Below the pieces are notes generated by a model. The model saw nothing but the letters and a program-made list of their open reading frames with translations, ran no database searches and was not told the DNA's origin. A program made the position numbers and the translations under genes. 64,000 nucleotides of DNA from Bacteroidales bacterium (GTDB lineage Bacteria; Bacteroidota; Bacteroidia; Bacteroidales; JAAYJT01), in contig JACZJK010000016.1 of the NCBI GenBank assembly GCA_014860575.1, forward strand, positions 186,001 through 250,000, written 5' to 3'. Numbering within the stretch: the stretch's first letter is position 1; each line of letters begins with the position of its first letter. Of the stretch, positions 1-64,000 are shown in pieces.

Positions 1-343
1 AACCGGCATTCAGATCAAAACTAAAGGCGTTTTTTATCTCGCACTTATCGCTGATGATGTTGGCGGTGGCCGGGAATTGCCTGTCGGGTGTTACGGTGGC
101 GCAAATCAGCATGTCCACTTCCGAGGGGTGGGTTCCGGTTTTTTCAAGCAATTGGTTCACAGCCTTGTGCCCAACTTCCGAAGCGCCAAATTCACCTTTA
201 ATAATTCGTCGTTCCTTTATCCCGATGCGGGTCATGATCCACTCATCGGTTGTGTCAACCATGTGGCTTAATTCATCATTCGTCAGTACATAATCAGGAA
301 CATTAGCTCCAATTCCTGTAATGACTGCTCTACTCCTGGTCAT
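1..343 (-). CDS. fabH: 3-oxoacyl-ACP synthase III (FabH), N-terminal part, cut by window edge
   Basis: This is the first 114 codons of beta-ketoacyl-ACP synthase III, which primes fatty acid synthesis by condensing an acyl-CoA with malonyl-ACP in the cytoplasm. The ATG lies at 341-343 on the minus strand and the gene runs off the left edge. Family segments are visible: ITGIG near residue 8, TDEWIMTRIGIKERR near residues 37-51, CATVTPD in the middle, and DLNAG at the edge, just before the expected active-site Cys. The Cys-His-Asn catalytic residues lie outside the window. It starts 12 bp after the plsX stop, the usual plsX-fabH order, so it is very probably co-transcribed with plsX. Confidence 0.93.
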   Translation of the reverse strand, partial: MTRSRAVITGIGANVPDYVLTNDELSHMVDTTDEWIMTRIGIKERRIIKGEFGASEVGHKAVNQLLEKTGTHPSEVDMLICATVTPDRQFPATANIISDKCEIKNAFSFDLNAG

Positions 344-355
344 TGACTGTAAATT

Positions 356-1330
356 TTAAATATCGTCTGCTGATTTATTGCTCAATGTATGCTTCACCAG
401 CGCTTCTTTAATTTTTTTGGCGAGCCCTGCTTCATGCACTTCTTTTGCCAGCAGGATCATGTTTTTTATGGCCTTATCATTCGATATCCCATGTCCGACA
501 ATAACGGTTCCATCAACACCAAGCACAGGGGTTCCACCATAATTTTCATAATTGAAGCGATCGAGATATTCATCCTGAATGCCTCTCTTGACCAAAATGC
601 GGTAAATGGATTCGGCTTGTTTAAGTACTATGTTTCCTGTGAATCCATCGCATACAATCACATCGGCCTTATCTTTAAAAATATCACGACCTTCGATATT
701 GCCTGCAAAATTGAAATCTTCGGTATTTTTCATCAACTGATGCGTTGATTGTGCCAGCAGGCTTCCCTTCTTTTCTTCTTCGCCAATATTCAGCAATCCA
801 ACTCTAGGGTTCGAAATATTGTGAACATACTCTGCATACAATGCACCCAGAATTGCAAACTGGTAGAGCGTTTCGGGTTTCACATCCGGGTTGGTTCCTA
901 CATCAAGCAGGATATTAAAACCGCCGTTTACTTTAGGAATTATCGCGGTTGTAGTGGGTCGTACAATTCCCTGAATAGTGTTCACAGAATAAATAGCGCC
1001 TACCAACATAGCACCACTGCTTCCTGCGCTGGCGAAAGCGTCAATTTCACCTGATTTCATCATGCGGAAGCCTACAGCAATGCTTGAGTCTGGCTTCTGA
1101 ATCAGCGCTTTGGTGGGTGAGTCGCCCATGCCTATTACCTCAGTGGCATTGATTATGATAAAGTCATCGGGATTAGCATCCAGGGCAACCAATTCATCGT
1201 AAATCAGTTGCTTTTTCCCAATAAGAACAATTTGATCCTTTTTGTCGAGTGTGCGTTGTGCGAGAATAGCGCCTTCAAGCGTTGCTTTAGGAGCGAAATC
1301 GCCGCCCATTACATCAAGTCCGATTTTCAT
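356..1330 (-). CDS. plsX: Phosphate acyltransferase PlsX
   Basis: PlsX makes acyl-phosphate from acyl-ACP and phosphate, supplying PlsY for the first acylation of glycerol-3-phosphate at the inner face of the membrane. The 324 residues match the usual length. It opens with the family signature MKIGLDVMGGDFAP and contains GMGDSPTKALIQKPDSS near residue 88 and the glycine-rich ASAGSSGAMLVGA near residue 110. DGFTGNIVLK near residue 229 and GHGISNDKAIKN near the C-terminus are also family segments. It sits between rpmF (upstream) and fabH (downstream, 12 bp), the conserved bacterial yceD-rpmF-plsX-fabH arrangement that couples lipid initiation to ribosomal protein expression. Confidence 0.96.
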   Translation of the reverse strand: MKIGLDVMGGDFAPKATLEGAILAQRTLDKKDQIVLIGKKQLIYDELVALDANPDDFIIINATEVIGMGDSPTKALIQKPDSSIAVGFRMMKSGEIDAFASAGSSGAMLVGAIYSVNTIQGIVRPTTTAIIPKVNGGFNILLDVGTNPDVKPETLYQFAILGALYAEYVHNISNPRVGLLNIGEEEKKGSLLAQSTHQLMKNTEDFNFAGNIEGRDIFKDKADVIVCDGFTGNIVLKQAESIYRILVKRGIQDEYLDRFNYENYGGTPVLGVDGTVIVGHGISNDKAIKNMILLAKEVHEAGLAKKIKEALVKHTLSNKSADDI

Positions 1331-1433
1331 AGAAATTACAATTAGTTAGCAAAGCATTGGTTTGCATCAAATAAAAATCAGCCCTGGAAAATACCGGGGC
1401 CTGCGCTGTTTTCCCTGAAATAACCTGATGGAA

Positions 1434-1619
1434 TTAAGCTGTGGCAGCCTTTTCTATTGTAAGTTTGCCCTTATAATGTCCGCAATCAGAGCAAACCCTG
1501 TGGTACAACACGGGAGCTCCGCAGTTTGAGCAAACAATCAAAGTAGGTGCAACTGCTTTGTAATGTGTTCTTCTTTTATCCCTCCGGGTTGTGGAGGTTT
1601 TCCGTTTTGGATGTGGCAT
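1434..1619 (-). CDS. rpmF: 50S ribosomal protein L32
   Basis: L32 is a small zinc-ribbon protein of the large ribosomal subunit. The 61 residues begin MPHPKRKTSTTRRDKRRTHY, the typical basic N-terminus. Four cysteines form two pairs (CSNC near residue 31 and CSDC near residue 44), so this is the zinc-binding C+ form, not the zinc-free paralogue used under zinc starvation. It lies 22 bp downstream of the YceD-like gene and about 100 bp upstream of plsX. Confidence 0.97.
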   Translation of the reverse strand: MPHPKRKTSTTRRDKRRTHYKAVAPTLIVCSNCGAPVLYHRVCSDCGHYKGKLTIEKAATA

Positions 1620-1641
1620 ATCAATTCAAATTTTAACGTAA

Positions 1642-2157
1642 TTACTCTTTCAATTTTTTCAGGGCATCCCAACGTGGGTCTGCTTTTTCAACTGCTTTTA
1701 ATTTCTCCAGTTCTTTCAGGACTTCCGGATCGCAACCGCTGCTGCCATCGTCGTTATCGGGATGCACATGGCGGATGGGAACCGACAGGATGATGTATTC
1801 ATAAATATAATGCCCTACATCGAAGCGTGTTTCGTTTTCCGGGATCACGATCACATCATCACTTTCCTCATGACTCTCGCTGCCGAATTTTACAAAAAGC
1901 TGATAGTTCCCGGCTATTTCAAGTGGGAAAATATCAAGGCAGCGATCACAAACCACTTCAATAGAGCCGGAAACTGAAAAGTCAAGGATCAGCATGCGCT
2001 GTTGTTTTTCCATTTCCACTATCACTTGAAGCGATCCGGTTTTATATTCCGAATACTCAAATTCCTCAAAGAACCTGTTGTCAATCTCAAAGTCAAACTG
2101 GTGTTTTCCAGGCTTTAGCCCTCCAAAGGAAATCACATACTGCCTCCTGTAATCCAC
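1642..2157 (-). CDS. DUF177 / YceD family protein
   Basis: A 171-residue YceD-like protein (DUF177). Family members sit upstream of rpmF and are linked to 23S rRNA accumulation; the exact molecular role here is inferred from that association. The hallmark is the short motif with paired cysteines, VVCDRCLDIFPLEI, near residues 68-81, followed by an acidic stretch (SHEESDDVIVI). The chosen start is GTG at 2155-2157, because the protein then begins MDYRRQYVISF, as expected of the family, and a good promoter lies 28 bp further upstream. It is probably the first gene of the operon with rpmF, plsX and fabH. Confidence 0.88.
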   Translation of the reverse strand: MDYRRQYVISFGGLKPGKHQFDFEIDNRFFEEFEYSEYKTGSLQVIVEMEKQQRMLILDFSVSGSIEVVCDRCLDIFPLEIAGNYQLFVKFGSESHEESDDVIVIPENETRFDVGHYIYEYIILSVPIRHVHPDNDDGSSGCDPEVLKELEKLKAVEKADPRWDALKKLKE

Positions 2158-2184
2158 CGCTTGAGATTTTTAGATTAAGGGGCG

Positions 2185-2214
2185 CAAAATTAGGAATTTT
2201 CTTTGGAATAGCAA
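2185..2214 (-). promoter_or_regulatory. Promoter of the yceD-rpmF-plsX-fabH operon
   Basis: On the minus strand TTG (2214-2212) and TAATTTTG (2192-2185) are separated by 19 bases. This fits the Bacteroidota housekeeping consensus TTTG-N19-21-TAnnTTTG and lies just upstream of the GTG start at 2157. Confidence 0.7.
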
Positions 2215-2262
2215 AAGATTATTGTTGCCCGGAAAGAAGCGTGGGACAAATACTTGGAAAGT

Positions 2263-2452
2263 ATTAAGTTCAGCAGTGATGCAGTGATACTGTGATACAG
2301 TTATGCAGTTTGGAGTGATGGAGTTATGTAATTATTAATTCAAAATTCCAGATTTAAGATTCAGCAAGTGACAGTTATTTTGAATTTGATATTTTGGAAT
2401 TTGGGTTTTGAACTTTGAATTTTGAGTTTTGGATTTTGTTTTTGAATATTTT
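2263..2452 (-). repeat. Dispersed intergenic repeat, copy A
   Basis: This gap between the YceD gene and the barrel protein is filled by a repeat in minus orientation. Reverse-complemented it reads A-rich words (CCAAATTCCAAAATATCAAA), then a 26-bp core at 2337-2362 (GAATCTTAAATCTGG followed by AATTTTGAATT), then ACTCCATCACTCCAA and CTGTATCACAGTATCACTG words. Copies B, C and D in this window share the core and the word order. No ORF or RNA gene is seen in it. Confidence 0.75.
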
Positions 2453-2458
2453 AACTAG

Positions 2459-3034
2459 CTATTCAGCTTTTTTAAAGATTTTAAACCCGATACCAAGATT
2501 AATGTCAAAGGAACGGTAATGCTTCGGGTAATTGGTGTCTATGAGGTTGTACCTTCCTTTAACGTCAAGATAGGTGCGATCAGACAGCCACCATGAAAAG
2601 CCTGCTTCAGGAGCCAAAAAGAACCCTGTATTGACTGAGGTTTCAAGCCATTCATTAGATACAGAGTGCCTAATAGTCAAACCCGTTGAAAGCCCTGCGA
2701 AGGGCATCAGTTTTGAGCTGCCAAAGTACTTCCTTATTTCCGGGGTCAGAAGTAAATTGTTAGATCTTGTAACCTGTCTCTGTCCGTCGGAGTGATTAAA
2801 TCTGGCATAGCCAAATTCGTCTTCAAAGCTTAGCCCGATGGCCATGTTTTTTTCAACGAGATACAAGGCATAAGGATTTAGCCTTAATCCTACTCCAAAA
2901 TAATCGTTTGTTGTAGAAAAAGAGCCATTTACATTGCCAATAACTCCACCGATCACCTCGCCTTTTTCAAGCTGGGCCATCAACTTGGTAGTCCCTAAAC
3001 AAATGATAAATAAAGCCAGTGTAAATTTTCTCAT
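2459..3034 (-). CDS. Outer membrane beta-barrel protein
   Basis: A 191-residue secreted protein of the small outer-membrane beta-barrel type common in Bacteroidota; no specific function can be assigned. Residues 1-20 form a signal peptide ending TTKLMAQ. The rest alternates short hydrophobic and polar strands rich in Gly, Asn and aromatics (GKVIGNVNGS-like turns near the start; MPFAGLSTGLTIR, FFLAPEAGFSWWLSD and YLDVKGRYNLI further on). It ends INLGIGFKIFKKAE, strand-like and with a near-terminal aromatic. It stands alone, with the subtilase upstream on the same strand separated by a terminator. Confidence 0.75.
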   Translation of the reverse strand: MRKFTLALFIICLGTTKLMAQLEKGEVIGGVIGNVNGSFSTTNDYFGVGLRLNPYALYLVEKNMAIGLSFEDEFGYARFNHSDGQRQVTRSNNLLLTPEIRKYFGSSKLMPFAGLSTGLTIRHSVSNEWLETSVNTGFFLAPEAGFSWWLSDRTYLDVKGRYNLIDTNYPKHYRSFDINLGIGFKIFKKAE

Positions 3035-3366
3035 GATGAATGGTTTTTAGTTTATGATTGGAATTTAATACTGCATAAAATTAATCCCATTCAACGCATC
3101 TGATTGTTAACAATATTTAAAAAATCAGAAGATATATTAAAATGACTTCTGGCTCATTTTCCACAAACTGTGATAATTCATTCGTGATTTGATCTCAACT
3201 GATGTGAGGCAACTTGGATCTGGAATTGTATTAAGACCATCGTTTTCTGAAAACATGACTTTTTTGGAATGCCACTCCGAAAAAGTAAACATTGTGATCG
3301 AAGCTAAATGAATATGTTGCGCGGTTCTTAATCTTACTGTTCAAATGTATATACAATCCATAGAAT
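3035..3366. other. Intergenic region without a recognised gene
   Basis: No convincing ORF or RNA is visible. It contains an 11-bp inverted repeat with one mismatch at 3258-3286 (arms ACTTTTTTGGA and TCCGAAAAAGT) whose T-runs lie on the wrong side for an intrinsic terminator. Confidence 0.5.
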
Positions 3367-3396
3367 AAAAAAGGCCGTCCCCGAAAAGAGACGGCC
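3367..3396 (-). terminator. Rho-independent terminator of the subtilase gene
   Basis: A perfect 7-bp stem (GGCCGTC / GACGGCC, 3373-3379 and 3390-3396) with a 10-base loop, followed on the minus strand by six T residues. It lies 20 bp after the subtilase stop codon. Confidence 0.9.
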
Positions 3397-3416
3397 AATT
3401 AAGATATAAACCCGGT

Positions 3417-6400
3417 TTATTGTTTTTCAAAGCGTTTAATAAATGTTCTGTTTTCAGAAATTGCTTCAATCAGATACATCCCAGGTTGCAAGTAAGCAAC
3501 ATTAACTGTTGCCTCGAATGCATGCCGGCTGAGCAGTATTCCTTGTAGGTTGTAGATTCGTATTTCTTTAGCATCGGCTCCGTTAAGCATCACGTTCAAC
3601 TGGTTGTCAGATACCGGATTGGGATACACAATCAACTCAGCATCCGTGGATTCGCCTGAAGGACCGGCAAAGTTTTGCGTAGCTGTATTCGAAATAACAA
3701 CGGTATAATCCTCAACTTCTCCACGTGCGAATATTTCACAGGAGGTCGGACTTGCATTGTATTTCATTGAAACACGCATTCTGGTCGGGCCATTCAAAGC
3801 AGTTGTTGGTACAGTAAAGCTTCGGCTGATAGAAGTTGAAGTGGTTTTATTAACATTTACTATCTCTTCCCCGGAATCCAGAAAATCACCATCCTGATTG
3901 TAGTCAATCCATATTCGATAGGCTTCTCTGTATTTGGTGCTAGTTCTACCCGGCGTAATGATGATTGTATTGGAAGTTCCTGCAACCAGTGTGGCAGATA
4001 AGTTGGTAAAGTCAGCATATCCGCCGTTGTTTCCAGAGTTGTTGTTGATGCTTCCGAGTTGCACTCTTTGAATCCATTCATCTGCTGTACTGTTACCTCT
4101 CGAAGTGCAATAGGTTATTGTATTAGCCAAAGTGGTTACATTTACCACATTGCTTGACGGCGAAATATTTCCGGCGGCATCTCTCGCTTTGACAGAGAAA
4201 GTGTATGCTGTACTTGCCATTAATCCGGTAACTGAAGCTGTTGTTCCTGTGACTGTCTGAATCACATTGCTTCCCTGGTAAACATCATAACCGGTTACGC
4301 CTACATTATCAGTGGAAGCCGTCCATGAAAGGTTTACAGATGTTTGAGTAATGTTTGAAGCAGCAAGGTTTGATGGAGCTGTCGGTGCCTGAGTATCAGG
4401 AGGTGCAAGTGTGGTTACATTCACAACATTGCTTGACGGCGAAATATTTCCGGCGGCATCTTTTGCTTTGACCGAGAATGTGTAGCTGGTACTTGCCGTT
4501 AATCCGGCAACTGAGGCTGTTGTTCCTGTTACTGTTTGTATAATACTGCTACCCTGATAAACATCATAGCCGGTTACGCCCACATTATCAGTGGAAGCCG
4601 TCCATGAAAGGTTTACAGATGTTTGTGTGATGTTTGAAGCAGTAAGATTCGACGGGGCTGTCGGGGACTGGGTATCAGGGCCTGCGGAAACTATTGTAAC
4701 TGAGTAATCTTCAACTTCGCCATAAGTAAAGGTTTCGCATGCAGTAGGAATGCCATTGTACTTCATAGAAACGCGCATTCTTGTGGAACCTTCAACCGCA
4801 CTGGCCGGAATGGTAAATGATCCGCTGACAGGTGTATTTGTGGTTGCTGCCTGAGTAAATACCTGCTCTCCGGCATCGGCAAAATCACCGTCTTTGTTAT
4901 AATCAATCCATACTGCATAGCCTTCTGAATATACAGTGCCTGTCCATGTTGGAGTAACTGTAATGGTATATGACAACCCTTTTGTAAGGCTGGTAGATAT
5001 ATTTGTAAAGTCAGAATAAAATTGTGCGCCCGAAGGATTGTTAATGGTATTTAACTGCACGCGGCCTATATACTCATCATTTGTATTTGTACTGGCTGAG
5101 GCGCAATAATTAAGCTGCACTTCGGTGGTGGTGAAGTTGACCGACGCAGTATAGGCTGAAGTTGAATTATCAGGGCATTTGCTTCTCACCTGAACTTCGT
5201 ACTGGGTTTGAGGTGTAAGTCCTGTAAGGTTGGCTGTTGTGCCTGAAACACTCTGGGTAATCCAAGTTGTAGCACCTACCTGACGATATATAAGATCATA
5301 TGTAGATCCAGGTACAGCATTCCACGAAATACTTGCCGTTGAGGAACCAACACCAACTACTGTGAGCCCGGTTGGCACTGTAGCGTTACAAACAATAGGT
5401 GTGGCAGAAACCCCGGTAATTATCAGGCTGTAGTTCTGAGAACCACCCGATAATGTTCCTTTATGGGTAACGGTAACGGTATAAGTTCCGGCAGCACCTG
5501 TAACATCTACCCGCTCATATGGATCTTTAACGTTATCGCCGCGATCGTTGGTATTTACTCCGGTAAGCCTCCAGGGCAAGTGGGTGGTTGCTCCCTGCGT
5601 AATCCTCAGGTCGAGGTCGTTTACCAGACGGGCTATGGTTGAATTGGTGGCTGTAGTAGCAGTGCCGGCAGGATCTGTCCATGAAATGGAAGCCATCAGG
5701 TTATTGACCCCATCGGCATCCACCTGAATGGTGTAAGTTTGTCCCTGCATCAGGGTAAGCTCGCTGATGATTGACTGGTCTCCGTTTTGCGAAATGGCTT
5801 CCGCCGCCCTTTTGGTATTCATCAGTCCCCATCCCCAGTTGGCATCAGGTCCGGCAATACCGGCATCATCGGCGGTGTGCAGCGCAAGTCCTTTGAGAGT
5901 TGCAGCCCGCATATAACTGCCATTTACATTGTTGGCATGTTGTTGCAACAAAAGCAATGAACCTGCTACGTTGGGCGATGCCATTGATGTTCCGGTAATG
6001 CTGGCATAAGCGGTATTGCTGCTTTCGTAGGTTGAATAAACCGAGGTTCCGTTTCCGGTGATATCGGGCTTGATCCTGTAATCATCTGTAGGGCCCTGAC
6101 TGCTTGAGCTGTTGATGGAAACACTGATTAAATTACCGGCATCGTCGATGTTTGCATCCTGGGCATTGGCAACCACCATATTGTTTTTCGCTGTGGCATG
6201 ACCGGTAAGTTTGTCGTATTGCGGGAAGGATGGATTCAGCGGGGCAGCATTATAATTGGTTGATCCGTCATTTCCGGCAGCCACTACCATCAGATAATAA
6301 GGTGCATTATAATGTAGCGCATCCCAGTCTCTGGAATCGGTAATATAAGCTCCGAAATAATAATCAGGAACAAGATCGGAACGATAACCATAGGAATGAT

Positions 6401-7040
6401 TGGAAATAAGCATTCCATTTGCTGCGGCAGTGGTAGCTTCAGCCAGGTCGTTGTTCCATTCATAACCAACAGCATAGGCCTGAGGAGCCATTCCTTTTGC
6501 AGCGGCTACTACTCCAGAAGCTATAATGGTTCCGGTTACGTGAGCTGAATGGTAGTTCAGCGTGGTAGTTCCGTCTCCGATGGAGAATCTGTCGGTGCCT
6601 CCTGGGCCGTCATACTCCTGGTGTGTTGAACGGGCAAGCCCGCCATCCCACACATGGGCTATCATGTTTTGCCCGTCGAGGTTATATCCGGTTGAACCGC
6701 CAATATTCACGTGGTTGGTTCTGGTTGATTTGGATGCAGCCACATTCAGGGTTCTATAATAAATCAGACTGCCATCGGGATCAATGCGCTGAAGTTCGGC
6801 ATATCCACCGTCTTCAAGTGTCAGCTTTACTGAAATACCCTTTTGCTGCGCGTAAAGCACAGCTGCATGCTTTTCCAGGGTAGCTTTTCCCTGAAATTGG
6901 CTTTGTAACTCACTTAAAATCTGTTGATCATACCTCAATGTAATTTGTTCCTGTTGTTGTTTGGTTTGCCCGAAAGTATTTATGGCTGAAGCAAACACCA
7001 GCAAAAGAACAGCTGCTGCCAAATGTAATTTTTTGCTCAT
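3417..7040 (-). CDS. Secreted subtilisin-like serine protease with FN3, GEVED and T9SS sorting domains
   Basis: A 1207-residue S8 family peptidase predicted to be exported by Sec and then carried to the surface or medium by T9SS. I chose the ATG at 7040 over the in-frame one at 7100 because it begins a clean signal peptide ([19 protein letters not shown], cleavage near FGQ). Numbering from it, the catalytic Asp is D132 (AHVWDGG), His is H167 (HSAHVTG), the oxyanion Asn is in AAGNDGS (257), and Ser is S352 ([11 protein letters not shown]). An FN3 domain follows (about 555-640), then a GEVED domain (643-785, GEVEDYSV), two nearly identical FN3 domains (about 789-973), a second GEVED domain (975-1118), and a type A sorting domain ([10 protein letters not shown] near 1138). 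It probably digests extracellular protein. It appears monocistronic. Confidence 0.93.
4122..4676. repeat. Tandem duplication of an FN3-domain coding unit
   Basis: Two adjacent units of about 279 bp inside the subtilase gene encode two FN3 domains that differ at only a few residues (for example [14 protein letters not shown] in both). The DNA is also nearly identical, so the duplication is recent or homogenised. Confidence 0.85.
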
Positions 7041-7390
7041 ACAATTAAATTTAAGTTTAGGTGGGTTCTGAAAATTTGTTTTTTTTACTTTTTCAAACAC
7101 GGATTAGAACCCATTAACTCTGTGTTGAAAAAGCCTCCCAATAGTGCAACTTGTCTTTCAATTCAAAATCAAGAAACACAAAGACGTGTTTCAATCCCCC
7201 GCTCAGCTGGGGTATATCGCCGTTAGTGGTTTAATGCTTTATCCAAAAAAACAGAAAAGGTAACAAAAAAAGCCAGGGATGGATCTATTTATTATTCGCA
7301 GGTGTTTTGAAGGGCTTCAAAGCACTTTATTAATAGATAGCATTATTTGAGTTGTAATTCACAAAATTGCATTTTATCCAATAAGAACAG
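7041..7390. other. Intergenic region upstream of the subtilase gene
   Basis: No supported gene is visible. It holds two small inverted repeats, CCCC-N8-GGGG near 7197-7213 and TTTGAAG/CTTCAAA near 7307-7323. No clear TAnnTTTG promoter element is seen on the minus strand. Confidence 0.4.
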
Positions 7391-7430
7391 AAAAAGCGGC
7401 AGTGCAATTGCCGCTTAGCCGGTTTTTTTT
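7391..7430. terminator. Bidirectional terminator hairpin
   Basis: A perfect 8-bp inverted repeat (AAGCGGCA / TGCCGCTT, 7394-7401 and 7409-7416). It has a T-run on the minus strand after the stem and eight T residues on the plus strand at 7423-7430. It probably terminates the small membrane protein gene ending at 7447. Confidence 0.8.
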
Positions 7431-7446
7431 ATATTTTAAACGTTAT

Positions 7447-7677
7447 TTACAAATATATTTTCATTAAAAACCAACAAGTCACAAAGATAAAAATAACTCC
7501 AATTATTATAAACTTCATTTCATACGAAGCACTATCTGCCAAGTCATCGAAATCAGGCCCTTTCCATATTTCAGAAAATGACTTTATCTTATAGCCTGTC
7601 AGTATAGAGTAAAAGAAACGTAAAATCAAAACAATCAAAACTCCAAAAAATCTTGCTATAATTGACCCGTAAAACAT
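7447..7677 (-). CDS. Small membrane protein of unknown function
   Basis: A 76-residue ORF that I do not recognise. It has two hydrophobic segments, about residues 8-24 (RFFGVLIVLILRFFYSI) and 53-74 (YEMKFIIIGVIFIFVTCWFLM), separated by a polar, acidic linker (KGPDFDDLADSASYEM). This fits a two-helix inner-membrane protein. A well-formed terminator 17 bp after the stop supports it being a real transcription unit. Nothing nearby indicates a role. Confidence 0.55.
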   Translation of the reverse strand: MFYGSIIARFFGVLIVLILRFFYSILTGYKIKSFSEIWKGPDFDDLADSASYEMKFIIIGVIFIFVTCWFLMKIYL

Positions 7678-8089
7678 ATGCTATTTGTTTTGATTTGTAT
7701 CAGTCCTTGTATTTAACTACAAAGGAGTAAAGTTAAAATACGTAAAAATTGAATTAACAAAATTATTTGTCCTTATTGTATGATTGTATTTTTTAATGCT
7801 TAAACCTCGTAGCTGATGAGAACCCTTTAAAACACTCTCTCCTATAAATAGTGGGCCCCCGCTGAGCGTAATTTGTAATTATCCAAACCTCCAGGGTTTC
7901 TGAAATTCCTGCACTATTGTTACAGCGCATCAAAAATAGTGTTTTTTGAATTGCAAATACAAGGAGGTTTGTACGGGATTTAATGCGATACCGGACGTTT
8001 AGTGCAAGTGCCGCAAAGCCGAGATCCTTCACTTCGTTCAGGATGACAAGATTTAACCTTAGCCGGGAATCAGACCATAATAAAGTCTT
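7678..8089. other. Intergenic region with a palindromic-repeat remnant
   Basis: No convincing gene. A 79-codon ORF here is judged spurious. Positions 8019-8050 carry GATCCTTCACTTCGTTC next to AGGATGACAAG, a dispersed repeat sequence that also occurs in altered form at 24447-24528. Confidence 0.5.
8019..8050 (-). repeat. GTCATCCTGAACG-type dispersed repeat, half copy
   Basis: On the minus strand it reads CTTGTCATCCTGAACGAAG then TGAAGGATCTCGG. The same opening words recur at 24447. Such sequences are widespread intergenic repeats in Bacteroidota genomes; it is non-coding here. Confidence 0.55.
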
Positions 8090-11000
8090 CTACTTAAACG
8101 CCTTCTCCAGCAACCCATCACCCTTTAGGTTCATGCGGCTGAAATATTCGGGAACGGGCTTGCCGGTGAGTTTATCAACATAGAGTTTTGCGAGGTATTG
8201 GCCCAGCATAAAGCCTTGTCCGCGCAAGCCGATAAACAAGCCAGCATCCACATCAAGCACCATGCGGGGTTCCACGTAATAACCGGCCCACACCGCCTGG
8301 AAACCAACGGATGAAAGGCTGGGAATCCAGTCGGTAAAAACTTCGGCGATAATCTCAATAAATTCCTTGGAGTTAATTTTCAGGTTTTTGTCGGTTTCCA
8401 TGGGTTCAATGGCGGGGGAAGCGCAGCCGATCACCTGTCCGGTTTCGGCAAGCTGCTGCCCGTAAACGGCGGTAAAACCTTTGTAATGGCGGCGGTCAAT
8501 CAGCATGGGCAAGGGCGTGCCGTTCACACCCATCATGGGCAGGCGGCGGGTGATAAAAGCCTGGTGTTTTACGGGAAACAATCCGGTTTCATGCCCCAGC
8601 TTGCGGGCAAACACATCGCCTTCGGGTCCCAAAGCATTAACAAAATGCGAAGCGTGAAACTCAATGTATTCCTTTTCGTGGTTCTGAACCAATGCAATAT
8701 ATCCTTTGCCGTTTTTGGTAACGTCAATCAGTTTGCAATCCTCCAACACCTCGCCGCCATTATCTATTCCGATCCGGCGGAGCAGGTCAACTACCCGGCC
8801 CGGAGTGGCTTGCCAGCAGTCTTCGGTAAGCAGTGCCGAAAGGTATTTTTTCAGATCCTTGCTGATGTAAGGCGATATTTCCTGGTGAAAATCTTTGGGT
8901 TCAATCATGCGTGCATTCGACCAGGCCATGGAAGCTTCCAGGGCTTTGTACATGTTCTCGTCGTGGGCGAAGGTCACATAGCGGATCGGAAGAAAATCAA
9001 TATTGCTGATGCCTTGCAGTTCCCTGAAAATTTCCAGATTGTGGCGGGCAATGTCAGAAAGTTCGGGCAAGCTGAAGTTGGGCCTGCCGCCGGCAATATT
9101 GCGCCAGGATGCGCCACGGCCAAAATTGATGAGTGTGGGCTTGAGGCCTTCTTCGGCCATGTAGCGGAAAAGGGCGCTGCCACCAATTCCACCCCCCGCA
9201 ATCAGCACCTGCACTTTTACTTTTTTAGGAGTTTTGCCAGTGATGTTGGTGATAATTTTATCGTGAACCGGGCGGGGATAAAGTTCTCCCAGCGAAACCT
9301 GGTTCGACAATGGCCCGCGTGGTGTGGGTTCGCCCACAATAGAGATTCCTGTTCCACCCAGGGTTTGCTTCAAACGCTTGATGCAGCGTTTGCCGCGGCA
9401 GGCGCCCATTCCCAAACGCGTGGTGTGTTTCACCTCATCCACAGAGATGAATTTGCGATCACCGATCACTTCACGGATTTCCTGCAGGGTCACATCATCG
9501 CAATGGCAAACGTATACATCCTCTTCCTTTTGGTAAGAGGTTTCTGTCATTTGAACCGGTACGGGATAATCGCTTTTGGCAACGAATCCTCTGATCTTGT
9601 TCAGTTCTTCGCCGTGGACATCCAGGGATTTCACACGGGCAATATGCGTTTTATTGGCCTTTTTCAGGATTTTCTCCACAATGCCTTCGCCAAGGATTTT
9701 GCCATTATTATCCACCAGGTAAACTTCGCTTTGCTCATCCACAAAATATTCGATGGGAAGGAAGAGCCAGTCTTTTTTCAGGTTATATCCGAAAATCGCG
9801 AGGCCGGGACATTGATACACGCAATCCATGCAACCCACACATTTCTCAAAATCTATTTGCGGAACCGTGCTGGTGCTGGTTTTGGTAATAGCACCGTGCG
9901 GACAGGCAAACTCGCAGGGATTGCAGGCAAAACCATACAGGCAGTCAATCTGAACATAAGGTTTTGAGATCATGCGTTCAGGGTTCGGAAGATAAGGCTC
10001 TTCAATGATTTTATGCGGGTGCTGCTGAGAGTCAATATATTCTTTTGAAACGGACAGGTAGGCGTTATAATCAATGCGTTCGTTCATTTCCTGCAGGATT
10101 TCATAAGCTACCTGCTGACCGCGCAACACTGCCGAAGTTCCTTCGCCAATGCGGATGGCATCGCCGGCGCCGTAGCATTTACGGCCAAAAATATCATTGC
10201 CCTTGATCAGGAGTTGGTCGTCGGGAACAAGACCAGTGCAGATGTTGATGGCGTCAATACCTTCGATGATCTTTTCGGTTCCCGGAATGGGCTGAAAGTT
10301 TTTGCACTCAGCAACCACGGCTCCGGTAATTCCATCATGATTTTCATTTGGAATGGCTTTCAGCAAAATATGTGAAAGCATGATCGGAATTCCCAGGCGG
10401 CGAACACGGTTGGCCTGCACCGGGAAACCGCCTTCAAAAGGCTGTGCCTCAAGAATGGCTTTCACATTAGCACCAGCCTGCATCAATTGGTAAGAAGTCA
10501 GGTAGCCAATATTTCCGGCTCCAACGGTTAGCACATTTTTACCAAGCAGCGTGAACTCGTTATTCATCATTTTCTGAACCACGGCCGCGGTGTAAACTCC
10601 TGGCAGGTCATCATTCTCAAAGGTTGGCATGAAGGGCACCGCACCTGTGGCGACCACAAGATAATCAGCATCCACGTAATAAATTTCCTCAGTCCTTACA
10701 TTTTTTATGGCGAGGCGTTTGCCGTCGAGAATATCCCAAACGGTTGAGTTCAGAAAAATACCCTCATGGTTTTCACCGGCCAGGGTTTTGGCAATATCGA
10801 ACCCACGCATACCGCCGAACTTTTTCTCTTTCTCAAAAAAGAAAAACTGATGGGTTTGCATGGTAAACTGTCCGCCAATCTGGTCGTTGTTGTCAATTAC
10901 AATATTTTCAACTCCATGCTTGTTCAGTTCTTCACGAACCGCAAGCCCTGCCGGACCAGCTCCGACAATAACAACCTGCGTTTTATACACCCACACAGGA

Positions 11001-11323
11001 TCATCCTTTTTATAATTTACAACAGGAGGCGTATAGTCTTTTGGTATTTCCTGAACCTGTTTTACCCCGTCAACAGTGGCAATGCAGATGCGTTTGATCT
11101 GGCCATCCACCAGCATTTCGCAGGCGCCACATTTCCCGATGCCGCATTCAAGACTGCGTTCACGGTTTTTAAGGCTATGGCTGTGCACGGGAAATCCGGC
11201 TTGGTGAAGCGCAGCAGCGATCGTAAAACCTTTTTCGCTGTCAATCGTTTGTCCGTTAAAATTGAAATGATGTTTTTCGCCGGTACGTATTTCAAGGATA
11301 GGGTGTTTCTCAATCTTGTGCAT
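8090..11323 (-). CDS. Single-chain multi-cofactor FAD/Fe-S amine or amino-acid dehydrogenase (HcnABC/SoxAB-like fusion)
   Basis: A 1077-residue cytoplasmic oxidoreductase made of parts that are normally separate subunits. In order: a [2Fe-2S] plant-type ferredoxin module (C60, C65, C68, C80); a pyridine-nucleotide-disulfide type FAD module with GAGPAG at 121-126 and a second Rossmann GAGNIG at 268-273; a two-cluster 4Fe-4S ferredoxin insert (C461, C467, C470, C474 and C495, C498, C501, C505); a BFD-like [2Fe-2S] module (C606, C608, C642, C647); and a C-terminal DAO-family FAD module (GGGIGG at 710-715). The same modules occur in hydrogen cyanide synthase HcnABC, sarcosine oxidase alpha/beta and archaeal dye-linked proline dehydrogenase. 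The likely reaction is oxidation of an amino acid or secondary amine at the DAO flavin, with electrons passed through Fe-S centres to the second flavin or an external acceptor. The substrate is unknown. The gene appears monocistronic and divergent from the GT5 gene. Confidence 0.85.
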   Translation of the reverse strand: MHKIEKHPILEIRTGEKHHFNFNGQTIDSEKGFTIAAALHQAGFPVHSHSLKNRERSLECGIGKCGACEMLVDGQIKRICIATVDGVKQVQEIPKDYTPPVVNYKKDDPVWVYKTQVVIVGAGPAGLAVREELNKHGVENIVIDNNDQIGGQFTMQTHQFFFFEKEKKFGGMRGFDIAKTLAGENHEGIFLNSTVWDILDGKRLAIKNVRTEEIYYVDADYLVVATGAVPFMPTFENDDLPGVYTAAVVQKMMNNEFTLLGKNVLTVGAGNIGYLTSYQLMQAGANVKAILEAQPFEGGFPVQANRVRRLGIPIMLSHILLKAIPNENHDGITGAVVAECKNFQPIPGTEKIIEGIDAINICTGLVPDDQLLIKGNDIFGRKCYGAGDAIRIGEGTSAVLRGQQVAYEILQEMNERIDYNAYLSVSKEYIDSQQHPHKIIEEPYLPNPERMISKPYVQIDCLYGFACNPCEFACPHGAITKTSTSTVPQIDFEKCVGCMDCVYQCPGLAIFGYNLKKDWLFLPIEYFVDEQSEVYLVDNNGKILGEGIVEKILKKANKTHIARVKSLDVHGEELNKIRGFVAKSDYPVPVQMTETSYQKEEDVYVCHCDDVTLQEIREVIGDRKFISVDEVKHTTRLGMGACRGKRCIKRLKQTLGGTGISIVGEPTPRGPLSNQVSLGELYPRPVHDKIITNITGKTPKKVKVQVLIAGGGIGGSALFRYMAEEGLKPTLINFGRGASWRNIAGGRPNFSLPELSDIARHNLEIFRELQGISNIDFLPIRYVTFAHDENMYKALEASMAWSNARMIEPKDFHQEISPYISKDLKKYLSALLTEDCWQATPGRVVDLLRRIGIDNGGEVLEDCKLIDVTKNGKGYIALVQNHEKEYIEFHASHFVNALGPEGDVFARKLGHETGLFPVKHQAFITRRLPMMGVNGTPLPMLIDRRHYKGFTAVYGQQLAETGQVIGCASPAIEPMETDKNLKINSKEFIEIIAEVFTDWIPSLSSVGFQAVWAGYYVEPRMVLDVDAGLFIGLRGQGFMLGQYLAKLYVDKLTGKPVPEYFSRMNLKGDGLLEKAFK

Positions 11324-11517
11324 AGGATATAGGTGTGATGAGTGATGCTAAAGTATGCTAACTGAACGAGTTGATGTTTAATGCAGGATTTAAACAAAAG
11401 TTGTGCAAAATTACAGGATTTTATAGTACGCTGCTTCCCGGGAAAACTTAAATTGCCCAAGATTTTGAGAATCAACATAGCAAAATGCCTGGGTTAAAAA
11501 CACAGCGATTTTTTTAA

Positions 11518-11525
11518 TACCTTTG
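11518..11525 (+). promoter_or_regulatory. -7 promoter element upstream of the GT5-domain gene
   Basis: TACCTTTG matches the Bacteroidota TAnnTTTG element, 37 bp before the ATG at 11563. No good TTG is seen at the -33 position. Confidence 0.5.
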
Positions 11526-11562
11526 CAAATCTTAATCTTAAGGAATCTCATTTCTTCTTATC

Positions 11563-12390
11563 ATGGAAAAAGTTAAAGTTCTTTTTGTTTCGCATGACAT
11601 CACCCCTTATTTGAAAGAAAGCCACATGGGTTTGATTTCCAGGCACCTTCCACAGGGAATTCAGGAAAAGGGGCGCGAAATCAGAACATTCATGCCCCGC
11701 TTTGGCAATATCAATGAGCGCCGGAACCAACTTCACGAAGTGATTCGTTTGTCGGGGATGAACCTGATCATCAACGATAACGACCATCCTTTGATCATCA
11801 AGGTGGCTTCGATCCAATCGGCCCGCATGCAGGTTTACTTTATTGATAACGAAGATTATTTTAACAGGAAGTTCATCTTCAGGGATAAAGCTGGAAAATT
11901 TTACAAAGACAACGATGAAAGGGCAATCTTTTTCTCAAGAGGTGTGTTGGAAACAGTTAAAAAACTTGGCTGGCCACCCGATTTGATTCATTGTCATGGC
12001 TGGCTTGGCAGCCTGGTTCCGCTTTATGTGAAAACCGCCTACAGGGACAATCCTGTGTTTTCCGAATCCAAAGTGGTCTTTTCAGTTTACAACGATGATT
12101 TCGAAGAAATAATCAGCAAAGATTTTCCAAAAAAAATCAAACTTCCCGGCATTTCTTTAAAAGACCTCAAACACTATAAAAAGCCTACCTACGTTAGTAT
12201 GATCAAAGCTGCTATTGATTTTTCAGATGCAGTGGTTATGGGACATCAGCAAATTCACCCTGAGATTAACCAGTACATCATCGAATCGGGCAAGCCGGTA
12301 CTCAGTTATCTATCCGGGCCTGATTATATTGATGTTTACAACAAGTTCTATGATGAATTGCTTGTTCCGGAAACTGCAGCGAAGAAATAG
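11563..12390 (+). CDS. Glycogen/starch synthase N-terminal (GT5) domain protein, short form
   Basis: A 275-residue cytoplasmic protein resembling only the N-terminal Rossmann domain of glycogen synthase: VKVLFVSHDITPY at residues 4-16, then MPRFGNINER, then DLIHCHGWLGSLVPLYVKT near 142-160. Full-length GT5 enzymes are about 480 residues and bind ADP-glucose with the C-terminal domain, which is absent here. The N-terminal KxGGL motif is replaced by KESHMGL, so I doubt autonomous glycogen synthase activity. Proteins of this short type occur next to DUF4270 lipoprotein and glmS genes in Bacteroidota, as here. A regulatory or scaffold role in cell-envelope sugar metabolism is possible but inferred only from neighbours. 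Confidence 0.75.
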   Translation: MEKVKVLFVSHDITPYLKESHMGLISRHLPQGIQEKGREIRTFMPRFGNINERRNQLHEVIRLSGMNLIINDNDHPLIIKVASIQSARMQVYFIDNEDYFNRKFIFRDKAGKFYKDNDERAIFFSRGVLETVKKLGWPPDLIHCHGWLGSLVPLYVKTAYRDNPVFSESKVVFSVYNDDFEEIISKDFPKKIKLPGISLKDLKHYKKPTYVSMIKAAIDFSDAVVMGHQQIHPEINQYIIESGKPVLSYLSGPDYIDVYNKFYDELLVPETAAKK

Positions 12391-12420
12391 CGATCGTATA
12401 ACTACTTAAATCAACCCATC

Positions 12421-13761
12421 TTGAATAAAACGATGAACCTTAGCACGTTTAGATTTTTTGCGCTTGCTACCCTGGCTCTATGGCTTGGATCCTGTACTAA
12501 AGATGAAAATAAAATCGGCCTTGATATTCTACCCCCAGGCGAAGAATTGTTGCTTTCTTATACCGATACGATTACCGCTGTTGTTTACTCTTACAGGGAA
12601 GATTCGGTTAGGACCGATGAACTGTCAACAAGTCTTCTCGGGAGTTACTTCGATCCGGTTTTTGGCAAAACCACTGCAAGTGTTTTTACTGAGATCCGGC
12701 TTTCAACAGTAAAGCTTGATTTTGGCGAAGGAGCCGTTATAGACTCATTGATATTGAAACTCGCCTATCAAAATGTATATGGCGATTCATCAACCGTACA
12801 AACTTTCAGGGTGTTTGAACTTACAGAGAATATAAATATTGATAGTGCTTACTTTTCTAACCAGATGAGTGCTTACCAGGCCAGTGAGTTAGGATCTGTA
12901 ACAATGGCGCCGCTTATTGACAGCATTTTGGTTGATACCGTAAAGGTAGCTCCATACCTCAGAATCCCACTCAACCAAGCGATGGCGAATAAATTACTAT
13001 CAGCAGATAGTACTCACTTTGAATCAAACGAGAAATTTGTTCAATTTTTCAAAGGATTATATATTACTGCCGATCCGGTGAATATGAGCGGACAAGGCGC
13101 TCTATTGACTTATAATCTTCTCTCAACAGCTTCAAGCCTCACAGCTTATTACCATAATAACGAAAAGGATTCGTTGCAATACACTTTTAGCATCACCAGC
13201 GCTTCTGCCAGATACAGTCATTACGAACACTATGACTATGCTGATGCAGATCAATTGTTCAGACAGCAGGTAATTGATGGTGACACAGCATTAGGTTCTG
13301 AAAAGGTTTATCTGCAAGCGCTTGGTGGCGTAAGAACCTATCTTCGCTTCCCCGGACTTTCCACACTTGGTTCGCAAATAGGTTCGGGAAACAGGGCAAT
13401 GATTTCAGTTAATGAAGCGCAGTTAATCTTCAATCTCCAGGAAACAAGTCCGGCCGTGTCGCCTCCTTCCCGTATCATCATCGGAAAAAACGTAGATGCT
13501 GATGGAACAACAACTGTGCTGGCTGATCAGATTGAAGGCGAAAGTTATTTCGGAGGTTTTTACGAAAGTGATTCACTCCAATATCGTTTCCGTTTGAGCC
13601 GTTACGTTCAGCAAACCTTGCTCAAACCTGACGAAGATGAATTTGGCCTGGTTCTGCTAATCCCTAATGCATCGTTTGCTCCCCAAAGGGTGATCTTAAA
13701 CGGTGGCGCTTCCGAAACCGGACGAATTAAACTGGCAATAACTTATACCATAGTGGAATAG
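12421..13761 (+). CDS. DUF4270 family lipoprotein
   Basis: A 446-residue lipoprotein of the DUF4270 family; function unknown. A TTG start at 12421 gives MNKTMNLSTFRFFALATLAL then the lipobox LGSC near residue 25. An ATG at 12433 is an equally plausible start and keeps the signal peptide. After the Cys comes the family opening (KIGLDILPPG). The body is strand-rich, with repeated DSLILKLAY and LRFPGLSTLG patterns typical of surface-exposed beta domains. It is 30 bp downstream of the GT5-domain gene and upstream of glmS, so it is probably in the same operon. Confidence 0.8.
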   Translation: MNKTMNLSTFRFFALATLALWLGSCTKDENKIGLDILPPGEELLLSYTDTITAVVYSYREDSVRTDELSTSLLGSYFDPVFGKTTASVFTEIRLSTVKLDFGEGAVIDSLILKLAYQNVYGDSSTVQTFRVFELTENINIDSAYFSNQMSAYQASELGSVTMAPLIDSILVDTVKVAPYLRIPLNQAMANKLLSADSTHFESNEKFVQFFKGLYITADPVNMSGQGALLTYNLLSTASSLTAYYHNNEKDSLQYTFSITSASARYSHYEHYDYADADQLFRQQVIDGDTALGSEKVYLQALGGVRTYLRFPGLSTLGSQIGSGNRAMISVNEAQLIFNLQETSPAVSPPSRIIIGKNVDADGTTTVLADQIEGESYFGGFYESDSLQYRFRLSRYVQQTLLKPDEDEFGLVLLIPNASFAPQRVILNGGASETGRIKLAITYTIVE

Positions 13762-13873
13762 CATTGTACCGGTAAAGTTTCAAGTGAAAACCTGAAAATT
13801 CTTTTTCATTGTCCGGATAGCAAGGCTTTTTACTCGTTAGAACCAGGAAAGCATAAGCCGGTATTTTTTCAAC

Positions 13874-13881
13874 TACTTTTG
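13874..13881 (+). promoter_or_regulatory. Possible -7 promoter element of glmS
   Basis: TACTTTTG fits TAnnTTTG and lies 18 bp before the glmS ATG. A TTG at the -33 position is missing, so this is a weak call. Confidence 0.4.
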
Positions 13882-13899
13882 TGAATTAAAAATCAGATT

Positions 13900-15738
13900 A
13901 TGTGCGGAATTGTAGCTTATATGGGTCAAAGGCAAGCATATCCTTTATTGATGAAAGGATTGCATCGCCTGGAATACAGAGGATACGACAGCGCAGGTGT
14001 GGCATTGCTTGATGGAAGCCTGCGATTATATAAACACCAGGGGAAAGTTGCCGATTTGGAGGCCTTTGTTAAAGGGAAGGATGTTTCCGGCAACCTGGGT
14101 ATGGCTCACACCCGATGGGCTACTCATGGTGAACCCAACAACGTGAATGCCCACCCACATCAATCACCCACCAGCAACCTCGCCATTATTCACAATGGAA
14201 TTATTGAAAATTATGCATCACTCAAACTTGAGTTGCTGGCACGCGGTTATGAGTTTAAAAGCGAAACCGATACCGAAGTCCTTATCCATCTCATCGAAGA
14301 TATTCAGATAAATGAAAATGTTGATCTTGTAAAAGCTGTTCAGATTGCATTGAACCAGGTTGTGGGAGCGTATGCCATTGTTATCCTCTCAAAAGGTGAT
14401 CCTGACCTCATGATTGCCGCCCGAAAAGCCAGCCCGCTGGTTGTGGGCATTGGTGAAAACGAATTCTTTGTGGCATCCGATGCAACGCCTATCGTTGAGT
14501 ATACCCGTGATGTGGTTTATCTTGATGATGAAGAAATAGCAATTATACGTCGTAACGAGGGGCTTAAAATCCGAACAATTGCCAACATTGAAAAAACGCC
14601 TTATCTGCAAAAACTGGAGCTTAACCTGAGCCAATTGGAAAAAGGTGGATTTGATCATTTCATGCTGAAGGAAATCTATGAGCAGCCCCGTTCCATCCGC
14701 GACAGCATGAGAGGCCGGATAAAGCTTAATGAAGGGATTGTTGCTCTTGGCGGGATTTTAGAATACGAACAGAAACTGGTAAATGCCCGCCGAATTCTTA
14801 TTGTAGCATGCGGAACTTCGTGGCATGCGGGTTTGGTAGGCGAGCACCTGATTGAAGAACTTGCGCGTATTCCGGTGGAGGTTGAATATGCGTCTGAGTT
14901 CAGATACCGGAACCCGTTGATCTACGAAGACGATGTTGTAATTGCCATTTCCCAATCAGGAGAAACCGCTGATACATTGGCTGCCATAGAGTTGGCCAAA
15001 TCAAAAGGTGCAACCATCATCGGCATCTGCAATGTTGTTGGAAGTTCGATAGCACGTGCCACCCATGCCGGTTCATATACGCACGCCGGCCCTGAAATAG
15101 GCGTTGCTTCAACCAAAGCTTTTACAGCCCAGGTTACTGTGCTGGCCATGCTGGCGCTGCGTCTTGCCAACAAAAGAGGATCAATCTCGCATTCCCGCTT
15201 TCACCAACTGCTGCATGAATTGGATTCTATTCCCGAAAAAGTTGAAAAGGTATTGGCTTCGAACCAACATATTAAAGACATTGCCTTTAAGTTTAAAGAT
15301 GCCAAAAATGCCCTTTACCTTGGGCGGGGATGCAATTTCCCAGTTGCGCTTGAAGGCGCACTGAAACTCAAAGAGATATCTTACATTCATGCCGAAGGTT
15401 ACCCAGCGGCGGAAATGAAGCATGGCCCTATCGCCCTTATTGACAAAGAAATGCCCGTGGTAGTTGTGGCCACCAATAAAACCATTTATGATAAGGTTGC
15501 AAGCAATATCCAGGAAGTGAAAGCGCGGAAAGGAATTATCATCGCCATTGTGAATGAAGGGGATACAACCATTGAAGAAATGGCTGATTACTCAATTGAA
15601 GTGCCTGAAACAGATGAATTGCTTTCTCCCCTGGTTGCTACTATTCCGTTGCAATTGTTTTCATACCATATTGCTGTAATGCGGGGCTGTAACGTTGATC
15701 AGCCGCGGAACCTGGCCAAGTCGGTTACTGTTGAGTAG
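13900..15738 (+). CDS. glmS: Glutamine--fructose-6-phosphate aminotransferase (isomerizing)
   Basis: GlmS converts fructose-6-phosphate and glutamine to glucosamine-6-phosphate, the first committed step toward UDP-GlcNAc for peptidoglycan and lipid A. The 612 residues match the family. Cys2 (MCGIVAYMG) is the N-terminal nucleophile of the glutaminase domain, followed by HRLEYRGYDSAG near 22-33 and AHTRWATHGEPN near 68. Two SIS sugar-isomerase domains follow (CGTSWHAG and SQSGETADT near 305-355). The C-terminal DQPRNLAKSVTVE is the conserved family tail with the Schiff-base Lys. Its 3' end overlaps the convergent protease gene by 14 bp. Confidence 0.97.
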   Translation: MCGIVAYMGQRQAYPLLMKGLHRLEYRGYDSAGVALLDGSLRLYKHQGKVADLEAFVKGKDVSGNLGMAHTRWATHGEPNNVNAHPHQSPTSNLAIIHNGIIENYASLKLELLARGYEFKSETDTEVLIHLIEDIQINENVDLVKAVQIALNQVVGAYAIVILSKGDPDLMIAARKASPLVVGIGENEFFVASDATPIVEYTRDVVYLDDEEIAIIRRNEGLKIRTIANIEKTPYLQKLELNLSQLEKGGFDHFMLKEIYEQPRSIRDSMRGRIKLNEGIVALGGILEYEQKLVNARRILIVACGTSWHAGLVGEHLIEELARIPVEVEYASEFRYRNPLIYEDDVVIAISQSGETADTLAAIELAKSKGATIIGICNVVGSSIARATHAGSYTHAGPEIGVASTKAFTAQVTVLAMLALRLANKRGSISHSRFHQLLHELDSIPEKVEKVLASNQHIKDIAFKFKDAKNALYLGRGCNFPVALEGALKLKEISYIHAEGYPAAEMKHGPIALIDKEMPVVVVATNKTIYDKVASNIQEVKARKGIIIAIVNEGDTTIEEMADYSIEVPETDELLSPLVATIPLQLFSYHIAVMRGCNVDQPRNLAKSVTVE

Positions 15739-17392
15739 TTCCTGCCAAAGCCAATGGTACGGGACTTCCGATATTCCAGGTATTCAAAGCTTCAGTAGCT
15801 CTATTAAAGATCTTATCGGTTTCAAGGAAAATGGGATAAAAGCCTTCGTCATCAAATATATTTCTTGCAATATATGATTTCAGAAGATGGTTGATCCTTT
15901 CCTTTGATTGTTGTATGCTTTTTTTCTCGGTCTTCGCATCCTGACTTTCGGCGTATGAAACAAAATCATTGAAAACGGCATCAGTGATCTGGAAATCTTT
16001 GTTGTATACCCCGGGATCAGGATATTTTTTCAGGGCTTCGCGCTGTGAATCAGTGTAATCGAAGGCAAATTGGTAAATAAGCCCCTGGTTTGCCACTGTG
16101 TTGAAATAAGTGAGATTTTCATCCCGTTCAATCGTTACATAGATATCGGGCATGATACCACCGCCGCCATAAACAACCCTTCCACCAGCGGTAGCATATT
16201 TCAGTGAATCGTTGAACTCAATACTTTCAGGATCGTCCAACTCGCCACTGGCAACACGGTTGTAAAAATCGTGGTAATAGTCATCCAAACCGTTATCGTA
16301 GGGTTTTTGAATGCTGCGGCCGGCAGGAGTATAGTATCTTGCAACCGTAAGCCTTACAACGGAACCATCGAAGAGATCCAACTGTTCCTGAACAAGGCCT
16401 TTCCCAAATGAACGCCGTCCAACAACCAAACCACGGTCGTTGTCCTGGATTGCACCAGCAATGATCTCACTTGCCGAAGCTGAACCTTCATCAATCAGCA
16501 CCACCAAAGGAAGGTTAATAAATGAGCCTTTTCCGGTTGAATAGGCCATCTGTCGGGGCCGGTTATGCCCTTCGGTATAAACGATGAGTTTCTCTTTTTC
16601 AAGAAATTCGTCGGTAACCCTGATGGCAGCCTGAAGGTAGCCTCCTGAGTTGCCCCTGAGATCAAAGATCAGTTTCTGCATGCCTTCTTTTTTAAGATCG
16701 CCCATTGCAGTGAGGAGTTCCTCGTGGGTAGTGGCAGAGAATTTACTGAGTTTGATGTAACCTACTGAGTCGTTCACCATAAATGAAATGTCAATGCTGT
16801 AAGTTGGGATAACATCACGAATGATAGACAGATCAATAAGTTCAGATACTCCGCGACGGTAAATGCTCACATTTACCTTAGATCCTTTCTCACCTTTGAG
16901 TAAGCGCACCACATCCCTGTCAATCATGTTAACACCTGCAACCAGGCTGTCGTCAACCCTTACTATGCGGTCTCCGGCCATGAGTCCGGCCCGTTCTGAT
17001 GGCCCACCAACGATGGTTTGGATCACGGTACAGGAATCCCTTTCCATCCTGAATTGTATGCCAATTCCTTCGAAGGCACCCAGCAATGGTTCATTCACGT
17101 CGGCAAAATCTTCGGCGCTGATAAACTGCGAATGTGGATCAAGGCTTTTGAGCACTCCTTCAATCGCATCTTTTTCGAGTAATGATTTATCCACCGGATC
17201 AACATAATCCTGCAGGATGAATTGGATAACATCATTCACCTTGTTGTATCGCGAAGGCTGCAGCAGGGAAACAGTTCCCTGGTTGACCGGTGAAACCCGT
17301 ATGAGCCGGCTTCCCAGAAAAATGCCGGCAATTACGCTAATCGCGATGATAATAGGGAAGTATATAATGAATCGGGAAAAAATTGGTTTCAT
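15725..17392 (-). CDS. C-terminal processing protease (S41 family, PDZ)
   Basis: A 555-residue CtpA/Prc-type serine protease, membrane-anchored by one N-terminal helix (about residues 9-27, IIYFPIIIAISVIAGIFLG) and acting in the periplasm. A PDZ domain (about 105-190, with GIGIQFRMERD and GLMAGDRIVRVDD) precedes the protease core. The catalytic pair is S306 (GSASASE) and K331 (SFGKGLVQ), 25 residues apart as expected. Such enzymes trim C-termini of envelope proteins; the substrate is unknown. The stop overlaps the glmS stop by 14 bp on the opposite strand. A tRNA-Leu gene with its own terminator lies just upstream. Confidence 0.93.
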   Translation of the reverse strand: MKPIFSRFIIYFPIIIAISVIAGIFLGSRLIRVSPVNQGTVSLLQPSRYNKVNDVIQFILQDYVDPVDKSLLEKDAIEGVLKSLDPHSQFISAEDFADVNEPLLGAFEGIGIQFRMERDSCTVIQTIVGGPSERAGLMAGDRIVRVDDSLVAGVNMIDRDVVRLLKGEKGSKVNVSIYRRGVSELIDLSIIRDVIPTYSIDISFMVNDSVGYIKLSKFSATTHEELLTAMGDLKKEGMQKLIFDLRGNSGGYLQAAIRVTDEFLEKEKLIVYTEGHNRPRQMAYSTGKGSFINLPLVVLIDEGSASASEIIAGAIQDNDRGLVVGRRSFGKGLVQEQLDLFDGSVVRLTVARYYTPAGRSIQKPYDNGLDDYYHDFYNRVASGELDDPESIEFNDSLKYATAGGRVVYGGGGIMPDIYVTIERDENLTYFNTVANQGLIYQFAFDYTDSQREALKKYPDPGVYNKDFQITDAVFNDFVSYAESQDAKTEKKSIQQSKERINHLLKSYIARNIFDDEGFYPIFLETDKIFNRATEALNTWNIGSPVPLALAGTTQQ

Positions 17393-17466
17393 AAGAATGA
17401 TTTAAGGATCAGATAAGTAAGTAACGAAGTTTCATACCGGTTTATTTAATAGGGACTAAAAGAAAC

Positions 17467-17492
17467 AAAAAAAGCTTTCAGATGCTGAAAGC
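17467..17492 (-). terminator. Rho-independent terminator of tRNA-Leu
   Basis: A perfect 8-bp stem (GCTTTCAG / CTGAAAGC, 17474-17481 and 17485-17492) with a 3-base loop. On the minus strand it is followed by seven T residues (17473-17467). It starts 13 bp after the tRNA 3' end. Confidence 0.88.
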
Positions 17493-17504
17493 CTTTTTTC
17501 GCTG

Positions 17505-17588
17505 TACCCGGAGCCGGAATCGAACCGGCACGGGAATTACCCCATTGGTTTTTGAGACCAACGCGTCTACCTATTCCGCCATCCGGGC
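17505..17588 (-). tRNA. tRNA-Leu (CAA)
   Basis: An 84-base minus-strand tRNA. The acceptor arms GCCCGGA and TCCGGGT pair (one G-U at the end) and the discriminator is A; CCA is not encoded. The anticodon stem TTGGT/ACCAA encloses the loop CTCAAAA, giving anticodon CAA. A long class II variable arm (GGGGTAATTCCC) and the T-arm GCCGGTTCGATTCCGGC confirm a leucine tRNA. Confidence 0.95.
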
Positions 17589-17677
17589 ATCAAAAGAACT
17601 TTGTCGTTTTTAAACGAGGTGCAAAGATAGTAAAAACAGCATTCTGAAATATCTTTGCTTCAATTCATATCATAAAT

Positions 17678-17708
17678 TTGAAGAACGCAGCAAATATTTG
17701 TAGTTTTG
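17678..17708 (+). promoter_or_regulatory. Promoter of prs
   Basis: TTG at 17678-17680 and TAGTTTTG at 17701-17708 are separated by 20 bases, an excellent match to the Bacteroidota promoter consensus, 43 bp before the prs ATG. Confidence 0.75.
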
Positions 17709-17750
17709 CCGCCTCAATTTCAGGCAGCCAACCCCAAAAACCAACAAATA

Positions 17751-18683
17751 ATGTCACCAGTAGTTAACATCTTTTCAGGTCGGGGATCAAGGTATCTCGC
17801 CGAAAAAATTGCAGAATCCTACGGAAAAAAACTCGGCGATATTATCCTGACTGAATTTAGCGATGGTGAATTTCAGCCCTCCTTCGAGGAAAATATCCGC
17901 GGTCAGGAAATCTTTATAATCCAATCAACTTTTGCCCCGGCCGATAACCTTTTTGAATTATTGATGCTTATTGATGCCGCCAAGCGTGCTTCGGCAAAAC
18001 ATATTGTTGCTGTTATCCCTTACTTTGGGTTCGCACGACAAGACAGAAAAGACAAACCACGGGTTTCAATTGCAAGTAAACTGATTGCGAACTTGCTTAC
18101 AGCCGCAGGAGTGCAACGCATTATCACCATTGATCTGCATGCTGATCAGATCCAGGGTTTTTTCGATGTGCCGGTTGATCATCTTTTTGCTTCCTCCATT
18201 TTTGTGCCCTACATCAAGCAATTGAATTTACCCAATCTTACTATGGCTTCGCCTGATACGGGTGGAACACGCCGTGCTGCGGCTTACGCTAAAATGTTGA
18301 ATACCGGTTTCGTGATCTGTTACAAACAGCGCGGAAAGCCCAACGAAGTTGAAACCATGGCCCTGATAGGCGATGTGAGCGGAAAAGATGTGGTTCTAAT
18401 TGATGATATTATTGACACGGCAAATACAATTACAAAAGCAGCCACGCTGATGATGGAAAATGGTGCCAGCAGCGTCAGGGCTTTTTGTACGCACCCTCTT
18501 CTCACACATCATGCGTATGAGCAAATTGAAAATTCTGCATTTACCGAAGTCGTGGTTACCGATACCATTCCGCTTCGCAAACAAAGTTCGAAAATCCGGG
18601 TTCTTACAACAGCCAAACTTTTAGCCGATGTGATTTCAAGAGTACATAATTTTGAGTCCATCAGCTCGTTATTCAAATTCTAA
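17751..18683 (+). CDS. prs: Ribose-phosphate pyrophosphokinase
   Basis: Prs makes PRPP from ribose-5-phosphate and ATP for purine, pyrimidine, His, Trp and NAD synthesis. I chose the ATG at 17751 (MSPVVNIFSGRGS) over an in-frame TTG at 17706: it gives the usual length (310 residues) and leaves room for the promoter that overlaps the upstream start. Visible family motifs are FSDGEFQ near residue 40, the flexible loop FGFARQDRKDK near 95-105, DLHADQIQGFFD near 128-139, and the PRPP-binding VVLIDDIIDTANT near 213-225. It lies 28 bp upstream of the L25 gene, so the two are probably co-transcribed. Confidence 0.96.
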   Translation: MSPVVNIFSGRGSRYLAEKIAESYGKKLGDIILTEFSDGEFQPSFEENIRGQEIFIIQSTFAPADNLFELLMLIDAAKRASAKHIVAVIPYFGFARQDRKDKPRVSIASKLIANLLTAAGVQRIITIDLHADQIQGFFDVPVDHLFASSIFVPYIKQLNLPNLTMASPDTGGTRRAAAYAKMLNTGFVICYKQRGKPNEVETMALIGDVSGKDVVLIDDIIDTANTITKAATLMMENGASSVRAFCTHPLLTHHAYEQIENSAFTEVVVTDTIPLRKQSSKIRVLTTAKLLADVISRVHNFESISSLFKF

Positions 18684-18711
18684 TTTTATAAATCACTTAA
18701 ATTTTTTACAA

Positions 18712-19347
18712 ATGAAAACAGTATCTATGAGCGGTTCCCTTCGCGGGAACGTAGGGAAAAAAGATGCAAAAAAAGCCAGAAAAGATGGCATGGTACCATG
18801 CGTGCTTTACGGCGGAAAAGAACAGGTTCATTTTACGATGACTGAAAAAGCATTTAAGCCGATTCTTTTCACTCCTGATGCATTTCTGATCAATCTTGAA
18901 GTTGACGGAAAAAAATATGATGTGATCCTACAGGATGTACAATATCATCCAGTTACCGATTCGGTGTTGCATGCCGATTTTATTGAAATAATGCCAGGGA
19001 AAACGATTAAGGTTTCTGTTCCGGTTAATACTGTTGGTGTCTCAAAAGGCGTGCTGCGTGGCGGAAAATTAACTAAGAAGTTTCGCAAGTTATTGGTTAA
19101 AGGCCTTGTAGAGAATATTCCTGACAGCATTGATGTGGATATCAGCAAACTCGATATTGGTGGCTCTATCAAAGTTTCGGATGTGAAGGTTAAAAATATT
19201 GATTTACTTGATCCTCCAAGTGCAATGGTGGTAACCGTTCGTACTGCAAGGGTATTGGCCTTAACACCTGAAGAGGAAGAAGAAGAAGCTGCTGAAGCTG
19301 CAGCAAAAGAAGCAACACATGAGGCTGAAGGCGAAGCAAAAGAGTAA
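18712..19347 (+). CDS. rplY: 50S ribosomal protein L25 / general stress protein Ctc
   Basis: A long-form (CTC-type) L25 that binds 5S rRNA. The ATG at 18712 (MKTVSMSGSLRGNVGK) gives 211 residues. An N-terminal L25 domain (about 1-95) is followed by the CTC beta domain (about 96-185). The acidic, Ala/Glu-rich tail (EEEEEEAAEAAAKEA...) is typical. It is between prs and pth, the widely conserved prs-ctc-pth order. Confidence 0.94.
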   Translation: MKTVSMSGSLRGNVGKKDAKKARKDGMVPCVLYGGKEQVHFTMTEKAFKPILFTPDAFLINLEVDGKKYDVILQDVQYHPVTDSVLHADFIEIMPGKTIKVSVPVNTVGVSKGVLRGGKLTKKFRKLLVKGLVENIPDSIDVDISKLDIGGSIKVSDVKVKNIDLLDPPSAMVVTVRTARVLALTPEEEEEEAAEAAAKEATHEAEGEAKE

Positions 19348-19362
19348 TTCCTATTAGTTTAG

Positions 19363-19443
19363 AAAGCCGTCAGGAGAACTTTATCTGAACAGCCAGTAAT
19401 CTACGGTTGTTTTGATGAAATCCTTTCCCCGACGGCTTTTTGA
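19363..19443 (+). terminator. Possible long-loop terminator after rplY
   Basis: A 9-bp stem AAAGCCGTC / GACGGCTTT (19363-19371 and 19431-19439) closes a 59-base loop and runs into a T-rich end. The loop is unusually long and may fold internally (AGGA/TCCT next to the stem). It could be a terminator, or a structured leader for pth, which starts 22 bp after it. Confidence 0.5.
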
Positions 19444-19460
19444 TTTTAATTGCATAACAA

Positions 19461-20024
19461 GTGAAATATCTGATTGCCGGATTGGGAAACATTGGCGACG
19501 AATACGCCAACACACGCCACAACATTGGTTTTATTGTGCTTGATGCGCTGGCTGGCGTACTCAATGCCACTTTCTCATCAGGACGGTATGCCTCTGTGGC
19601 CAATGCAAAATTTAAGGGAAGAACACTTGTGCTCATCAAGCCATCCACTTATATGAACCTCAGCGGCAAAGCCATTAGATATTGGCTGGAAACAGAAAAA
19701 ATTCCCGTTGAGAACATGTTGGTGGTCAGCGATGATCTTGATCTCGATTCAGGTGTTTTGCGTATGAAACCAGCAGGAAGTGGCGGTTCGCACAATGGTC
19801 TGAACCACATTATTGAAATCTTGGGAACCACAAACTTTCCCCGTTTGCGATTCGGTATTGGAAATGATTTTGCAAAAGGATACCAGGTGGACTATGTACT
19901 TGGGCGTTGGACCCGGGCAGAAGAAGAACTTCTTAAACCCAAAGTGCTGATGGCAGCTGATATGGTAAAAAGCTTTGCTACCATTGGCATTGACAGGACG
20001 ATGAGCCTGTATAATAACAAGTAA
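19461..20024 (+). CDS. pth: Peptidyl-tRNA hydrolase
   Basis: Pth releases tRNA from prematurely dropped peptidyl-tRNA. The 187 residues start at GTG (19461), giving KYLIAGLGNIGDEYANTRHN at residues 2-21. His20 (TRHNIG) is the catalytic base, with Asn10 and the DDLDLDSG segment near residue 93 completing the site. GSGGSHNGLNHI near 112-123 is the conserved substrate loop. It is downstream of rplY in the usual arrangement. Confidence 0.95.
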   Translation: MKYLIAGLGNIGDEYANTRHNIGFIVLDALAGVLNATFSSGRYASVANAKFKGRTLVLIKPSTYMNLSGKAIRYWLETEKIPVENMLVVSDDLDLDSGVLRMKPAGSGGSHNGLNHIIEILGTTNFPRLRFGIGNDFAKGYQVDYVLGRWTRAEEELLKPKVLMAADMVKSFATIGIDRTMSLYNNK

Positions 20025-20039
20025 AGGGCTAAATCCAAA

Positions 20040-20225
20040 GCTCAAAGCTCAAAGTTCAAAGTCTCAAGCCCCAAGCCCAAAATCCAAAGTTTAAAACCCA
20101 AATTCCAAAATATCAAATTCAAAATAGCTGACATTTGTAAATCTCTGAATCTTAAATCTAAAATTTTGAATTATTAATCCATCACTCCAACACTGCATTA
20201 CTGCATCACAGTAACACTGTATCAC
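20040..20225 (+). repeat. Dispersed intergenic repeat, copy B
   Basis: This is the direct-orientation homologue of copy A, with the same word order. A-rich words (CCAAATTCCAAAATATCAAA) are followed by the core at 20147-20172 (GAATCTTAAATCT...TTTGAATT), then CCATCACTCCAACACTGCA and CATCACAGTAACACTG. It fills the gap between pth and the GH13 gene. Confidence 0.75.
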
Positions 20226-20238
20226 AAAAAAAGAACCC

Positions 20239-23200
20239 ATGTTTGAATTTCATATTGCGAAACAGGTCCGTGAAAAATACCAGCTCGAAGAAACATTGTT
20301 TGCCACCGATGGCAATGTCATCTTCGCCGATTTTATTGCCGTAAGGCAGTTTGTGCATCGTGTGAACCAAATGCGCGAACCGGAGCAGCATATCTATCCG
20401 GGCGAGGTGAATGCTGCCGGACTGATTGATGAAATATTTCACCTGGTTTTGCGCGAATACGAAGCAAATGTGAATAAAGATGTGTTTGAAAAAGCAGTAA
20501 AAGCAATCGGCGGGAAAATTGGCGAAAAGGCATTCAATGGCTTGCTCGAGGATTTTATTGAGAAATTTCCTCCTGCTCCGGTTTACAACGGCGAGCAGAC
20601 AGCGAAACAATATCTGCAGGGCCAAACCAGTGAACGGTCCAATGCAGCCATTGCTGTTGAAGAAGCCATGATGCTAATCCTGGCCAATTTCAACCCGGCC
20701 AACAAAAAACTGAAGGAGTTCTTTGATGAGGAATATCTTTCCGAACCCAAAATCTTCAGGCGCTTTGCTGATGCACTCAGCGAATTCATTGCAAAGGAAC
20801 CTCCGTTCGGGCCAAAAAACCAGGATGTGTTTACTTTGTTGAAAACACCCTTGCAGGCAGCTTCTGCCGATTTGTTTGCGCAACTGGAATACATCCTTGA
20901 AAACTGGAAAAGCATACTGCCGGAGAAAATCCTGGTTCGTGTTCTCAAAGGCAAAGACCTGATGAAAGAGGACGTTCAAATGGGAGGAGGTTTTGGCGAA
21001 GCGCCAACCATTGTCCCCACCTACGAAGCAGGCGATGCATCATTCAACGTTCCAACGTATAAAGCGGGCGATACATCTTTCACCCTGGGCAAATCGGGTT
21101 ACCAGTTTGCCAATGACGCCGCAAAGGATTACGAAGAATACGAAAATTTCACCACCGACACCCACTGGATGCCGCGTGTGGTGTTGCTGGCAAAAAACAC
21201 TTACGTCTGGCTCGACCAGCTTTCAAAGAAATATCAGCGGGAAATCCGCCTCCTCAATCAGGTTCCTGATGAAGAACTTGATCAGATTGCCCGCTGGAAT
21301 TTCAACGGCCTTTGGCTGATCGGAATCTGGGAGCGAAGTGAAGCTTCAAAACGCATTAAGCACATCATGGGCAATACGGATGCGGTTTCGTCAGCTTACT
21401 CATTGTATGATTATGAAATTGCAGCTGATCTTGGTGGTGAACAAGCCTATCAGAATTTGAACGAACGGGCTAAAACCCGTGGAATTCGTCTGGCCAGCGA
21501 CATGGTTCCCAACCACAGCGGAATTTTTTCAAAATGGGTGTTAGAAAACCCTGATTATTTTATACAGAGCCAGCAGCCGCCATTTCCGGCTTACAGGTTC
21601 ACTGGTGAGAACCTTTCGCAACATCCGGATATCGAAATCAGGATTGACGATGGTTATTATTCTAAATCGGATGCTGCTGTGGTTTTCCAGCGCATTGACA
21701 AGCGCTTTGCCGATGTGCGCTACATCTATCACGGCAACGACGGCACCAATATGCCCTGGAACGATACCGCCCAGCTTGATATGCTCAAACATGAAGTACG
21801 TGAAGCCGTAATCAACAAAATTTTTGACGTTGCCTGCAGGTTTTCTATCATTCGCTTTGATGCGGCAATGACGTTGGCCAAAAAGCATTTTTCACGCCTT
21901 TGGTATCCGCGCCCGGGAAGCGGAGGCGATATTCCATCACGCACTGATTATGCCATGAGCGAAGATGAATTTGATGCCTTATTTCCGGTGGAATTCTGGC
22001 GCGAAGTAGTAGATCGCATGAATAATGAAATGCCGGAAACCTTGCTGCTGGCCGAAGCATTCTGGATGATGGAAGGTTATTTTGTACGAACCCTGGGCAT
22101 GCACCGCGTGTATAACTCGGCTTTCATGCACATGCTGAAGAACGAAGAAAACGAAAAGTACCGCGACCTCATCACCAATACTTTGGAGTTCGAACCTGAA
22201 ATCCTGAAGCGCTACGTGAACTTCATGAGCAATCCGGATGAGGAAACTGCCATCCGCCAGTTTGGTTCGGACGATAAATATTTTGGTGTGTGCGTGCTCA
22301 TGTCTACCCTGCCGGGCCTGCCCATGTTTGCCCACGGGCAGATTGAGGGCTACACCGAGAAATACGGCATGGAATACCAACGGGCCTATTACAACGAAGA
22401 ACCCAACCGGTGGCTGGTAGAAAGGCATGAGCGCGAGATTTTCCCTTTGACCCAAAAGCGATACGTTTTCAGCGAAGTGGATCAATTCAATATCTTCGAT
22501 TTTGTCGCTGATCATGGCCACGTGAATGAAAATGTGTTTGCTTATACGAACCGTTCGGGAAATGACCGGGCGCTGGTGCTGTTTAATAATAAATATGAGG
22601 CAACCACCGGACAAATCCACACCTCAGCACCAAAACTCACCAAACAAGGTGCGGATAAAATAGCAGTTACAGTAAATCTGGGTGAGGCACTTTCAATTAA
22701 TCCTGATACGAAGTTTTATTGCATTTTTCGGGAGCATGTTTCCGGGCTTGAGTTCCTGCGCAGTGGCCATGAAATAAATCAAAATGGATTTGGCTGGGGC
22801 CTGCAGGGTTTCGAATACCGCGTGTTTATGGATTTCAGGGAGGTGTTTGATGAGAGTGGTGTGTATGAAAAACTCTGTGACGAACTCAACGGTAAAGGCG
22901 TTCAGAGTATTGACAGCCTGATCGAAGAATCCCGTCTGAAAAACGTTCATGAAGCTTTTGAACATCTGCTGGCAGATGACTTGATCAATTACATAATTGA
23001 TGAATTGATCAACCCGAAAGAAGAAAACAATTCCCTTCCTGATCCTGATTTTATCATCCAACGTCATAAATACTTTGCGGATCAGGTAAAATCAAAACTA
23101 AGCGAAGAATCCGTTAAGCAATTTTCCACGGAAACGTTCACCGGTTCGCTAAACGCACTTCAAAACACATTTGAGCTGGTTCACACAAAAAAAGAATTGC

Positions 23201-23838
23201 ATGCTGACTATTTTTCAAAAACACAAGTCAACTCGCTCGATGAAATGCTGGTGGTTGGCAGCAGGAATCTGTATCGTGAAAACGTGAACATACTTGTTGC
23301 TTATTTCGCAATTGAATCACTTCAGGAAATATCGGGCATCAGCGACAAACTCCATTTGATAAATGGGCTTTTGCTGGATAAACCCCTGCAAAATTTACTG
23401 AAAAGAACCGGTAGGGGAGAAAAGGACATTGCACTCGACATCACACTGATTAAACTTCTGCTTAAACATGAAACAGGTTTGTTCTTCCCAGGACCTGCAG
23501 AGCTCAAAAACGTTTCCGGAATTCAGGAGAAACCAGTTTCTGGTTTTCTTCAAATGCTTGATGATGCTCATGTTAAAGAGTTCATTGGTGTGAACCTTTA
23601 CCAGGATGTCTGGTATTACAGCAAGGAGAATTTTGAGGAATTGGTGGGCTGGGTGTTTTCGCTGGGATTATTCAAATACATGGCTGAAGCAAGCAAAGAC
23701 AATCGGGATGATTCATCTTTAAAAGACGGCATTGTGCGGGCATTAGATATTTCGCTTTTGCTTAAAGAGAATTCAGAAAAGTCGGGGTATGAGTTTGAGA
23801 AGTTAAGAAATTTGATCCGGAGAAATATCACTACCTGA
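20239..23838 (+). CDS. Large GH13-family (alpha-amylase superfamily) protein with unassigned flanking domains
   Basis: A 1199-residue protein with no signal peptide, so probably cytoplasmic. A helical N-terminal region (about 1-245) has no recognised domain and is followed by a short repeat PTYxAGDxSF (about 259-283). The GH13 barrel spans about 310-760. Region I is DMVPNHSG (421-428), the nucleophile is D541 in IIRFDAAM, the acid/base is E606 in LLAEAFW, and the third Asp is D667 in MSNPDEE, so all three catalytic acids are present. PMFAHGQIEGYTEKYG follows. The C-terminal 400 residues are mostly helical and unrecognised. Glucan hydrolysis or transfer is likely, possibly on glycogen, but the specificity is unknown. 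Confidence 0.85.
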   Translation: MFEFHIAKQVREKYQLEETLFATDGNVIFADFIAVRQFVHRVNQMREPEQHIYPGEVNAAGLIDEIFHLVLREYEANVNKDVFEKAVKAIGGKIGEKAFNGLLEDFIEKFPPAPVYNGEQTAKQYLQGQTSERSNAAIAVEEAMMLILANFNPANKKLKEFFDEEYLSEPKIFRRFADALSEFIAKEPPFGPKNQDVFTLLKTPLQAASADLFAQLEYILENWKSILPEKILVRVLKGKDLMKEDVQMGGGFGEAPTIVPTYEAGDASFNVPTYKAGDTSFTLGKSGYQFANDAAKDYEEYENFTTDTHWMPRVVLLAKNTYVWLDQLSKKYQREIRLLNQVPDEELDQIARWNFNGLWLIGIWERSEASKRIKHIMGNTDAVSSAYSLYDYEIAADLGGEQAYQNLNERAKTRGIRLASDMVPNHSGIFSKWVLENPDYFIQSQQPPFPAYRFTGENLSQHPDIEIRIDDGYYSKSDAAVVFQRIDKRFADVRYIYHGNDGTNMPWNDTAQLDMLKHEVREAVINKIFDVACRFSIIRFDAAMTLAKKHFSRLWYPRPGSGGDIPSRTDYAMSEDEFDALFPVEFWREVVDRMNNEMPETLLLAEAFWMMEGYFVRTLGMHRVYNSAFMHMLKNEENEKYRDLITNTLEFEPEILKRYVNFMSNPDEETAIRQFGSDDKYFGVCVLMSTLPGLPMFAHGQIEGYTEKYGMEYQRAYYNEEPNRWLVERHEREIFPLTQKRYVFSEVDQFNIFDFVADHGHVNENVFAYTNRSGNDRALVLFNNKYEATTGQIHTSAPKLTKQGADKIAVTVNLGEALSINPDTKFYCIFREHVSGLEFLRSGHEINQNGFGWGLQGFEYRVFMDFREVFDESGVYEKLCDELNGKGVQSIDSLIEESRLKNVHEAFEHLLADDLINYIIDELINPKEENNSLPDPDFIIQRHKYFADQVKSKLSEESVKQFSTETFTGSLNALQNTFELVHTKKELHADYFSKTQVNSLDEMLVVGSRNLYRENVNILVAYFAIESLQEISGISDKLHLINGLLLDKPLQNLLKRTGRGEKDIALDITLIKLLLKHETGLFFPGPAELKNVSGIQEKPVSGFLQMLDDAHVKEFIGVNLYQDVWYYSKENFEELVGWVFSLGLFKYMAEASKDNRDDSSLKDGIVRALDISLLLKENSEKSGYEFEKLRNLIRRNITT

Positions 23839-23968
23839 TGTGACCAGAGATAAGTAGTATAAGTCCGTGACTTAGGAGCTAAAAATTGAACTCAGTCCGG
23901 TATTCATATAGAGACATGTTTCGATGTTTATTTAAACCCGTTCTAAATTTCTCTGATTCTATTTTCTT

Positions 23969-24001
23969 TTGCAGTACCTCAATACCTTTTTGCTACTTTT
24001 G
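23969..24001 (+). promoter_or_regulatory. Promoter upstream of the 115-residue membrane protein
   Basis: TTG (23969-23971) and TACTTTTG (23994-24001) are separated by 22 bases, 17 bp before the ATG at 24019. This is a near-consensus Bacteroidota promoter and supports the small ORF as a gene. Confidence 0.6.
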
Positions 24002-24018
24002 CTCAAAATTGCGCGAGC

Positions 24019-24366
24019 ATGTTTTTCTTCGGACTGTTTTCAACACATTTGCCCTACATCCTGGTTGGCATTATTTACTTTGCCACCTTTGCTTTTGCAT
24101 CGCTGCAGGCAATGAAGGCTGGTGTTCTGGAAGAACAGCATGAAGAGCAATCCAATGAGATCAGTGTTCAACCCCAAAGCTCCGGCTTTGCTGATGTTTT
24201 CTTTTTTGATGAAACCCCTCAGGATTGTTCCGAACCCATTGAACCAAGCGGGCTTCTAAAACTACCACCGACAACTGTAATTGAATTTTTCACTGGCACT
24301 GAACCACCGAATTCGTCTTATCTATCCGGACAATTATTTGTCCGCCCCCCACCCGTTTTAGCATAG
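24019..24366 (+). CDS. Small membrane-anchored protein of unknown function
   Basis: A 115-residue protein that I do not recognise. One N-terminal transmembrane helix (about residues 10-30, LPYILVGIIYFATFAFASLQA) is followed by an acidic, Gln-rich and then Pro-rich soluble tail with one Cys (residue 70). Several aromatic patches stand out (ADVFFFDE near 58-65, VIEFF near 87-91). A near-consensus promoter lies just upstream. It precedes the TonB-dependent receptor and heme genes by 218 bp, so it may be part of that system, but a palindromic repeat separates them. The larger frame from 23886 is rejected. Confidence 0.55.
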   Translation: MFFFGLFSTHLPYILVGIIYFATFAFASLQAMKAGVLEEQHEEQSNEISVQPQSSGFADVFFFDETPQDCSEPIEPSGLLKLPPTTVIEFFTGTEPPNSSYLSGQLFVRPPPVLA

Positions 24367-24446
24367 TTTCAGATTGTCTCCAAAATAACCACCTGCCTGA
24401 TTGTTCGGGTAGCTGGTTGTATTTAGGCGGTCTCAAAAGGTTGAAT

Positions 24447-24528
24447 CTTGTCATCCTGAACGCGGTTAATGATTTCTATTTATTTGAATATTAGATTCTT
24501 ATCCGCCGTGGCGGATCAAGATGACAGG
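24447..24528. repeat. GTCATCCTGAACG-type palindromic repeat pair
   Basis: CTTGTCATCCTGAACGCGG at 24447-24465 faces its inverted counterpart ending CAAGATGACAGG at 24517-24528. A perfect palindrome ATCCGCC-GT-GGCGGAT sits at 24501-24516. The whole could fold as a cruciform or hairpin. It is non-coding, between the small membrane protein and the TonB receptor. Confidence 0.65.
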
Positions 24529-24583
24529 GTTTAGCAGAGACAGCATCACAAGGGTATAAATAAATCTTTCTAAAACATACAAC

Positions 24584-26683
24584 ATGAACAAGATAAAGCT
24601 TATTCCTATTATAGCATTGTTTACTTTAGTGGCAGTTAATATGCAGGCACAATTGGTTTATCTGCAAAGTGATACCATCAAAATGCCACAGGTATTGCTT
24701 GACGAGATCACCATCCGCGCACCCAAGGAAAAAACCACCGTCCGCGAATTGCCGGGCTCTGTTTCAATAGTTACTTCCCGCACAATCAACGAAGCCGGAA
24801 TCAAAACTGTAAAAGACATAACATCACTCACCCCTAATTTCTTTATGCCCGATTACGGATCCAAACTCACATCGCCGGTTTACATCCGCGGAATTGGTTC
24901 GCGCATTAATGAGCCTTCCATCGGGCTTTATGTGGACAATGTACCTTACTTCGATAAGGCGGCATTTGATTTTGATTTCTTTGATATTGAGCGCATCGAA
25001 GTGCTGCGCGGGCCGCAGGGAACGCTGTATGGCCGCAATACAATGGGTGGAATCATCAACATCATCACCCGTTCGCCATTGGATTTTACAGGCACAAGGT
25101 TCATGGTATCGGCAGGTTCATACGGGCAATACGCTGCCGGGATAAGTCATTTTGCCAATCCGGTAGCCAATTTTGGGTATTCACTTTCGCTGAATTACCG
25201 TCATAACGATGGGTTCTTTACCAACCAGTTTAACGACAGCAAAGTGGATCACATGGATCTATATGGTTTCAGGAACCGCCTCGTTTGGAAAGTAAATGAC
25301 AGGTTGACGCTGGAAAATGTGTTGGGCATGGAGTTCAGCAATCAGGGCGGATATCCATATGCATTGGTAACCGATACTGCCAATGTTACAGGCGAGATTA
25401 ACTACAACCACGAATCAGGTTACGACCGCGACCTTTTATCAAACGGTTTCATCGCAAGCTATAAGGCCGGCGCTTTTGATGTTGTTGCAACTACCTCCTA
25501 TCAATACCTGAACGATTTCCAGGATGTTGATCAGGATTTCACGGCTAACCCCTTGTTTATCGCCACACAAGCGCAGTTACAGAACATGGTTTCGCAGGAG
25601 GTAATTTTGAAGTCGAATAAGAAACAAAGGTATGAATGGCTTGTAGGCGCTTACGGTTTTTACCAGGAATTCGACAGGAATGTGGCCGTAAGCAATCTGC
25701 CAGCCAATATGTTGATTCTGCGTGATTTTACCGAAACCAAACAAGGCCTGGCAGTTTTTCATCAGTCTACTGTGAATGATTTTCTGCTCAAAAACTTGTC
25801 TCTGGTTCTTGGTGTGAGGTTCGATCTTGAAACCAACCAACTGGCGTTCAGTAATAATGTGCTTGTAAATGAAAACCCTTTCATAAGCAGCGATACTCTG
25901 TTCCCTTCCATGCAGTTTACTGTGGTTTCGCCAAAAGTGGCCCTGAACTACTACATGACGGAAAATTCAAACGTGTATGCCCTGGTTTCAAAAGGATATA
26001 AAACCGGAGGGTTCAATGCCATTTATGAAGACGAGGAAGATCTGATGTTCGACCCCGAACAAAGCTGGAACTATGAAGTTGGGTTCAAAACGTCATTGAT
26101 GCAGAATAAATTACAAATGGAAGCTGCCTTATTTTATATTGACTGGAGCAACCAGCAGATTTACCAGACTGTTCCCAGCGGACAAGGTTCCATGTTGAAA
26201 AATGCAGGCCATTCGGTGAGTAAGGGCGCGGAGTTAAGCGCCAGGGCAAGGTTGCCGTATAATTTTGAAACAATGCTGTCCTACGGGTTCACACATGCAA
26301 CATTTATTTCTCATGTGGTAAATGATAACTTGAATTACAACGGGAATTTCATACCATACATCCCGAAACATACTTTTGCAATCCAGTTGAACAAGATGAT
26401 TGAATTTCCTGAAAATCCAGTTGCTGATCGCATGAAGATCTCAGCCTTGTATCGCGGAGTTGGCGAGCACTACTGGAATGAGAGTAACGGTTATGCTCAA
26501 AGCGCTTACGGAATAGCCGACCTCAAGCTGAGAGTGGAACGGAATAAACTGGGATTGGATATTTGGGTCAGGAACCTGTTAAATACTGATTATTCAGCTT
26601 TTTATTTTGAGGCAATAGGAAATCGCTACTACCAGCCGGAAAAACCTTTTAACTTTGGAATCAACCTGACACTAAGCCTCTAA
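24584..26683 (+). CDS. TonB-dependent outer membrane receptor (siderophore/tetrapyrrole type)
   Basis: A 699-residue outer-membrane receptor of the FyuA/siderophore type, with no SusC-like carboxypeptidase-D extension. A signal peptide (about 1-22, ending NMQAQ) is followed by a short TonB-box-like stretch (LLDEITIRAPKE near 38-49) and the plug domain: PGSVSIVTSR, PVYIRGIGSR, IERIEVLRGPQGTLYGRNTM near 130-150, and GGIINIITRSP. A 22-strand barrel follows, ending FNFGINLTLSL, with the expected near-terminal pattern. The ligand cannot be read from sequence. The downstream MFS permease, protoporphyrinogen oxidase and ferrochelatase genes suggest an iron complex or a porphyrin. Confidence 0.9.
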   Translation: MNKIKLIPIIALFTLVAVNMQAQLVYLQSDTIKMPQVLLDEITIRAPKEKTTVRELPGSVSIVTSRTINEAGIKTVKDITSLTPNFFMPDYGSKLTSPVYIRGIGSRINEPSIGLYVDNVPYFDKAAFDFDFFDIERIEVLRGPQGTLYGRNTMGGIINIITRSPLDFTGTRFMVSAGSYGQYAAGISHFANPVANFGYSLSLNYRHNDGFFTNQFNDSKVDHMDLYGFRNRLVWKVNDRLTLENVLGMEFSNQGGYPYALVTDTANVTGEINYNHESGYDRDLLSNGFIASYKAGAFDVVATTSYQYLNDFQDVDQDFTANPLFIATQAQLQNMVSQEVILKSNKKQRYEWLVGAYGFYQEFDRNVAVSNLPANMLILRDFTETKQGLAVFHQSTVNDFLLKNLSLVLGVRFDLETNQLAFSNNVLVNENPFISSDTLFPSMQFTVVSPKVALNYYMTENSNVYALVSKGYKTGGFNAIYEDEEDLMFDPEQSWNYEVGFKTSLMQNKLQMEAALFYIDWSNQQIYQTVPSGQGSMLKNAGHSVSKGAELSARARLPYNFETMLSYGFTHATFISHVVNDNLNYNGNFIPYIPKHTFAIQLNKMIEFPENPVADRMKISALYRGVGEHYWNESNGYAQSAYGIADLKLRVERNKLGLDIWVRNLLNTDYSAFYFEAIGNRYYQPEKPFNFGINLTLSL

Positions 26684-26717
26684 ATTTATTCGTTCCAGAA
26701 TAGAGCCTTTTGATAAT

Positions 26718-26850
26718 GAGTTGGCAGTTAGCAATAGGCAGTTGGCAGTAGCAGTAGGCGGTAGCAGTAGGCAGTAGCAGTAGCGGTAGGCTTTACAACT
26801 GTATGACAATTGTATGACAACTGTATGACAACTGCATCACAATACAAACG
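26718..26850 (+). repeat. Short-word repeat array (CAGTAGGCAGTAG / ACTGTATGACA words)
   Basis: The gap between receptor and permease consists of reiterated words: GGCAGTTGGCAGTAG and CAGTAGGCGGTAG types, then four copies of CAACTGTATGACA-like units (26799-26846). The second word type recurs at 37140-37190 and 47350-47420. Confidence 0.7.
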
Positions 26851-26892
26851 AACAATATATAGGTAAGTATCGAAACTCAAGCACCTGATTTA

Positions 26893-28143
26893 ATGCCCAA
26901 CACCGACTGGAAGAAGTACCCCGTTTTATTCAATCTTTACATTGCACAGGCAGTACCGATGAGTTTTTTCACTACGGTAGTACCTGTAATTATGCGGCAG
27001 GAAAACTACTCCCTGGAAGCTATCGGCATGCTTCAACTTGTTAAACTGCCGTGGGTGTTGAAATTTCTTTGGGCTCCGATAGTGGATAACAACACCAGCA
27101 GCCTCGGACACTTCAAGCGCTGGATTTATGTTTCGGAATTCTTTTATGCCGGAATTATTTTGGCAATTGGCTTTTTCAGCCTGCAAGTGAATTTCAGCCT
27201 TATTGTGGTGCTTATGTTGCTGGCCGTAATCGCCTCTGCAACTCAGGATATTGCCACCGATGCTTTTGCCATCCACATTCTGAAAAAGAAGGAGAGGGGC
27301 TACGGAAACAGTATGCAGTCGGCCGGAGGTTTTGCTGGCCATTTGATCGGTAGCGGTGTGTTGCTGGTTGTGTATTATTACCTGGGATGGTTTTTCCTGC
27401 TATTCTTTCTTGCCGTTTTTGTTTTGCTTGCGCTGATACCGCTTGCCTTTTACCGCAAGGCCTGTGATAAACCCGTTGTGCATGGTGTACGTGTGAACCT
27501 TGCTGACATCACCGGATTTTTTCGGGTTCCGGGAATGTACAAATGGATCATCATACTATTTTTCTATTATTCCGGCTTAATGGGCATCATGGCAATGCTG
27601 AAACCCTACCTGGTTGACCTGAATTACAATGCAAAAGACATTGGCTTGATGGCTGGAATTTTTGGAACCGGCATTGCGTTGGTCGCCTCCATTTTTGCAG
27701 GATTTATTGTGAAAAAGATCGGTTACGCGAAATCGCTTCGATACTTTCTTGGATTAAGCTTGCTGGCAGGGATTTACTTTTATGTGATGAGTATTTCGGG
27801 TGAACCTACTACAGTAGCAGTGTATGCCGGAATCTTTCTGCTTTGGCTGGCTTATGGTGCTTCTATGGTTGCCGTTTACACTGCAGCAATGGACATGGTG
27901 CGACCCGGTCGCGAAGGCACCGATTTTACCTTGCAAATTGTGATTACTCACCTCAGCGGTTTGGTGTTGGGCGTGATGAGCGGAAAATTCGCCGATAGCT
28001 TTGGATATGATGGTTTATTTTTGACCCAGGCATTGTTGAGTATTGTGGCTTTTGGATTGTTGATGTTGCTAAAGCCAGATTTGTTGAGAAAGCATGTTGA
28101 GAATGAAGTTTCAGAAAATGTTGAACCAAAAGCAAAATGTTAA
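26893..28143 (+). CDS. MFS transporter, AmpG / RhtX-FptX-like permease
   Basis: A 416-residue inner-membrane protein with about 12 hydrophobic segments. The segment LPWVLKFLWAPIVD near residues 53-66 and SATQDIATDAFA near 116-127 are typical of the AmpG/acetyl-CoA-transporter branch of the major facilitator superfamily. That branch also includes single-component siderophore importers (RhtX, FptX). Given the TonB receptor upstream and heme genes downstream, I infer that it imports an iron complex or tetrapyrrole released into the periplasm. A role in peptidoglycan fragment import (AmpG proper) is the main alternative. Confidence 0.85.
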   Translation: MPNTDWKKYPVLFNLYIAQAVPMSFFTTVVPVIMRQENYSLEAIGMLQLVKLPWVLKFLWAPIVDNNTSSLGHFKRWIYVSEFFYAGIILAIGFFSLQVNFSLIVVLMLLAVIASATQDIATDAFAIHILKKKERGYGNSMQSAGGFAGHLIGSGVLLVVYYYLGWFFLLFFLAVFVLLALIPLAFYRKACDKPVVHGVRVNLADITGFFRVPGMYKWIIILFFYYSGLMGIMAMLKPYLVDLNYNAKDIGLMAGIFGTGIALVASIFAGFIVKKIGYAKSLRYFLGLSLLAGIYFYVMSISGEPTTVAVYAGIFLLWLAYGASMVAVYTAAMDMVRPGREGTDFTLQIVITHLSGLVLGVMSGKFADSFGYDGLFLTQALLSIVAFGLLMLLKPDLLRKHVENEVSENVEPKAKC

Positions 28144-28163
28144 AACTAAGAACTCTTTGAAGA

Positions 28164-29534
28164 ATGATTGAGGAACGAAGTAAAAAAGTTGTAATCATCG
28201 GCGGAGGGCTTACGGGCCTCACCCTCGCATATTTATTGCAGCGCAAGGGTGTTGATTTTATCCTACTTGAAAAAGATGAAAAGGCGGGAGGTGTAATCAG
28301 AACCCATCATCATGACGGTTTTACTTATGAAATTGGTCCCAACACCGGAATCATCGCCCACCCGGAAGTAGCCGAGCTTTTCGAAATGCTCTCTCCCGAT
28401 TGCGAGCTGGAACTTGCCGATCCAAAAGCTGAAAATCGCTGGATACTAAAAAATGGGAAATGGCATGCACTGCCATCGGGATTTCTTGCTGCTGTTAAAA
28501 CGCCTCTGTTTAGCTGGAAAGATAAATTCGGAATTCTATCAGAGCCATTCCGTAAAAAAGGCGATGACCCGATGGAATCAATAGCCGGACTGGTGAAACG
28601 CCGCCTTGGCCAATCCTATCTCGATTATGCGGTGGACCCTTTTATTTCCGGAATTTATGCCGGCGATCCTGATTCACTCATTACAAAATATGCGCTGCCC
28701 AAACTCTATGCATTGGAACAGAATTATGGCAGTTTTATCAAAGGCGCTGTCAAGAAAGCCCGGGAGCCACGAAGCCAGCGTGATCGCAAAGCCACGCGCA
28801 AGGTGTTTTCAGCTAAAGGTGGATTAGGTAAGCTGATTGCCGCACTCGTAAAAAATATTCCAGAAGAGCGCCTGGTGTTTTCAGCAAAAGACATAAAAAT
28901 TGCAAAAAACGGTAATGAGTTTACTGTTGGTTTCAAATCCAGCAATGATGATCTGGTGAAGGTTCAGGCTGAAAAAGTTGTAACAACAACCGGCGCTTAT
29001 ACGCTGACGGATTTATTTGATTTTATTGACCCAAATCAGCTGTTGCCGGTTACAAAGTTGAATTATGCAAAGGTGGTTCAGGTGATCATGGCTTTCAGGA
29101 AATGGAATGGGCCTGTATTGAATGCTTTCGGTGGCTTGGTTCCAACGAAAGAAAACCGTAAAATCCTGGGTGTGCTTTTCCCTTCGTCCATTTTTCAGAA
29201 CCGGGTTCCTGAAGACGGTGCGCTGCTGTCGGTTTTTCTTGGTGGCGTTAAGAAACCGGAAATCTACGATATGGATGACACAACATTACTTGAGTTTGTG
29301 AATTCAGAGATGACGGATCTTTTACACACCAATCTGTCTGAACCTGCTTTTACCGAAATTCACCGCTACAAACATGCGATACCGCAGTACGATATAGCTT
29401 CCCCGCAAAGGCTGCAGCGCATTCACGAACTTGAAGAACAGCATCCGGGTTTGATCCTTGCCGGCAATATCCGCGACGGCATCGGCATTGCCGATCGTAT
29501 TAAACAAGCCACTGAAATATCAAAGATTATATGA
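28164..29534 (+). CDS. hemY: Protoporphyrinogen oxidase (HemY/HemG-type flavoprotein)
   Basis: A 456-residue FAD enzyme oxidising protoporphyrinogen IX to protoporphyrin IX. The dinucleotide-binding motif VVIIGGGLTGLTLAYLL is at residues 9-25, followed by LLEKDEKAGGVIRTHHHDGF and EIGPNTGI near 57-64, the usual signature of this family. The C-terminal GNIRDGIGIADRI is the second FAD-contacting segment. The gene sits 20 bp after the permease and its stop overlaps the ferrochelatase start by 4 bp (ATGA), indicating translational coupling and consecutive steps. The older symbol hemG is also used for this flavoenzyme. Confidence 0.92.
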   Translation: MIEERSKKVVIIGGGLTGLTLAYLLQRKGVDFILLEKDEKAGGVIRTHHHDGFTYEIGPNTGIIAHPEVAELFEMLSPDCELELADPKAENRWILKNGKWHALPSGFLAAVKTPLFSWKDKFGILSEPFRKKGDDPMESIAGLVKRRLGQSYLDYAVDPFISGIYAGDPDSLITKYALPKLYALEQNYGSFIKGAVKKAREPRSQRDRKATRKVFSAKGGLGKLIAALVKNIPEERLVFSAKDIKIAKNGNEFTVGFKSSNDDLVKVQAEKVVTTTGAYTLTDLFDFIDPNQLLPVTKLNYAKVVQVIMAFRKWNGPVLNAFGGLVPTKENRKILGVLFPSSIFQNRVPEDGALLSVFLGGVKKPEIYDMDDTTLLEFVNSEMTDLLHTNLSEPAFTEIHRYKHAIPQYDIASPQRLQRIHELEEQHPGLILAGNIRDGIGIADRIKQATEISKII

Positions 29535-30550
29535 GAACCGCCATCATCCTTGCCAATGTAGGAACCCCGGAAGCGCCAAAGGTTCGTAAAGTTTACACTT
29601 ACCTCACGCAGTTTCTGAACGATCCGAGGGTGATTGACATTCCCTGGTTATTTAGAAAATTGCTGGTGAACCTGATTATCATCCCTTTCAGGGTTCGCAA
29701 CTCAACAAAGCTGTATAAAATGCTTTGGACAGAAAAAGGTTCACCGCTGCTTTACCTGTCTGAGAGACTTGCCGGGAAATTGGAAGCAAGACTTGGCAGG
29801 GATCACAAGGTTTTTGTAGCAATGCGTTATGGAAAACCTGCTCTGAAGGATGTGGTTCAGCAAATAAAAGAAGGAAAGTTTGACGAGGTGGTGATTGTGC
29901 CCATGTTCCCGCAATACGCTTCTTCCACCACCGGCACGGCCACCGATGAAATCCTGAAACAAATAAGCAAGTGGAATGTGATTCCATCAATTCGTTTTAT
30001 GGGACAGTTTTATGATCATCCCGCCTACCTTGATGCTTTCTTGAAACAAGTGAGCAAATACAATTTAAGCGATTACGACCATTTTCTTTTCTCATACCAC
30101 GGCCTCCCCGACAGGCATGTGAACAAGGTTCACCCAACTATAAGCGTTCACAACTGCAATTGTGAAGTAACAATGCCGGAACACGGTGCATATTGCTATA
30201 AAGCCACTTGCCATGAAACCACGAGGCTGCTGGCTGACCAATTAAAAATTGCGAAAAGTAAATATACCGTTGCATTCCAATCGAGGTTGGATAAAAACTG
30301 GCTCACACCTTTTTCCGACAAGGTTATCGTTGACCTTGCAAAATCCGGCAAAAAGAAAATTCTGGTCTTTGCCCCATCCTTTGTAACCGATTGCCTTGAA
30401 ACCATTATCGAAATTGGCGTGGAGTATGAAGAATTATTCAAAGAAAACGGTGGAGAAACCATGCAACTCGCTGAAGTGCTGAATGATTCGGATATTTGGG
30501 CGGAGGGGTTGAGGGAGATGATATTGGGTCCAAGCGGAAAATTGATTTGA
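29531..30550 (+). CDS. hemH: Ferrochelatase, with an internal Cys-rich segment
   Basis: Ferrochelatase inserts Fe(II) into protoporphyrin IX, the last step of heme b synthesis. The 339 residues include the active-site His H190 in FSYHGLPDRH, and VTDCLETIIEIGVEYEE near 285-301 contains the conserved Glu. Between residues 209 and 227 lie four cysteines (C209, C211, C222, C227) in a short insert. Some bacterial ferrochelatases carry a [2Fe-2S] cluster on internal cysteines, so a cluster is possible. The start overlaps the hemY stop by 4 bp. Confidence 0.94.
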   Translation: MRTAIILANVGTPEAPKVRKVYTYLTQFLNDPRVIDIPWLFRKLLVNLIIIPFRVRNSTKLYKMLWTEKGSPLLYLSERLAGKLEARLGRDHKVFVAMRYGKPALKDVVQQIKEGKFDEVVIVPMFPQYASSTTGTATDEILKQISKWNVIPSIRFMGQFYDHPAYLDAFLKQVSKYNLSDYDHFLFSYHGLPDRHVNKVHPTISVHNCNCEVTMPEHGAYCYKATCHETTRLLADQLKIAKSKYTVAFQSRLDKNWLTPFSDKVIVDLAKSGKKKILVFAPSFVTDCLETIIEIGVEYEELFKENGGETMQLAEVLNDSDIWAEGLREMILGPSGKLI

Positions 30551-30600
30551 ACCACATAGACACATAGCACACATAGAAAAGACATAATCTTGAAAGTCTG
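30551..30600 (+). repeat. Short-word repeat (CACATAGACACATAG)
   Basis: AACCACATAGACACATAGCA followed by CACATAG words just after the hemH stop. It is a short low-complexity array like the CACTAAGG arrays at 44703-44838. Confidence 0.45.
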
Positions 30601-30643
30601 GAAACAATTGGTTTTAGTAACCTTACAGTTTTAAAAGTCAAAT

Positions 30644-30680
30644 CTGTACAATTTTGCAATCGGATTGCAAAACTGTACAG
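30644..30680. terminator. 37-bp inverted repeat between convergent hemH and glyS
   Basis: Arms of 18 bp (CTGTACAATTTTGCAATC and GATTGCAAAACTGTACAG) flank a single base with one mismatch. It lies between two convergent genes with no other terminator and is probably a bidirectional terminator, although neither side has a strong T-run. A protein-binding site is the alternative. Confidence 0.55.
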
Positions 30681-30732
30681 AATTATAAGGAATGACCCTG
30701 ATTAATTAAAAACTTGATGAGTAATTCTTCGG

Positions 30733-32256
30733 CTATTGCGGCCTGAGTTTCTTTCTGATAATTTCCTGTAATTGCCCGATATCAACCCTTTCCTGCATCA
30801 TGCTGTCGCGTTCGCGGATGGTGACGGTATTGTCTTCGAGGGTTTGGTGGTCAACCGTGATGCAGTAAGGCGTGCCAATGGCATCTTGCCGACGATAACG
30901 GCGGCCAATGGAATCCTTCTCCTCAAACTGGCAGCGGAAATCAACTTTTAACTCGTCCATGATTTCGCGGGCTTTTTCGGGCAGGCCGTCTTTGGCAACA
31001 AGTGGAAGCACGGCTGCTTTTACGGGTGCCAAAACAGGCGGAATTCGTAAAACTACCCGCTCGCTACCATCGTCGAGTTTTTCTTCTTCGTAAGCATTGC
31101 TGAGTACAGCAAAGAAAGTGCGGTCGAGGCCGATAGAAGTTTCGACAACGTAAGGAACATAGCTCTCATTGATTTCCGGGTCGAAATACTGGAGCTTTTT
31201 ACCAGAGAATTTCTGATGGGCACTAAGATCAAAGTCGGTGCGGGAATGAATTCCTTCCAGTTCCTTAAACCCGATGGGAAACTCAAACTCAATATCGCAG
31301 GCGGCATTGGCGTAATGCGCCAGTTTATCGTGGTCGTGAAAACGATATTTCTCAATAGGCAAACCCAGCGAAAGATGCCATTTCATGCGTGCTTCCTTCC
31401 AATAGGTATACCATTCCATTTCGGTTCCCGGCTTCACAAAAAACTGCATTTCCATTTGTTCGAACTCACGCATGCGAAACACAAATTGACGGGCTACAAT
31501 TTCGTTTCTGAATGCTTTCCCTATCTGTGCGATCCCAAAGGGGATTTTCATGCGGGCTGATTTCTGAACGTTCAGGAAGTTCACGAAAATCCCCTGTGCG
31601 GTTTCGGGTCGCAAATAGATAGTGTTCGCACCTTCGCTGAGAGAACCTATTTGCGTAGAAAACATCAGGTTGAACTGGCGAACCTCTGTCCAGTTGCGGC
31701 TGCCGGAAACGGGGCACACAATTTCGAGGTCTTCGATGAGGGTTTTAAAAGCAGCCATATCTTCTTTTTCCATGGCCGAATACAACCTGCTCTTGATTTC
31801 CCCGATTTTCTGCTGGTACTCTACGATGCGGGGATTGGTTTCAAGAAAAAGCACACGGTTAAAGCTATCGCCAAAACGTTTTGCGGCTTTTTCGGCTTCT
31901 TTTTCTATTTTCTCTTCAATTTTAGCAATGTGATCCTCAACCAGAACATCGGCTCGGTAGCGTTTTTTTGAATCCTTATTGTCAATCATTGGATCGTTAA
32001 AAGCATCCACATGGCCTGAAGCCTTCCAAATGGTGGGGTGCATGAAAATGGCTGAATCCAGCCCAACGATATTTTCGTGGTGCTGTACCATGGCTTTCCA
32101 CCAATGGTTGGCAATATTCTTTTTCAGCTCAACTCCAAACGGGCCGTAATCGTACACAGCGCTAAGTCCGTCGTAAATTTCACTGGATTGAAAAACAAAC
32201 CCATACTCCTTGGCATGGGATATTATTTTTTTGAGGGAATCTTCGTTTTTTATCAT
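30733..32256 (-). CDS. glyS: Glycyl-tRNA synthetase (class II, homodimeric type)
   Basis: A 507-residue alpha2-type GlyRS. I chose the ATG at 32256 (MIKNEDSLKKIISHAKEYG); an in-frame upstream ATG adds 15 hydrophobic residues and overlaps the promoter element. Class II motifs are visible: YDYGPFGVELKKN near 34-46 (motif 1 region), LRPETAQGIFVNF near 213-225 and FRMREFEQMEMQFF near 258-271 (motif 2), and a C-terminal anticodon-binding domain starting near PPVLAPVKAAVLPL. This type, not the alpha2beta2 GlyQS type, is normal in Bacteroidota. It is convergent with hemH. Confidence 0.96.
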   Translation of the reverse strand: MIKNEDSLKKIISHAKEYGFVFQSSEIYDGLSAVYDYGPFGVELKKNIANHWWKAMVQHHENIVGLDSAIFMHPTIWKASGHVDAFNDPMIDNKDSKKRYRADVLVEDHIAKIEEKIEKEAEKAAKRFGDSFNRVLFLETNPRIVEYQQKIGEIKSRLYSAMEKEDMAAFKTLIEDLEIVCPVSGSRNWTEVRQFNLMFSTQIGSLSEGANTIYLRPETAQGIFVNFLNVQKSARMKIPFGIAQIGKAFRNEIVARQFVFRMREFEQMEMQFFVKPGTEMEWYTYWKEARMKWHLSLGLPIEKYRFHDHDKLAHYANAACDIEFEFPIGFKELEGIHSRTDFDLSAHQKFSGKKLQYFDPEINESYVPYVVETSIGLDRTFFAVLSNAYEEEKLDDGSERVVLRIPPVLAPVKAAVLPLVAKDGLPEKAREIMDELKVDFRCQFEEKDSIGRRYRRQDAIGTPYCITVDHQTLEDNTVTIRERDSMMQERVDIGQLQEIIRKKLRPQ

Positions 32257-32260
32257 GGCG

Positions 32261-32268
32261 CAAAAGTA
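32261..32268 (-). promoter_or_regulatory. -7 promoter element directly abutting glyS
   Basis: On the minus strand TACTTTTG ends 4 bp before the glyS ATG at 32256. With the usual 4-8 bp from element to start, transcription would begin at or near the ATG, so the message may be leaderless. No TTG is found at the -33 distance. Confidence 0.5.
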
Positions 32269-32407
32269 GAAAAAAAATAAGCGCTGATTGATGCAGGCCA
32301 ACCGTATGGTTTTCCTTTATACAAGCTGAATTCATTTGCTTATCTCTGCGATGTATTCAATTTTTCAGGATAGCATTGTGCTACATTTCGGATTTTGCCG
32401 GTTTGAA

Positions 32408-33034
32408 TTATCGCTTATTATTCAGCTTCAATTCTATGTTCAGTGAATCAGCAACTTTAATTAAGAAATCTTTAATATGCCTGCTCTTTTCTTTGAGTTC
32501 AAGCTCGTTATTCAGGTTTTGCGCAAAACCAAGGGTTTCATGTAATTTGTCCACGGGTAGTAAAGCACAACTGAGACAATAAAAACCTTTTGAGCGGCCA
32601 TCATCATAATTGTTCAACAGTTCATTCAAAATCTCCATTCGTGTCTTCTGGTTTTCTAGGAACTTTTCAATCCCTTTGGACTGGATGAAATCAAGATTTG
32701 CAAAAACCTTTTTATGGGTCACAAATGAGTCATAGCCATTTTTCTCTGAATCAAATCGTTTGCAAGGATACTCCGGGCAATCGGAACAAACTTCAAACTT
32801 GTTTTTGATCACGCAGCAAGTCAGAAATCCACACGAAGGATGTTTCTCTTTAAAGTTCAATCCGCCACAACCCGGGCAAGCCGAATTTCCTGAGGTATAG
32901 AACCGGGGGCATAGCCCACAATCTATTCCACAGCTTCCTATAGTTTCATATTGCTTTAATTTCTCTGCCATTTTGTTGAGAACCGGATAGCGCGGGATTT
33001 GATTTCGTTCCAGCTTAAAGCCATAAGTTTTCAT
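32408..33034 (-). CDS. DUF3795 Cys-rich protein
   Basis: A 208-residue cytoplasmic protein of the DUF3795 type; function unknown. Cysteines are clustered in CGIDCGLCPRF, ACPGCGG, CGFLTCCVIK, CSDCPEYPCKRF and CLSCALL, a pattern suggesting zinc or Fe-S binding. The ATG at 33034 (MKTYGFKLERN) was chosen over the frame start at 33079; a third candidate at 32971 (MAEKLKQYETIG) starts just before the first Cys motif. It appears to stand alone. Confidence 0.7.
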   Translation of the reverse strand: MKTYGFKLERNQIPRYPVLNKMAEKLKQYETIGSCGIDCGLCPRFYTSGNSACPGCGGLNFKEKHPSCGFLTCCVIKNKFEVCSDCPEYPCKRFDSEKNGYDSFVTHKKVFANLDFIQSKGIEKFLENQKTRMEILNELLNNYDDGRSKGFYCLSCALLPVDKLHETLGFAQNLNNELELKEKSRHIKDFLIKVADSLNIELKLNNKR

Positions 33035-33294
33035 TGAAAAACAAATATAAGTCTTTTGTTGTGCCGAAAACCACAACAACAGGATTCTTCAGGTTTGGCT
33101 ACCAGGGCTGATACTTTATTGAAGTTTTAGTATTCAAAATAAACCAAATTGTATTTTTCTTGTTTAAAACAATTATAAATAGCATCAGGGTGAAATATAA
33201 TCTCTTACAAAACTTCATGAACAAACTACCTTTTGATGTACGCTGATCACTCTGGAACGCCTTATTACCTTGCTAGTAAAGAAATACATACAAC

Positions 33295-34059
33295 ATGAAG
33301 CATACAATACTTTTCTTACTTTATATGACAACCCTCTTCTGGACAACCAATAGCCTTTTTGCACAACAGGGATTTGTTGCCTTTGGCGGCGAAGCCACAG
33401 GCGCAGGTGGCAACCTGAGTATTTCCGGCGGTCTGATTGATTTTGAATATTATTCATCCGCCCAGGGGAGTCTGAGTCTTGGGCTGCAGCATAGCTGGGA
33501 TGAGATTGCCAGTATCCCGCCATTACTTGAAGTACCCAACACTATCGTTGGCAACGGTCAACTGCTTTGTTTCAATGCCACACAAACAGTAACTATAGCA
33601 GGCGATGGGAAACAATTTACCGTTCAGAATGGAGGCCATGCCGACATAATTGCAGGCCAGAATATTTTTCTGTTGCCGGGAACCGTGGTTTTACCCGGTG
33701 GAAGTCTTCATGCATACATTTCAACAGAATATTGCGATGATTCGGAAAGCATACTTGCGTCAGCAGAAAATGAATCTTATCAGGAGTTTCAGGGTTTCGA
33801 ACCCGAAAGAAGCAGTAATTTTTTCAGTGTTTTTCCGAACCCTACTTCAGGAAACCTGACACTTGAAATGACTGATAATAAGGGGTTCTCAAGCATCCGG
33901 ATTGAGATATTCAATGCACAGGGCAATCTGATCCTCACCACCAATGAAGCAGTTGCAAAACAATACAGCTTAAGCATAGCAAATAAACCGCCGGGTGTTT
34001 ACCTCATCAGGGTATTAAGAGATTTAGAAATTGGAATTCAAAAGATTATCAAATATTAA
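33295..34059 (+). CDS. T9SS-exported protein of unknown function
   Basis: A 254-residue secreted protein. A signal peptide (about 1-23, ending SLFAQQ) is followed by a Gly/Ser-rich region (FGGEATGAGGNLSISGG), strand-rich sequence with no recognised domain, and a type A sorting domain from about residue 178 (VFPNPTSGNLTLEM ... PGVYLIRVLRD). It is 74 bp upstream of the tail-fibre-like gene on the same strand. This pairing of a short T9SS protein with a secreted trimeric protein is common in Bacteroidota, but the function is unknown. Confidence 0.78.
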   Translation: MKHTILFLLYMTTLFWTTNSLFAQQGFVAFGGEATGAGGNLSISGGLIDFEYYSSAQGSLSLGLQHSWDEIASIPPLLEVPNTIVGNGQLLCFNATQTVTIAGDGKQFTVQNGGHADIIAGQNIFLLPGTVVLPGGSLHAYISTEYCDDSESILASAENESYQEFQGFEPERSSNFFSVFPNPTSGNLTLEMTDNKGFSSIRIEIFNAQGNLILTTNEAVAKQYSLSIANKPPGVYLIRVLRDLEIGIQKIIKY

Positions 34060-34133
34060 TCACGCCAATTTACATACACACCCACTTTGAACCAATTTTC
34101 CCAGGCAAAAGAATAACAACTAAACTCAAAAAC

Positions 34134-35771
34134 ATGAAAAGGATAATTACTACAACAATCTTATCATCATTGATCATCGGTGTAATGGCACAGGCCCCAT
34201 TGCGGATCGGTTACCAGGCTGTGGTTCGCGATAACAGCAATCAACTCATTGTTAACAGTGAGGTTGGGATCAGAACCACTATTCTGCAAGGATCGCCTGA
34301 GGGAACGGTCATTTATCAGGAATTGCATTATCCCAATCCGGAAACAAACGTCAATGGACTTGTAACACTTCAAATTGGCGGCGGCTTGCCACTTCAGGGT
34401 TCTATCAACGATCTGCAACTGGATCAGGGCCCATTTTTCCTCAAAACTGAAACCGATCCCAACGGAGGAACCACTTATACAATTACCGGCACTACGGAGT
34501 TTTTAAGCACACCGTATTCATTGTATGCCAATAAAGCAAATCCTGTTGGTCCGGCCGGAGGTGATCTGACAGGTACTTATCCAAATCCTGCAATAGCAAA
34601 TTCGGCGGTTACAAATGCCAAATTGGCCAACAATTCAGTTACTACAACTAAAATTGCCAACAATGCCGTTACTGGAGCAAAAATTGCTGATGGTGCTATC
34701 ACTCCAGAAAAGATCGCTAACGGTGCCGTTACTAGTGAAAAACTGAACAGCATGGGGGCAACTATAGGAAATCTTTTAAGCTATAATGGATCAGCCTGGA
34801 CACCAGTGGCTAAAAATACAGTAAGCCCCTGGAATATCAAATTCAATGGTGATATTGATTTTCCTAATGGCCGTGTACACATAGGCCCAAGCTGGGGCTC
34901 TATGCCATCCAACTGGAATCTTACCGTGTTAGATACCACACCTACATACCTTACTGTTGGCGGTACTACTTTTAATACAGGCGTAAATGGTGGTTTATCG
35001 TTCACCGAAGGTTTCAATAGCATTGGCTCATGTGGGTTTGATTTTTTTGTTGATGGCAATGCTTTTGGTTATACCGGCTTGTTTCTGGTTGGCGGCTGTC
35101 CCACAAAAAATGACACCATCTTTGAGGCGAACCGCTTTGGTGAAATAACCTTCCGGGACCAGGTGACCATACACTCCCATGATGTCTTGGCCACAAATAC
35201 TTATGCAGACTTCCAGGTAAACCACCGGGCCTTAGCCAATACAACCACCACATCAACCAACAGAAGAAAAGGGATCGCACTCAGAAGCTACAATACTTCT
35301 ACCCGTCAATGGAATATTGCTACCCGCGACAACAACAACCTCGAGTTTTTCTATAATGGCACGTTGAGGGGTACCTTCAGCGCTGCAAACGGGGTTTATA
35401 CTTCGAGTTCTGACCGGAAACTGAAAACGGACATTGAGCCTTTGCCGTCCGTGCTTTCAAAGGTGAAATCCCTCGAAGCCTTCAGCTACCGCTTTGAATG
35501 GCAAACCGAAGAAGAGCAGGAACGCAGCATCGGTTTTATGGCACAGGATGTAATGCAACATTTTCCGGAACTGGTTTACGAAGCTACTCATGATGACGAA
35601 GAAAGCTGGTATCAATTGAATTATTCGGGATTTGGAGTTATTGCCCTGAAAGCTATTCAAGAGCAGCAGGTAATAATCGAAACCCAGCATGAAAGAATTG
35701 CAGCGCTCGAACAGAAGTTAAATGAAGTGCTGATGCAAATTGAAGCGTCAGCAATCAAGGCTGAAAAGTAA
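34134..35771 (+). CDS. Secreted tail-fibre-like protein with peptidase S74 chaperone domain
   Basis: A 545-residue protein with an N-terminal signal peptide (about 1-20, ending GVMAQA). RIGYQAVVRDNSNQLIVNSE near residues 24-43 opens a beta-sandwich of a kind common in Bacteroidota surface proteins. Residues about 160-205 hold repeated short units (NAKLANNS, TTKIANNA, GAKIADGA, PEKIANGA, SEKLNSMG), as in trimeric phage tail fibres. The C-terminus carries the intramolecular chaperone domain: SSDRKLKTDI near 425-434, IGFMAQDVM, then a coiled coil (QQVIIETQHERIAALEQKL). Such domains drive trimerisation and may self-cleave after the conserved Ser. No T9SS domain is visible, so surface assembly is uncertain. 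Confidence 0.82.
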   Translation: MKRIITTTILSSLIIGVMAQAPLRIGYQAVVRDNSNQLIVNSEVGIRTTILQGSPEGTVIYQELHYPNPETNVNGLVTLQIGGGLPLQGSINDLQLDQGPFFLKTETDPNGGTTYTITGTTEFLSTPYSLYANKANPVGPAGGDLTGTYPNPAIANSAVTNAKLANNSVTTTKIANNAVTGAKIADGAITPEKIANGAVTSEKLNSMGATIGNLLSYNGSAWTPVAKNTVSPWNIKFNGDIDFPNGRVHIGPSWGSMPSNWNLTVLDTTPTYLTVGGTTFNTGVNGGLSFTEGFNSIGSCGFDFFVDGNAFGYTGLFLVGGCPTKNDTIFEANRFGEITFRDQVTIHSHDVLATNTYADFQVNHRALANTTTTSTNRRKGIALRSYNTSTRQWNIATRDNNNLEFFYNGTLRGTFSAANGVYTSSSDRKLKTDIEPLPSVLSKVKSLEAFSYRFEWQTEEEQERSIGFMAQDVMQHFPELVYEATHDDEESWYQLNYSGFGVIALKAIQEQQVIIETQHERIAALEQKLNEVLMQIEASAIKAEK

Positions 35772-35868
35772 TTTCATCAAGCGCAATCAGAGCGTTTGAA
35801 AATGATAGCTTGTCAAAGCTTTAGGCATCACATTTAGAACCCAGACAGGCTGTTGTTGAAATTTACCT

Positions 35869-35876
35869 TACTTTTG
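35869..35876 (+). promoter_or_regulatory. -7 promoter element directly abutting the DUF3109 gene
   Basis: TACTTTTG matches TAnnTTTG and ends 5 bp before the ATG at 35882. Transcription would start at or next to the ATG, so the mRNA may be leaderless. No TTG at -33 is visible at the correct spacing. Confidence 0.5.
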
Positions 35877-35881
35877 TCCTC

Positions 35882-36484
35882 ATGATTCCTGTTGGAGAAA
35901 CCCTTGTATCCGATGATGTTGCTAATGTTCGCTTTTGCTGCGATCTGCCCCGCTGCCTTGGTGCATGTTGTGTGGCGGGCGATGCCGGAGCCCCTTTGGA
36001 AGAGGATGAAATAGCGCAAATACAGGACAGCCTTGAAGAAATAATTCCTTATATGGTCACCAAAGGAATTGAGGTGGTTCGGGAGTCAGGTGTTTTCGAT
36101 TACGATGCGGCAGGTAATTTTGTGACTCCCCTAGTGAATGGCCGGGAGTGTGCCTTTGTTTATTTCACCGGCAAGATTGCACGCTGTGCCATTGAGAAAG
36201 CCTATGATAGCGGCAAGATTGATTTCCGTAAGCCGGTTTCCTGTCATTTATATCCTATCAGGATTACATCCTACAACGGCTTTGAAGCAGTAAACTACCA
36301 CAAGTGGTCAATTTGCAACAAAGCGCTTACCAACGGCGCAAAACTTGATTTTCCTTTGTTTCGCTTCCTCAAGGATTCTCTGATCCGGAAATATGGCGAA
36401 GCGTGGTATAATGAGCTGGTGGAAACTATCATGCAGATGAAAAAAAACCCTGAGAGCAGACCGCTTCAGGGTTATTCAAATTAA
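35882..36484 (+). CDS. DUF3109 family Cys-rich protein
   Basis: A 200-residue cytoplasmic protein of the DUF3109 family, related to the YkgJ-type CxxCxxxCC metal-binding proteins; biochemical role unknown. Cysteines are in FCCDLPRCLGACCVAGD (residues 19-32), RECAFVYF, ARCAIEKAY, SCHLYPIRI and SICNKAL, consistent with Fe-S or zinc coordination. The last 40 bp of the gene also encode, on the other strand, the terminator of the convergent ferritin gene, so the 3' end is doubly used. It precedes ferritin tail to tail by 12 bp. Confidence 0.85.
   Translation: MIPVGETLVSDDVANVRFCCDLPRCLGACCVAGDAGAPLEEDEIAQIQDSLEEIIPYMVTKGIEVVRESGVFDYDAAGNFVTPLVNGRECAFVYFTGKIARCAIEKAYDSGKIDFRKPVSCHLYPIRITSYNGFEAVNYHKWSICNKALTNGAKLDFPLFRFLKDSLIRKYGEAWYNELVETIMQMKKNPESRPLQGYSN
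36441..36473 (-). terminator. Ferritin terminator lying inside the DUF3109 coding region
   Basis: AACCCTGA / TCAGGGTT (36446-36453, 36466-36473) with a 12-base loop. On the minus strand it is followed by eight or more T residues (36448-36441 region). It is 24 bp after the ferritin stop and entirely within the DUF3109 gene. Confidence 0.85.
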
Positions 36485-36496
36485 TTTATCAATAGC

Positions 36497-37012
36497 TTAT
36501 TCGCCTACACCTGCTTCAGGAGCTACTGCAAGAGCCGATAATTCCTTGTCAATATGGAAAAGTCCGCCCTTGGCATCACCAGCCAGCTTAAGCTGGTCAA
36601 GCACACCTTTTACGAGGCTTTCTTCTTCAATTTGTTCCTGAACAAACCATTGAAGAAAATTATGCGTGGTGTAATCCCGCTCTTCTATACAAAGGTGAAC
36701 GATTTCGTTAATGCTATGCGTTACATGCACTTCGTGCTTCATCACCTCTTCAAACAAAGAACTGAGGTTGCCAAACTCAAGCTTGGGTTGCTCAAGCGAT
36801 TGCAATTCGGCATGTCCTCCACGATCGTTCAGGTATTTTAAGAATTTCAGTTGGTGCATACGCTCTTCATCACTGTGCTTGTAGAGGAAAGCTGCCGCTC
36901 CGGGATAACCCTGTACCTCACACCATGAAGCCATGCTCATATAAATGCGTGAAGAATGTTCTTCCAATGCAATTTGATCATTGATTGCTTTTGCAATTTT
37001 TTCGGAAATCAT
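36497..37012 (-). CDS. ftnA: Ferritin
   Basis: A 171-residue bacterial non-heme ferritin that stores iron as ferric mineral in a 24-mer cage. Ferroxidase-site residues are visible in the four-helix bundle: E17 in ALEEHSSRIYM, then SDEERMHQLK near 47-56 (Glu and His of the site), and EEQIEEESLV near 126-135 on the third helix. The length and the start MISEKIAKAINDQI are typical. It is convergent with DUF3109, with its terminator embedded in that gene. Oxidative-stress genes lie about 8 kb away, so a shared iron/peroxide regime is plausible but unproven. Confidence 0.95.
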   Translation of the reverse strand: MISEKIAKAINDQIALEEHSSRIYMSMASWCEVQGYPGAAAFLYKHSDEERMHQLKFLKYLNDRGGHAELQSLEQPKLEFGNLSSLFEEVMKHEVHVTHSINEIVHLCIEERDYTTHNFLQWFVQEQIEEESLVKGVLDQLKLAGDAKGGLFHIDKELSALAVAPEAGVGE

Positions 37013-37124
37013 AATTTATTCATTTTTTGTGGTTAAATATGCCTGTTAATAAGGATACTAAAGTAACAAAGCCAGTTTGTTTTTGTTTTACAGACCCGGA
37101 AAATTGAGAATTAAGAGCGTCATG

Positions 37125-37385
37125 CGGTTGTGATACGATGGTCATACAGTTGAAATACATGGTCATACAATTGTCATACAGTTGCTACAGTTCATCTCCA
37201 TTACTCCAATACTCCATCACTCCAACCAATCAACCAAAGATCAAAGCCCAAAATCCAAAAAATAAATTCAAAATGGATGTAATTTGTGAATTTTAAATCT
37301 TAAATCTGGAATTTTGAATTAATAAATCCATTACTCCATACCTCCATGACTCCAACAAATTCACCAATAGACCAATTAACCAATT
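37125..37385 (+). repeat. Dispersed intergenic repeat, copy C, with TGTATGAC-type words
   Basis: The 375-bp gap between ferritin and the isochorismate synthase gene contains no gene. Positions 37125-37190 hold GGTCATACAGTTG-like words. A-rich AAAGCCCAAAATCCAAA words follow, then the core at 37295-37320 (AAATCTTAAATCTGG followed by AATTTTGAATT), then CCATTACTCCATACCTCCA words. The order matches copies A, B and D. Confidence 0.75.
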
Positions 37386-37387
37386 GA

Positions 37388-38467
37388 CTATTCCAACACT
37401 TTCTCAATCACGGATAGCAGCGTTTGGGCTTTAAGCTCAGTTTCTTCCCATTCTTTTTCAGGAACCGAATCTTTTGTGATCCCTCCTCCGGCAAAAAGTA
37501 TCATTTTTGATGATGTGATTTTCATACAACGCAGGTTCACAAATAAATCTGTTTTCCCTCTAAAGTTCACTGGACCTAGAAATCCGGTGTAATATTCACG
37601 GTTGTGGGATTCGAATTGTGAGATAAATTGAAGTGCCTTTGCTTTAGGAATGCCGCAAACAGCCGGAGTCGGATGCAAACTATTGATGATCTGAACTAAT
37701 GTTTCATCATCCGGAGTTCCAAAACTAAAATTTGTACACAGATGTTCCATCGCGCCAGCCTGTTTTGTAAAAGGGCCAGAAACCTCAAGATTATGAACAC
37801 GATGACCTGCCAGTGTTGTTTGAATATATTTGCTGACAATATTCTGTTCTTCACGCTCTTTTACTCCCCAATCACTTTGTGAGCCTGATTTCCGTGTACC
37901 AGCAAGCGCCATGGTGTTGCATTCACTGTCATGGCAAGAGATCAATGTTTCAGGTGTAGCACCCATCCAAATACCATAAGGCTGTATATGGGCAATGTAA
38001 ACGAATGCATTCGGGTAAGTTTTGCACAGCGTATTATACAATCTGATCAACTGCTGGTTCGAAAAACTTTCAATCACAGTTGTTCGCGAAATCACCACTT
38101 TGTTTGCCTCGCCAGACTTAAGAAGTTCAATCAGCTTTTTGAGGTCCTGGATATAAGTTTCTCTATCCGTATTGATTGTCATTTTGATTTCAGGCAACGA
38201 TTCTGATAACTGCATTTGATCAATCAGCGAATCAGGAATGTCTGATATAATCTCTGTAACAGCATCTGGTTCAAGAAACACTGTCGGATTTTGAGATGAG
38301 TTTATAAACGGAGATAGAATGAAGCCATGAAGATTAAATGCTTCCTGTAAAATGATAGGTTTGATTTTGCCGGAATAAATTGATGATCCTGATGATCCGG
38401 GCATTCTGAAAATCACGAACGGGCGCTTTACTTTATTCTTTTGTTGTTGGTTATCGGGCTTTAGCAT
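37388..38467 (-). CDS. menF: Isochorismate synthase
   Basis: A 359-residue chorismate-binding enzyme converting chorismate to isochorismate, the first step of menaquinone (or siderophore) synthesis. Signature segments include TPETLISCH near residue 186, MALAGTRKSG near 202, and HLCTNFSFGTPDDETLVQIINSLHPTPAVCGIPK (positions about 247-280). EYYTGFLGPVNF and the C-terminal FAGGGITKDSVPEKEWEET are family-defining. I chose the ATG at 38467 over an in-frame TTG at 38494. A hotdog thioesterase gene lies 13 bp upstream, which points to menaquinone rather than a siderophore. Neither menD nor menB is in the window. Confidence 0.88.
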   Translation of the reverse strand: MLKPDNQQQKNKVKRPFVIFRMPGSSGSSIYSGKIKPIILQEAFNLHGFILSPFINSSQNPTVFLEPDAVTEIISDIPDSLIDQMQLSESLPEIKMTINTDRETYIQDLKKLIELLKSGEANKVVISRTTVIESFSNQQLIRLYNTLCKTYPNAFVYIAHIQPYGIWMGATPETLISCHDSECNTMALAGTRKSGSQSDWGVKEREEQNIVSKYIQTTLAGHRVHNLEVSGPFTKQAGAMEHLCTNFSFGTPDDETLVQIINSLHPTPAVCGIPKAKALQFISQFESHNREYYTGFLGPVNFRGKTDLFVNLRCMKITSSKMILFAGGGITKDSVPEKEWEETELKAQTLLSVIEKVLE

Positions 38468-38480
38468 CTTGGTAATCTTA

Positions 38481-38897
38481 TCATTTTTTATCAATCACCA
38501 TCACCGTTAACCTTGAAATACAAACCAAACGGTTCCGTTCATCGCTGATGCGGATTTCCCAGACATGCAGTTTTCTTGAGTGCGCGATCACTGTTGCTTT
38601 GCCAAAAACATAACCCTCTTTCACCTTGCGCAGGTGGTTAGCATTTATCTCGATCCCAACGATAGCCTGTGTTTCATTGTCAGTCATCAGCACTGAACCT
38701 ACGCTCCCAAGTGACTCGGCCAATGCAGCGCTGGCGCCACCATGCAACAGACCGGCTGGTTGTTTTGTGCGATGATCAACCGGCATACGGGCACAAATGT
38801 AATCACTGCCCAATTCTGTGTATTCGATACCAAGATGTTGCATCATGGTGCCATTGTTCATGGCGTTAAGATCGGGAAGGGGAATTTGTTTGAGCAT
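38481..38897 (-). CDS. Hotdog-fold thioesterase, probable DHNA-CoA thioesterase (MenI-like)
   Basis: A 138-residue PaaI/4HBT-family acyl-CoA thioesterase. The segment LLHGGASAALAESLGSVGS near residues 50-68 is the conserved hotdog helix with the catalytic His/Gly region and a Glu. HLGIEYTELGSDYICARMPVD near 21-41 is the family N-terminus. Adjacency to menF suggests hydrolysis of 1,4-dihydroxy-2-naphthoyl-CoA in menaquinone synthesis, but this is inferred from context; general PaaI-type activity is an alternative. Confidence 0.85.
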   Translation of the reverse strand: MLKQIPLPDLNAMNNGTMMQHLGIEYTELGSDYICARMPVDHRTKQPAGLLHGGASAALAESLGSVGSVLMTDNETQAIVGIEINANHLRKVKEGYVFGKATVIAHSRKLHVWEIRISDERNRLVCISRLTVMVIDKK

Positions 38898-38948
38898 TAT
38901 AATTTGTTTTATGAGGCTAAAGCCACTTGATCATTCAGTTTTCGGGAA

Positions 38949-38968
38949 CCGTCAGCTAAAGCTGACGG
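38949..38968. repeat. Palindromic hairpin between lnt and the thioesterase gene
   Basis: CCGTCAGC-TAAA-GCTGACGG is a perfect 8-bp hairpin with a 4-base loop. It is flanked by inverted GGCTAAAG and CTTTAGCC words (38913-39015). It could end lnt transcription but lacks a T-run. It looks like a REP-type intergenic palindrome. Confidence 0.6.
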
Positions 38969-39009
38969 CAATATGTCTTTAGCCAACTGATTATAAAACA
39001 CAATTCATA

Positions 39010-40626
39010 TCAGGCTTTAGCCACATTTTTATTCTTCAATCGCAACATTACTGAAATCAGTAACATCAACACTGCACCAAATGACGAAATGCGTGCAATA
39101 TAATCGCCGAAACGCACGTAAAAAGTCTGCCCATCGCCGGTATAAACAGTTTGCCTGATCACGTCCGGCTCCCAGTAGTTGGTGGCTTGCAGGATATCAC
39201 CACGCTTGTTAACAAAGCACGAAATACCTGTATTTGCTGATCTTGCAATGGCACGCCTGGTTTCTATAGCCCTTACTGAAGAAAATAGTAAATGCTGGCG
39301 ATGCCCGGCTGTGTTTTCCCACCAGCCGTCATTGGTGATCACAAAAATCAAATCCGCTCCATTTTTTACGAAGCCAGCCATAAATTCCCCATAAACCGAT
39401 TCATAACAAATGGCGGTTCCTATTTTCAGCCCTTCCGAAGTAGAAAAGGGCGTTCGTTCTTCATCCACACCCAGGGTTCCCACTGTACCACCCAGGTCAA
39501 AAGCCAGGTTCTCAATGAACTTAACATAGCGAACCAAAGGCATTACTTCAACCCCGGGAGTGAGTTTTGATTTATGATAAAGCTGAAAATGTGAAGACGT
39601 ATCGAAAATCATGGCAGTATTATAGGCTTCATAATACAAGTCGGCATCCCGGAATTTTCTGGCTCCAGGTGTTAGTTTCTCAGCAGGTTCAAGCATTCTT
39701 CTGGAAGACAGGCCGATTACTATGCTTGCACCGGGATAATCATAGAGGTATTCACGGAAGTGGTTCACGCTCGGCGTATTATTCATGTTCTCTTCCCACA
39801 CATATTCCTGGATGGCGCTTTCGGGACAAACGATAAATTGCACTTCTTCATCAAGTTTTTGAACCGCAAGATCCCATATCCGGTCAGCTATTTCAAGCGG
39901 GGGTAGTTCGTATTGTTCGCCATAAGGGTCCACGTTAGGTTGGACCACAACAATATCAACCGGCTGGCCTTTATCTTCCTCCCATGTTTTATAAATAATT
40001 TGTGAAATCAGAATCGGGAGTAGGATCAGAGAAAAAACAAGCGCACTTCGTGAAAGCATTTTTTTAGCTGAATAGCGTTGCCGCAACTTTTTCCATGAAA
40101 GGAAAATCAAAATGTTGACAGCCAGCACCCAAACACTCCCACCAAAAATACCTGTAAATTCATACCACTGTATCCACGTTGGATAAGCGCTGAAACCATT
40201 GCCCAGGCTCAGCCAGGGCCAGTTCAGATCCCAGTGGTGGTGTATAAACTCAAAGGTGATCCAAAAGAAAACAAGTGAAAGATATCCCTGGGATGGCTTT
40301 GTAAGTGTTCGGCGGACAAAATGAAAAAGTACAAAGAAAACCGTCATGAAGATCGAATTCAATACTATAGCCAGGGCTGCTCCAACCGCTGTTGAATGAA
40401 CAATCCACCAGGTAGTCAATAGGTTCCAGATAAAAAACGACCATAAAAGGTAGGGGACAATAGAAAAAACCGAATTGATGTTTTTTTGTTTCCAGAAATG
40501 ATCTTCAATGATCAGCAGCGGTACGAAGGCGGTAAAAAGCAGGCTTGGCAATCCGTACATTGGCCAGGCGATGCTCAAAAGCAATCCGCTCAAAGACGAA
40601 AGCAAAATCAGGTGGAAGCGCTTCAT
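39010..40626 (-). CDS. lnt: Apolipoprotein N-acyltransferase
   Basis: Lnt adds the third acyl chain to the N-terminal Cys of lipoproteins in the inner membrane. The 538 residues include about seven N-terminal hydrophobic segments (to about residue 215) and a C-terminal nitrilase-fold domain. The catalytic triad is visible as E269 (CPESAIQEY), K354 (YHKSKLTPGVEVMPL) and C407 (AICYESVYGEF). The segment VVQPNVDPYGEQ near 227-238 is also conserved. It starts 9 bp after the pgk stop, so the two are probably co-transcribed. Confidence 0.94.
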   Translation of the reverse strand: MKRFHLILLSSLSGLLLSIAWPMYGLPSLLFTAFVPLLIIEDHFWKQKNINSVFSIVPYLLWSFFIWNLLTTWWIVHSTAVGAALAIVLNSIFMTVFFVLFHFVRRTLTKPSQGYLSLVFFWITFEFIHHHWDLNWPWLSLGNGFSAYPTWIQWYEFTGIFGGSVWVLAVNILIFLSWKKLRQRYSAKKMLSRSALVFSLILLPILISQIIYKTWEEDKGQPVDIVVVQPNVDPYGEQYELPPLEIADRIWDLAVQKLDEEVQFIVCPESAIQEYVWEENMNNTPSVNHFREYLYDYPGASIVIGLSSRRMLEPAEKLTPGARKFRDADLYYEAYNTAMIFDTSSHFQLYHKSKLTPGVEVMPLVRYVKFIENLAFDLGGTVGTLGVDEERTPFSTSEGLKIGTAICYESVYGEFMAGFVKNGADLIFVITNDGWWENTAGHRQHLLFSSVRAIETRRAIARSANTGISCFVNKRGDILQATNYWEPDVIRQTVYTGDGQTFYVRFGDYIARISSFGAVLMLLISVMLRLKNKNVAKA

Positions 40627-40635
40627 GTTCTTTTA

Positions 40636-41829
40636 TTAGTCGTTTTCAATCGCTGCAACACCAGGTAAGGTTTTGCCCTCAATATATTCAAGCATAGCCC
40701 CGCCACCAGTTGAAACATAGCTTATTTTATCGGCCAGTTTAAATTTATTGATTGCAGCTACTGAGTCGCCACCACCTACCAGAGAAAATGCACCTTTTTC
40801 GGTAGCCCTTGCAACAACTTCGGCAATGAACTTTGTACCATGCTGGAAATTGCACATTTCAAAAACTCCCATTGGCCCATTCCATAGGATGGTTTTGGAA
40901 TTCATTATAATTTCCTCAAATTGCACACATGAGCGTTTTCCAATATCCAAACCCAGGTATCCATCTGGAATTTCATTTGCAGCACATTCCATTCGCTTTG
41001 CGTCGTTAGCGAAAGCGTCGGCGGCAATAGTGTCAACCGGAAGATACAGATCGGTGCCAAATGCCTTGGCTCCCTCAATAATATTTTTAGCCACATCAAG
41101 CAATTCATTCTCAACCATGGAGCCACCGATTTTTCCGCCCATTGATTTTATAAAAGTAAACATCATGCCTCCGCCAATAATCAGGTTGTCAACTTTCCCG
41201 ATCAGGTGATTGATGACCTGAATTTTCGAAGACACTTTTGCTCCGCCAAGGATTGCTGTGAAGGGGCGTTCAGCATCATGGACTACTTTCTTTAAACTGC
41301 TTACTTCAGCATTCATAAGGCGCCCGAACATTTTATCATCTGGAAAAAACCTTGCAATTACAGCCGTTGAGGCATGTTCGCGGTGCGCCGTTCCGAAGGC
41401 ATCATTGATGTAAACATCACCAAGGGCAGATAATTTTTTTGCGAAATCAACATCTCCTGCTTCTTCTTCCTTATAAAAACGAAGGTTCTCCAATAGTAGA
41501 ATCTGCCCGGGTTTGAGTTCAGCAGAGAGTTTTAAGGCTTCTTCGCCAATGCAATCATTGGCAAACAGAACATCGGTTTTGAATAACTCGTTAAGATACT
41601 CGACTAAATGTCTGAGCGAGAGCTTGTCTTCAGGGCCTTTTTTGGGCCTTCCCAGGTGCGACATCAGGATGGCCGAACCACCTTTTGAGAGAATTTCGCT
41701 GATTGTGTCAAACGTGGCGTCAATGCGGTTTGTATCGGTAATTTTTTGATCATCGTCAAGCGGCACATTATAATCTACCCTGATGAGGGCTTTCTTTCCA
41801 TTGAAGTTATAGTCTTTTAACGTTTTCAT
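40636..41829 (-). CDS. pgk: Phosphoglycerate kinase
   Basis: Pgk transfers phosphate from 1,3-bisphosphoglycerate to ADP in glycolysis. I use the ATG at 41829 (MKTLKDYNFNGKKALIRVDYN), giving 397 residues; an upstream in-frame ATG adds 13 residues of no family resemblance. Family segments: RVDYNVPLDD near 17-26, SHLGRPKKGPE near 57-67, LLENLRFYKEEE near 109-120, AILGGAKVSSKI near 197-208, and the nucleotide-binding GGGDSVAAINKF near 358-369. A good divergent promoter lies 55 bp upstream. Confidence 0.96.
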   Translation of the reverse strand: MKTLKDYNFNGKKALIRVDYNVPLDDDQKITDTNRIDATFDTISEILSKGGSAILMSHLGRPKKGPEDKLSLRHLVEYLNELFKTDVLFANDCIGEEALKLSAELKPGQILLLENLRFYKEEEAGDVDFAKKLSALGDVYINDAFGTAHREHASTAVIARFFPDDKMFGRLMNAEVSSLKKVVHDAERPFTAILGGAKVSSKIQVINHLIGKVDNLIIGGGMMFTFIKSMGGKIGGSMVENELLDVAKNIIEGAKAFGTDLYLPVDTIAADAFANDAKRMECAANEIPDGYLGLDIGKRSCVQFEEIIMNSKTILWNGPMGVFEMCNFQHGTKFIAEVVARATEKGAFSLVGGGDSVAAINKFKLADKISYVSTGGGAMLEYIEGKTLPGVAAIEND

Positions 41830-41883
41830 TTTTATGTGGTTTTTAATGTTATGAATTTGAATGAACACTTATAAAGCCGTTTG

Positions 41884-41915
41884 CAAATATAGGTATTTGA
41901 TTTTTTTGGCTGCAA
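41884..41915 (-). promoter_or_regulatory. Promoter of pgk
   Basis: On the minus strand TTG (41915-41913) and TATATTTG (41891-41884) are separated by 21 bases, matching the Bacteroidota consensus. Confidence 0.65.
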
Positions 41916-41986
41916 ACCAGTTATTAAGTCTTTGTATTTTATTATGTTTTGTTTCTACGAACTTGAAGCAAGTGGTTTTTATGTTT

Positions 41987-42015
41987 TTGAGCAAAACTTT
42001 AAAATCTTACCTTTG
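41987..42015 (+). promoter_or_regulatory. Promoter of the methionine aminotransferase gene
   Basis: TTG (41987-41989, in a TTTTTG run) and TACCTTTG (42008-42015) are separated by 18 bases, 20 bp before the ATG at 42036. Confidence 0.6.
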
Positions 42016-42035
42016 CCTGCTAAAATTATTATCTG

Positions 42036-43193
42036 ATGGAAAATTACCCCTGGTCAGTAGGATCGAAATTGCCAAATATGGGCACTTCAATCTTTGCAGT
42101 AATGACCCAATTGGCTACTGACCATAAAGCCATTAACCTTTCGCAGGGCTTTCCTGATTTTCCTGTTTCTGAGAACCTGATATCATTGGTTCATAAGTAC
42201 ATGAAGAAGGGGTACAACCAATATGCCCCCATGCCCGGAGTACTTCAATTACGAAAAGCCATAGCCGAAAAAATCAAAAAAACCTTTGGGGCAGAGTACG
42301 ACCCGATAACTGATATTACTGTTACGGCGGGCGCAACGCAGGCCATTTATGCAATTATCTCTGCTTTTGTGCGAACCGATGATGAAGTCATAATTTTTGA
42401 ACCGGCTTACGATTCGTATGCACCATCGGTAAAAATAAATGGTGGTCTTGTGAAATATGCTACCTTGCAGCAACCCGATTTTAGTATTGACTGGCAACGA
42501 TTCCCGGCATTGATTTCGAACCGGACGCGCATGATCATTATCAATTCACCGCATAACCCTACAGGTACTGTGTTGAGCCATAATGATATAAACCAACTGA
42601 TCAGGATTACCCGCAATCGCGATATAATCATACTTAGCGATGAGGTATATGAGCATCTCATTTTCGACGGGCTGCAGCACGAAAGTGTCAGCAAATACCC
42701 CGAACTAGCTTCAAAAAGTCTGGTAGTTGGATCCTTTGGCAAAACCTTTCATGCAACCGGATGGAAAACAGGCTTTGTGGCAGCGCCTGCCAACCTCACT
42801 TCTGAATTACGAAAAGCGCATCAATTCATTGTTTTTGCTTCCAATACTCCTGTTCAGCATGCGATAGCAGAGTTTTTGGAAGATGAAGAAAATTACATTC
42901 ACCTTCCGGGGTATTACCAGCAAAAAAGAGATTTATTCTTCAATCTTACAAAGGGATCAAGATTCAAACCGTTGCCATGTAACGGAACCTATTTTCAAAC
43001 GCTTGATTATAGCAATATTTCTGACGAAGATGAGATGGAATTTGCTATTCGGCTCATCAAAGACCATAAAATTGCTTCGGTTCCGCTATCAGCGTTTTAT
43101 TATAAAAACGATGATAATAAGCATTTGCGTTTCTGCTTTGCTAAAACCGAGGAAACACTTGAAAAAGCGGCTAAGATATTATGCAAGATTTAA
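42036..43193 (+). CDS. ybdL: Methionine/aromatic aminotransferase (YbdL-like, PLP class I)
   Basis: A 385-residue class I aminotransferase transaminating 2-oxo-4-methylthiobutyrate to methionine (and related substrates). INLSQGFPDFPV near 33-44 and QYAPMPGVLQLRKAI near 62-76 are typical of the YbdL/glutamine-transaminase group. SPHNPTG is at 171-177, SDEVYEH near 201-207, and the PLP Lys is K236 in SFGKTFHATGWKTG. It overlaps the omega-amidase gene by 13 bp. That pairing fits a system in which glutamine is the amino donor and the amidase removes the 2-oxoglutaramate by-product. Confidence 0.92.
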   Translation: MENYPWSVGSKLPNMGTSIFAVMTQLATDHKAINLSQGFPDFPVSENLISLVHKYMKKGYNQYAPMPGVLQLRKAIAEKIKKTFGAEYDPITDITVTAGATQAIYAIISAFVRTDDEVIIFEPAYDSYAPSVKINGGLVKYATLQQPDFSIDWQRFPALISNRTRMIIINSPHNPTGTVLSHNDINQLIRITRNRDIIILSDEVYEHLIFDGLQHESVSKYPELASKSLVVGSFGKTFHATGWKTGFVAAPANLTSELRKAHQFIVFASNTPVQHAIAEFLEDEENYIHLPGYYQQKRDLFFNLTKGSRFKPLPCNGTYFQTLDYSNISDEDEMEFAIRLIKDHKIASVPLSAFYYKNDDNKHLRFCFAKTEETLEKAAKILCKI

Positions 43194-43975
43194 AGGTAAG
43201 CATTGTACAATCCGATCTCGCGTGGCGTGACCCCGAACGCAATCTGCAACATTTCGATGCACTGATTGCTTCAATCACTGAACCTACTGATCTGATTGTA
43301 CTGCCCGAAATGTTTACCACAGGGTTCACAATGCAGCCGGAATCGCTCGCCGAAGATGTAAAGAGCACAACCTTAAAGTGGATGCTTGGCAAAGCAGCCG
43401 AAAAACAATGTGCTGTGATGGGAAGCTACATCGTAGTAGAGGATGGGAAATATTTGAACCGTCTTTATGTAGTGTTACCAAACGGCGAATCATTTTTCTA
43501 TGACAAAAAGCATCTTTTCAGGATGGCGGAGGAGGATAAATTTTTTACTCCCGGAAATGAAAGATTGGTAGTTAAACTAAAAGGTTGGAAATTAAATCTC
43601 CAAATTTGCTACGATTTGCGTTTCCCTGTTTGGTGCCGGAATTCATACAAGGCCGGGGAATACGATTTTGACTGCCAGATATTTATAGCAAACTGGCCCG
43701 AAATCAGGAACCATGCCTGGAAAACTCTCTTAACAGCAAGGGCCATTGAAAATCAATCGTACGTTGTGGGCGTAAATAGAATCGGTTCTGATGGTAATGG
43801 AATCTCTCATAGCGGTGATTCAATGGTTATTGATCCGTGGGGCGCGAAAATTTCAGAAACCTTACCACATCAGGAATTGGTTGAAACCATAACACTTTCG
43901 GCAGGCAAACTTGAATCTTTCCGGAAGAATATCACCTTTGGCCTCGACTGGGATAAATTTGAACTCAAACAGTAG
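43181..43975 (+). CDS. yafV: Omega-amidase (YafV-like nitrilase)
   Basis: A 264-residue nitrilase-superfamily amidase, probably hydrolysing 2-oxoglutaramate or 2-oxosuccinamate. The triad is E43 (LPEMFTTGF), K110 (YDKKHLF) and C143 (QICYDLRFPVW). These segments are the usual signature of the omega-amidase subgroup. The start overlaps the aminotransferase stop by 13 bp, strongly suggesting joint function in methionine salvage or glutamine-driven transamination. Confidence 0.92.
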   Translation: MQDLKVSIVQSDLAWRDPERNLQHFDALIASITEPTDLIVLPEMFTTGFTMQPESLAEDVKSTTLKWMLGKAAEKQCAVMGSYIVVEDGKYLNRLYVVLPNGESFFYDKKHLFRMAEEDKFFTPGNERLVVKLKGWKLNLQICYDLRFPVWCRNSYKAGEYDFDCQIFIANWPEIRNHAWKTLLTARAIENQSYVVGVNRIGSDGNGISHSGDSMVIDPWGAKISETLPHQELVETITLSAGKLESFRKNITFGLDWDKFELKQ

Positions 43976-43984
43976 TACGCAGAT

Positions 43985-44689
43985 TTATTTCATCGGCACC
44001 TCGATGACAATCAAATCAGTATCCTGTTTTGCCGAAATGCTTATCTGAGGCTGATCAACAATTCCCATTCCATCACGTTGCCCTAGCAATTCAGTGTTTA
44101 CCTCAACTTCACCGCTGATCACAAACAAATAAACACCGTTATCTTCAAGAAAGGGTTTATAGTCAACTGCGTTTTTTTCTTTTAGCACAATGCGCGATAA
44201 ATAGGCTTTCTGATGAATGTATAGTGAGTTGTGAGCGCCATCGGGCGAAACAAGCAATTGAAATTGATTGATGCGTGCAGCCGGATCAAAATACCGAGAG
44301 TCGTAGCGCGGATCAATATTCATTGACCTGGGATAAATCCAGATTTGCAAAAAATTGGCTTTCTGATCGGACGTGGCGTTGTGTTCGGAATGTGAAATTC
44401 CTTTGCCTGCCGACATTACCTGTACTTTGTTGACATCAATAATATCGTCCGAACCATAACTGTCGCGATGGGCCAGGGCACCGGTTATAGGAATGGAAAT
44501 GATTTCCATGTTGTTGTGCGGGTGCAGCCCAAAGCCGCTTCCGCCTTCAATAATGTCATCGTTCAGCACCCTCAGTTTCCCGAAATGCATCCGTGATGGA
44601 TCGTAATAATCAGCAAAACTGAAAGTGTGATGCGATTTAAGCCAGCCGTGATCGGCATAGCCCCTGGTATTTGCACGGTGTAATATCAT
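43985..44689 (-). CDS. Pirin family protein
   Basis: A 234-residue bicupin. The opening LHRANTRGYADHGWLKSHHT with SFADYYDPSRMHFGKLRVLN is typical of pirins of the YhhW/quercetinase-like group. Metal-binding His and Glu residues are present (HPHNNMEIISI near 57-67, HSEHNATSDQ near 101-110). Some relatives degrade quercetin; the role of most is unknown. It lies next to dps, peroxiredoxin and oxyR, so an oxidative-stress or flavonoid-related role is possible but inferred. Confidence 0.9.
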   Translation of the reverse strand: MILHRANTRGYADHGWLKSHHTFSFADYYDPSRMHFGKLRVLNDDIIEGGSGFGLHPHNNMEIISIPITGALAHRDSYGSDDIIDVNKVQVMSAGKGISHSEHNATSDQKANFLQIWIYPRSMNIDPRYDSRYFDPAARINQFQLLVSPDGAHNSLYIHQKAYLSRIVLKEKNAVDYKPFLEDNGVYLFVISGEVEVNTELLGQRDGMGIVDQPQISISAKQDTDLIVIEVPMK

Positions 44690-44702
44690 GATTGGTTTTT
44701 TT

Positions 44703-44838
44703 GAACCACTAAGGCACTGAGTGCACTAAGTTGCACTAAGATGTTTAGCTTAAAGATGGGATTAAGTGCTGAGTAAAATTCTTTTGAAAGACTCTTAGTG
44801 ATTCTCAGTGTTCTTAGTGCCTAAGTGGTAATTGGTTC
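44703..44838. repeat. CACTAAGGCACTGAGTGCACTAAG imperfect inverted repeat array
   Basis: AACCACTAAGGCACTGAG at 44705-44722 and further CACTAAG words face CTTAGTG, CTCAGTG and TAGTGCCTAAGTGG words near 44797-44828. The unit is an imperfect inverted repeat of short words between the pirin and dps genes, with no coding potential. A related partial array lies at 45426-45456. Confidence 0.65.
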
Positions 44839-44854
44839 GGGAGTCAAATTAGAT

Positions 44855-45328
44855 TTATCCGAGATAAGCCGAATACATCCAAACAAGCTTTTCCTGCTCA
44901 CGAATGTAGTCACTCATCAGTGCATTCGTACCTTCGTCGTTAAGCTCAGCTGAAAGATCAAGAATTACGCGTTCTTTTGCAATCATGATCTTGAAGGCTT
45001 CGAGTATTTGTTTTACAGCTTCGTTGCCGTCACTTACAACTTTTGAGTCCTTTACTTCCGACGTTTTAAGGTAGTCGCTGTAAGAATGTTTTGGTGTGGC
45101 TCCGAGTGTAAGAATACGCTCAGCCACCTCATCAATTTTCAGGATCAGATCGTTATATAATTCTTCGAACTTTACATGCAGCTCAAAAAACTTTGGCCCT
45201 TTGATGTTCCAATGGAAACCACGGGTATTGGTATAAAATACCTGGAGGTTGGCCAACAAGTCATTCAGCTTTTCAGCAAGTTCTGTGGATTTTTGGACAT
45301 CAAGTCCTATTGCATTTGTAGTTTTCAT
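44855..45328 (-). CDS. dps: Dps-family ferritin-like DNA-protection protein
   Basis: A 157-residue Dps that oxidises Fe(II) with peroxide and stores it in a 12-mer shell, shielding DNA. The four-helix core is visible. TRGFHWNIKGPKFFELHVKFEELY near residues 35-58 carries the inter-subunit ferroxidase His and acidic residues, and DLILKIDEVAERILTLGATP near 60-79 follows. Neither the N- nor the C-terminus has a long Lys-rich DNA-binding tail. It lies 138 bp from the peroxiredoxin gene on the same strand, next to an OxyR-controlled promoter. Confidence 0.95.
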   Translation of the reverse strand: MKTTNAIGLDVQKSTELAEKLNDLLANLQVFYTNTRGFHWNIKGPKFFELHVKFEELYNDLILKIDEVAERILTLGATPKHSYSDYLKTSEVKDSKVVSDGNEAVKQILEAFKIMIAKERVILDLSAELNDEGTNALMSDYIREQEKLVWMYSAYLG

Positions 45329-45425
45329 AATTTCAGTTTTAAAGGTTTATAACTTGTAAGTTTAACCAAAGAGGCACCTTGAACACCAGATTTGAGCTTT
45401 CTGCAGGCCTAAAGTTTATTGAGTA

Positions 45426-45456
45426 TTTCTTAGTGCCCTCAGTGCCTCAGTGGTAA
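45426..45456. repeat. CAGTGCC-type short-word repeat, partial
   Basis: CTTAGTGCCCTCAGTGCCTC then AGTGGT, the inverted form of the array between pirin and dps. It sits between dps and the peroxiredoxin gene. Confidence 0.5.
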
Positions 45457-45466
45457 AAGGATAACC

Positions 45467-46120
45467 TTAGTTCAGGTCTGTTTTTGCCAGGTAGAAATCA
45501 ATCATCTCATATTTACTGGCAATGCGCTCTTCCATTTCATCAACTGTCTTTGGCGGAGGTACAATGGCTTTGTCGCCTGGTTGCCAGTCGAGCGGAAGCG
45601 CTACCTTGTGTTTATCGGCTGTTTGCAGGGCTGTCAGGGCACGAATGATTTCGTTCATATTACGGCCAACATTCAGCGGGTAATACATGATCAGGCGAAC
45701 CTTGCCATTCGGATCCATAATAAATACAGCCCTTACAGCGGCAGTTTCACTTTCGCCGGGTTGCAACATTCCGTAGAGTTTTGAAACCTTCATATCAATG
45801 TCGGCGATAATCGGAAATTTCATCAAAATTCCGAGCTTCTCTCTAACATTGTGAACCCACGCCACATGTGCATGAATGCTGTCAATGCTTAATCCCATAA
45901 GCTTGGTATTCAAAGCCTTGAACTCATCCTCACGCAGGGCAAAACCCGACATTTCGGTAGTACAAACAGGTGTGAAATCGGCGGGGTGTGAAAACAAAAC
46001 GACCCAACTTCCTTTGTTGAATTCCGAGAAACGGAGTTTTCCGGCTGTGGTCACTGCTTCAAAATCGGGAGCCATGTCGCCGATACGGGGCATCTGGTAA
46101 AATTCTTGTTGATTTTCCAT
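45467..46120 (-). CDS. 1-Cys peroxiredoxin (Prx6 type)
   Basis: A 217-residue peroxiredoxin reducing H2O2 and organic peroxides. The peroxidatic Cys is C53 in HPADFTPVCTTEMSGF. No second Cys occurs in the protein, so it is of the 1-Cys Prx6 type and needs an external thiol reductant. The long C-terminal domain (about 165-217) is typical of this class. Its promoter and an OxyR palindrome lie in the divergent region shared with oxyR, so OxyR activation is expected. Confidence 0.94.
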   Translation of the reverse strand: MENQQEFYQMPRIGDMAPDFEAVTTAGKLRFSEFNKGSWVVLFSHPADFTPVCTTEMSGFALREDEFKALNTKLMGLSIDSIHAHVAWVHNVREKLGILMKFPIIADIDMKVSKLYGMLQPGESETAAVRAVFIMDPNGKVRLIMYYPLNVGRNMNEIIRALTALQTADKHKVALPLDWQPGDKAIVPPPKTVDEMEERIASKYEMIDFYLAKTDLN

Positions 46121-46203
46121 GGTTTTTGTTTTAAGATGAATTAATTGATTGATTATTTTTTGTTATGAAAATGTACTGTATTTCTTGTTGTTTAATAATG
46201 GTG

Positions 46204-46234
46204 CAAAATTAATACGTAAGGATACATCAGTCAA
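46204..46234 (-). promoter_or_regulatory. Promoter of the peroxiredoxin gene
   Basis: On the minus strand TTG (46234-46232) and TAATTTTG (46211-46204) are separated by 20 bases, an excellent consensus match, 84 bp from the ATG. Confidence 0.75.
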
Positions 46235-46255
46235 ATTGATAATATTTATAACATG

Positions 46256-46270
46256 ATAGATAATAACTAT
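46256..46270. promoter_or_regulatory. OxyR operator
   Basis: ATAGATAATAACTAT matches every defined base of the OxyR consensus ATAGntnnnanCTAT. It lies 21 bp upstream of the peroxiredoxin -33 element, a position suited to activation. It also touches the -7 element of oxyR, a position suited to autorepression. Confidence 0.8.
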
Positions 46271-46277
46271 ATCTTTG
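46270..46277 (+). promoter_or_regulatory. -7 promoter element of oxyR
   Basis: TATCTTTG, a perfect TAnnTTTG, 19 bp before the oxyR ATG and sharing one base with the OxyR palindrome. Confidence 0.65.
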
Positions 46278-46296
46278 CAAGCTAATTTCTTTCAAT

Positions 46297-47238
46297 ATGA
46301 ACATCACGCTAAGTCAACTGGAGTATATACTTGCCGTAGACAAGTACCGCCACTTTCAAACAGCGGCCGATCATTCCTTCGTAACACAGCCTACTTTGAG
46401 CATGCAGATAAAAAAACTTGAGGATGTAATGGGCGTTTTGATCTTCGATCGCAGCCGTCAACCGGTTCAGCCAACACCTATCGGAAAAATGATTATTGAG
46501 CAGGCCCGTGAAACGGTGAATGCAGCAAAAAAAATTGAAGAAATCATTGAAGAAGACCATGGCGAACCCACTGGCGACATAAGTATTGGCGTGATTCCAA
46601 CCATTGGACCTCATCTGATACCGGGATTGATATCAGGCTTAACGGCAAGGTACAACATTGATTTCCAGTTTGAAGAAGCATTGACAAATGAAGTGATTGA
46701 AAAAGTTAAAACCGGTGTGCTTGATGCCGGCATTGTTTCAACACCCCTGCACGAAAAAGGAATTGATGAAATTATTCTTTATTATGAACCTTTATGGGTG
46801 TATGCTTCTGAAGGTCATCCTCTGTTACAAGCTGATACAGTGCATCCCGACGACTTACTTACTGACAGTCTGTGGCTGTTAACTGACGGGCATTGTTTCA
46901 GGGAACATGTGCTTAAACTCTGTAGCAGAAATATTCCTGCCAGTTTTAATAAATTCAGATATACAACCGGGTCGTTGGAAGCGTTGACCCGTATTATCGA
47001 CAGGCAGTATGGATATACTTTATTACCGCACCTGGCCACACTGGAAATGACTGAAGAAAAAAGGCGATTTTTGCGTAGTTTTTCTAAACCTGTTCCTAAG
47101 AGAGAAGTTAGCCTTATTGTAAGAAGTGGTTTTCTAAAACGGCGGTTAATCAACCTTATCCGCGAAGAAATTGTTAACAACCTGCAGCAGGGATTGATAC
47201 TGGAGACTGAAGATGCCGTGTTGAAGTGGAAAGACTGA
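46297..47238 (+). CDS. oxyR: Hydrogen peroxide-sensing regulator OxyR (LysR family)
   Basis: A 313-residue LysR-type regulator. The winged-helix DNA-binding domain spans residues 1-60 (LEYILAVDKYRHFQTAADHS, then TQPTLSMQIKKLE). The redox domain carries C200 and C209 in LLTDGHCFREHVLKLC. These two cysteines are nine positions apart in a DGHC context, exactly as Cys199/Cys208 of E. coli OxyR, which form the sensing disulfide. It is divergent from the peroxiredoxin gene with an OxyR operator between them. Confidence 0.95.
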   Translation: MNITLSQLEYILAVDKYRHFQTAADHSFVTQPTLSMQIKKLEDVMGVLIFDRSRQPVQPTPIGKMIIEQARETVNAAKKIEEIIEEDHGEPTGDISIGVIPTIGPHLIPGLISGLTARYNIDFQFEEALTNEVIEKVKTGVLDAGIVSTPLHEKGIDEIILYYEPLWVYASEGHPLLQADTVHPDDLLTDSLWLLTDGHCFREHVLKLCSRNIPASFNKFRYTTGSLEALTRIIDRQYGYTLLPHLATLEMTEEKRRFLRSFSKPVPKREVSLIVRSGFLKRRLINLIREEIVNNLQQGLILETEDAVLKWKD

Positions 47239-47244
47239 GAGAAG

Positions 47245-47435
47245 ATCAAAGATCAAAGTCTAAAATTCCAAGTCCCAAATTCCAAGAGGTAAAATGAATG
47301 AAAAACTAGAATTGGATGAACAATTTTACTAATAGACCCCATACTGTTGATCAAGTAACAACTGAATGACAATTGTTTGACTATTGTATGACCATCTATG
47401 ACAACTGTATAACTATCGTAAGACCACGGTTTACT
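47245..47435 (+). repeat. Short-word repeat array (CCAAATTCCAA and TGTATGACCA words)
   Basis: AAAGATCAAAGTCTAAAATT and similar A-rich words (47245-47290) are followed, after a plain stretch, by GAATGACAATTG, TTGTATGACCATC and TGACAACTGTATAAC words (47355-47425). The same word types occur in copies A to D and at 26799-26846, but the 26-bp core is missing. Confidence 0.6.
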
Positions 47436-47437
47436 TC

Positions 47438-47977
47438 ATGCAAAACACCACATTATTATATAGCCAACTAAAACCTGCCACAATGAGAGGAGATCCGAAA
47501 CTTTATGAACTTTTTGAGTATTTAAAAATAACCTTCGATTACTACGAACACCCTCCGGTTCCTACCGTTGAGGAAGCTGCGCTCTATTGGAAAGACATAG
47601 AAGCAACCCATTGTAAGAACCTTTTTTTCCGGAACCACAAAGGAAACCGGCATTATCTTGTGATCCTTGAGTATACGCATTCATTGGCAATTAAAGACCT
47701 CGAAAATCGTCTTAAACAAGGAAAGTTAACTTTTGCCTCCGCTGAGCGGATGATGAAATATTTGGGCGTTACTCCGGGTTCGGTATCTCCACTTGGGCTT
47801 ATCAATGATATGGATCACCATGTGCATTTATTCCTCGATGAGAACCTGCAGAATTCAAAAACCATCAGTTTTCATCCATGCATCAATACAGCCTCGGTGG
47901 TGATCAAATACAGTGATTTTCTTCGTTTCCTCGACCACCTGGGGAACACCTATGAATATGTTAGGTTGTATGATTAA
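47438..47977 (+). CDS. YbaK/ProX-type aminoacyl-tRNA deacylase
   Basis: A 179-residue trans-editing protein of the YbaK/PrdX group that hydrolyses mischarged tRNA-Pro (Ala- or Cys-tRNA). CKNLFFRNHKGNRHYLVIL near residues 59-77 contains the conserved Lys and is followed by ASAERMMKYLGVTPGSVSPLGLINDMDHHV (near 101-130), the family core with GxxPGSVSPxG. The N-terminus (RGDPKLYELFEYLKI) also matches the PrdX group. Specificity for Ala versus Cys cannot be read. Confidence 0.9.
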   Translation: MQNTTLLYSQLKPATMRGDPKLYELFEYLKITFDYYEHPPVPTVEEAALYWKDIEATHCKNLFFRNHKGNRHYLVILEYTHSLAIKDLENRLKQGKLTFASAERMMKYLGVTPGSVSPLGLINDMDHHVHLFLDENLQNSKTISFHPCINTASVVIKYSDFLRFLDHLGNTYEYVRLYD

Positions 47978-47992
47978 CCTAGGTCATTGGGA

Positions 47993-48172
47993 ATCCACTA
48001 CTCCAACCAATTAACTAATCAATGCAAAGATCAAAGTCTATAGAACAAAATCCAAAGTTCAAATACAAAATCGATGTCGTCTGTATATTTACGAATCTTA
48101 AATCTGGAATTTTGAATTAATAATTCCATTACTCCATCACTCCAACCAATCGACCAATTAACCAATTACACA
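47993..48172 (+). repeat. Dispersed intergenic repeat, copy D
   Basis: The same order as copies A to C: AAAGATCAAAGTC and ACAAAATCCAAAGTTC words, then the core at 48093-48118 (GAATCTTAAATCTGG followed by AATTTTGAATT), then CCATTACTCCATCACTCCAA. It lies between the tRNA deacylase and GNAT genes. Confidence 0.75.
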
Positions 48173-48173
48173 C

Positions 48174-48632
48174 TTAACTCTTAACCCATTCAAACATCCT
48201 GTAATGCTGGTCTTCCATTTCTAGTGAGCGGTAAACCGCCTGCGCATTTTCATTGGTGTGGAATACATAAAGCCTTATTCCTTTAAGACTTTCACTTGCA
48301 GAAACCAGTTCTTTGATATGCCTATACATACTCCTGAAAACACCTTTGCCGCGGAACTCTGGTTTCACATACACCGATTGCAGCCAGATAAATGTTCCGT
48401 TGCGCCAGTCGCTCCATTCATATGTGGTGAGCATACAGGCAGCTATCTGATTCCCTGATTCAGCAAAGTAATATTTTCCTTTAGCGGGATCGGCAAATAC
48501 GGCCTGAACACCGGCAGAAACAACTGTATGCTCAAGAACCATATTCTCGGTTTCTCTGGCCATTTCTACCTGAAATCCAATGATGTGTTCTGCTTCACCT
48601 GGTCTGGCTTCACGCACATTGATAGAATTCAT
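48174..48632 (-). CDS. GNAT family N-acetyltransferase
   Basis: A 152-residue acetyltransferase. The acetyl-CoA-binding segment is QSVYVKPEFRGKGVFRSMYRHI near residues 85-106, with the R/Q-x-x-G-x-G/A signature as RGKGVF. HTNENAQAVYRSLEMEDQHYRMFE near the C-terminus is motif B. The substrate is unknown. It stands between a repeat and the metallophosphoesterase gene on the same strand. Confidence 0.9.
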   Translation of the reverse strand: MNSINVREARPGEAEHIIGFQVEMARETENMVLEHTVVSAGVQAVFADPAKGKYYFAESGNQIAACMLTTYEWSDWRNGTFIWLQSVYVKPEFRGKGVFRSMYRHIKELVSASESLKGIRLYVFHTNENAQAVYRSLEMEDQHYRMFEWVKS

Positions 48633-48690
48633 TTGTTTGTTGTTTGATGGTAATCAACTAAGCAAAAACTTGTACCAATTTTAAGTTTTG

Positions 48691-49851
48691 TTATTCTGAA
48701 AACCTTAGCCGGATGTTAACGATTTCCGGCCTGGTACCAATCCTTACAGGAGGCCCCCAGGTTCCAACACCAGACGACACATACACATGCATCCCGGATT
48801 TGTTAACATATCCATATCCAACCTCATAAATGGCGTCAATTATATAATTAAGTGGCCAGATTTGTCCGTTATGTGTATGACCTGACAAGTGCAGGTCAAT
48901 ACCGTTTTCAAGGGATTCGTTGAGTGTAAAAGGCTGGTGATCCATCAAAATCAAAGGATATTCCTTGTTTATCGCTGCCATAATAACCGGCAGATCTTTT
49001 CTGGGCTTACCTGAGAACCTGGGCTTATCGCGGTCTTCGCGGCCTATCAGATAAAAACTGTTTTCAATGAGTACTGCGCTATCGCGAATCATTTGTACTC
49101 CATGTTTCTCAAGGTAATCCACGGCCGGGTCAACACCGCCAATATATTCATGATTACCGGTAACAGCATACACACCCAGTTTTGATTTTAATTGCTTCAG
49201 ACCCGAACCGAGATTTTTTTGGATTACAGGATTAAGATCTTCATCAAAGACATCCCCAGCCATTAAAATTAAATCGGGGTTCAAACCATTAATTTTGTTA
49301 ACAATTCGATCCATATGCCTGTTTGCAAGAATAGAACCGAGGTGAAGGTCTGACACCAATGCTATGTTAAGTTCTTTGAAATTGCCTGCTGGTTTTGGAA
49401 TGGATAAAGTGAACTCACGTATTACTGGTTTTCGGGCATTGAAAGCCCCATAGGTAATCATTATTCCGATTACAGTAATTACACTTAAGAGAAGATAACG
49501 CTTAAAAGCATAAAGGTTGCCTGTAATGAAGGATGGTATAAACGGTAGGTAATAGTCAGCCAGGCGGATGATATCAATAAGCAGAACAGCCAGGAGGAAA
49601 TAAAGCATAGCTGCCAGCCAGTAGGATCCAATAATGGTAATACCCATTGTAAGTTCCGATAACCAGATTTTTTCAAGAAATCTCCCGGCAATAAAGGAAA
49701 ATGCTAGCATCCAGAAACCAATCTTAAAATACAATGCCAACCCCTGGGTTCCGGGGAGTGCCATGCTGAGCCTGGTAAACAGATAGTAGTGTACTGAAAA
49801 GTAAATAGTAAAAACGATTGAGAAGAAAATGAGAAAGGCCATTGATTTCAT
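48691..49851 (-). CDS. Membrane-anchored metallophosphoesterase (YkuE-like)
   Basis: A 386-residue protein with about four N-terminal hydrophobic segments (to about residue 145) and a calcineurin-like phosphoesterase domain. Metal-binding motifs in order: VSDLHLGS near 165-172, MAGDVFDE near 196-203, VTGNHEYIGG near 233-242, MDHQPF near 300-305 and LSGHTHNGQIW near 318-328. YkuE-like members are thought to act on UDP-sugar or phospholipid phosphates. The substrate here is unknown. It is divergent from the ECF sigma factor gene. Confidence 0.9.
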   Translation of the reverse strand: MKSMAFLIFFSIVFTIYFSVHYYLFTRLSMALPGTQGLALYFKIGFWMLAFSFIAGRFLEKIWLSELTMGITIIGSYWLAAMLYFLLAVLLIDIIRLADYYLPFIPSFITGNLYAFKRYLLLSVITVIGIMITYGAFNARKPVIREFTLSIPKPAGNFKELNIALVSDLHLGSILANRHMDRIVNKINGLNPDLILMAGDVFDEDLNPVIQKNLGSGLKQLKSKLGVYAVTGNHEYIGGVDPAVDYLEKHGVQMIRDSAVLIENSFYLIGREDRDKPRFSGKPRKDLPVIMAAINKEYPLILMDHQPFTLNESLENGIDLHLSGHTHNGQIWPLNYIIDAIYEVGYGYVNKSGMHVYVSSGVGTWGPPVRIGTRPEIVNIRLRFSE

Positions 49852-49895
49852 TATTTGTGATATAGTCTGATGCTCTAGAACGCTGGAATAATCAT

Positions 49896-49903
49896 TAAGT
49901 TTG
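49896..49903 (+). promoter_or_regulatory. -7 promoter element of the ECF sigma factor gene
   Basis: TAAGTTTG fits TAnnTTTG, 79 bp before the sigma factor ATG. A TTG at -33 is missing, so this is tentative. Confidence 0.4.
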
Positions 49904-49982
49904 CATACCGGAAGATATTTTCATTCATTTTTTTAAATATCTTAGGATCTCCTAAGTTTACCTCAGAAAGCAAACGCTTAAA

Positions 49983-50543
49983 ATGGATAATGAAGACGCC
50001 AGATTACTGGAATTATTTAAAACAAATGAGCGCGAAGCTTTCAGGGAACTTTTTATCCGCTATTATAAACCAATGGTATTGGCTGCTAAAATTTATTCCA
50101 ACAATGCTCAGGAAGCGGAAGACCTTGTGCAGCAGGTTTTTGTGAAAGTATGGGAAGAAAAGCTTTATAACCGGATTAATACCTCTTTTAAGCGCTATTT
50201 GCAGGTCTCTGTTCGAAATGCCTGTTTCAATCAGATTGCAAGTATTAGGGCAAAGCCTGCCATTGAGCGGGATATGAGTGAAGATATGCTAATCGGTCAG
50301 GCAATTGACTTTATGCTCATCCGTGAAGAGGTACAGATATTTGAAAAAGCCTTCGATGCATTGCCCATGCAAAGCAGGGTGGTTTTTGAACTGGTTTATT
50401 TTGAAGATCAGCCTTATAAAACAGCGGCACAAACACTTAACCTTTCGCTGAACACCATTAAATCGCATCTCCGCAATGCAATCCGTATCCTGAAAAACAG
50501 CCCTGTCATAAATAGTTATTATAGCGATAGAAAAAAATCCTGA
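49983..50543 (+). CDS. ECF RNA polymerase sigma factor (Bacteroidota FecI-like)
   Basis: A 186-residue sigma-70 family factor of the extracytoplasmic-function class. Region 2 spans about residues 25-95 (AQEAEDLVQQVFVKVWEE near 41-58) and region 4 about 120-175 (FELVYFEDQPYKTAAQTL with NLSLNTIKSHLRNAIRIL). It is followed by a FecR-like anti-sigma factor and a SusC with an STN domain, the standard cell-surface signalling set: substrate binding outside releases the sigma factor, which transcribes the downstream uptake genes. Confidence 0.94.
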   Translation: MDNEDARLLELFKTNEREAFRELFIRYYKPMVLAAKIYSNNAQEAEDLVQQVFVKVWEEKLYNRINTSFKRYLQVSVRNACFNQIASIRAKPAIERDMSEDMLIGQAIDFMLIREEVQIFEKAFDALPMQSRVVFELVYFEDQPYKTAAQTLNLSLNTIKSHLRNAIRILKNSPVINSYYSDRKKS

Positions 50544-50587
50544 TACAGGCTCACCCTTTTTCTATTTAATATTGTCATTAGTTTATC

Positions 50588-51775
50588 ATGAAAGAATTAA
50601 ACGAAACTCCTCCTATCCCGGATGTTATATTACAATTTCTCACCCAACAAGCTTTGGGCAAACTGGATCATACCGATTTGGGATTGCTTGAGCAGTGGAT
50701 AGAACAGAATCCTGAGAGGATTGATGAGTGCATTGCATACAAAGGCCAGCTGAAAAAATATTACTGGATTTATCTTTCAAAATCTGCGAAAGAACCAGAA
50801 ACAATCATTGACGGTTTACTTGGCAAAAGGCAACACCAAAGTAAAACAAGAGCAATGCTAATCAAACTTCTGCCCTATGCAGCAGCATTGTTTACGCTTG
50901 TTGGGCTGGGGTGGTTTCTACTTCAATTTAACAACGATACAGAATCTTCGATTGCTCAAACCGAATTGAAAGTTTTGGAAAGATACAGTAATGCTGTACT
51001 TGTTTTATCTGATGGCAAGCAGATAGTTCTTGATGACGAAAGTACTCATCTGTCTGGCGAGAACGGAGTTCGCATTACCAATCAACCTGGTGAGTTTTTG
51101 CGTTATGATCAGGAAGCGGTAGGTGGTGATGCACCCCGTATGAACCGTCTGATCGTTCCGGCCGGCGCCCGCTATCAACTGCAGCTGGCTGATGGCACCC
51201 GTGTCTGGATGAACTCCAGGTCAGAACTTGAATATCCTGTTGCTTTTTCAACGGATTTGCGCAGGGTCAAACTCAGCGGCGAAGCTTTTTTTGAGGTGAT
51301 GACCAATTCTTCAGCGCCATTTATCATTGAAGCAAATGGATACGAAGTCTTGGTTCATGGAACTGCTTTTAATGTTTCGGCTTACAATGACGATAATTTT
51401 ATTCAAACCACCCTGGTTTCAGGGGTAGTGGAAATGAGCAGCCGCGAAGGATTGGCATATAAGCTCAATCCAGGGCAAATGGCCATGTTTTCTCATCAAA
51501 GCCAGAAATTTGAGATCGGATATGTTGATACAAGATTATTCACTTCCTGGAAAGAAGGCGTTTTACATTTTAACAAAATAAGCCTTCAAGATTTAGCCAC
51601 CAAGCTGGAACGCTGGTATGATGTTGAAATCAGTTTTGAAAACGAACTGGCAGCCGGTTTTCAGTTCAGCGGTGCCATGGAAAATTCACGCGAAATCCGA
51701 TTCCTGCTCGATCTGATAGGCCGGGCTGCAAATGTGGAGTTTGAAATAAACGGGAAACAAATAATTGTGAAATGA
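50588..51775 (+). CDS. FecR-family anti-sigma factor / transmembrane sensor
   Basis: A 395-residue FecR homologue. A cytoplasmic N-terminal part (about 1-95) is followed by one transmembrane helix (about 97-116, LLPYAAALFTLVGLGWFLL) and a periplasmic FecR domain. RLIVPAGARYQLQLADGT near 185-202 and WMNSRSELEYPVAFS near 205-219 are family signatures, and EAFFEV near 231 and GTAFNVSAY near 257 continue the domain. The C-terminal DUF4974-like region ends FEINGKQIIVK. It should hold the ECF sigma factor inactive until SusC signals through its STN domain. Confidence 0.94.
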   Translation: MKELNETPPIPDVILQFLTQQALGKLDHTDLGLLEQWIEQNPERIDECIAYKGQLKKYYWIYLSKSAKEPETIIDGLLGKRQHQSKTRAMLIKLLPYAAALFTLVGLGWFLLQFNNDTESSIAQTELKVLERYSNAVLVLSDGKQIVLDDESTHLSGENGVRITNQPGEFLRYDQEAVGGDAPRMNRLIVPAGARYQLQLADGTRVWMNSRSELEYPVAFSTDLRRVKLSGEAFFEVMTNSSAPFIIEANGYEVLVHGTAFNVSAYNDDNFIQTTLVSGVVEMSSREGLAYKLNPGQMAMFSHQSQKFEIGYVDTRLFTSWKEGVLHFNKISLQDLATKLERWYDVEISFENELAAGFQFSGAMENSREIRFLLDLIGRAANVEFEINGKQIIVK

Positions 51776-51779
51776 GAAA

Positions 51780-51805
51780 CCGGGAAATGCTGCAACATCT
51801 CCCGG
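51780..51805 (+). promoter_or_regulatory. Hairpin between fecR and susC genes
   Basis: CCGGGA / TCCCGG arms (51780-51785, 51800-51805) around a 14-base loop sit 4 bp after the fecR stop. It lacks a long T-run and may be an attenuator, an mRNA-stability element, or a weak terminator that lowers fecR relative to susC. Confidence 0.4.
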
Positions 51806-51876
51806 CCAGTCAAAAATCAAAACCCCGAAACAGTGAAATCAGAGTAACAAATGATTAATAACCTAATTACAAAAGT

Positions 51877-54800
51877 ATGAATAAAAAACTACGAAAACGT
51901 GGCCCATACAGGTGGAACGTCTTCAAAATTATTGTGATCGGTATGAAGATTTTCATGTTACTCACTTTTATTGGCACGGTTCAGGTAAGTGCATCACTTT
52001 ATTCGCAGAACAACCTGATTAGTCTCAATTTGAAGAATGCCACAGTTTATGATGCTGTGAACGAAATTGCTCATCAATCGGAATTACTCTTCATTTTTCA
52101 TGAAACGGATGACTTGGCGGTCAGACGGATAAACATTGATGTGAAGTTGGTGAGCCTTGATCAAGCCATGAAGGAAGTGCTCAAGAACAGTCAACTGGAG
52201 TATGATCTTGTTGAGAATTACATTGTTGTTAAACCTGTTGCGGTGACTGCTGAAGCGGGAACAATTAAGCCTCAGCAACAGGAAAAAATTACCATCAGCG
52301 GGGTTGTGACCTCATCCGAAGATGGCGCCACCATCCCGGGAGTTACCATATTGGTTCGCGGTACAAAAGCAGGAACAACCACCGATCTTGACGGCAATTA
52401 CCAGATTGATGTTTCGCCTGAAAACACCCATCTGGTTTTCTCATTCGTAGGAATGATCACCCAGGAAGTTGCCATCAATAACCGTTCAGTAATCAATGTG
52501 GTTCTTGAACCGGCAGTTCTTGACCTAGGCGAGTTGGTTGTTGTGGGTTATGGCACTGAATCAAGCCGACTGGTTTCTGGTTCATTGGGTGTTGTTAGCG
52601 ATGCAGAACTTCGTGAAACACCATTGAAAACCATTGATGGTGTTTTGCAAGGCCGTTCGGCCGGGGTCTATATCAGCCAGAACTCTGGTACTCCCGGTGG
52701 AGCAAATTCAGTAAGAGTAAGGGGCAACAGTTCCATTTCAGCCGGAAATGAACCGCTGTATGTAATTGATGGCATCCCGATGACTAGCGGTAATTACGGA
52801 CAGATTGGTTTTTCGGGTCAAAGCATAAATGCATTGTCTGACATTAACCCAAACGATATTGAGTCCATCACAATTTTGAAAGATGCGTCAGCCGCAGCCA
52901 TTTACGGCGCGCGTGCTACCAATGGTGTCATTCTGATCACCACACGCCGGGGCAATCAGCAACGAACCAATATCAGTTTCAATGGTTCATGGGGATGGCA
53001 GGAAGTTGCAAAACAACTTGAAATGCTGAGCGCTGATCAATGGCTTGAATATATGAACAAGCAGCCGGATCCAACCAATCCTGTTGACATCAATTACCTC
53101 AATGAAATATTCAGGGTTGCTCCAATGAACAGTTACGAATTGTCAGCCTCGGGAGGGGATGAGAAGACACAGTTTTTCATATCAGGGAACTATTTTGATC
53201 AGACCGGTATCATCCTTGGAACCGATTACCAGCGTTTGAATGGCAGGATGAACCTGGATCACCAGTTAAACAGGAACATTAAAATTGGAGGGAGCCTGGG
53301 CACAAGTTATTCCATGAATAACAGGGTTGAAGGCGACAGGTCGCTACATGGAGTGCTTCCAAATTCCATATCACGGCCACCGATTTATCCCATCTACAAC
53401 GAGGATGGCACTTATAATCAGGATGGTTTTTTTGCGAACCCAATTGCAATAGGAAAAGAGGCAATCAATGAAGCACATTCCTATCGAACCATTGGAAACG
53501 TTTTTGCCGATATCAGAATTCTTGAAAACCTGTCTTTTAGCTCGAGATGGGGAATGGATTACCTGAGTTTGCGCGAACATAGTTATGACCCGGTTACCAC
53601 ACGGCAGGGAGCTACAACCAATGGACTTGGAATTGAGGCACAAACAAATGTCCTGAATATTGTTTCGAATAATCTCTTCAGATATACCAACACCTTCAGC
53701 AGCTTGCACAATGTCGAAGCCCTTGCAGGCTATTCTTTTGAAATGTTCAAACGCCGCAATCAGTACGCCGAAGGAATAGATTTTCCGAATGCATATTTCC
53801 AATACCTGCTTGATGCCGGAACCATTCGTCTGGCTGATGCCAGGGCCACTGATCGCGGAATCAATTCTTATTTCGGGCAATTGAAGTATAATCTCGATTA
53901 TAAATACATCATTTCACTAAGTGGTCGTTTTGATGGTTCTTCAAAATTCGGGACTAATAACCGCTATGGTTTCTTTCCTGCAGCCTCACTCGCATGGCGT
54001 CTGAGCGAAGAAGCATTTTTTCAGGATATGAACCTTGCTGTTAACGAATTCAGGTTGAGAACCAGTTACGGGCTCACAGGAAATGACGGAATACCCGATT
54101 TTGCTTATATGAACCTTTACAGTGGCAGAGCAAATTATCTCTCAAGACCAGGCATTGCTCCGGCAGGCATGGCAAATGATCTTCTTAAATGGGAAACCAC
54201 CACCCAATTTAATGTTGGGGCCGATGTTGAATTTTTTAAAGAAAGGATCGCTCTTTCAATTGATTATTATTATAACGTTACCAGTGATTTGCTTTTTAAC
54301 CGGCCAATCTCGCCGACCAGTGGCTTCAGTTCAATCACCACCAATATTGGTGAACTAGAAAACAAGGGAATGGAACTTTCACTGAATACAGTAAATGTCA
54401 AAGCAAGCAATTTTAAATGGGAATCGAAATTTAACGTTAGCCACAACAAGAATAAAATTCTTTCACTATACAAAGATCAGAACCTGCTTGATCTCGACAG
54501 GTATAGCCCAAGCGCAGTGATTGTTGGCCAGCCGATGAGCGTTTTCTTCGGTTTCCGCAGCCTGGGTGTTGACCCCAGCACCGGCGATCTGGTTTTTGAT
54601 GATGTTGATGGCAACGGCGTTATAAATTCTAACGACCGTGTGGTGATTGGCGATCCTAATCCATTGTTTACAGGAGGTTTCTCCAACTCATTAACTTACG
54701 GACAGTTCGACTTAAGTTTCTTCATCCAGTTTTCCTATGGCAACGATATTTTTAATGCCTCCCGCATCTTCACAGAAGCCATGACTTTTGCCGATGAAAA

Positions 54801-55164
54801 CCAAAGTGAAGCGATTTTGAGGCGTTGGCAAAATCCTGGCGACATCACCGATATTCCACGTGCTGATGCTGACAACATCAATTCAAACAATCGAATTTCT
54901 TCCCGCTTCGTGGAGGATGGTTCATACGCAAGGTTGAAAAACATTACCCTGTCCTATTTAATGGACAAGAGATTAATTGAAGGTATTGGAGTCAGAAGCG
55001 CCCGTATTTATATATCAGGAGCCAACCTGTTCACCATTACCAATTACTCGGGCATGGATCCGGAAGTCAATTACAGGGGTGATAGCAATCTGCTCAGGGC
55101 AACCGATTTCTTCACATATCCACAGGCTAGGACATACACCATTGGAATCAATTTAGGACTTTAA
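51877..55164 (+). CDS. SusC/RagA-family TonB-linked outer membrane transporter with STN signalling domain
   Basis: A 1095-residue outer-membrane transporter. The extended N-terminus (about 1-45) holds a signal peptide, then an STN secretin/TonB signalling domain (about 50-115; LISLNLKNATVYDAVNEIA, then HQSELLFIFHE), which contacts FecR. A carboxypeptidase-D-like domain (about 138-215, ISGVVTSSEDGATIPGVTIL), the TonB box (LDLGELVVVGYGTE near 216-229) and the plug domain (about 235-345, IDGVLQGRSAGVYI, LKDASAAAIYGARATNGVI) follow. The barrel ends ARTYTIGINLGL. SusC forms a lidded channel with SusD. The neighbours point to a cyanophycin-derived peptide, not a glycan, as cargo. Confidence 0.96.
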   Translation: MNKKLRKRGPYRWNVFKIIVIGMKIFMLLTFIGTVQVSASLYSQNNLISLNLKNATVYDAVNEIAHQSELLFIFHETDDLAVRRINIDVKLVSLDQAMKEVLKNSQLEYDLVENYIVVKPVAVTAEAGTIKPQQQEKITISGVVTSSEDGATIPGVTILVRGTKAGTTTDLDGNYQIDVSPENTHLVFSFVGMITQEVAINNRSVINVVLEPAVLDLGELVVVGYGTESSRLVSGSLGVVSDAELRETPLKTIDGVLQGRSAGVYISQNSGTPGGANSVRVRGNSSISAGNEPLYVIDGIPMTSGNYGQIGFSGQSINALSDINPNDIESITILKDASAAAIYGARATNGVILITTRRGNQQRTNISFNGSWGWQEVAKQLEMLSADQWLEYMNKQPDPTNPVDINYLNEIFRVAPMNSYELSASGGDEKTQFFISGNYFDQTGIILGTDYQRLNGRMNLDHQLNRNIKIGGSLGTSYSMNNRVEGDRSLHGVLPNSISRPPIYPIYNEDGTYNQDGFFANPIAIGKEAINEAHSYRTIGNVFADIRILENLSFSSRWGMDYLSLREHSYDPVTTRQGATTNGLGIEAQTNVLNIVSNNLFRYTNTFSSLHNVEALAGYSFEMFKRRNQYAEGIDFPNAYFQYLLDAGTIRLADARATDRGINSYFGQLKYNLDYKYIISLSGRFDGSSKFGTNNRYGFFPAASLAWRLSEEAFFQDMNLAVNEFRLRTSYGLTGNDGIPDFAYMNLYSGRANYLSRPGIAPAGMANDLLKWETTTQFNVGADVEFFKERIALSIDYYYNVTSDLLFNRPISPTSGFSSITTNIGELENKGMELSLNTVNVKASNFKWESKFNVSHNKNKILSLYKDQNLLDLDRYSPSAVIVGQPMSVFFGFRSLGVDPSTGDLVFDDVDGNGVINSNDRVVIGDPNPLFTGGFSNSLTYGQFDLSFFIQFSYGNDIFNASRIFTEAMTFADENQSEAILRRWQNPGDITDIPRADADNINSNNRISSRFVEDGSYARLKNITLSYLMDKRLIEGIGVRSARIYISGANLFTITNYSGMDPEVNYRGDSNLLRATDFFTYPQARTYTIGINLGL

Positions 55165-55176
55165 CTGAACACAAAT

Positions 55177-56535
55177 ATGAAAAAACTAATCTATATTTCT
55201 TTGTCATTGATCCTGTTCTTTGGATCGTGCGAAGTGCTTGATGTTCAACCGTATCATTCCATACCGGCTGAGGATGCTATTACCAATGCTGCACAGGTTG
55301 AGAGTGCAATCATCGGCTGTTATGATGCCCTGCAAAGTGATGGTTATTATGGAGTTAACTATCTTGTATTTGGTGATCTACCTGCTGATAATCTTTCCCA
55401 TGTGGGTGTTACAGTAACCTGGGGGGAGTTTAACAACAATTCTATCCTGGCCGATAATGGCCTTGTTGAAAGCACATGGGCAGCAATCTATCGCATGCTT
55501 AGCAGGGTAAATAATACAATTGACAAAATTCCCCAGATCGGTTCGGACAAGATGTCGGATAACGAGAAAGCTACTGCCCTTGCAGAATTGAAATGTTTGA
55601 GGGCTTTAGGGCATTATGATTTAATGCGCCTATTTGGCCCGATCACTATCCGCGACAAAGCCGTTGGAAACGATGAGGAAAGTCTTAATCCTCCACGGCA
55701 TTCTATTGAAAATGTGCTTATTTTGATCAATAGGGATTTGGATGATGCTATTGCCGGCCTTCCTTCGACCATTGTCAGGGGCAGAGTTTCAAAACCTGCC
55801 GCTCAGGCGCTAAAAGCACGGGTGGCATTACACCAGTATTACATTACACAATCCACTCCATTTCTTGATCAGGCCATTGACTATGCCACACAAGTTATCA
55901 ACCATTCCGGTTTGCAACTTGAAACGGATTATGCAATCCTTTTTAATGTTGAGGTCGAAAATAATAGTGAAGGAATATTCCAGATAGTTTACAATGATCA
56001 GGACCGAAATCTCATTGCACGTTACTTTGCCCATACTTCGGTGGAGGGCAGGTATGAATTTTCGCCCACCCCATTTTATCTTACAGCTTTCCATCCGGAT
56101 GATGTAAGGAAAGATATTTCCGTTAAAATGGCCGGAGCTGCCCCGTATGCTGTGAAAGCGAATGATGTTGCTTCCGGTACCGATCCGGTTTATGTACTTC
56201 GTCTTGCTGAAATGTATCTTATAAGAGCCGAAGCATCAACACTTCTGCAAAGGAGCACTGATGAAATCCTCAGCGATATAAATGCAATCAGGGAAAGGGC
56301 CGGGTTGCAGCCTGCAAATATTACAAGCTATGCCGGCCTGAAATTGGAGATAGAGTCGCAACGGCAAAAGGAATTTGCTTTTGAAGGACATCGTTGGTTC
56401 GACCTCGTAAGAACCGACCGGGCAATTGAAGTGCTTGAAAAGGTGAACAGCAGAAATCAATACTTTTTTCCGATTCCTCAAGCCGAGATTATTGCTAACG
56501 ATAATCCCGGAATGTATCAGAACGGTGGTTATTAA
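55177..56535 (+). CDS. SusD/RagB-family outer membrane lipoprotein
   Basis: A 452-residue substrate-binding lid for the SusC upstream (12 bp gap). The lipobox is FFGSCEVLDVQPY with Cys18, followed by the usual helical TPR-like fold (AQVESAIIGCYDALQS near 43-58, ALKARVALHQYYI near 209-221). The C-terminus has the family pattern LRLAEMYLIRAEA near 343-355, ERAGLQPANI, EIESQRQKEFAFEGHRWFDLVRT near 384-406, and YFFPIPQAEI. The bound ligand is unknown; adjacency to cyanophycin-degrading enzymes suggests peptide fragments. Confidence 0.95.
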   Translation: MKKLIYISLSLILFFGSCEVLDVQPYHSIPAEDAITNAAQVESAIIGCYDALQSDGYYGVNYLVFGDLPADNLSHVGVTVTWGEFNNNSILADNGLVESTWAAIYRMLSRVNNTIDKIPQIGSDKMSDNEKATALAELKCLRALGHYDLMRLFGPITIRDKAVGNDEESLNPPRHSIENVLILINRDLDDAIAGLPSTIVRGRVSKPAAQALKARVALHQYYITQSTPFLDQAIDYATQVINHSGLQLETDYAILFNVEVENNSEGIFQIVYNDQDRNLIARYFAHTSVEGRYEFSPTPFYLTAFHPDDVRKDISVKMAGAAPYAVKANDVASGTDPVYVLRLAEMYLIRAEASTLLQRSTDEILSDINAIRERAGLQPANITSYAGLKLEIESQRQKEFAFEGHRWFDLVRTDRAIEVLEKVNSRNQYFFPIPQAEIIANDNPGMYQNGGY

Positions 56536-56555
56536 TTATTATTAAACCTTTCATT

Positions 56556-57464
56556 ATGAAAGCAATAACAATACATTCAGCCTTTTTAATTGGCCTCTCT
56601 CTTTTGTTTTTGTCAATCAATGCCTGCAAGGAAGATGAGTTTGACGTGCCACAGGCAAGTACCCAGGCAAAATTTGATTATGAGGTCAGGGTTATCGTCA
56701 TTGATGAAGAATTGGGAATAGAAAATTATGAAGTAAAATTGTTCAACAGGTCGGTTCTTGCAAAATCTTTACTTTGGGATTTTGGCAACGGAGCAACCTC
56801 CACCGAAGAAAACCCGGTTGTTATTTATACAAACGCCGGCCGTTACACAATTACACTTACCGTGATGCCCCATAATGAAGGTTTGCATTATAGCAATCTG
56901 GTTAAAATCGAATCATTTGCCTTTGGTAAACAGGTTTTGCTTTACGAAGATTTTAGCTCAGGAAGAGACTATCTGGATGAAGCTGAGTGGGCGCCTGAAG
57001 GCTGGCAGGCCATTGACAATGATGATGATGGCTTCAACTGGTACGCCAGTTACAGATTATCGGCAGGGGATACAATTTTTTCGCTTCGAAGTCAATCATA
57101 TGATGGGTCAACGGGTGCATTAACACCCGACAACTGGCTGGTCACCCCTGAAATAAACCTTACTTCCTATGATGAAGCTGACGTTACTTTCCGGTTTACT
57201 GTGGGCGTTACTGCCAATACGCTTGTATATCGAAAAGAACATTACGGGGTATTCATTGCTATAGGGAATGACAATATTGAAAGTTTCACATTGTTGAGCG
57301 AAGAAACTTTTACAGAAGAAACCCCCAGAATGGTACCCCTGGAAAGGGAAGTCGACATCTCGGAATATGCCGGTCAGATTGTTTTTCTTGCCATCAGGCA
57401 TTATAATGTAACCGATATGGACCGCATATTTGTAGAAGAAGTTGAGCTTTTTGTAATTGAATAA
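56556..57464 (+). CDS. Surface lipoprotein with PKD and choice-of-anchor J domains
   Basis: A 302-residue lipoprotein. The signal peptide ends SINACKEDEFD. The Cys is followed by K-E-D-E, which fits the lipoprotein export signal K-(D/E)2 described for some Bacteroidota, so surface exposure is likely. A PKD domain follows (about 40-120, SVLAKSLLWDFGNGATSTEENP, then YTNAGRYTITLTV). A complete choice-of-anchor J domain spans about 125-302: YEDFSSG, WAPEGWQAIDNDDDGFNWY and TPDNWLVTPEINL in the first half; VFIAIGNDN, VFLAIRHYNVTDMDRIFVEEVELF in the second. It probably helps bind the substrate at the cell surface. Confidence 0.8.
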   Translation: MKAITIHSAFLIGLSLLFLSINACKEDEFDVPQASTQAKFDYEVRVIVIDEELGIENYEVKLFNRSVLAKSLLWDFGNGATSTEENPVVIYTNAGRYTITLTVMPHNEGLHYSNLVKIESFAFGKQVLLYEDFSSGRDYLDEAEWAPEGWQAIDNDDDGFNWYASYRLSAGDTIFSLRSQSYDGSTGALTPDNWLVTPEINLTSYDEADVTFRFTVGVTANTLVYRKEHYGVFIAIGNDNIESFTLLSEETFTEETPRMVPLEREVDISEYAGQIVFLAIRHYNVTDMDRIFVEEVELFVIE

Positions 57465-57519
57465 CAGCATCAGAATTATTAGAAAATCAATCAATAATGT
57501 TTAATTAAAATCATCCACC

Positions 57520-58383
57520 ATGAAAAAATTATCTTTACTCACGATCATTTTTGCTATGCTTTGTGCCGGTTTGAACACTACGGCGCAAAACAATCTGAAA
57601 AGTGCCGAGTACATCCTGTCGTGGGATGTATGCCCAACTGCCAACACACCCTCTTTCAGGGCTGAGTATTACAGCGTTTGGATTTCAACTTCAGGAAACA
57701 CTCCTGACGATTTTACTACCATGCTGTTTGAAGAAACACTTTCAACAACCCACACTAACTGGGTTTACGAAAACCGCCAGGTGAATATTGATAACTATGC
57801 AAATGTGTCGGTTTTTGTAGCATTCAGGCATCATGATATTACCGATATGGATCGGATCGTAATTGACAATGTAAAACTGTTCAGGGTAAACAGCGATGGC
57901 GAAGAAGAGCTGGTTTATTTGTTTGAGAATTTCCAGGATGGAATTGGGAATCCGGCCGGTGAAGATTGGCTTCCCGAAGGTTGGGTTGCTATTGACGATG
58001 ATGGTGATCAATTTAACTGGTACTTTGGAGAGCGCCAGGGCGAAGGTGCAATGAGAAGCCAATCATGGGACAGCAATCCGTTAACCCCTGATAACTGGTT
58101 AATAACTCCTGCCATTTTACTTGGAAGCGTTGGCATCAATGAACTTCCTGATAAGAGGGTGAGTATTTTTCCAAATCCTGCAAGCTCCTCTGTAAATGTA
58201 AATAGCAACTCAGAGATAAAGCAGATTGAACTGGTGAACATGGTTGGAACCCGTGTGTTGAGCCAGGAGATGAACGATCTTAACACCGGCATTGATGTTA
58301 GCTCATTCAAAAATGGGCTGTATTTCATGAGATTGTATACCATTGATGGCATTGTGGTTAAGAAACTGCATATCATCAAATAG
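57520..58383 (+). CDS. T9SS-exported protein with a permuted choice-of-anchor J domain
   Basis: A 287-residue secreted protein (signal peptide about 1-22, ending NTTAQ). The order is unusual. Residues about 25-125 match the second half of a choice-of-anchor J domain (YILSWDV, YYSVWISTSGNTPDDF, VFVAFRHHDITDMDRIVIDNVKLF). Residues about 130-205 match the first half (YLFENFQDG, WLPEGWVAIDDDGDQFNWYF, LTPDNWLITPAILL). The intact domain in the preceding gene has the opposite order, so this one looks circularly permuted or built from two half-domains. A T9SS sorting domain follows (IFPNPASSSVNVNSNSE near 219-235). It is probably a surface or secreted binding protein. The last gene before a strong hairpin. 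Confidence 0.75.
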   Translation: MKKLSLLTIIFAMLCAGLNTTAQNNLKSAEYILSWDVCPTANTPSFRAEYYSVWISTSGNTPDDFTTMLFEETLSTTHTNWVYENRQVNIDNYANVSVFVAFRHHDITDMDRIVIDNVKLFRVNSDGEEELVYLFENFQDGIGNPAGEDWLPEGWVAIDDDGDQFNWYFGERQGEGAMRSQSWDSNPLTPDNWLITPAILLGSVGINELPDKRVSIFPNPASSSVNVNSNSEIKQIELVNMVGTRVLSQEMNDLNTGIDVSSFKNGLYFMRLYTIDGIVVKKLHIIK

Positions 58384-58406
58384 TTTACAGATTAGCCTTA
58401 ATTTTA

Positions 58407-58445
58407 AGAGGCTTTCTCAGGAGCATAAAACCTGGGGAAGTCTCT
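58407..58445 (+). terminator. 15-bp RNA hairpin between the anchor J gene and iadA
   Basis: AGAGGCTTTCTCAGG and CCTGGGGAAGTCTCT pair over 15 positions, with three G-U pairs, around a 9-base loop. The tail (TATTATC) is only weakly T-rich. It is either a partial terminator, lowering the hydrolase genes relative to the SusCD part, or a stabilising 3' end. Confidence 0.55.
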
Positions 58446-58466
58446 TATTATCAATGAACCAAAGTT

Positions 58467-59606
58467 ATGATCCTCATTAAAAACTGCGAACTCTACACAC
58501 CCTCATTCGAAGGTAAAAAGAATGTGCTGGTAGGTGGCACCAAAGTGTTGGCCATTGGAAATAACCTCAATCTTCCGGCAAACTGGGTGGTGACTGAGTT
58601 AGATGCCTCCGGGCTTTTTATGATTCCCGGACTGATTGACGGCCATGTACATATTGCCGGAGCCGGTGGCGAAGGCGGGCCTTCAGGCCGGACACCGGAA
58701 CTTCCATTATATCGCTTTCTTGAAGCTGGCGTTACAACGGCTATAGGATGCCTTGGCGCCGATGGGATCACACGCAATGTGGAATCAGTGCTTATGAAAG
58801 TAAAAGGGCTCAGACAGCAAGGTATTTCTTCATGGATGTACACTGGTTCCTACCAGGTTCCCCCTCCCACCATTCTTGGTGATGTGGCCAAAGACCTCGC
58901 AATGATTGAGGAAGTAATAGGAGTTGGTGAAATTGCCTTATCCGATCACCGTTCTTCATTTCCGACTACAATCGAGTTGGTAAAACTGGTCAGCCAGGCA
59001 AGGGTAGGGGCGATGCTGGGTAAAAAATCCGGCATTATAAACATTCACATGGGCGATTTTAAAGATCCATTCAAACCTTTATACGACGCCTCTATTGAGG
59101 GAAAGTTTCCACTTAAGCAGTTCCTCCCCACCCACTGCAACCGAAATGCATGGATCTTTGAAGATGCCAAATCTTACGGGAAACAGGGATACATTGATAT
59201 TACCGCCAGTGCTTATCCCTATTTCCCTGATGATGAGATCAAGCCATCCAAAGCCATTGCTGAATTTCTGAAAGCCGGAGTACCGCTTGAACACATAACG
59301 CTCACAAGCGATGGAGGAGGCTCATTGCCTTCGTTTGATGCAGAGGGCAACCTGATTAAAATTGAAATCGGCTATCCCAAATCAATTCTCACTGAAATTG
59401 CCGATGCTGTGAAAACCGATGGGCTCAGTATTGAGCAGGCTGTTAGCGTTGCCACGATCAACATTGCCAATGTACTGAAGCTGGAATCAAAAGGACGAAT
59501 TGCCAAAGGCATGGATGCTGACCTTGTTTTACTCGACAAAGACTTTAACCTGCAACACGTGATCGCAATGGGCAAACTAATGGTTCGTGATGGTGAATTG
59601 ATTTAA
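58467..59606 (+). CDS. iadA: Isoaspartyl (beta-aspartyl) dipeptidase, M38 amidohydrolase
   Basis: A 379-residue cytoplasmic amidohydrolase close to E. coli IadA over its whole length. Metal ligands are visible as H60 and H62 (DGHVHIAG), H194 (INIHMGD), H223 (PTHCNRN) and D282 (SDGGGSLP). The catalytic-pocket Glu is E69 in AGGEGGPSGRTPE, and R226 should bind the substrate carboxylate. The position of the carboxylated Lys of E. coli IadA (before the ISDHRS segment) is E155 here (EIALSDHRS), so the metals would be bridged by a Glu. It would split beta-Asp-Arg into Asp and Arg. No signal peptide. It is 18 bp before the cyanophycinase gene. Confidence 0.92.
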   Translation: MILIKNCELYTPSFEGKKNVLVGGTKVLAIGNNLNLPANWVVTELDASGLFMIPGLIDGHVHIAGAGGEGGPSGRTPELPLYRFLEAGVTTAIGCLGADGITRNVESVLMKVKGLRQQGISSWMYTGSYQVPPPTILGDVAKDLAMIEEVIGVGEIALSDHRSSFPTTIELVKLVSQARVGAMLGKKSGIINIHMGDFKDPFKPLYDASIEGKFPLKQFLPTHCNRNAWIFEDAKSYGKQGYIDITASAYPYFPDDEIKPSKAIAEFLKAGVPLEHITLTSDGGGSLPSFDAEGNLIKIEIGYPKSILTEIADAVKTDGLSIEQAVSVATINIANVLKLESKGRIAKGMDADLVLLDKDFNLQHVIAMGKLMVRDGELI

Positions 59607-59624
59607 CACAAATATTCAGGGTGT

Positions 59625-60476
59625 ATGAGAAGAATTTTCAGTGTTTTTATTCTCTTGCTTTTTATTGTTTCTGCATGTCATGAACCTGAAAAAGCTGTTG
59701 AGCCGAAGGGGAAGCTTTTTATTATTGGCGGAGGGAAGCGCCCTCCCGGAATGGTTCAGCGTATGGTACAGGAAGCCGGACTGGAACAAGACGGTCACAT
59801 AGTAATCCTGACAATGGCCAGCAGCGAGCCTGACACTTCTGCGTTTTATGCAGCCAAACAATTTATTGATCAAGGCATTTCACATATTGCTGATTTCAGG
59901 TTTTCAGGAGATGAAGAACCCAGTGCCGAACGCCTCGATTCACTCAGAAGTGCCAGCCTGATATATATTACCGGAGGCGATCAGAACCGCTTTATGGAAA
60001 TTGTTACCGGAACTTCTGTTGAGGAAGCCATTAAAACTTGTTACAATAATGGTGGCATGCTTGCAGGCACAAGCGCCGGTGCGGCTGTGATGAGCGAGAA
60101 AATGATTACCGGCAACGAGCTCAAGAAAAGCGATTACCGCGAAACCTTTCGAACCATCGAAGCCAACAACATTGAACTGGGAAGAGGGCTTGGTTTTCTT
60201 ACAACAGCCATTGTTGACCAGCATTTTGTCTGGCGAAGCCGCCATAACCGGCTAATAACGGCTGTAATCGAACATCCTGAATTAATAGGTATCGGAATTG
60301 ATGAAGCTACCGCCATACTGGTGAAAGGCAATACGGCTGAAGTTATAGGGGAATCGCAGGTGCTGGTTTATGAGAATGCGGATAAGTCTTCTACTATCAA
60401 TGAGGACGAAAAACTTGGTGCAAGATACCTTCGTTTAAGAGTCCTCCTTCCCGGCGAAACCTTCAGGCTTTATTGA
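59625..60476 (+). CDS. Cyanophycinase (S51 family), lipoprotein
   Basis: A 283-residue S51 serine peptidase cutting cyanophycin (multi-L-arginyl-poly-L-aspartate) into beta-Asp-Arg dipeptides. The lipobox is FIVSAC with Cys18, so unlike cytoplasmic CphB it is membrane-anchored, in the periplasm or on the surface. LFIIGGGKRPPG is at 31-42, TGGDQNRF at 116-123, the nucleophile S150 in AGTSAGAAVMS, the catalytic His H200 in DQHFVWRSRHNRL, and the Glu E227 in GIDEATA. The length matches the family. It follows iadA by 18 bp. The product of this enzyme is the iadA substrate. Its stop overlaps the convergent T9SS cyanophycinase stop by 7 bp. Confidence 0.9.
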   Translation: MRRIFSVFILLLFIVSACHEPEKAVEPKGKLFIIGGGKRPPGMVQRMVQEAGLEQDGHIVILTMASSEPDTSAFYAAKQFIDQGISHIADFRFSGDEEPSAERLDSLRSASLIYITGGDQNRFMEIVTGTSVEEAIKTCYNNGGMLAGTSAGAAVMSEKMITGNELKKSDYRETFRTIEANNIELGRGLGFLTTAIVDQHFVWRSRHNRLITAVIEHPELIGIGIDEATAILVKGNTAEVIGESQVLVYENADKSSTINEDEKLGARYLRLRVLLPGETFRLY

Positions 60477-62467
60477 AACACCATTACTTTTGCTGCTAAA
60501 ATGGCTTCATTTGTTTGAACCTGTAGCAGATAAAGCCCATCTCTTAGCCCGGTTGTTTTGAAAGCTACATTTTGTTCGCCGCTTTGTAAAGCCTGGTTCT
60601 GGATGTACATCAATTGTCCGTTCGTATTATACAAGCGCAAAATGATACTGCCAGCTTCGGTGGAGTTTAATCGGATATTTATTGCCTGTGATGAAGGATC
60701 GTAATGGGCCTTCAAAGTATTATTTTGTGCCAGGTTTTCAACACCATATACAACATCGCCAACCATAAGATTATTTGGATACAGTAAGGTCTGAAAATTC
60801 ATGATTTCAAAGCCTCCAACCTGTCGGTTGCGGTATAACTGTGCGTTTAAATCGTAATCACCTTCCTGGCTTGTGAGGATCATGGCAGGGCTTTCGCCAT
60901 GAACGGTAATGTAGGAATAGGGGAATTCAACGTAATACTTCATGAAATTCCTCACCGTGAGCCAAACACCCCTGCGTACCTGTTCCTGTAGCATGGCATA
61001 GGGAAGCGCGGAGTTGGTGTTCTCGTAATAATCAGTAGAATACAGGTAGGTATTTGGCATGATGACCATCGTTGACAAAAGGTTAAGGCCGGGATTGAAT
61101 GTAAGTTGCCCGTTAAAAGAAGCAGATGGATATGTGAGGTAATTATCGGAAACTACCACTGCGCCGGCCATACGGCTGTTATCGCCAACAAAAGCAACTA
61201 CCACACCTGTTGAATGAATCTTTTCCATTAGCAAACTTCCGTTGCCACTTCCCGAAAACATAAAGTCATAAAGCGTTTGGTAAGCATTGCCTATGAAAAC
61301 AAATTTCCAGGATTGCTCAATCAGTGCCTGGAATGTGGGGCTGGTATTGTTTGCCGGTATTGCCTGTTCAACTTCCACATTGGTTGCTCCTGCGTTATTA
61401 AAAGCTTGCTTGTATGCATCGGCCAGCGTTGAATTGGTTCCGGTAATGATCAGTATCGGCTCTGATTTCGATCCCAATGAATCAACCAAATGGGTGATAA
61501 AAAATTGATTTTCGCTTACGGGATCAGAGCCACTGAGTAAAACGGTTCGGTTTCCATATTCTGTAATCTGTTCAACTGACATTTGGGAGCCAAAGCCATT
61601 CACCTCAAAAGTGTTGAGATTGATACTGCAACCGTGCAGTAATTGTGTTGCTTTTACATCCTGGCACAGCAATTTGTTATTCTGATGACAAAATTCTCCA
61701 TCACGATAGATATTGATGGCGGCAGTTCCGTAAGCATAACCCATTGGGTTTTCAGAATCAGACAAGTCAATGCAGAATGCAGTCATATCGTCCACTCCAA
61801 TGCCGATAAGGTCTTCGCTGTGGTCGTTTTTCCATCGTGCCATAAATGCAAGCATACGAGCAAGGCGGCCTCGTTCAATAAAGTGGGAATCAAAAATATA
61901 ACCCGGCATCAGGTTAAGAAAATCGTTTTTCAGGGTAATGCTGCTGTGAAAAATGTTTTTAAGGCATTCATCGGAGTACGCAGTACCATTTTCAGCGGTG
62001 TAGATGACACCCGATAAAATTGCCAGCCCAGCCGAGGTTCCCGCTATCACACCACCGCTGTTGAATTTGTCGTGAACAGCGTCCTGTGTTTTTGTGTTCC
62101 GGTACGTGAGATAATAATTCTTTTGATCACCTCCCCTGAAGAAAATCACATCATAAGCCATCAGGCTGTCGTAGGTAGCCTGTGAGTCAGCAATGGCAAC
62201 GGAGTTTATAAGGAAGTTTTTTGCAGAGGCAGCGCCAAGGCTAACAAAATAATCGGGGAGCCATGAGGAGCCACTACTAAAACCAATGATGGCTACTTTT
62301 TTATTAACGGAGTTATCCACTGCCCAGGCATACGGAATATTGCTCCAGTCGTCGTAGTTCTCAGTTCCTCCGCCAACAATCATGATCTTGCCTTGTGCGA
62401 ATCCAATGACTGAGAATAGGGAACATAAAACTGACAGAAGAGAAATGAGGAGATGGGATTTCTTCAT
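60470..62467 (-). CDS. T9SS-exported cyanophycinase-like protein with a degenerate second S51 domain
   Basis: A 665-residue secreted S51-type peptidase. The ATG at 62467 is chosen because it opens a clear signal peptide (MKKSHLLISLLSVLCSLFSV, ending FAQ); the frame extends 41 residues upstream without meaning. The first domain (about 25-300) has IMIVGGGTENYDDW, FRGGDQKNYY, S145 in IAGTSAGLAILS, H195 in DSHFIERGRLARM, and D227 in GVDDMTA where other family members have Glu. A second region (about 325-560) repeats the fold pattern without the motif (FIGNAYQTLYDFM, VVAFVGDNSRMAGAVVV), so it is probably a degenerate copy. A sorting domain ends the protein (LYLLQVQTNEAILAAKVMVFQ). It would attack the polymer outside the cell. 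The beta-helix gene lies 31 bp upstream. Confidence 0.82.
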   Translation of the reverse strand: MKKSHLLISLLSVLCSLFSVIGFAQGKIMIVGGGTENYDDWSNIPYAWAVDNSVNKKVAIIGFSSGSSWLPDYFVSLGAASAKNFLINSVAIADSQATYDSLMAYDVIFFRGGDQKNYYLTYRNTKTQDAVHDKFNSGGVIAGTSAGLAILSGVIYTAENGTAYSDECLKNIFHSSITLKNDFLNLMPGYIFDSHFIERGRLARMLAFMARWKNDHSEDLIGIGVDDMTAFCIDLSDSENPMGYAYGTAAINIYRDGEFCHQNNKLLCQDVKATQLLHGCSINLNTFEVNGFGSQMSVEQITEYGNRTVLLSGSDPVSENQFFITHLVDSLGSKSEPILIITGTNSTLADAYKQAFNNAGATNVEVEQAIPANNTSPTFQALIEQSWKFVFIGNAYQTLYDFMFSGSGNGSLLMEKIHSTGVVVAFVGDNSRMAGAVVVSDNYLTYPSASFNGQLTFNPGLNLLSTMVIMPNTYLYSTDYYENTNSALPYAMLQEQVRRGVWLTVRNFMKYYVEFPYSYITVHGESPAMILTSQEGDYDLNAQLYRNRQVGGFEIMNFQTLLYPNNLMVGDVVYGVENLAQNNTLKAHYDPSSQAINIRLNSTEAGSIILRLYNTNGQLMYIQNQALQSGEQNVAFKTTGLRDGLYLLQVQTNEAILAAKVMVFQ

Positions 62468-62498
62468 GACTTTTGCGTTTAAGCTGAATAATGCTGGT

Positions 62499-63992
62499 TT
62501 ATCTTGAAACAACAATCGAGCGGATTTCCATTTTTGAACCTGACCTGACCGAGAGAAAATACACACCATTTTCAATATTGCCAACATCAATTATGATGCG
62601 GTTATCTTTTGTGATAACCCTGTCTTTTTTCATTGTAATCCCATTGAGGTTCAGGATCGTGTACTGAATTACCCGGCCTGCCATAAGTTCTTCGTTCAGA
62701 TGAACAGAACCTAAAGTTGACATTGGGTTTGGGAAAATGTTAAGGATCAGATTCTGTGGTTTCTCCTGCAATGGTAATTCATCGGTTCCCAAAGGAATAA
62801 GAATCGGCATATAATCAACAAGGCCAAGGTTAGGATCATCAGGTTGGTGGAATATTACCATCTCAACCGAATCAAGGTTGGTAGTTCCCCAATAATTGTA
62901 TTGCGCTTTAAGGTTTTGTGCAGTGTTGTTATACAAAGCATACAAAGAGCCGTTATTCCCGTTATTATAAAAAAAGTTCTCGCCGGGATTAACAATGATA
63001 AAATCCCGCTCGCCCAGGTTTGGCCTTGCTGAGCCTTGTACGGTAATGCCCCAGAGGTTCCCGTTGATTGTATTCCCGCTTACCATAGCGGTGTTGGTTA
63101 CGGCGCCGTTGAAGTTTAAACCGCTGCCACCCAGGTTTGGATTGCCCTGGATGTTGTTATCCGAAATCACATTATTGTGAATTTCGGTATGGATGGTACT
63201 GCCTATGGCCGCAATACCGTAACGGTTATTGGTGATTATGTTGTCTTCGATGATGCTGTAGCAATCGCCTCCGGCCAGTGTTGAAACCGCAATGCCGCCT
63301 GCCTGGTCGAACTGCCCGGTAATTGTATTGCCAACAATCCTTATTGTATCATTTCCTGAATTTCCAAGGTTGATCTGGGGCATATTGGTGTTATCAGTAT
63401 TGTTGCTCCAGATGTGACAACCAATAATTTGAGGAGCGGCAAGTGCATTCGCTGCCGAAGCTATTGCCGGGCCTTTGTTTTGGTATATTTCGTTGTTAAC
63501 GAGCCTCACTTTTCCCTGCGATACCTGTATGGCACCGGTAGTGTTTGATTTATTGAAATACCTGATCACACAATCTTCCACCAGCATATCCGAACCAATG
63601 ATCTGTATCCCACCGCCATATTCAATCAGGCAGTTGTGCAGGGCTGAGGCAGGTGAGTTTTCAAACCTGAACCCTTTAAAAAACTGCGCTGGACTGGAAG
63701 CCGTAAGTATGGCCTGACCGGGTGGATTGGCTATAAAGACACCATAAATGGTCATCAATACATTAGGATCAAATTGAACCTGATCATTTGAAATTATCTT
63801 CAGCGTATCGTTGACTGAAATGGTAAGATCTCCATGTATCATATAGATGGAATTGTCAACGGTGACCACTCCACCTGAATGTAACACGAGGTCATCAAAC
63901 GTCCAGCTCACACTTGTTCCTGGTGTAATAAACTGCCCGTGAACCAATAAGTTAACACAAAATAAAACCACTGATAGTAAAGTCCGACCCAT
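62499..63992 (-). CDS. T9SS-exported right-handed beta-helix repeat protein
   Basis: A 497-residue secreted protein. A signal peptide (about 1-19, MGRTLLSVVLFCVNLLVHG) is followed by a parallel beta-helix. Repeated rungs read as NNCLIEYGGGIQIIGSDMLV, DCVIRYFNKSNTTGAIQVS, NNEIYQNKGPAIAS, NTITGQFDQAGGIAVS, DNIITNNRYGIAAIGS and HNNVISDNNIQGNP. A type A T9SS sorting domain starts near residue 412 (IFPNPMSTLGSVHLNE). No catalytic residues for a lyase can be assigned. It is transcribed ahead of the T9SS cyanophycinase gene, so it may bind or present the same insoluble polymer, but this is inference. Confidence 0.8.
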   Translation of the reverse strand: MGRTLLSVVLFCVNLLVHGQFITPGTSVSWTFDDLVLHSGGVVTVDNSIYMIHGDLTISVNDTLKIISNDQVQFDPNVLMTIYGVFIANPPGQAILTASSPAQFFKGFRFENSPASALHNCLIEYGGGIQIIGSDMLVEDCVIRYFNKSNTTGAIQVSQGKVRLVNNEIYQNKGPAIASAANALAAPQIIGCHIWSNNTDNTNMPQINLGNSGNDTIRIVGNTITGQFDQAGGIAVSTLAGGDCYSIIEDNIITNNRYGIAAIGSTIHTEIHNNVISDNNIQGNPNLGGSGLNFNGAVTNTAMVSGNTINGNLWGITVQGSARPNLGERDFIIVNPGENFFYNNGNNGSLYALYNNTAQNLKAQYNYWGTTNLDSVEMVIFHQPDDPNLGLVDYMPILIPLGTDELPLQEKPQNLILNIFPNPMSTLGSVHLNEELMAGRVIQYTILNLNGITMKKDRVITKDNRIIIDVGNIENGVYFLSVRSGSKMEIRSIVVSR

Positions 63993-64000
63993 AAATCATT

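Follow-up and report, generated by a model that had tools for sequence, protein, structure and literature searches.

Cyanophycin is a nitrogen-rich storage polymer of cyanobacteria and other bacteria. Ben Hania and co-workers reportedly described, in 2017, a complex for cyanophycin transport with homology to polysaccharide utilization loci, and RagAB of Porphyromonas gingivalis is a SusCD pair that imports oligopeptides, not glycans. According to the passages of PMC10206079 and PMC6243061 that cite it, Salinivirga cyanobacteriivorans L21-Spi-D4, of the Bacteroidetes, has a published 'cyanophycin utilization locus' (Ben Hania et al. 2017, Environ Microbiol), and a cyanophycin-scavenging cluster of Flammeovirga pacifica WPAGA1 is named in PMC10206079. 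The latter paper states that, in Bacteroidota with cphA1, the isoaspartyl dipeptidase(s) are still to be discovered, and the title of PMC10687191 calls cyanophycin genes ubiquitous in activated sludge. The initial annotation of the window (the whole 64,000-nucleotide stretch of DNA analysed) was aware of no SusCD system dedicated to cyanophycin, and this novelty is lost to the 2017 publication as those two papers cite it. The window locus thus joins already published cyanophycin utilization loci, and what is added here is that the arrangement is recurrent across Bacteroidota.

Gene content of the locus

Domains of the ten window proteins were called with Pfam and NCBIfam models at curated cut-offs, and the ten reading frames reported previously are all present:

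49983-50543, + strand: ECF sigma factor (Sigma70_r2 and r4_2 above Pfam cut-offs)
50588-51775, + strand: FecR-type anti-sigma factor (Pfam FecR 62.2 bits, FecR_C 60.7 bits)
51877-55164, + strand: SusC/RagA TonB-linked porin with N-terminal STN signalling domain (TIGR04056 862.7 bits, cut-off 368.25; STN 29.7 bits, cut-off 28.4)
55177-56535, + strand: SusD lipoprotein, lipobox ..FFGSC (Pfam SusD_RagB 88.3 bits, SusD-like_3 65.7 bits)
56556-57464, + strand: PKD and choice-of-anchor J lipoprotein, ..INACKEDE (PKD_4 and Cleaved_Adhesin above cut-offs; predicted model with mean pLDDT 80.4)
57520-58383, + strand: T9SS-secreted protein with split/permuted anchor J domain (Pfam Cleaved_Adhesin as two stretches and Por_Secre_tail; alignment)
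58467-59606, + strand: isoaspartyl dipeptidase IadA (TIGR01975 429.2 bits, cut-off 331.25; 1onw and 8dqn matched)
59625-60476, + strand: lipoprotein cyanophycinase, CphB type (TIGR02069 169.8 bits, cut-off 126.6; 7uqv, 3en0 and 7uqw matched)
60470-62467, - strand: T9SS-secreted S51 protein (S51 36.3 bits; TIGR02069 80.3 bits, below the cut-off of 126.6; Por_Secre_tail)
62499-63992, - strand: repeat protein secreted by T9SS, its gene upstream of that for the T9SS S51 protein (sole Pfam match Por_Secre_tail)

The identities proposed for the eight + strand genes are all borne out by Pfam/NCBIfam models, and the T9SS S51 gene lies convergent to them, with S51 over its Pfam cut-off. The gaps between the eight + strand genes are 12-101 bp, so that these look like one transcription unit. 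The SusC/SusD pair expected of a polysaccharide utilization locus is formed by the genes at 51877-56535, and the Pfam scan found no carbohydrate-active enzyme, including glycoside hydrolases, among the ten window proteins. In the anchor J protein at 57520-58383, the two domain halves occur in reversed order. The T9SS component SprA was found in the genome.

Active sites of the degradative enzymes

The lipoprotein cyanophycinase carries the triad Ser150, His200 and Glu227 together with the pocket residues Gln120, Asp198, Gln199, Arg204, Arg206 and Arg209. The triad is therefore complete, and so is the set of six pocket residues that are critical according to PMC3235067 (after Law et al. 2009). 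The window IadA keeps the metal site (HxH, Glu/Lys, His, His) and the substrate motifs, has Glu at the metal position as does LmIadA (PMC10206079), and displays no visible signal peptide; the strict IadA motif strings are complete in 21 of 33 IadA frames, the window protein being one of them.

The T9SS S51 frame may be opened at TTG 62590, which is probably not a genuine start, or at ATG 62467 (665 aa), which opens an apparent signal peptide. The protein retains the Ser, His, Gln, Asp and three Arg residues, whereas the triad Glu is replaced by Asp and Gln173 by Ser. Its predicted model (pLDDT 91.1) matches 7uqv with Z 28.3 across residues 26-292, and the N-terminal cyanophycinase fold looks active; the whole-model fold comparison bears hardly at all on residues 300-545. 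The two halves of the protein align with E 7.9e-7 in a profile comparison (both profiles derived from the same 33 rows), and the order of strands and helices in the predicted model is similar between the halves as judged by eye. From these two observations, a second, degenerate S51-like copy probably follows the first, ahead of the T9SS tail, and the whole has the look of two S51 units in tandem, with Asp where the catalytic Glu would stand, a less expected detail of the locus. CphE, the extracellular cyanophycinase of Pseudomonas (PMC3235067), is likewise secreted and has Thr at the CphB Gln173 position, where most aligned long S51 stretches also have Thr or Ser. However, CphE retains the triad Glu at ~45 kDa (PMC3235067), in contrast to the Asp, probable second S51-like domain and T9SS tail of the window protein.

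Such divergence, which places the T9SS S51 protein below the cyanophycinase cut-off, would suit a locus that scavenges beta-aspartyl peptides more broadly, its substrates being isoaspartyl peptides, or isopeptide-linked material in general, with cyanophycin as just one of them; LmIadA and RhIaaA of cyanophycin clusters are also promiscuous toward beta-aspartyl dipeptides (PMC10206079). We regard this broader range as unlikely, as the lipoprotein enzyme possesses the complete cyanophycin pocket and exceeds the curated TIGR02069 cut-off.

Recurrence of SusCD beside cyanophycinases

Linkage, taken as SusC and SusD no more than 10 kb from a short cyanophycinase, was examined in a sample of 395 Bacteroidota genomes. 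From the matches listed, we fetched 80 cyanophycinase regions that had no strong cphA1 neighbour (16 weaker listed matches were left out, and L151, L159 and L193 show cphA-like neighbours by profile), along with a comparison set of 12 cphA1-linked regions from ~39 matches. SusC and SusD occur in 14 of the 80 regions, upstream and on the same strand as the cyanophycinase in all 14, and in none of the 12 cphA1-linked regions. A further scan of named genomes, seeded with 13 cyanophycinases from loci with SusC and/or SusD, gave both genes in 45 of 80 loci and in 35 of the 44 with full flanks, a proportion that is biased by the seeding and not a frequency. There, SusCD is upstream and on the same strand in 39 of 45 loci (32 of 35 with full flanks), against 25% expected at random strand and side. 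The loci span five Bacteroidota orders; 22 of 46 named SusCD loci belong to Flavobacteriaceae, including 17 from Flavobacterium, and independent events are therefore fewer than rows. The short-cyanophycinase filter left no frame in 9 of the 80 regions sampled, in 10 of the 20 from relatives and in 2 of the 80 named loci.

SusC, SusD and S51 occur together in 65 rows of the pooled set, of which no more than 63 are distinct. IadA is present in 11 and IaaA in 19, never both, so that the second degradation step is apparently kept through interchangeable enzymes; the remaining 35 have neither within the stretch examined. The S51-IadA-SusCD linkage for which the initial annotation had proposed a search is thus recurrent (30 of 65 rows with IadA or IaaA), the trio with IadA itself making up the smaller part. 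A DcuC-family carrier appears in 20 of the 65 stretches examined; none lies beside the operon on the window's contig (C16), the PF03606 matches being on contigs C5, C35, C51 and C40.

A model of the PKD-bearing lipoprotein matches 25 of the 65 rows. This count, labelled 'anchPKD', is to be read as PKD-bearing lipoprotein and not as anchor J specifically, because the five matches scanned (L242, two in L243, L256 and L237) all have PKD and propeller-like matches, some weak, and none has anchor J; the C-termini of the PKD-bearing lipoproteins examined are either anchor J or beta-propeller-like. The window's PKD/anchor J lipoprotein is likely a surface substrate binder. By contrast, when the model of the 62499-63992 protein was run on the window and on the first 120 loci fetched, it recovered no protein but its own, and we found no support for this gene as part of the system; 'beta-helix' is a putative label for its product, as only the T9SS tail was matched in Pfam.

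The abundance of SusC genes (a first look gave as many as 106 candidates in one of the genomes compared) raises the prospect that an ordinary glycan SusCD operon adjoins unrelated peptidase genes by chance, and SusC is itself undiagnostic below ~43% identity. Searched against 22 chosen genomes, the window SusC finds the locus-linked SusC as its top match in 7 (38-63% identity), whereas in 12 the linked SusC is not the top match; the best paralogue of the window SusC in its own genome is 34% identical. When two candidates per genome were scored in the 395 genomes, 2 of 23 matches listed at 37-43% identity were locus-linked, and SusC alone was rejected as a cyanophycin marker. Nevertheless, a chance neighbourhood is highly improbable and is rejected by strand and order, i.e. 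the same-strand, upstream placement in 39/45 named and 14/14 sampled loci; the 12-101 bp gaps, the fact that none of the ten window proteins matched a glycoside hydrolase, and the lack of SusCD at all 12 cphA1-linked cyanophycinases likewise speak against it.

Turnover of the cell's own cyanophycin store would employ the same two enzymes, and among 19 rows with cphA, IadA occurs in 6 and IaaA in 8, some of them in the window's own order. Within that order, 4 of 20 fetched regions have IadA with cphA-like genes and no SusCD, three with an S51 gene (L122, L127 and L128) and one (L119) with no S51 in the stretch examined. Moreover, of the 14 genomes in the sample whose cyanophycinase is SusCD-linked, three (G139, G201 and G285) also have cphA1 elsewhere. 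In the window's genome (95% complete), however, cphA1 is not recognisable, the best TIGR02068 match reaching 60.4 bits against a cut-off of 850; both S51 proteins carry predicted export signals, SusCD is present, and cphA is found in 0 of the 65 SusC+SusD+S51 rows. In a quick tree, SusCD-linked (60 rows) and cphA-linked (18 rows) cyanophycinases are split by one change. Own-store turnover is exceedingly improbable and, with no recognisable cphA1, is rejected for this genome. The window instead has the features of a scavenging-type cluster, namely cyanophycinase and IadA clustered in a genome without recognisable cphA1 and a transporter in the cluster, here the outer-membrane SusC and SusD (51877-56535). 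The absence of cphA1 and the intact catalytic and pocket residues fit scavenging.

Proposed working and comparison with described systems

Judged from its sequence, the locus very probably senses, cuts, imports and digests cyanophycin made by other microbes, a reading already proposed in the initial annotation and now supported by domains, active-site residues, recurrent linkage and the lack of a recognisable cphA1. In the scheme that we infer for localisation, the order of cutting and import, and induction, the T9SS-secreted S51 enzyme and the lipoprotein cyanophycinase would convert the polymer at the cell surface to short (beta-Asp-Arg)n and dipeptides, and the PKD/anchor J lipoprotein and SusD would retain the fragments for TonB-energised import by SusC. 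The fragments would pass the inner membrane by a carrier for which no gene was found in the locus, and in the cytoplasm IadA would hydrolyse beta-Asp-Arg, with Asp and Arg serving as carbon and nitrogen sources. Induction would run through a loop of the ferric-citrate type, in which the SusC STN domain, FecR and the ECF sigma factor switch on the operon once substrate is bound. Cyanophycinase is an exo-acting enzyme, and the dipeptides that it releases might need no SusCD, a point that we counted against scavenging by this route.

More tentatively, and rather less likely than not, the T9SS protein may typify an S51 subfamily of its own, in which a catalytic Ser-His-Asp cyanophycinase domain is paired with a degenerate copy; this tandem would be specialised for insoluble extracellular granules and would act with a dedicated SusCD importing beta-Asp-Arg oligomers and not dipeptides. 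If so, SusCD cyanophycin loci built in this way would give Bacteroidota a widespread route of nitrogen salvage. A SusCD-type route would render some Bacteroidota direct cyanophycin consumers and extend SusCD substrates to a non-glycan, non-ribosomal polypeptide; SusD and the PKD lipoprotein are targets for studying peptide recognition by such pairs, and the loci described here belong to Bacteroidota that pair the cyanophycinase and isoaspartyl dipeptidase steps.

As in RagAB, the window transporter is a SusCD pair, and RagA is among the PDB matches of the window SusC, which scores higher against the SusC homologue 8aa4. Like the window, Salinivirga cyanobacteriivorans L21-Spi-D4 has, from what the passage in PMC6243061 gives, two S51 proteins, of which one is plain and the other bears a Por (T9SS) domain. 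The locus of a Salinivirgaceae MAG (L242) runs cphB-SusC-SusD-PKD lipoprotein and, unlike the window, has no IadA and no second S51 within 17.9 kb. Flammeovirga pacifica WPAGA1 (L258) shares SusC, SusD, the PKD lipoprotein, a short cyanophycinase and a long S51 with the window, and differs in that IaaA replaces IadA and a DcuC-family carrier and a third S51 are present.

Organization of the locus and its predicted enzymes

The last 14 kb of the window hold eight close-set genes on the + strand, with gaps of 12–101 bp between them, and two convergent genes on the − strand. Those discussed here are as follows:

51877–55164, +, SusC
55177–56535, +, SusD
56556–57464, +, PKD/anchor-J lipoprotein
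57520–58383, +, T9SS anchor-J protein
58467–59606, +, IadA
59625–60476, +, lipoprotein cyanophycinase
60470–62467, −, T9SS S51 protein
62499–63992, −, protein matched in Pfam only at its T9SS tail; 31 bp separate its gene from the T9SS S51 gene downstream

The Pfam/NCBIfam scan agrees with the gene identities of the initial annotation except for the last protein, described there as a beta-helix protein, and the cyanophycinase and IadA assignments both exceed curated cut-offs. No relative of the 62499–63992 product is present among the first 120 fetched loci. As read from the sequence, lipoprotein signals are found at the N-termini of SusD, the PKD protein and the cyanophycinase, and no signal is visible at that of IadA. 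Three of the proteins, the pair encoded on the − strand and the second one with an anchor-J domain, have T9SS tails, and the genome encodes the T9SS translocon protein SprA. In the 57520–58383 product, the C-terminal half of the anchor-J domain precedes its N-terminal half, reflecting either circular permutation or a tandem repeat collapsed in assembly.

Aligned to 3en0 and 7uqv, the lipoprotein cyanophycinase retains Ser150, His200 and Glu227. The pocket residues critical in CphB are Gln101, Asp172, Gln173, Arg178, Arg180 and Arg183 (PMC3235067, reporting Law et al. 2009), and their equivalents (Gln120, Asp198, Gln199, Arg204, Arg206 and Arg209) are all kept; triad and pocket columns are unchanged in 13/13 aligned sequences, the window's included. 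The alignment of IadA to E. coli 1onw spans its length with the metal-site motifs present, and the carboxylated Lys is replaced by Glu, as is also the case in LmIadA (PMC10206079).

The T9SS S51 protein

The second S51 protein (665 aa from its probable start, the ATG at 62467) keeps the Ser, His, first Gln, Asp and three Arg, with Ser at the Gln173 place and Asp at the triad Glu place. In long S51 proteins, counted per aligned stretch with some proteins contributing two, 30 stretches have Asp and 15 have Glu as the triad acid, and the Gln173 place holds Thr in 35 and Ser in 13; secreted CphE has Thr there (PMC3235067). In an AlphaFold2 model (33 sequences, mean pLDDT 91.1), residues 26–292 resemble the cyanophycinases 7uqv, 7uqw and 3en0 (Z 27.6–28.3, rmsd 2.1–2.2, 245–249 residues), and residues 580–665 resemble T9SS tails (8qb1, Z 9.9; 8gl6, Z 9.2), although matches of the latter also include many other beta sandwiches. 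Because the two halves align (E 7.9e-7, 203 columns), the strand/helix order of residues 300–545 resembles, by eye, that of the first half, and the second half has no His aligned at the triad place and GDNSRMAG for the GTSAG motif, sequence and model suggest that this is likely a duplicated S51 protein with a degenerate second copy. In two Flammeovirga loci (L258, 13157–15394; L256, 13715–15814) there is also a third S51 protein, which is ∼700–750 aa long and more divergent.

Recurrence of the gene association

Besides a single IadA gene, the window's genome carries three S51 genes, of which two are at this locus; cphA1, the cyanophycin synthetase gene, was not found in it (best match 60.4 bits versus a cut-off of 850). 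Among 60 genomes, its own included, IadA and cyanophycinase each exceed the cut-off in 13, both do so in 12, and in 9 of these 12 they share a contig. Twenty regions were fetched from relatives in this set: SusC, SusD, IadA and two S51 genes occur in L130, L133 and L134, SusD in L117 (at a contig start), and SusC close to the end of L118. In four regions (L119, L122, L127 and L128), IadA occurs with cphA-like genes and without SusCD, and therefore storage-type clusters are also present in the window's order; this arrangement differs from the window's and is perhaps biosynthetic. The cphA-like genes there number one or two each and are shorter (∼650–740 aa), and IadA is mostly accompanied by an S51 gene.

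In a sample of 395 Bacteroidota genomes, cyanophycinase exceeds the cut-off in 89, IadA in 9 and cphA1 in 45. In fetched regions, annotated by profiles made from the window's proteins, SusC and SusD lie ≤10 kb from a short cyanophycinase in 14 of the 80 without a strong cphA1 neighbour, on the same strand and upstream in 14/14, and 3 of these 14 genomes carry cphA1 elsewhere. A short-cyanophycinase frame is present in 71 of the 80; 23 of these adjoin another TonB-dependent receptor with no SusCD pair, and in 29 there is neither SusCD nor a receptor of that type, and neither IadA nor cphA. SusCD was found at 0 of 12 fetched cphA1-linked cyanophycinase regions. Other Bacteroidota also have a different type of locus (L147, L152, L153, L161, L170, L183–L186, L191 and L192), which combines a short cyanophycinase, a long S51 protein and a TonB-dependent receptor of ∼820–910 aa without SusD, with a DcuC-family carrier in several.

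A scan of named organisms (best 80 of 486 confirmed places) favours SusCD loci because its seeds were enzymes of SusC- or SusD-bearing loci. SusC and SusD are present in 45 of these best 80 and in 35/44 with full flanks, on the same strand and upstream in 32 of the 35 (binomial versus 0.25, 1.5e-16, rows not independent). L239 also has both, none of its frames passing the short-cyanophycinase filter, and brings the total to 46 named SusCD loci that span Bacteroidales, Cytophagales, Flavobacteriales, Sphingobacteriales and Chitinophagales, 22 being from Flavobacteriaceae. One of the 46, with SusC, SusD, PKD and cyanophycinase genes, lies on a contig binned as the archaeon Halorubrum (L238, PWGU01000081.1), which is probably a mis-binned Bacteroidota contig.

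The linkage of S51, IadA and SusCD for which the initial annotation proposed a search does recur: all fetched loci together give 65 rows with SusC, SusD and S51 (at most 63 distinct, as two pairs are the same stretch), and 11 contain IadA. IaaA, an alternative enzyme for splitting beta-Asp-Arg, is present in 19 and a DcuC-family carrier in 20 (both assigned by Pfam); IadA and IaaA occur together in none, at least two S51 genes in 31, and cphA in 0/65. The SusCD-cyanophycinase genes of Flavobacterium (L167, L168, L174, L176, L177 and named loci) repeatedly have as neighbours genes for a class III aminotransferase, a penicillin-amidase family protein and an M28 peptidase, reflecting genus synteny or Arg catabolism.

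The transporter and known cyanophycin loci

When the window's SusC was compared with 22 chosen genomes, the locus-linked SusC was the best of the matches listed in seven (G034, 63% identity; G022, 53%; G285, 49%; G015, 44%; G026, 41%; G084, 39%; G233, 38%), the best paralogue in its own genome reaching 34%. The linked SusC was not the best match listed in 12 (G139, G201, G265, G270, G304, G308, G312, G325, G328, G344, G383 and G418); the others are G012, at a contig break, G185, whose fetched region is without SusCD, and G000, the query. Across the 395 genomes, only its own gene and that of G285 exceed 43% identity among the matches listed, and 2 (G084 and G233) of 23 other matches listed are linked. 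To judge from both comparisons, the SusC belongs to an orthologous core within the window's order plus one genome outside it, and elsewhere different SusCs adjoin the cyanophycinase. On a quick cyanophycinase tree of 167 rows, sampled as in the two surveys, SusCD-linked (60) and cphA-linked (18) rows, these alone compared, are split by one change, whereas the SusCD label against all other rows takes 21 changes (shuffles, 49.4).

The interpretation of the locus as one for cyanophycin utilization thus stands as a prediction from sequence. The abstract of Ben Hania et al. 2017 reportedly mentions a transport complex with homology to polysaccharide utilization loci. A literature search, mainly at title and abstract level, found no study in which a SusCD for cyanophycin had been tested by experiment. 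S. cyanobacteriivorans has one plain S51 protein and one with a Por domain (PMC6243061), and cyanophycin was suggested in 2012 to be the substrate of a TonB-dependent transporter of Citromicrobium (PMC3400609). The initial annotation named no SusCD system dedicated to cyanophycin, but Ben Hania et al., as cited in PMC10206079, had described a Bacteroidetes cyanophycin utilization locus; the kind is already known, and the window's locus is a further member.
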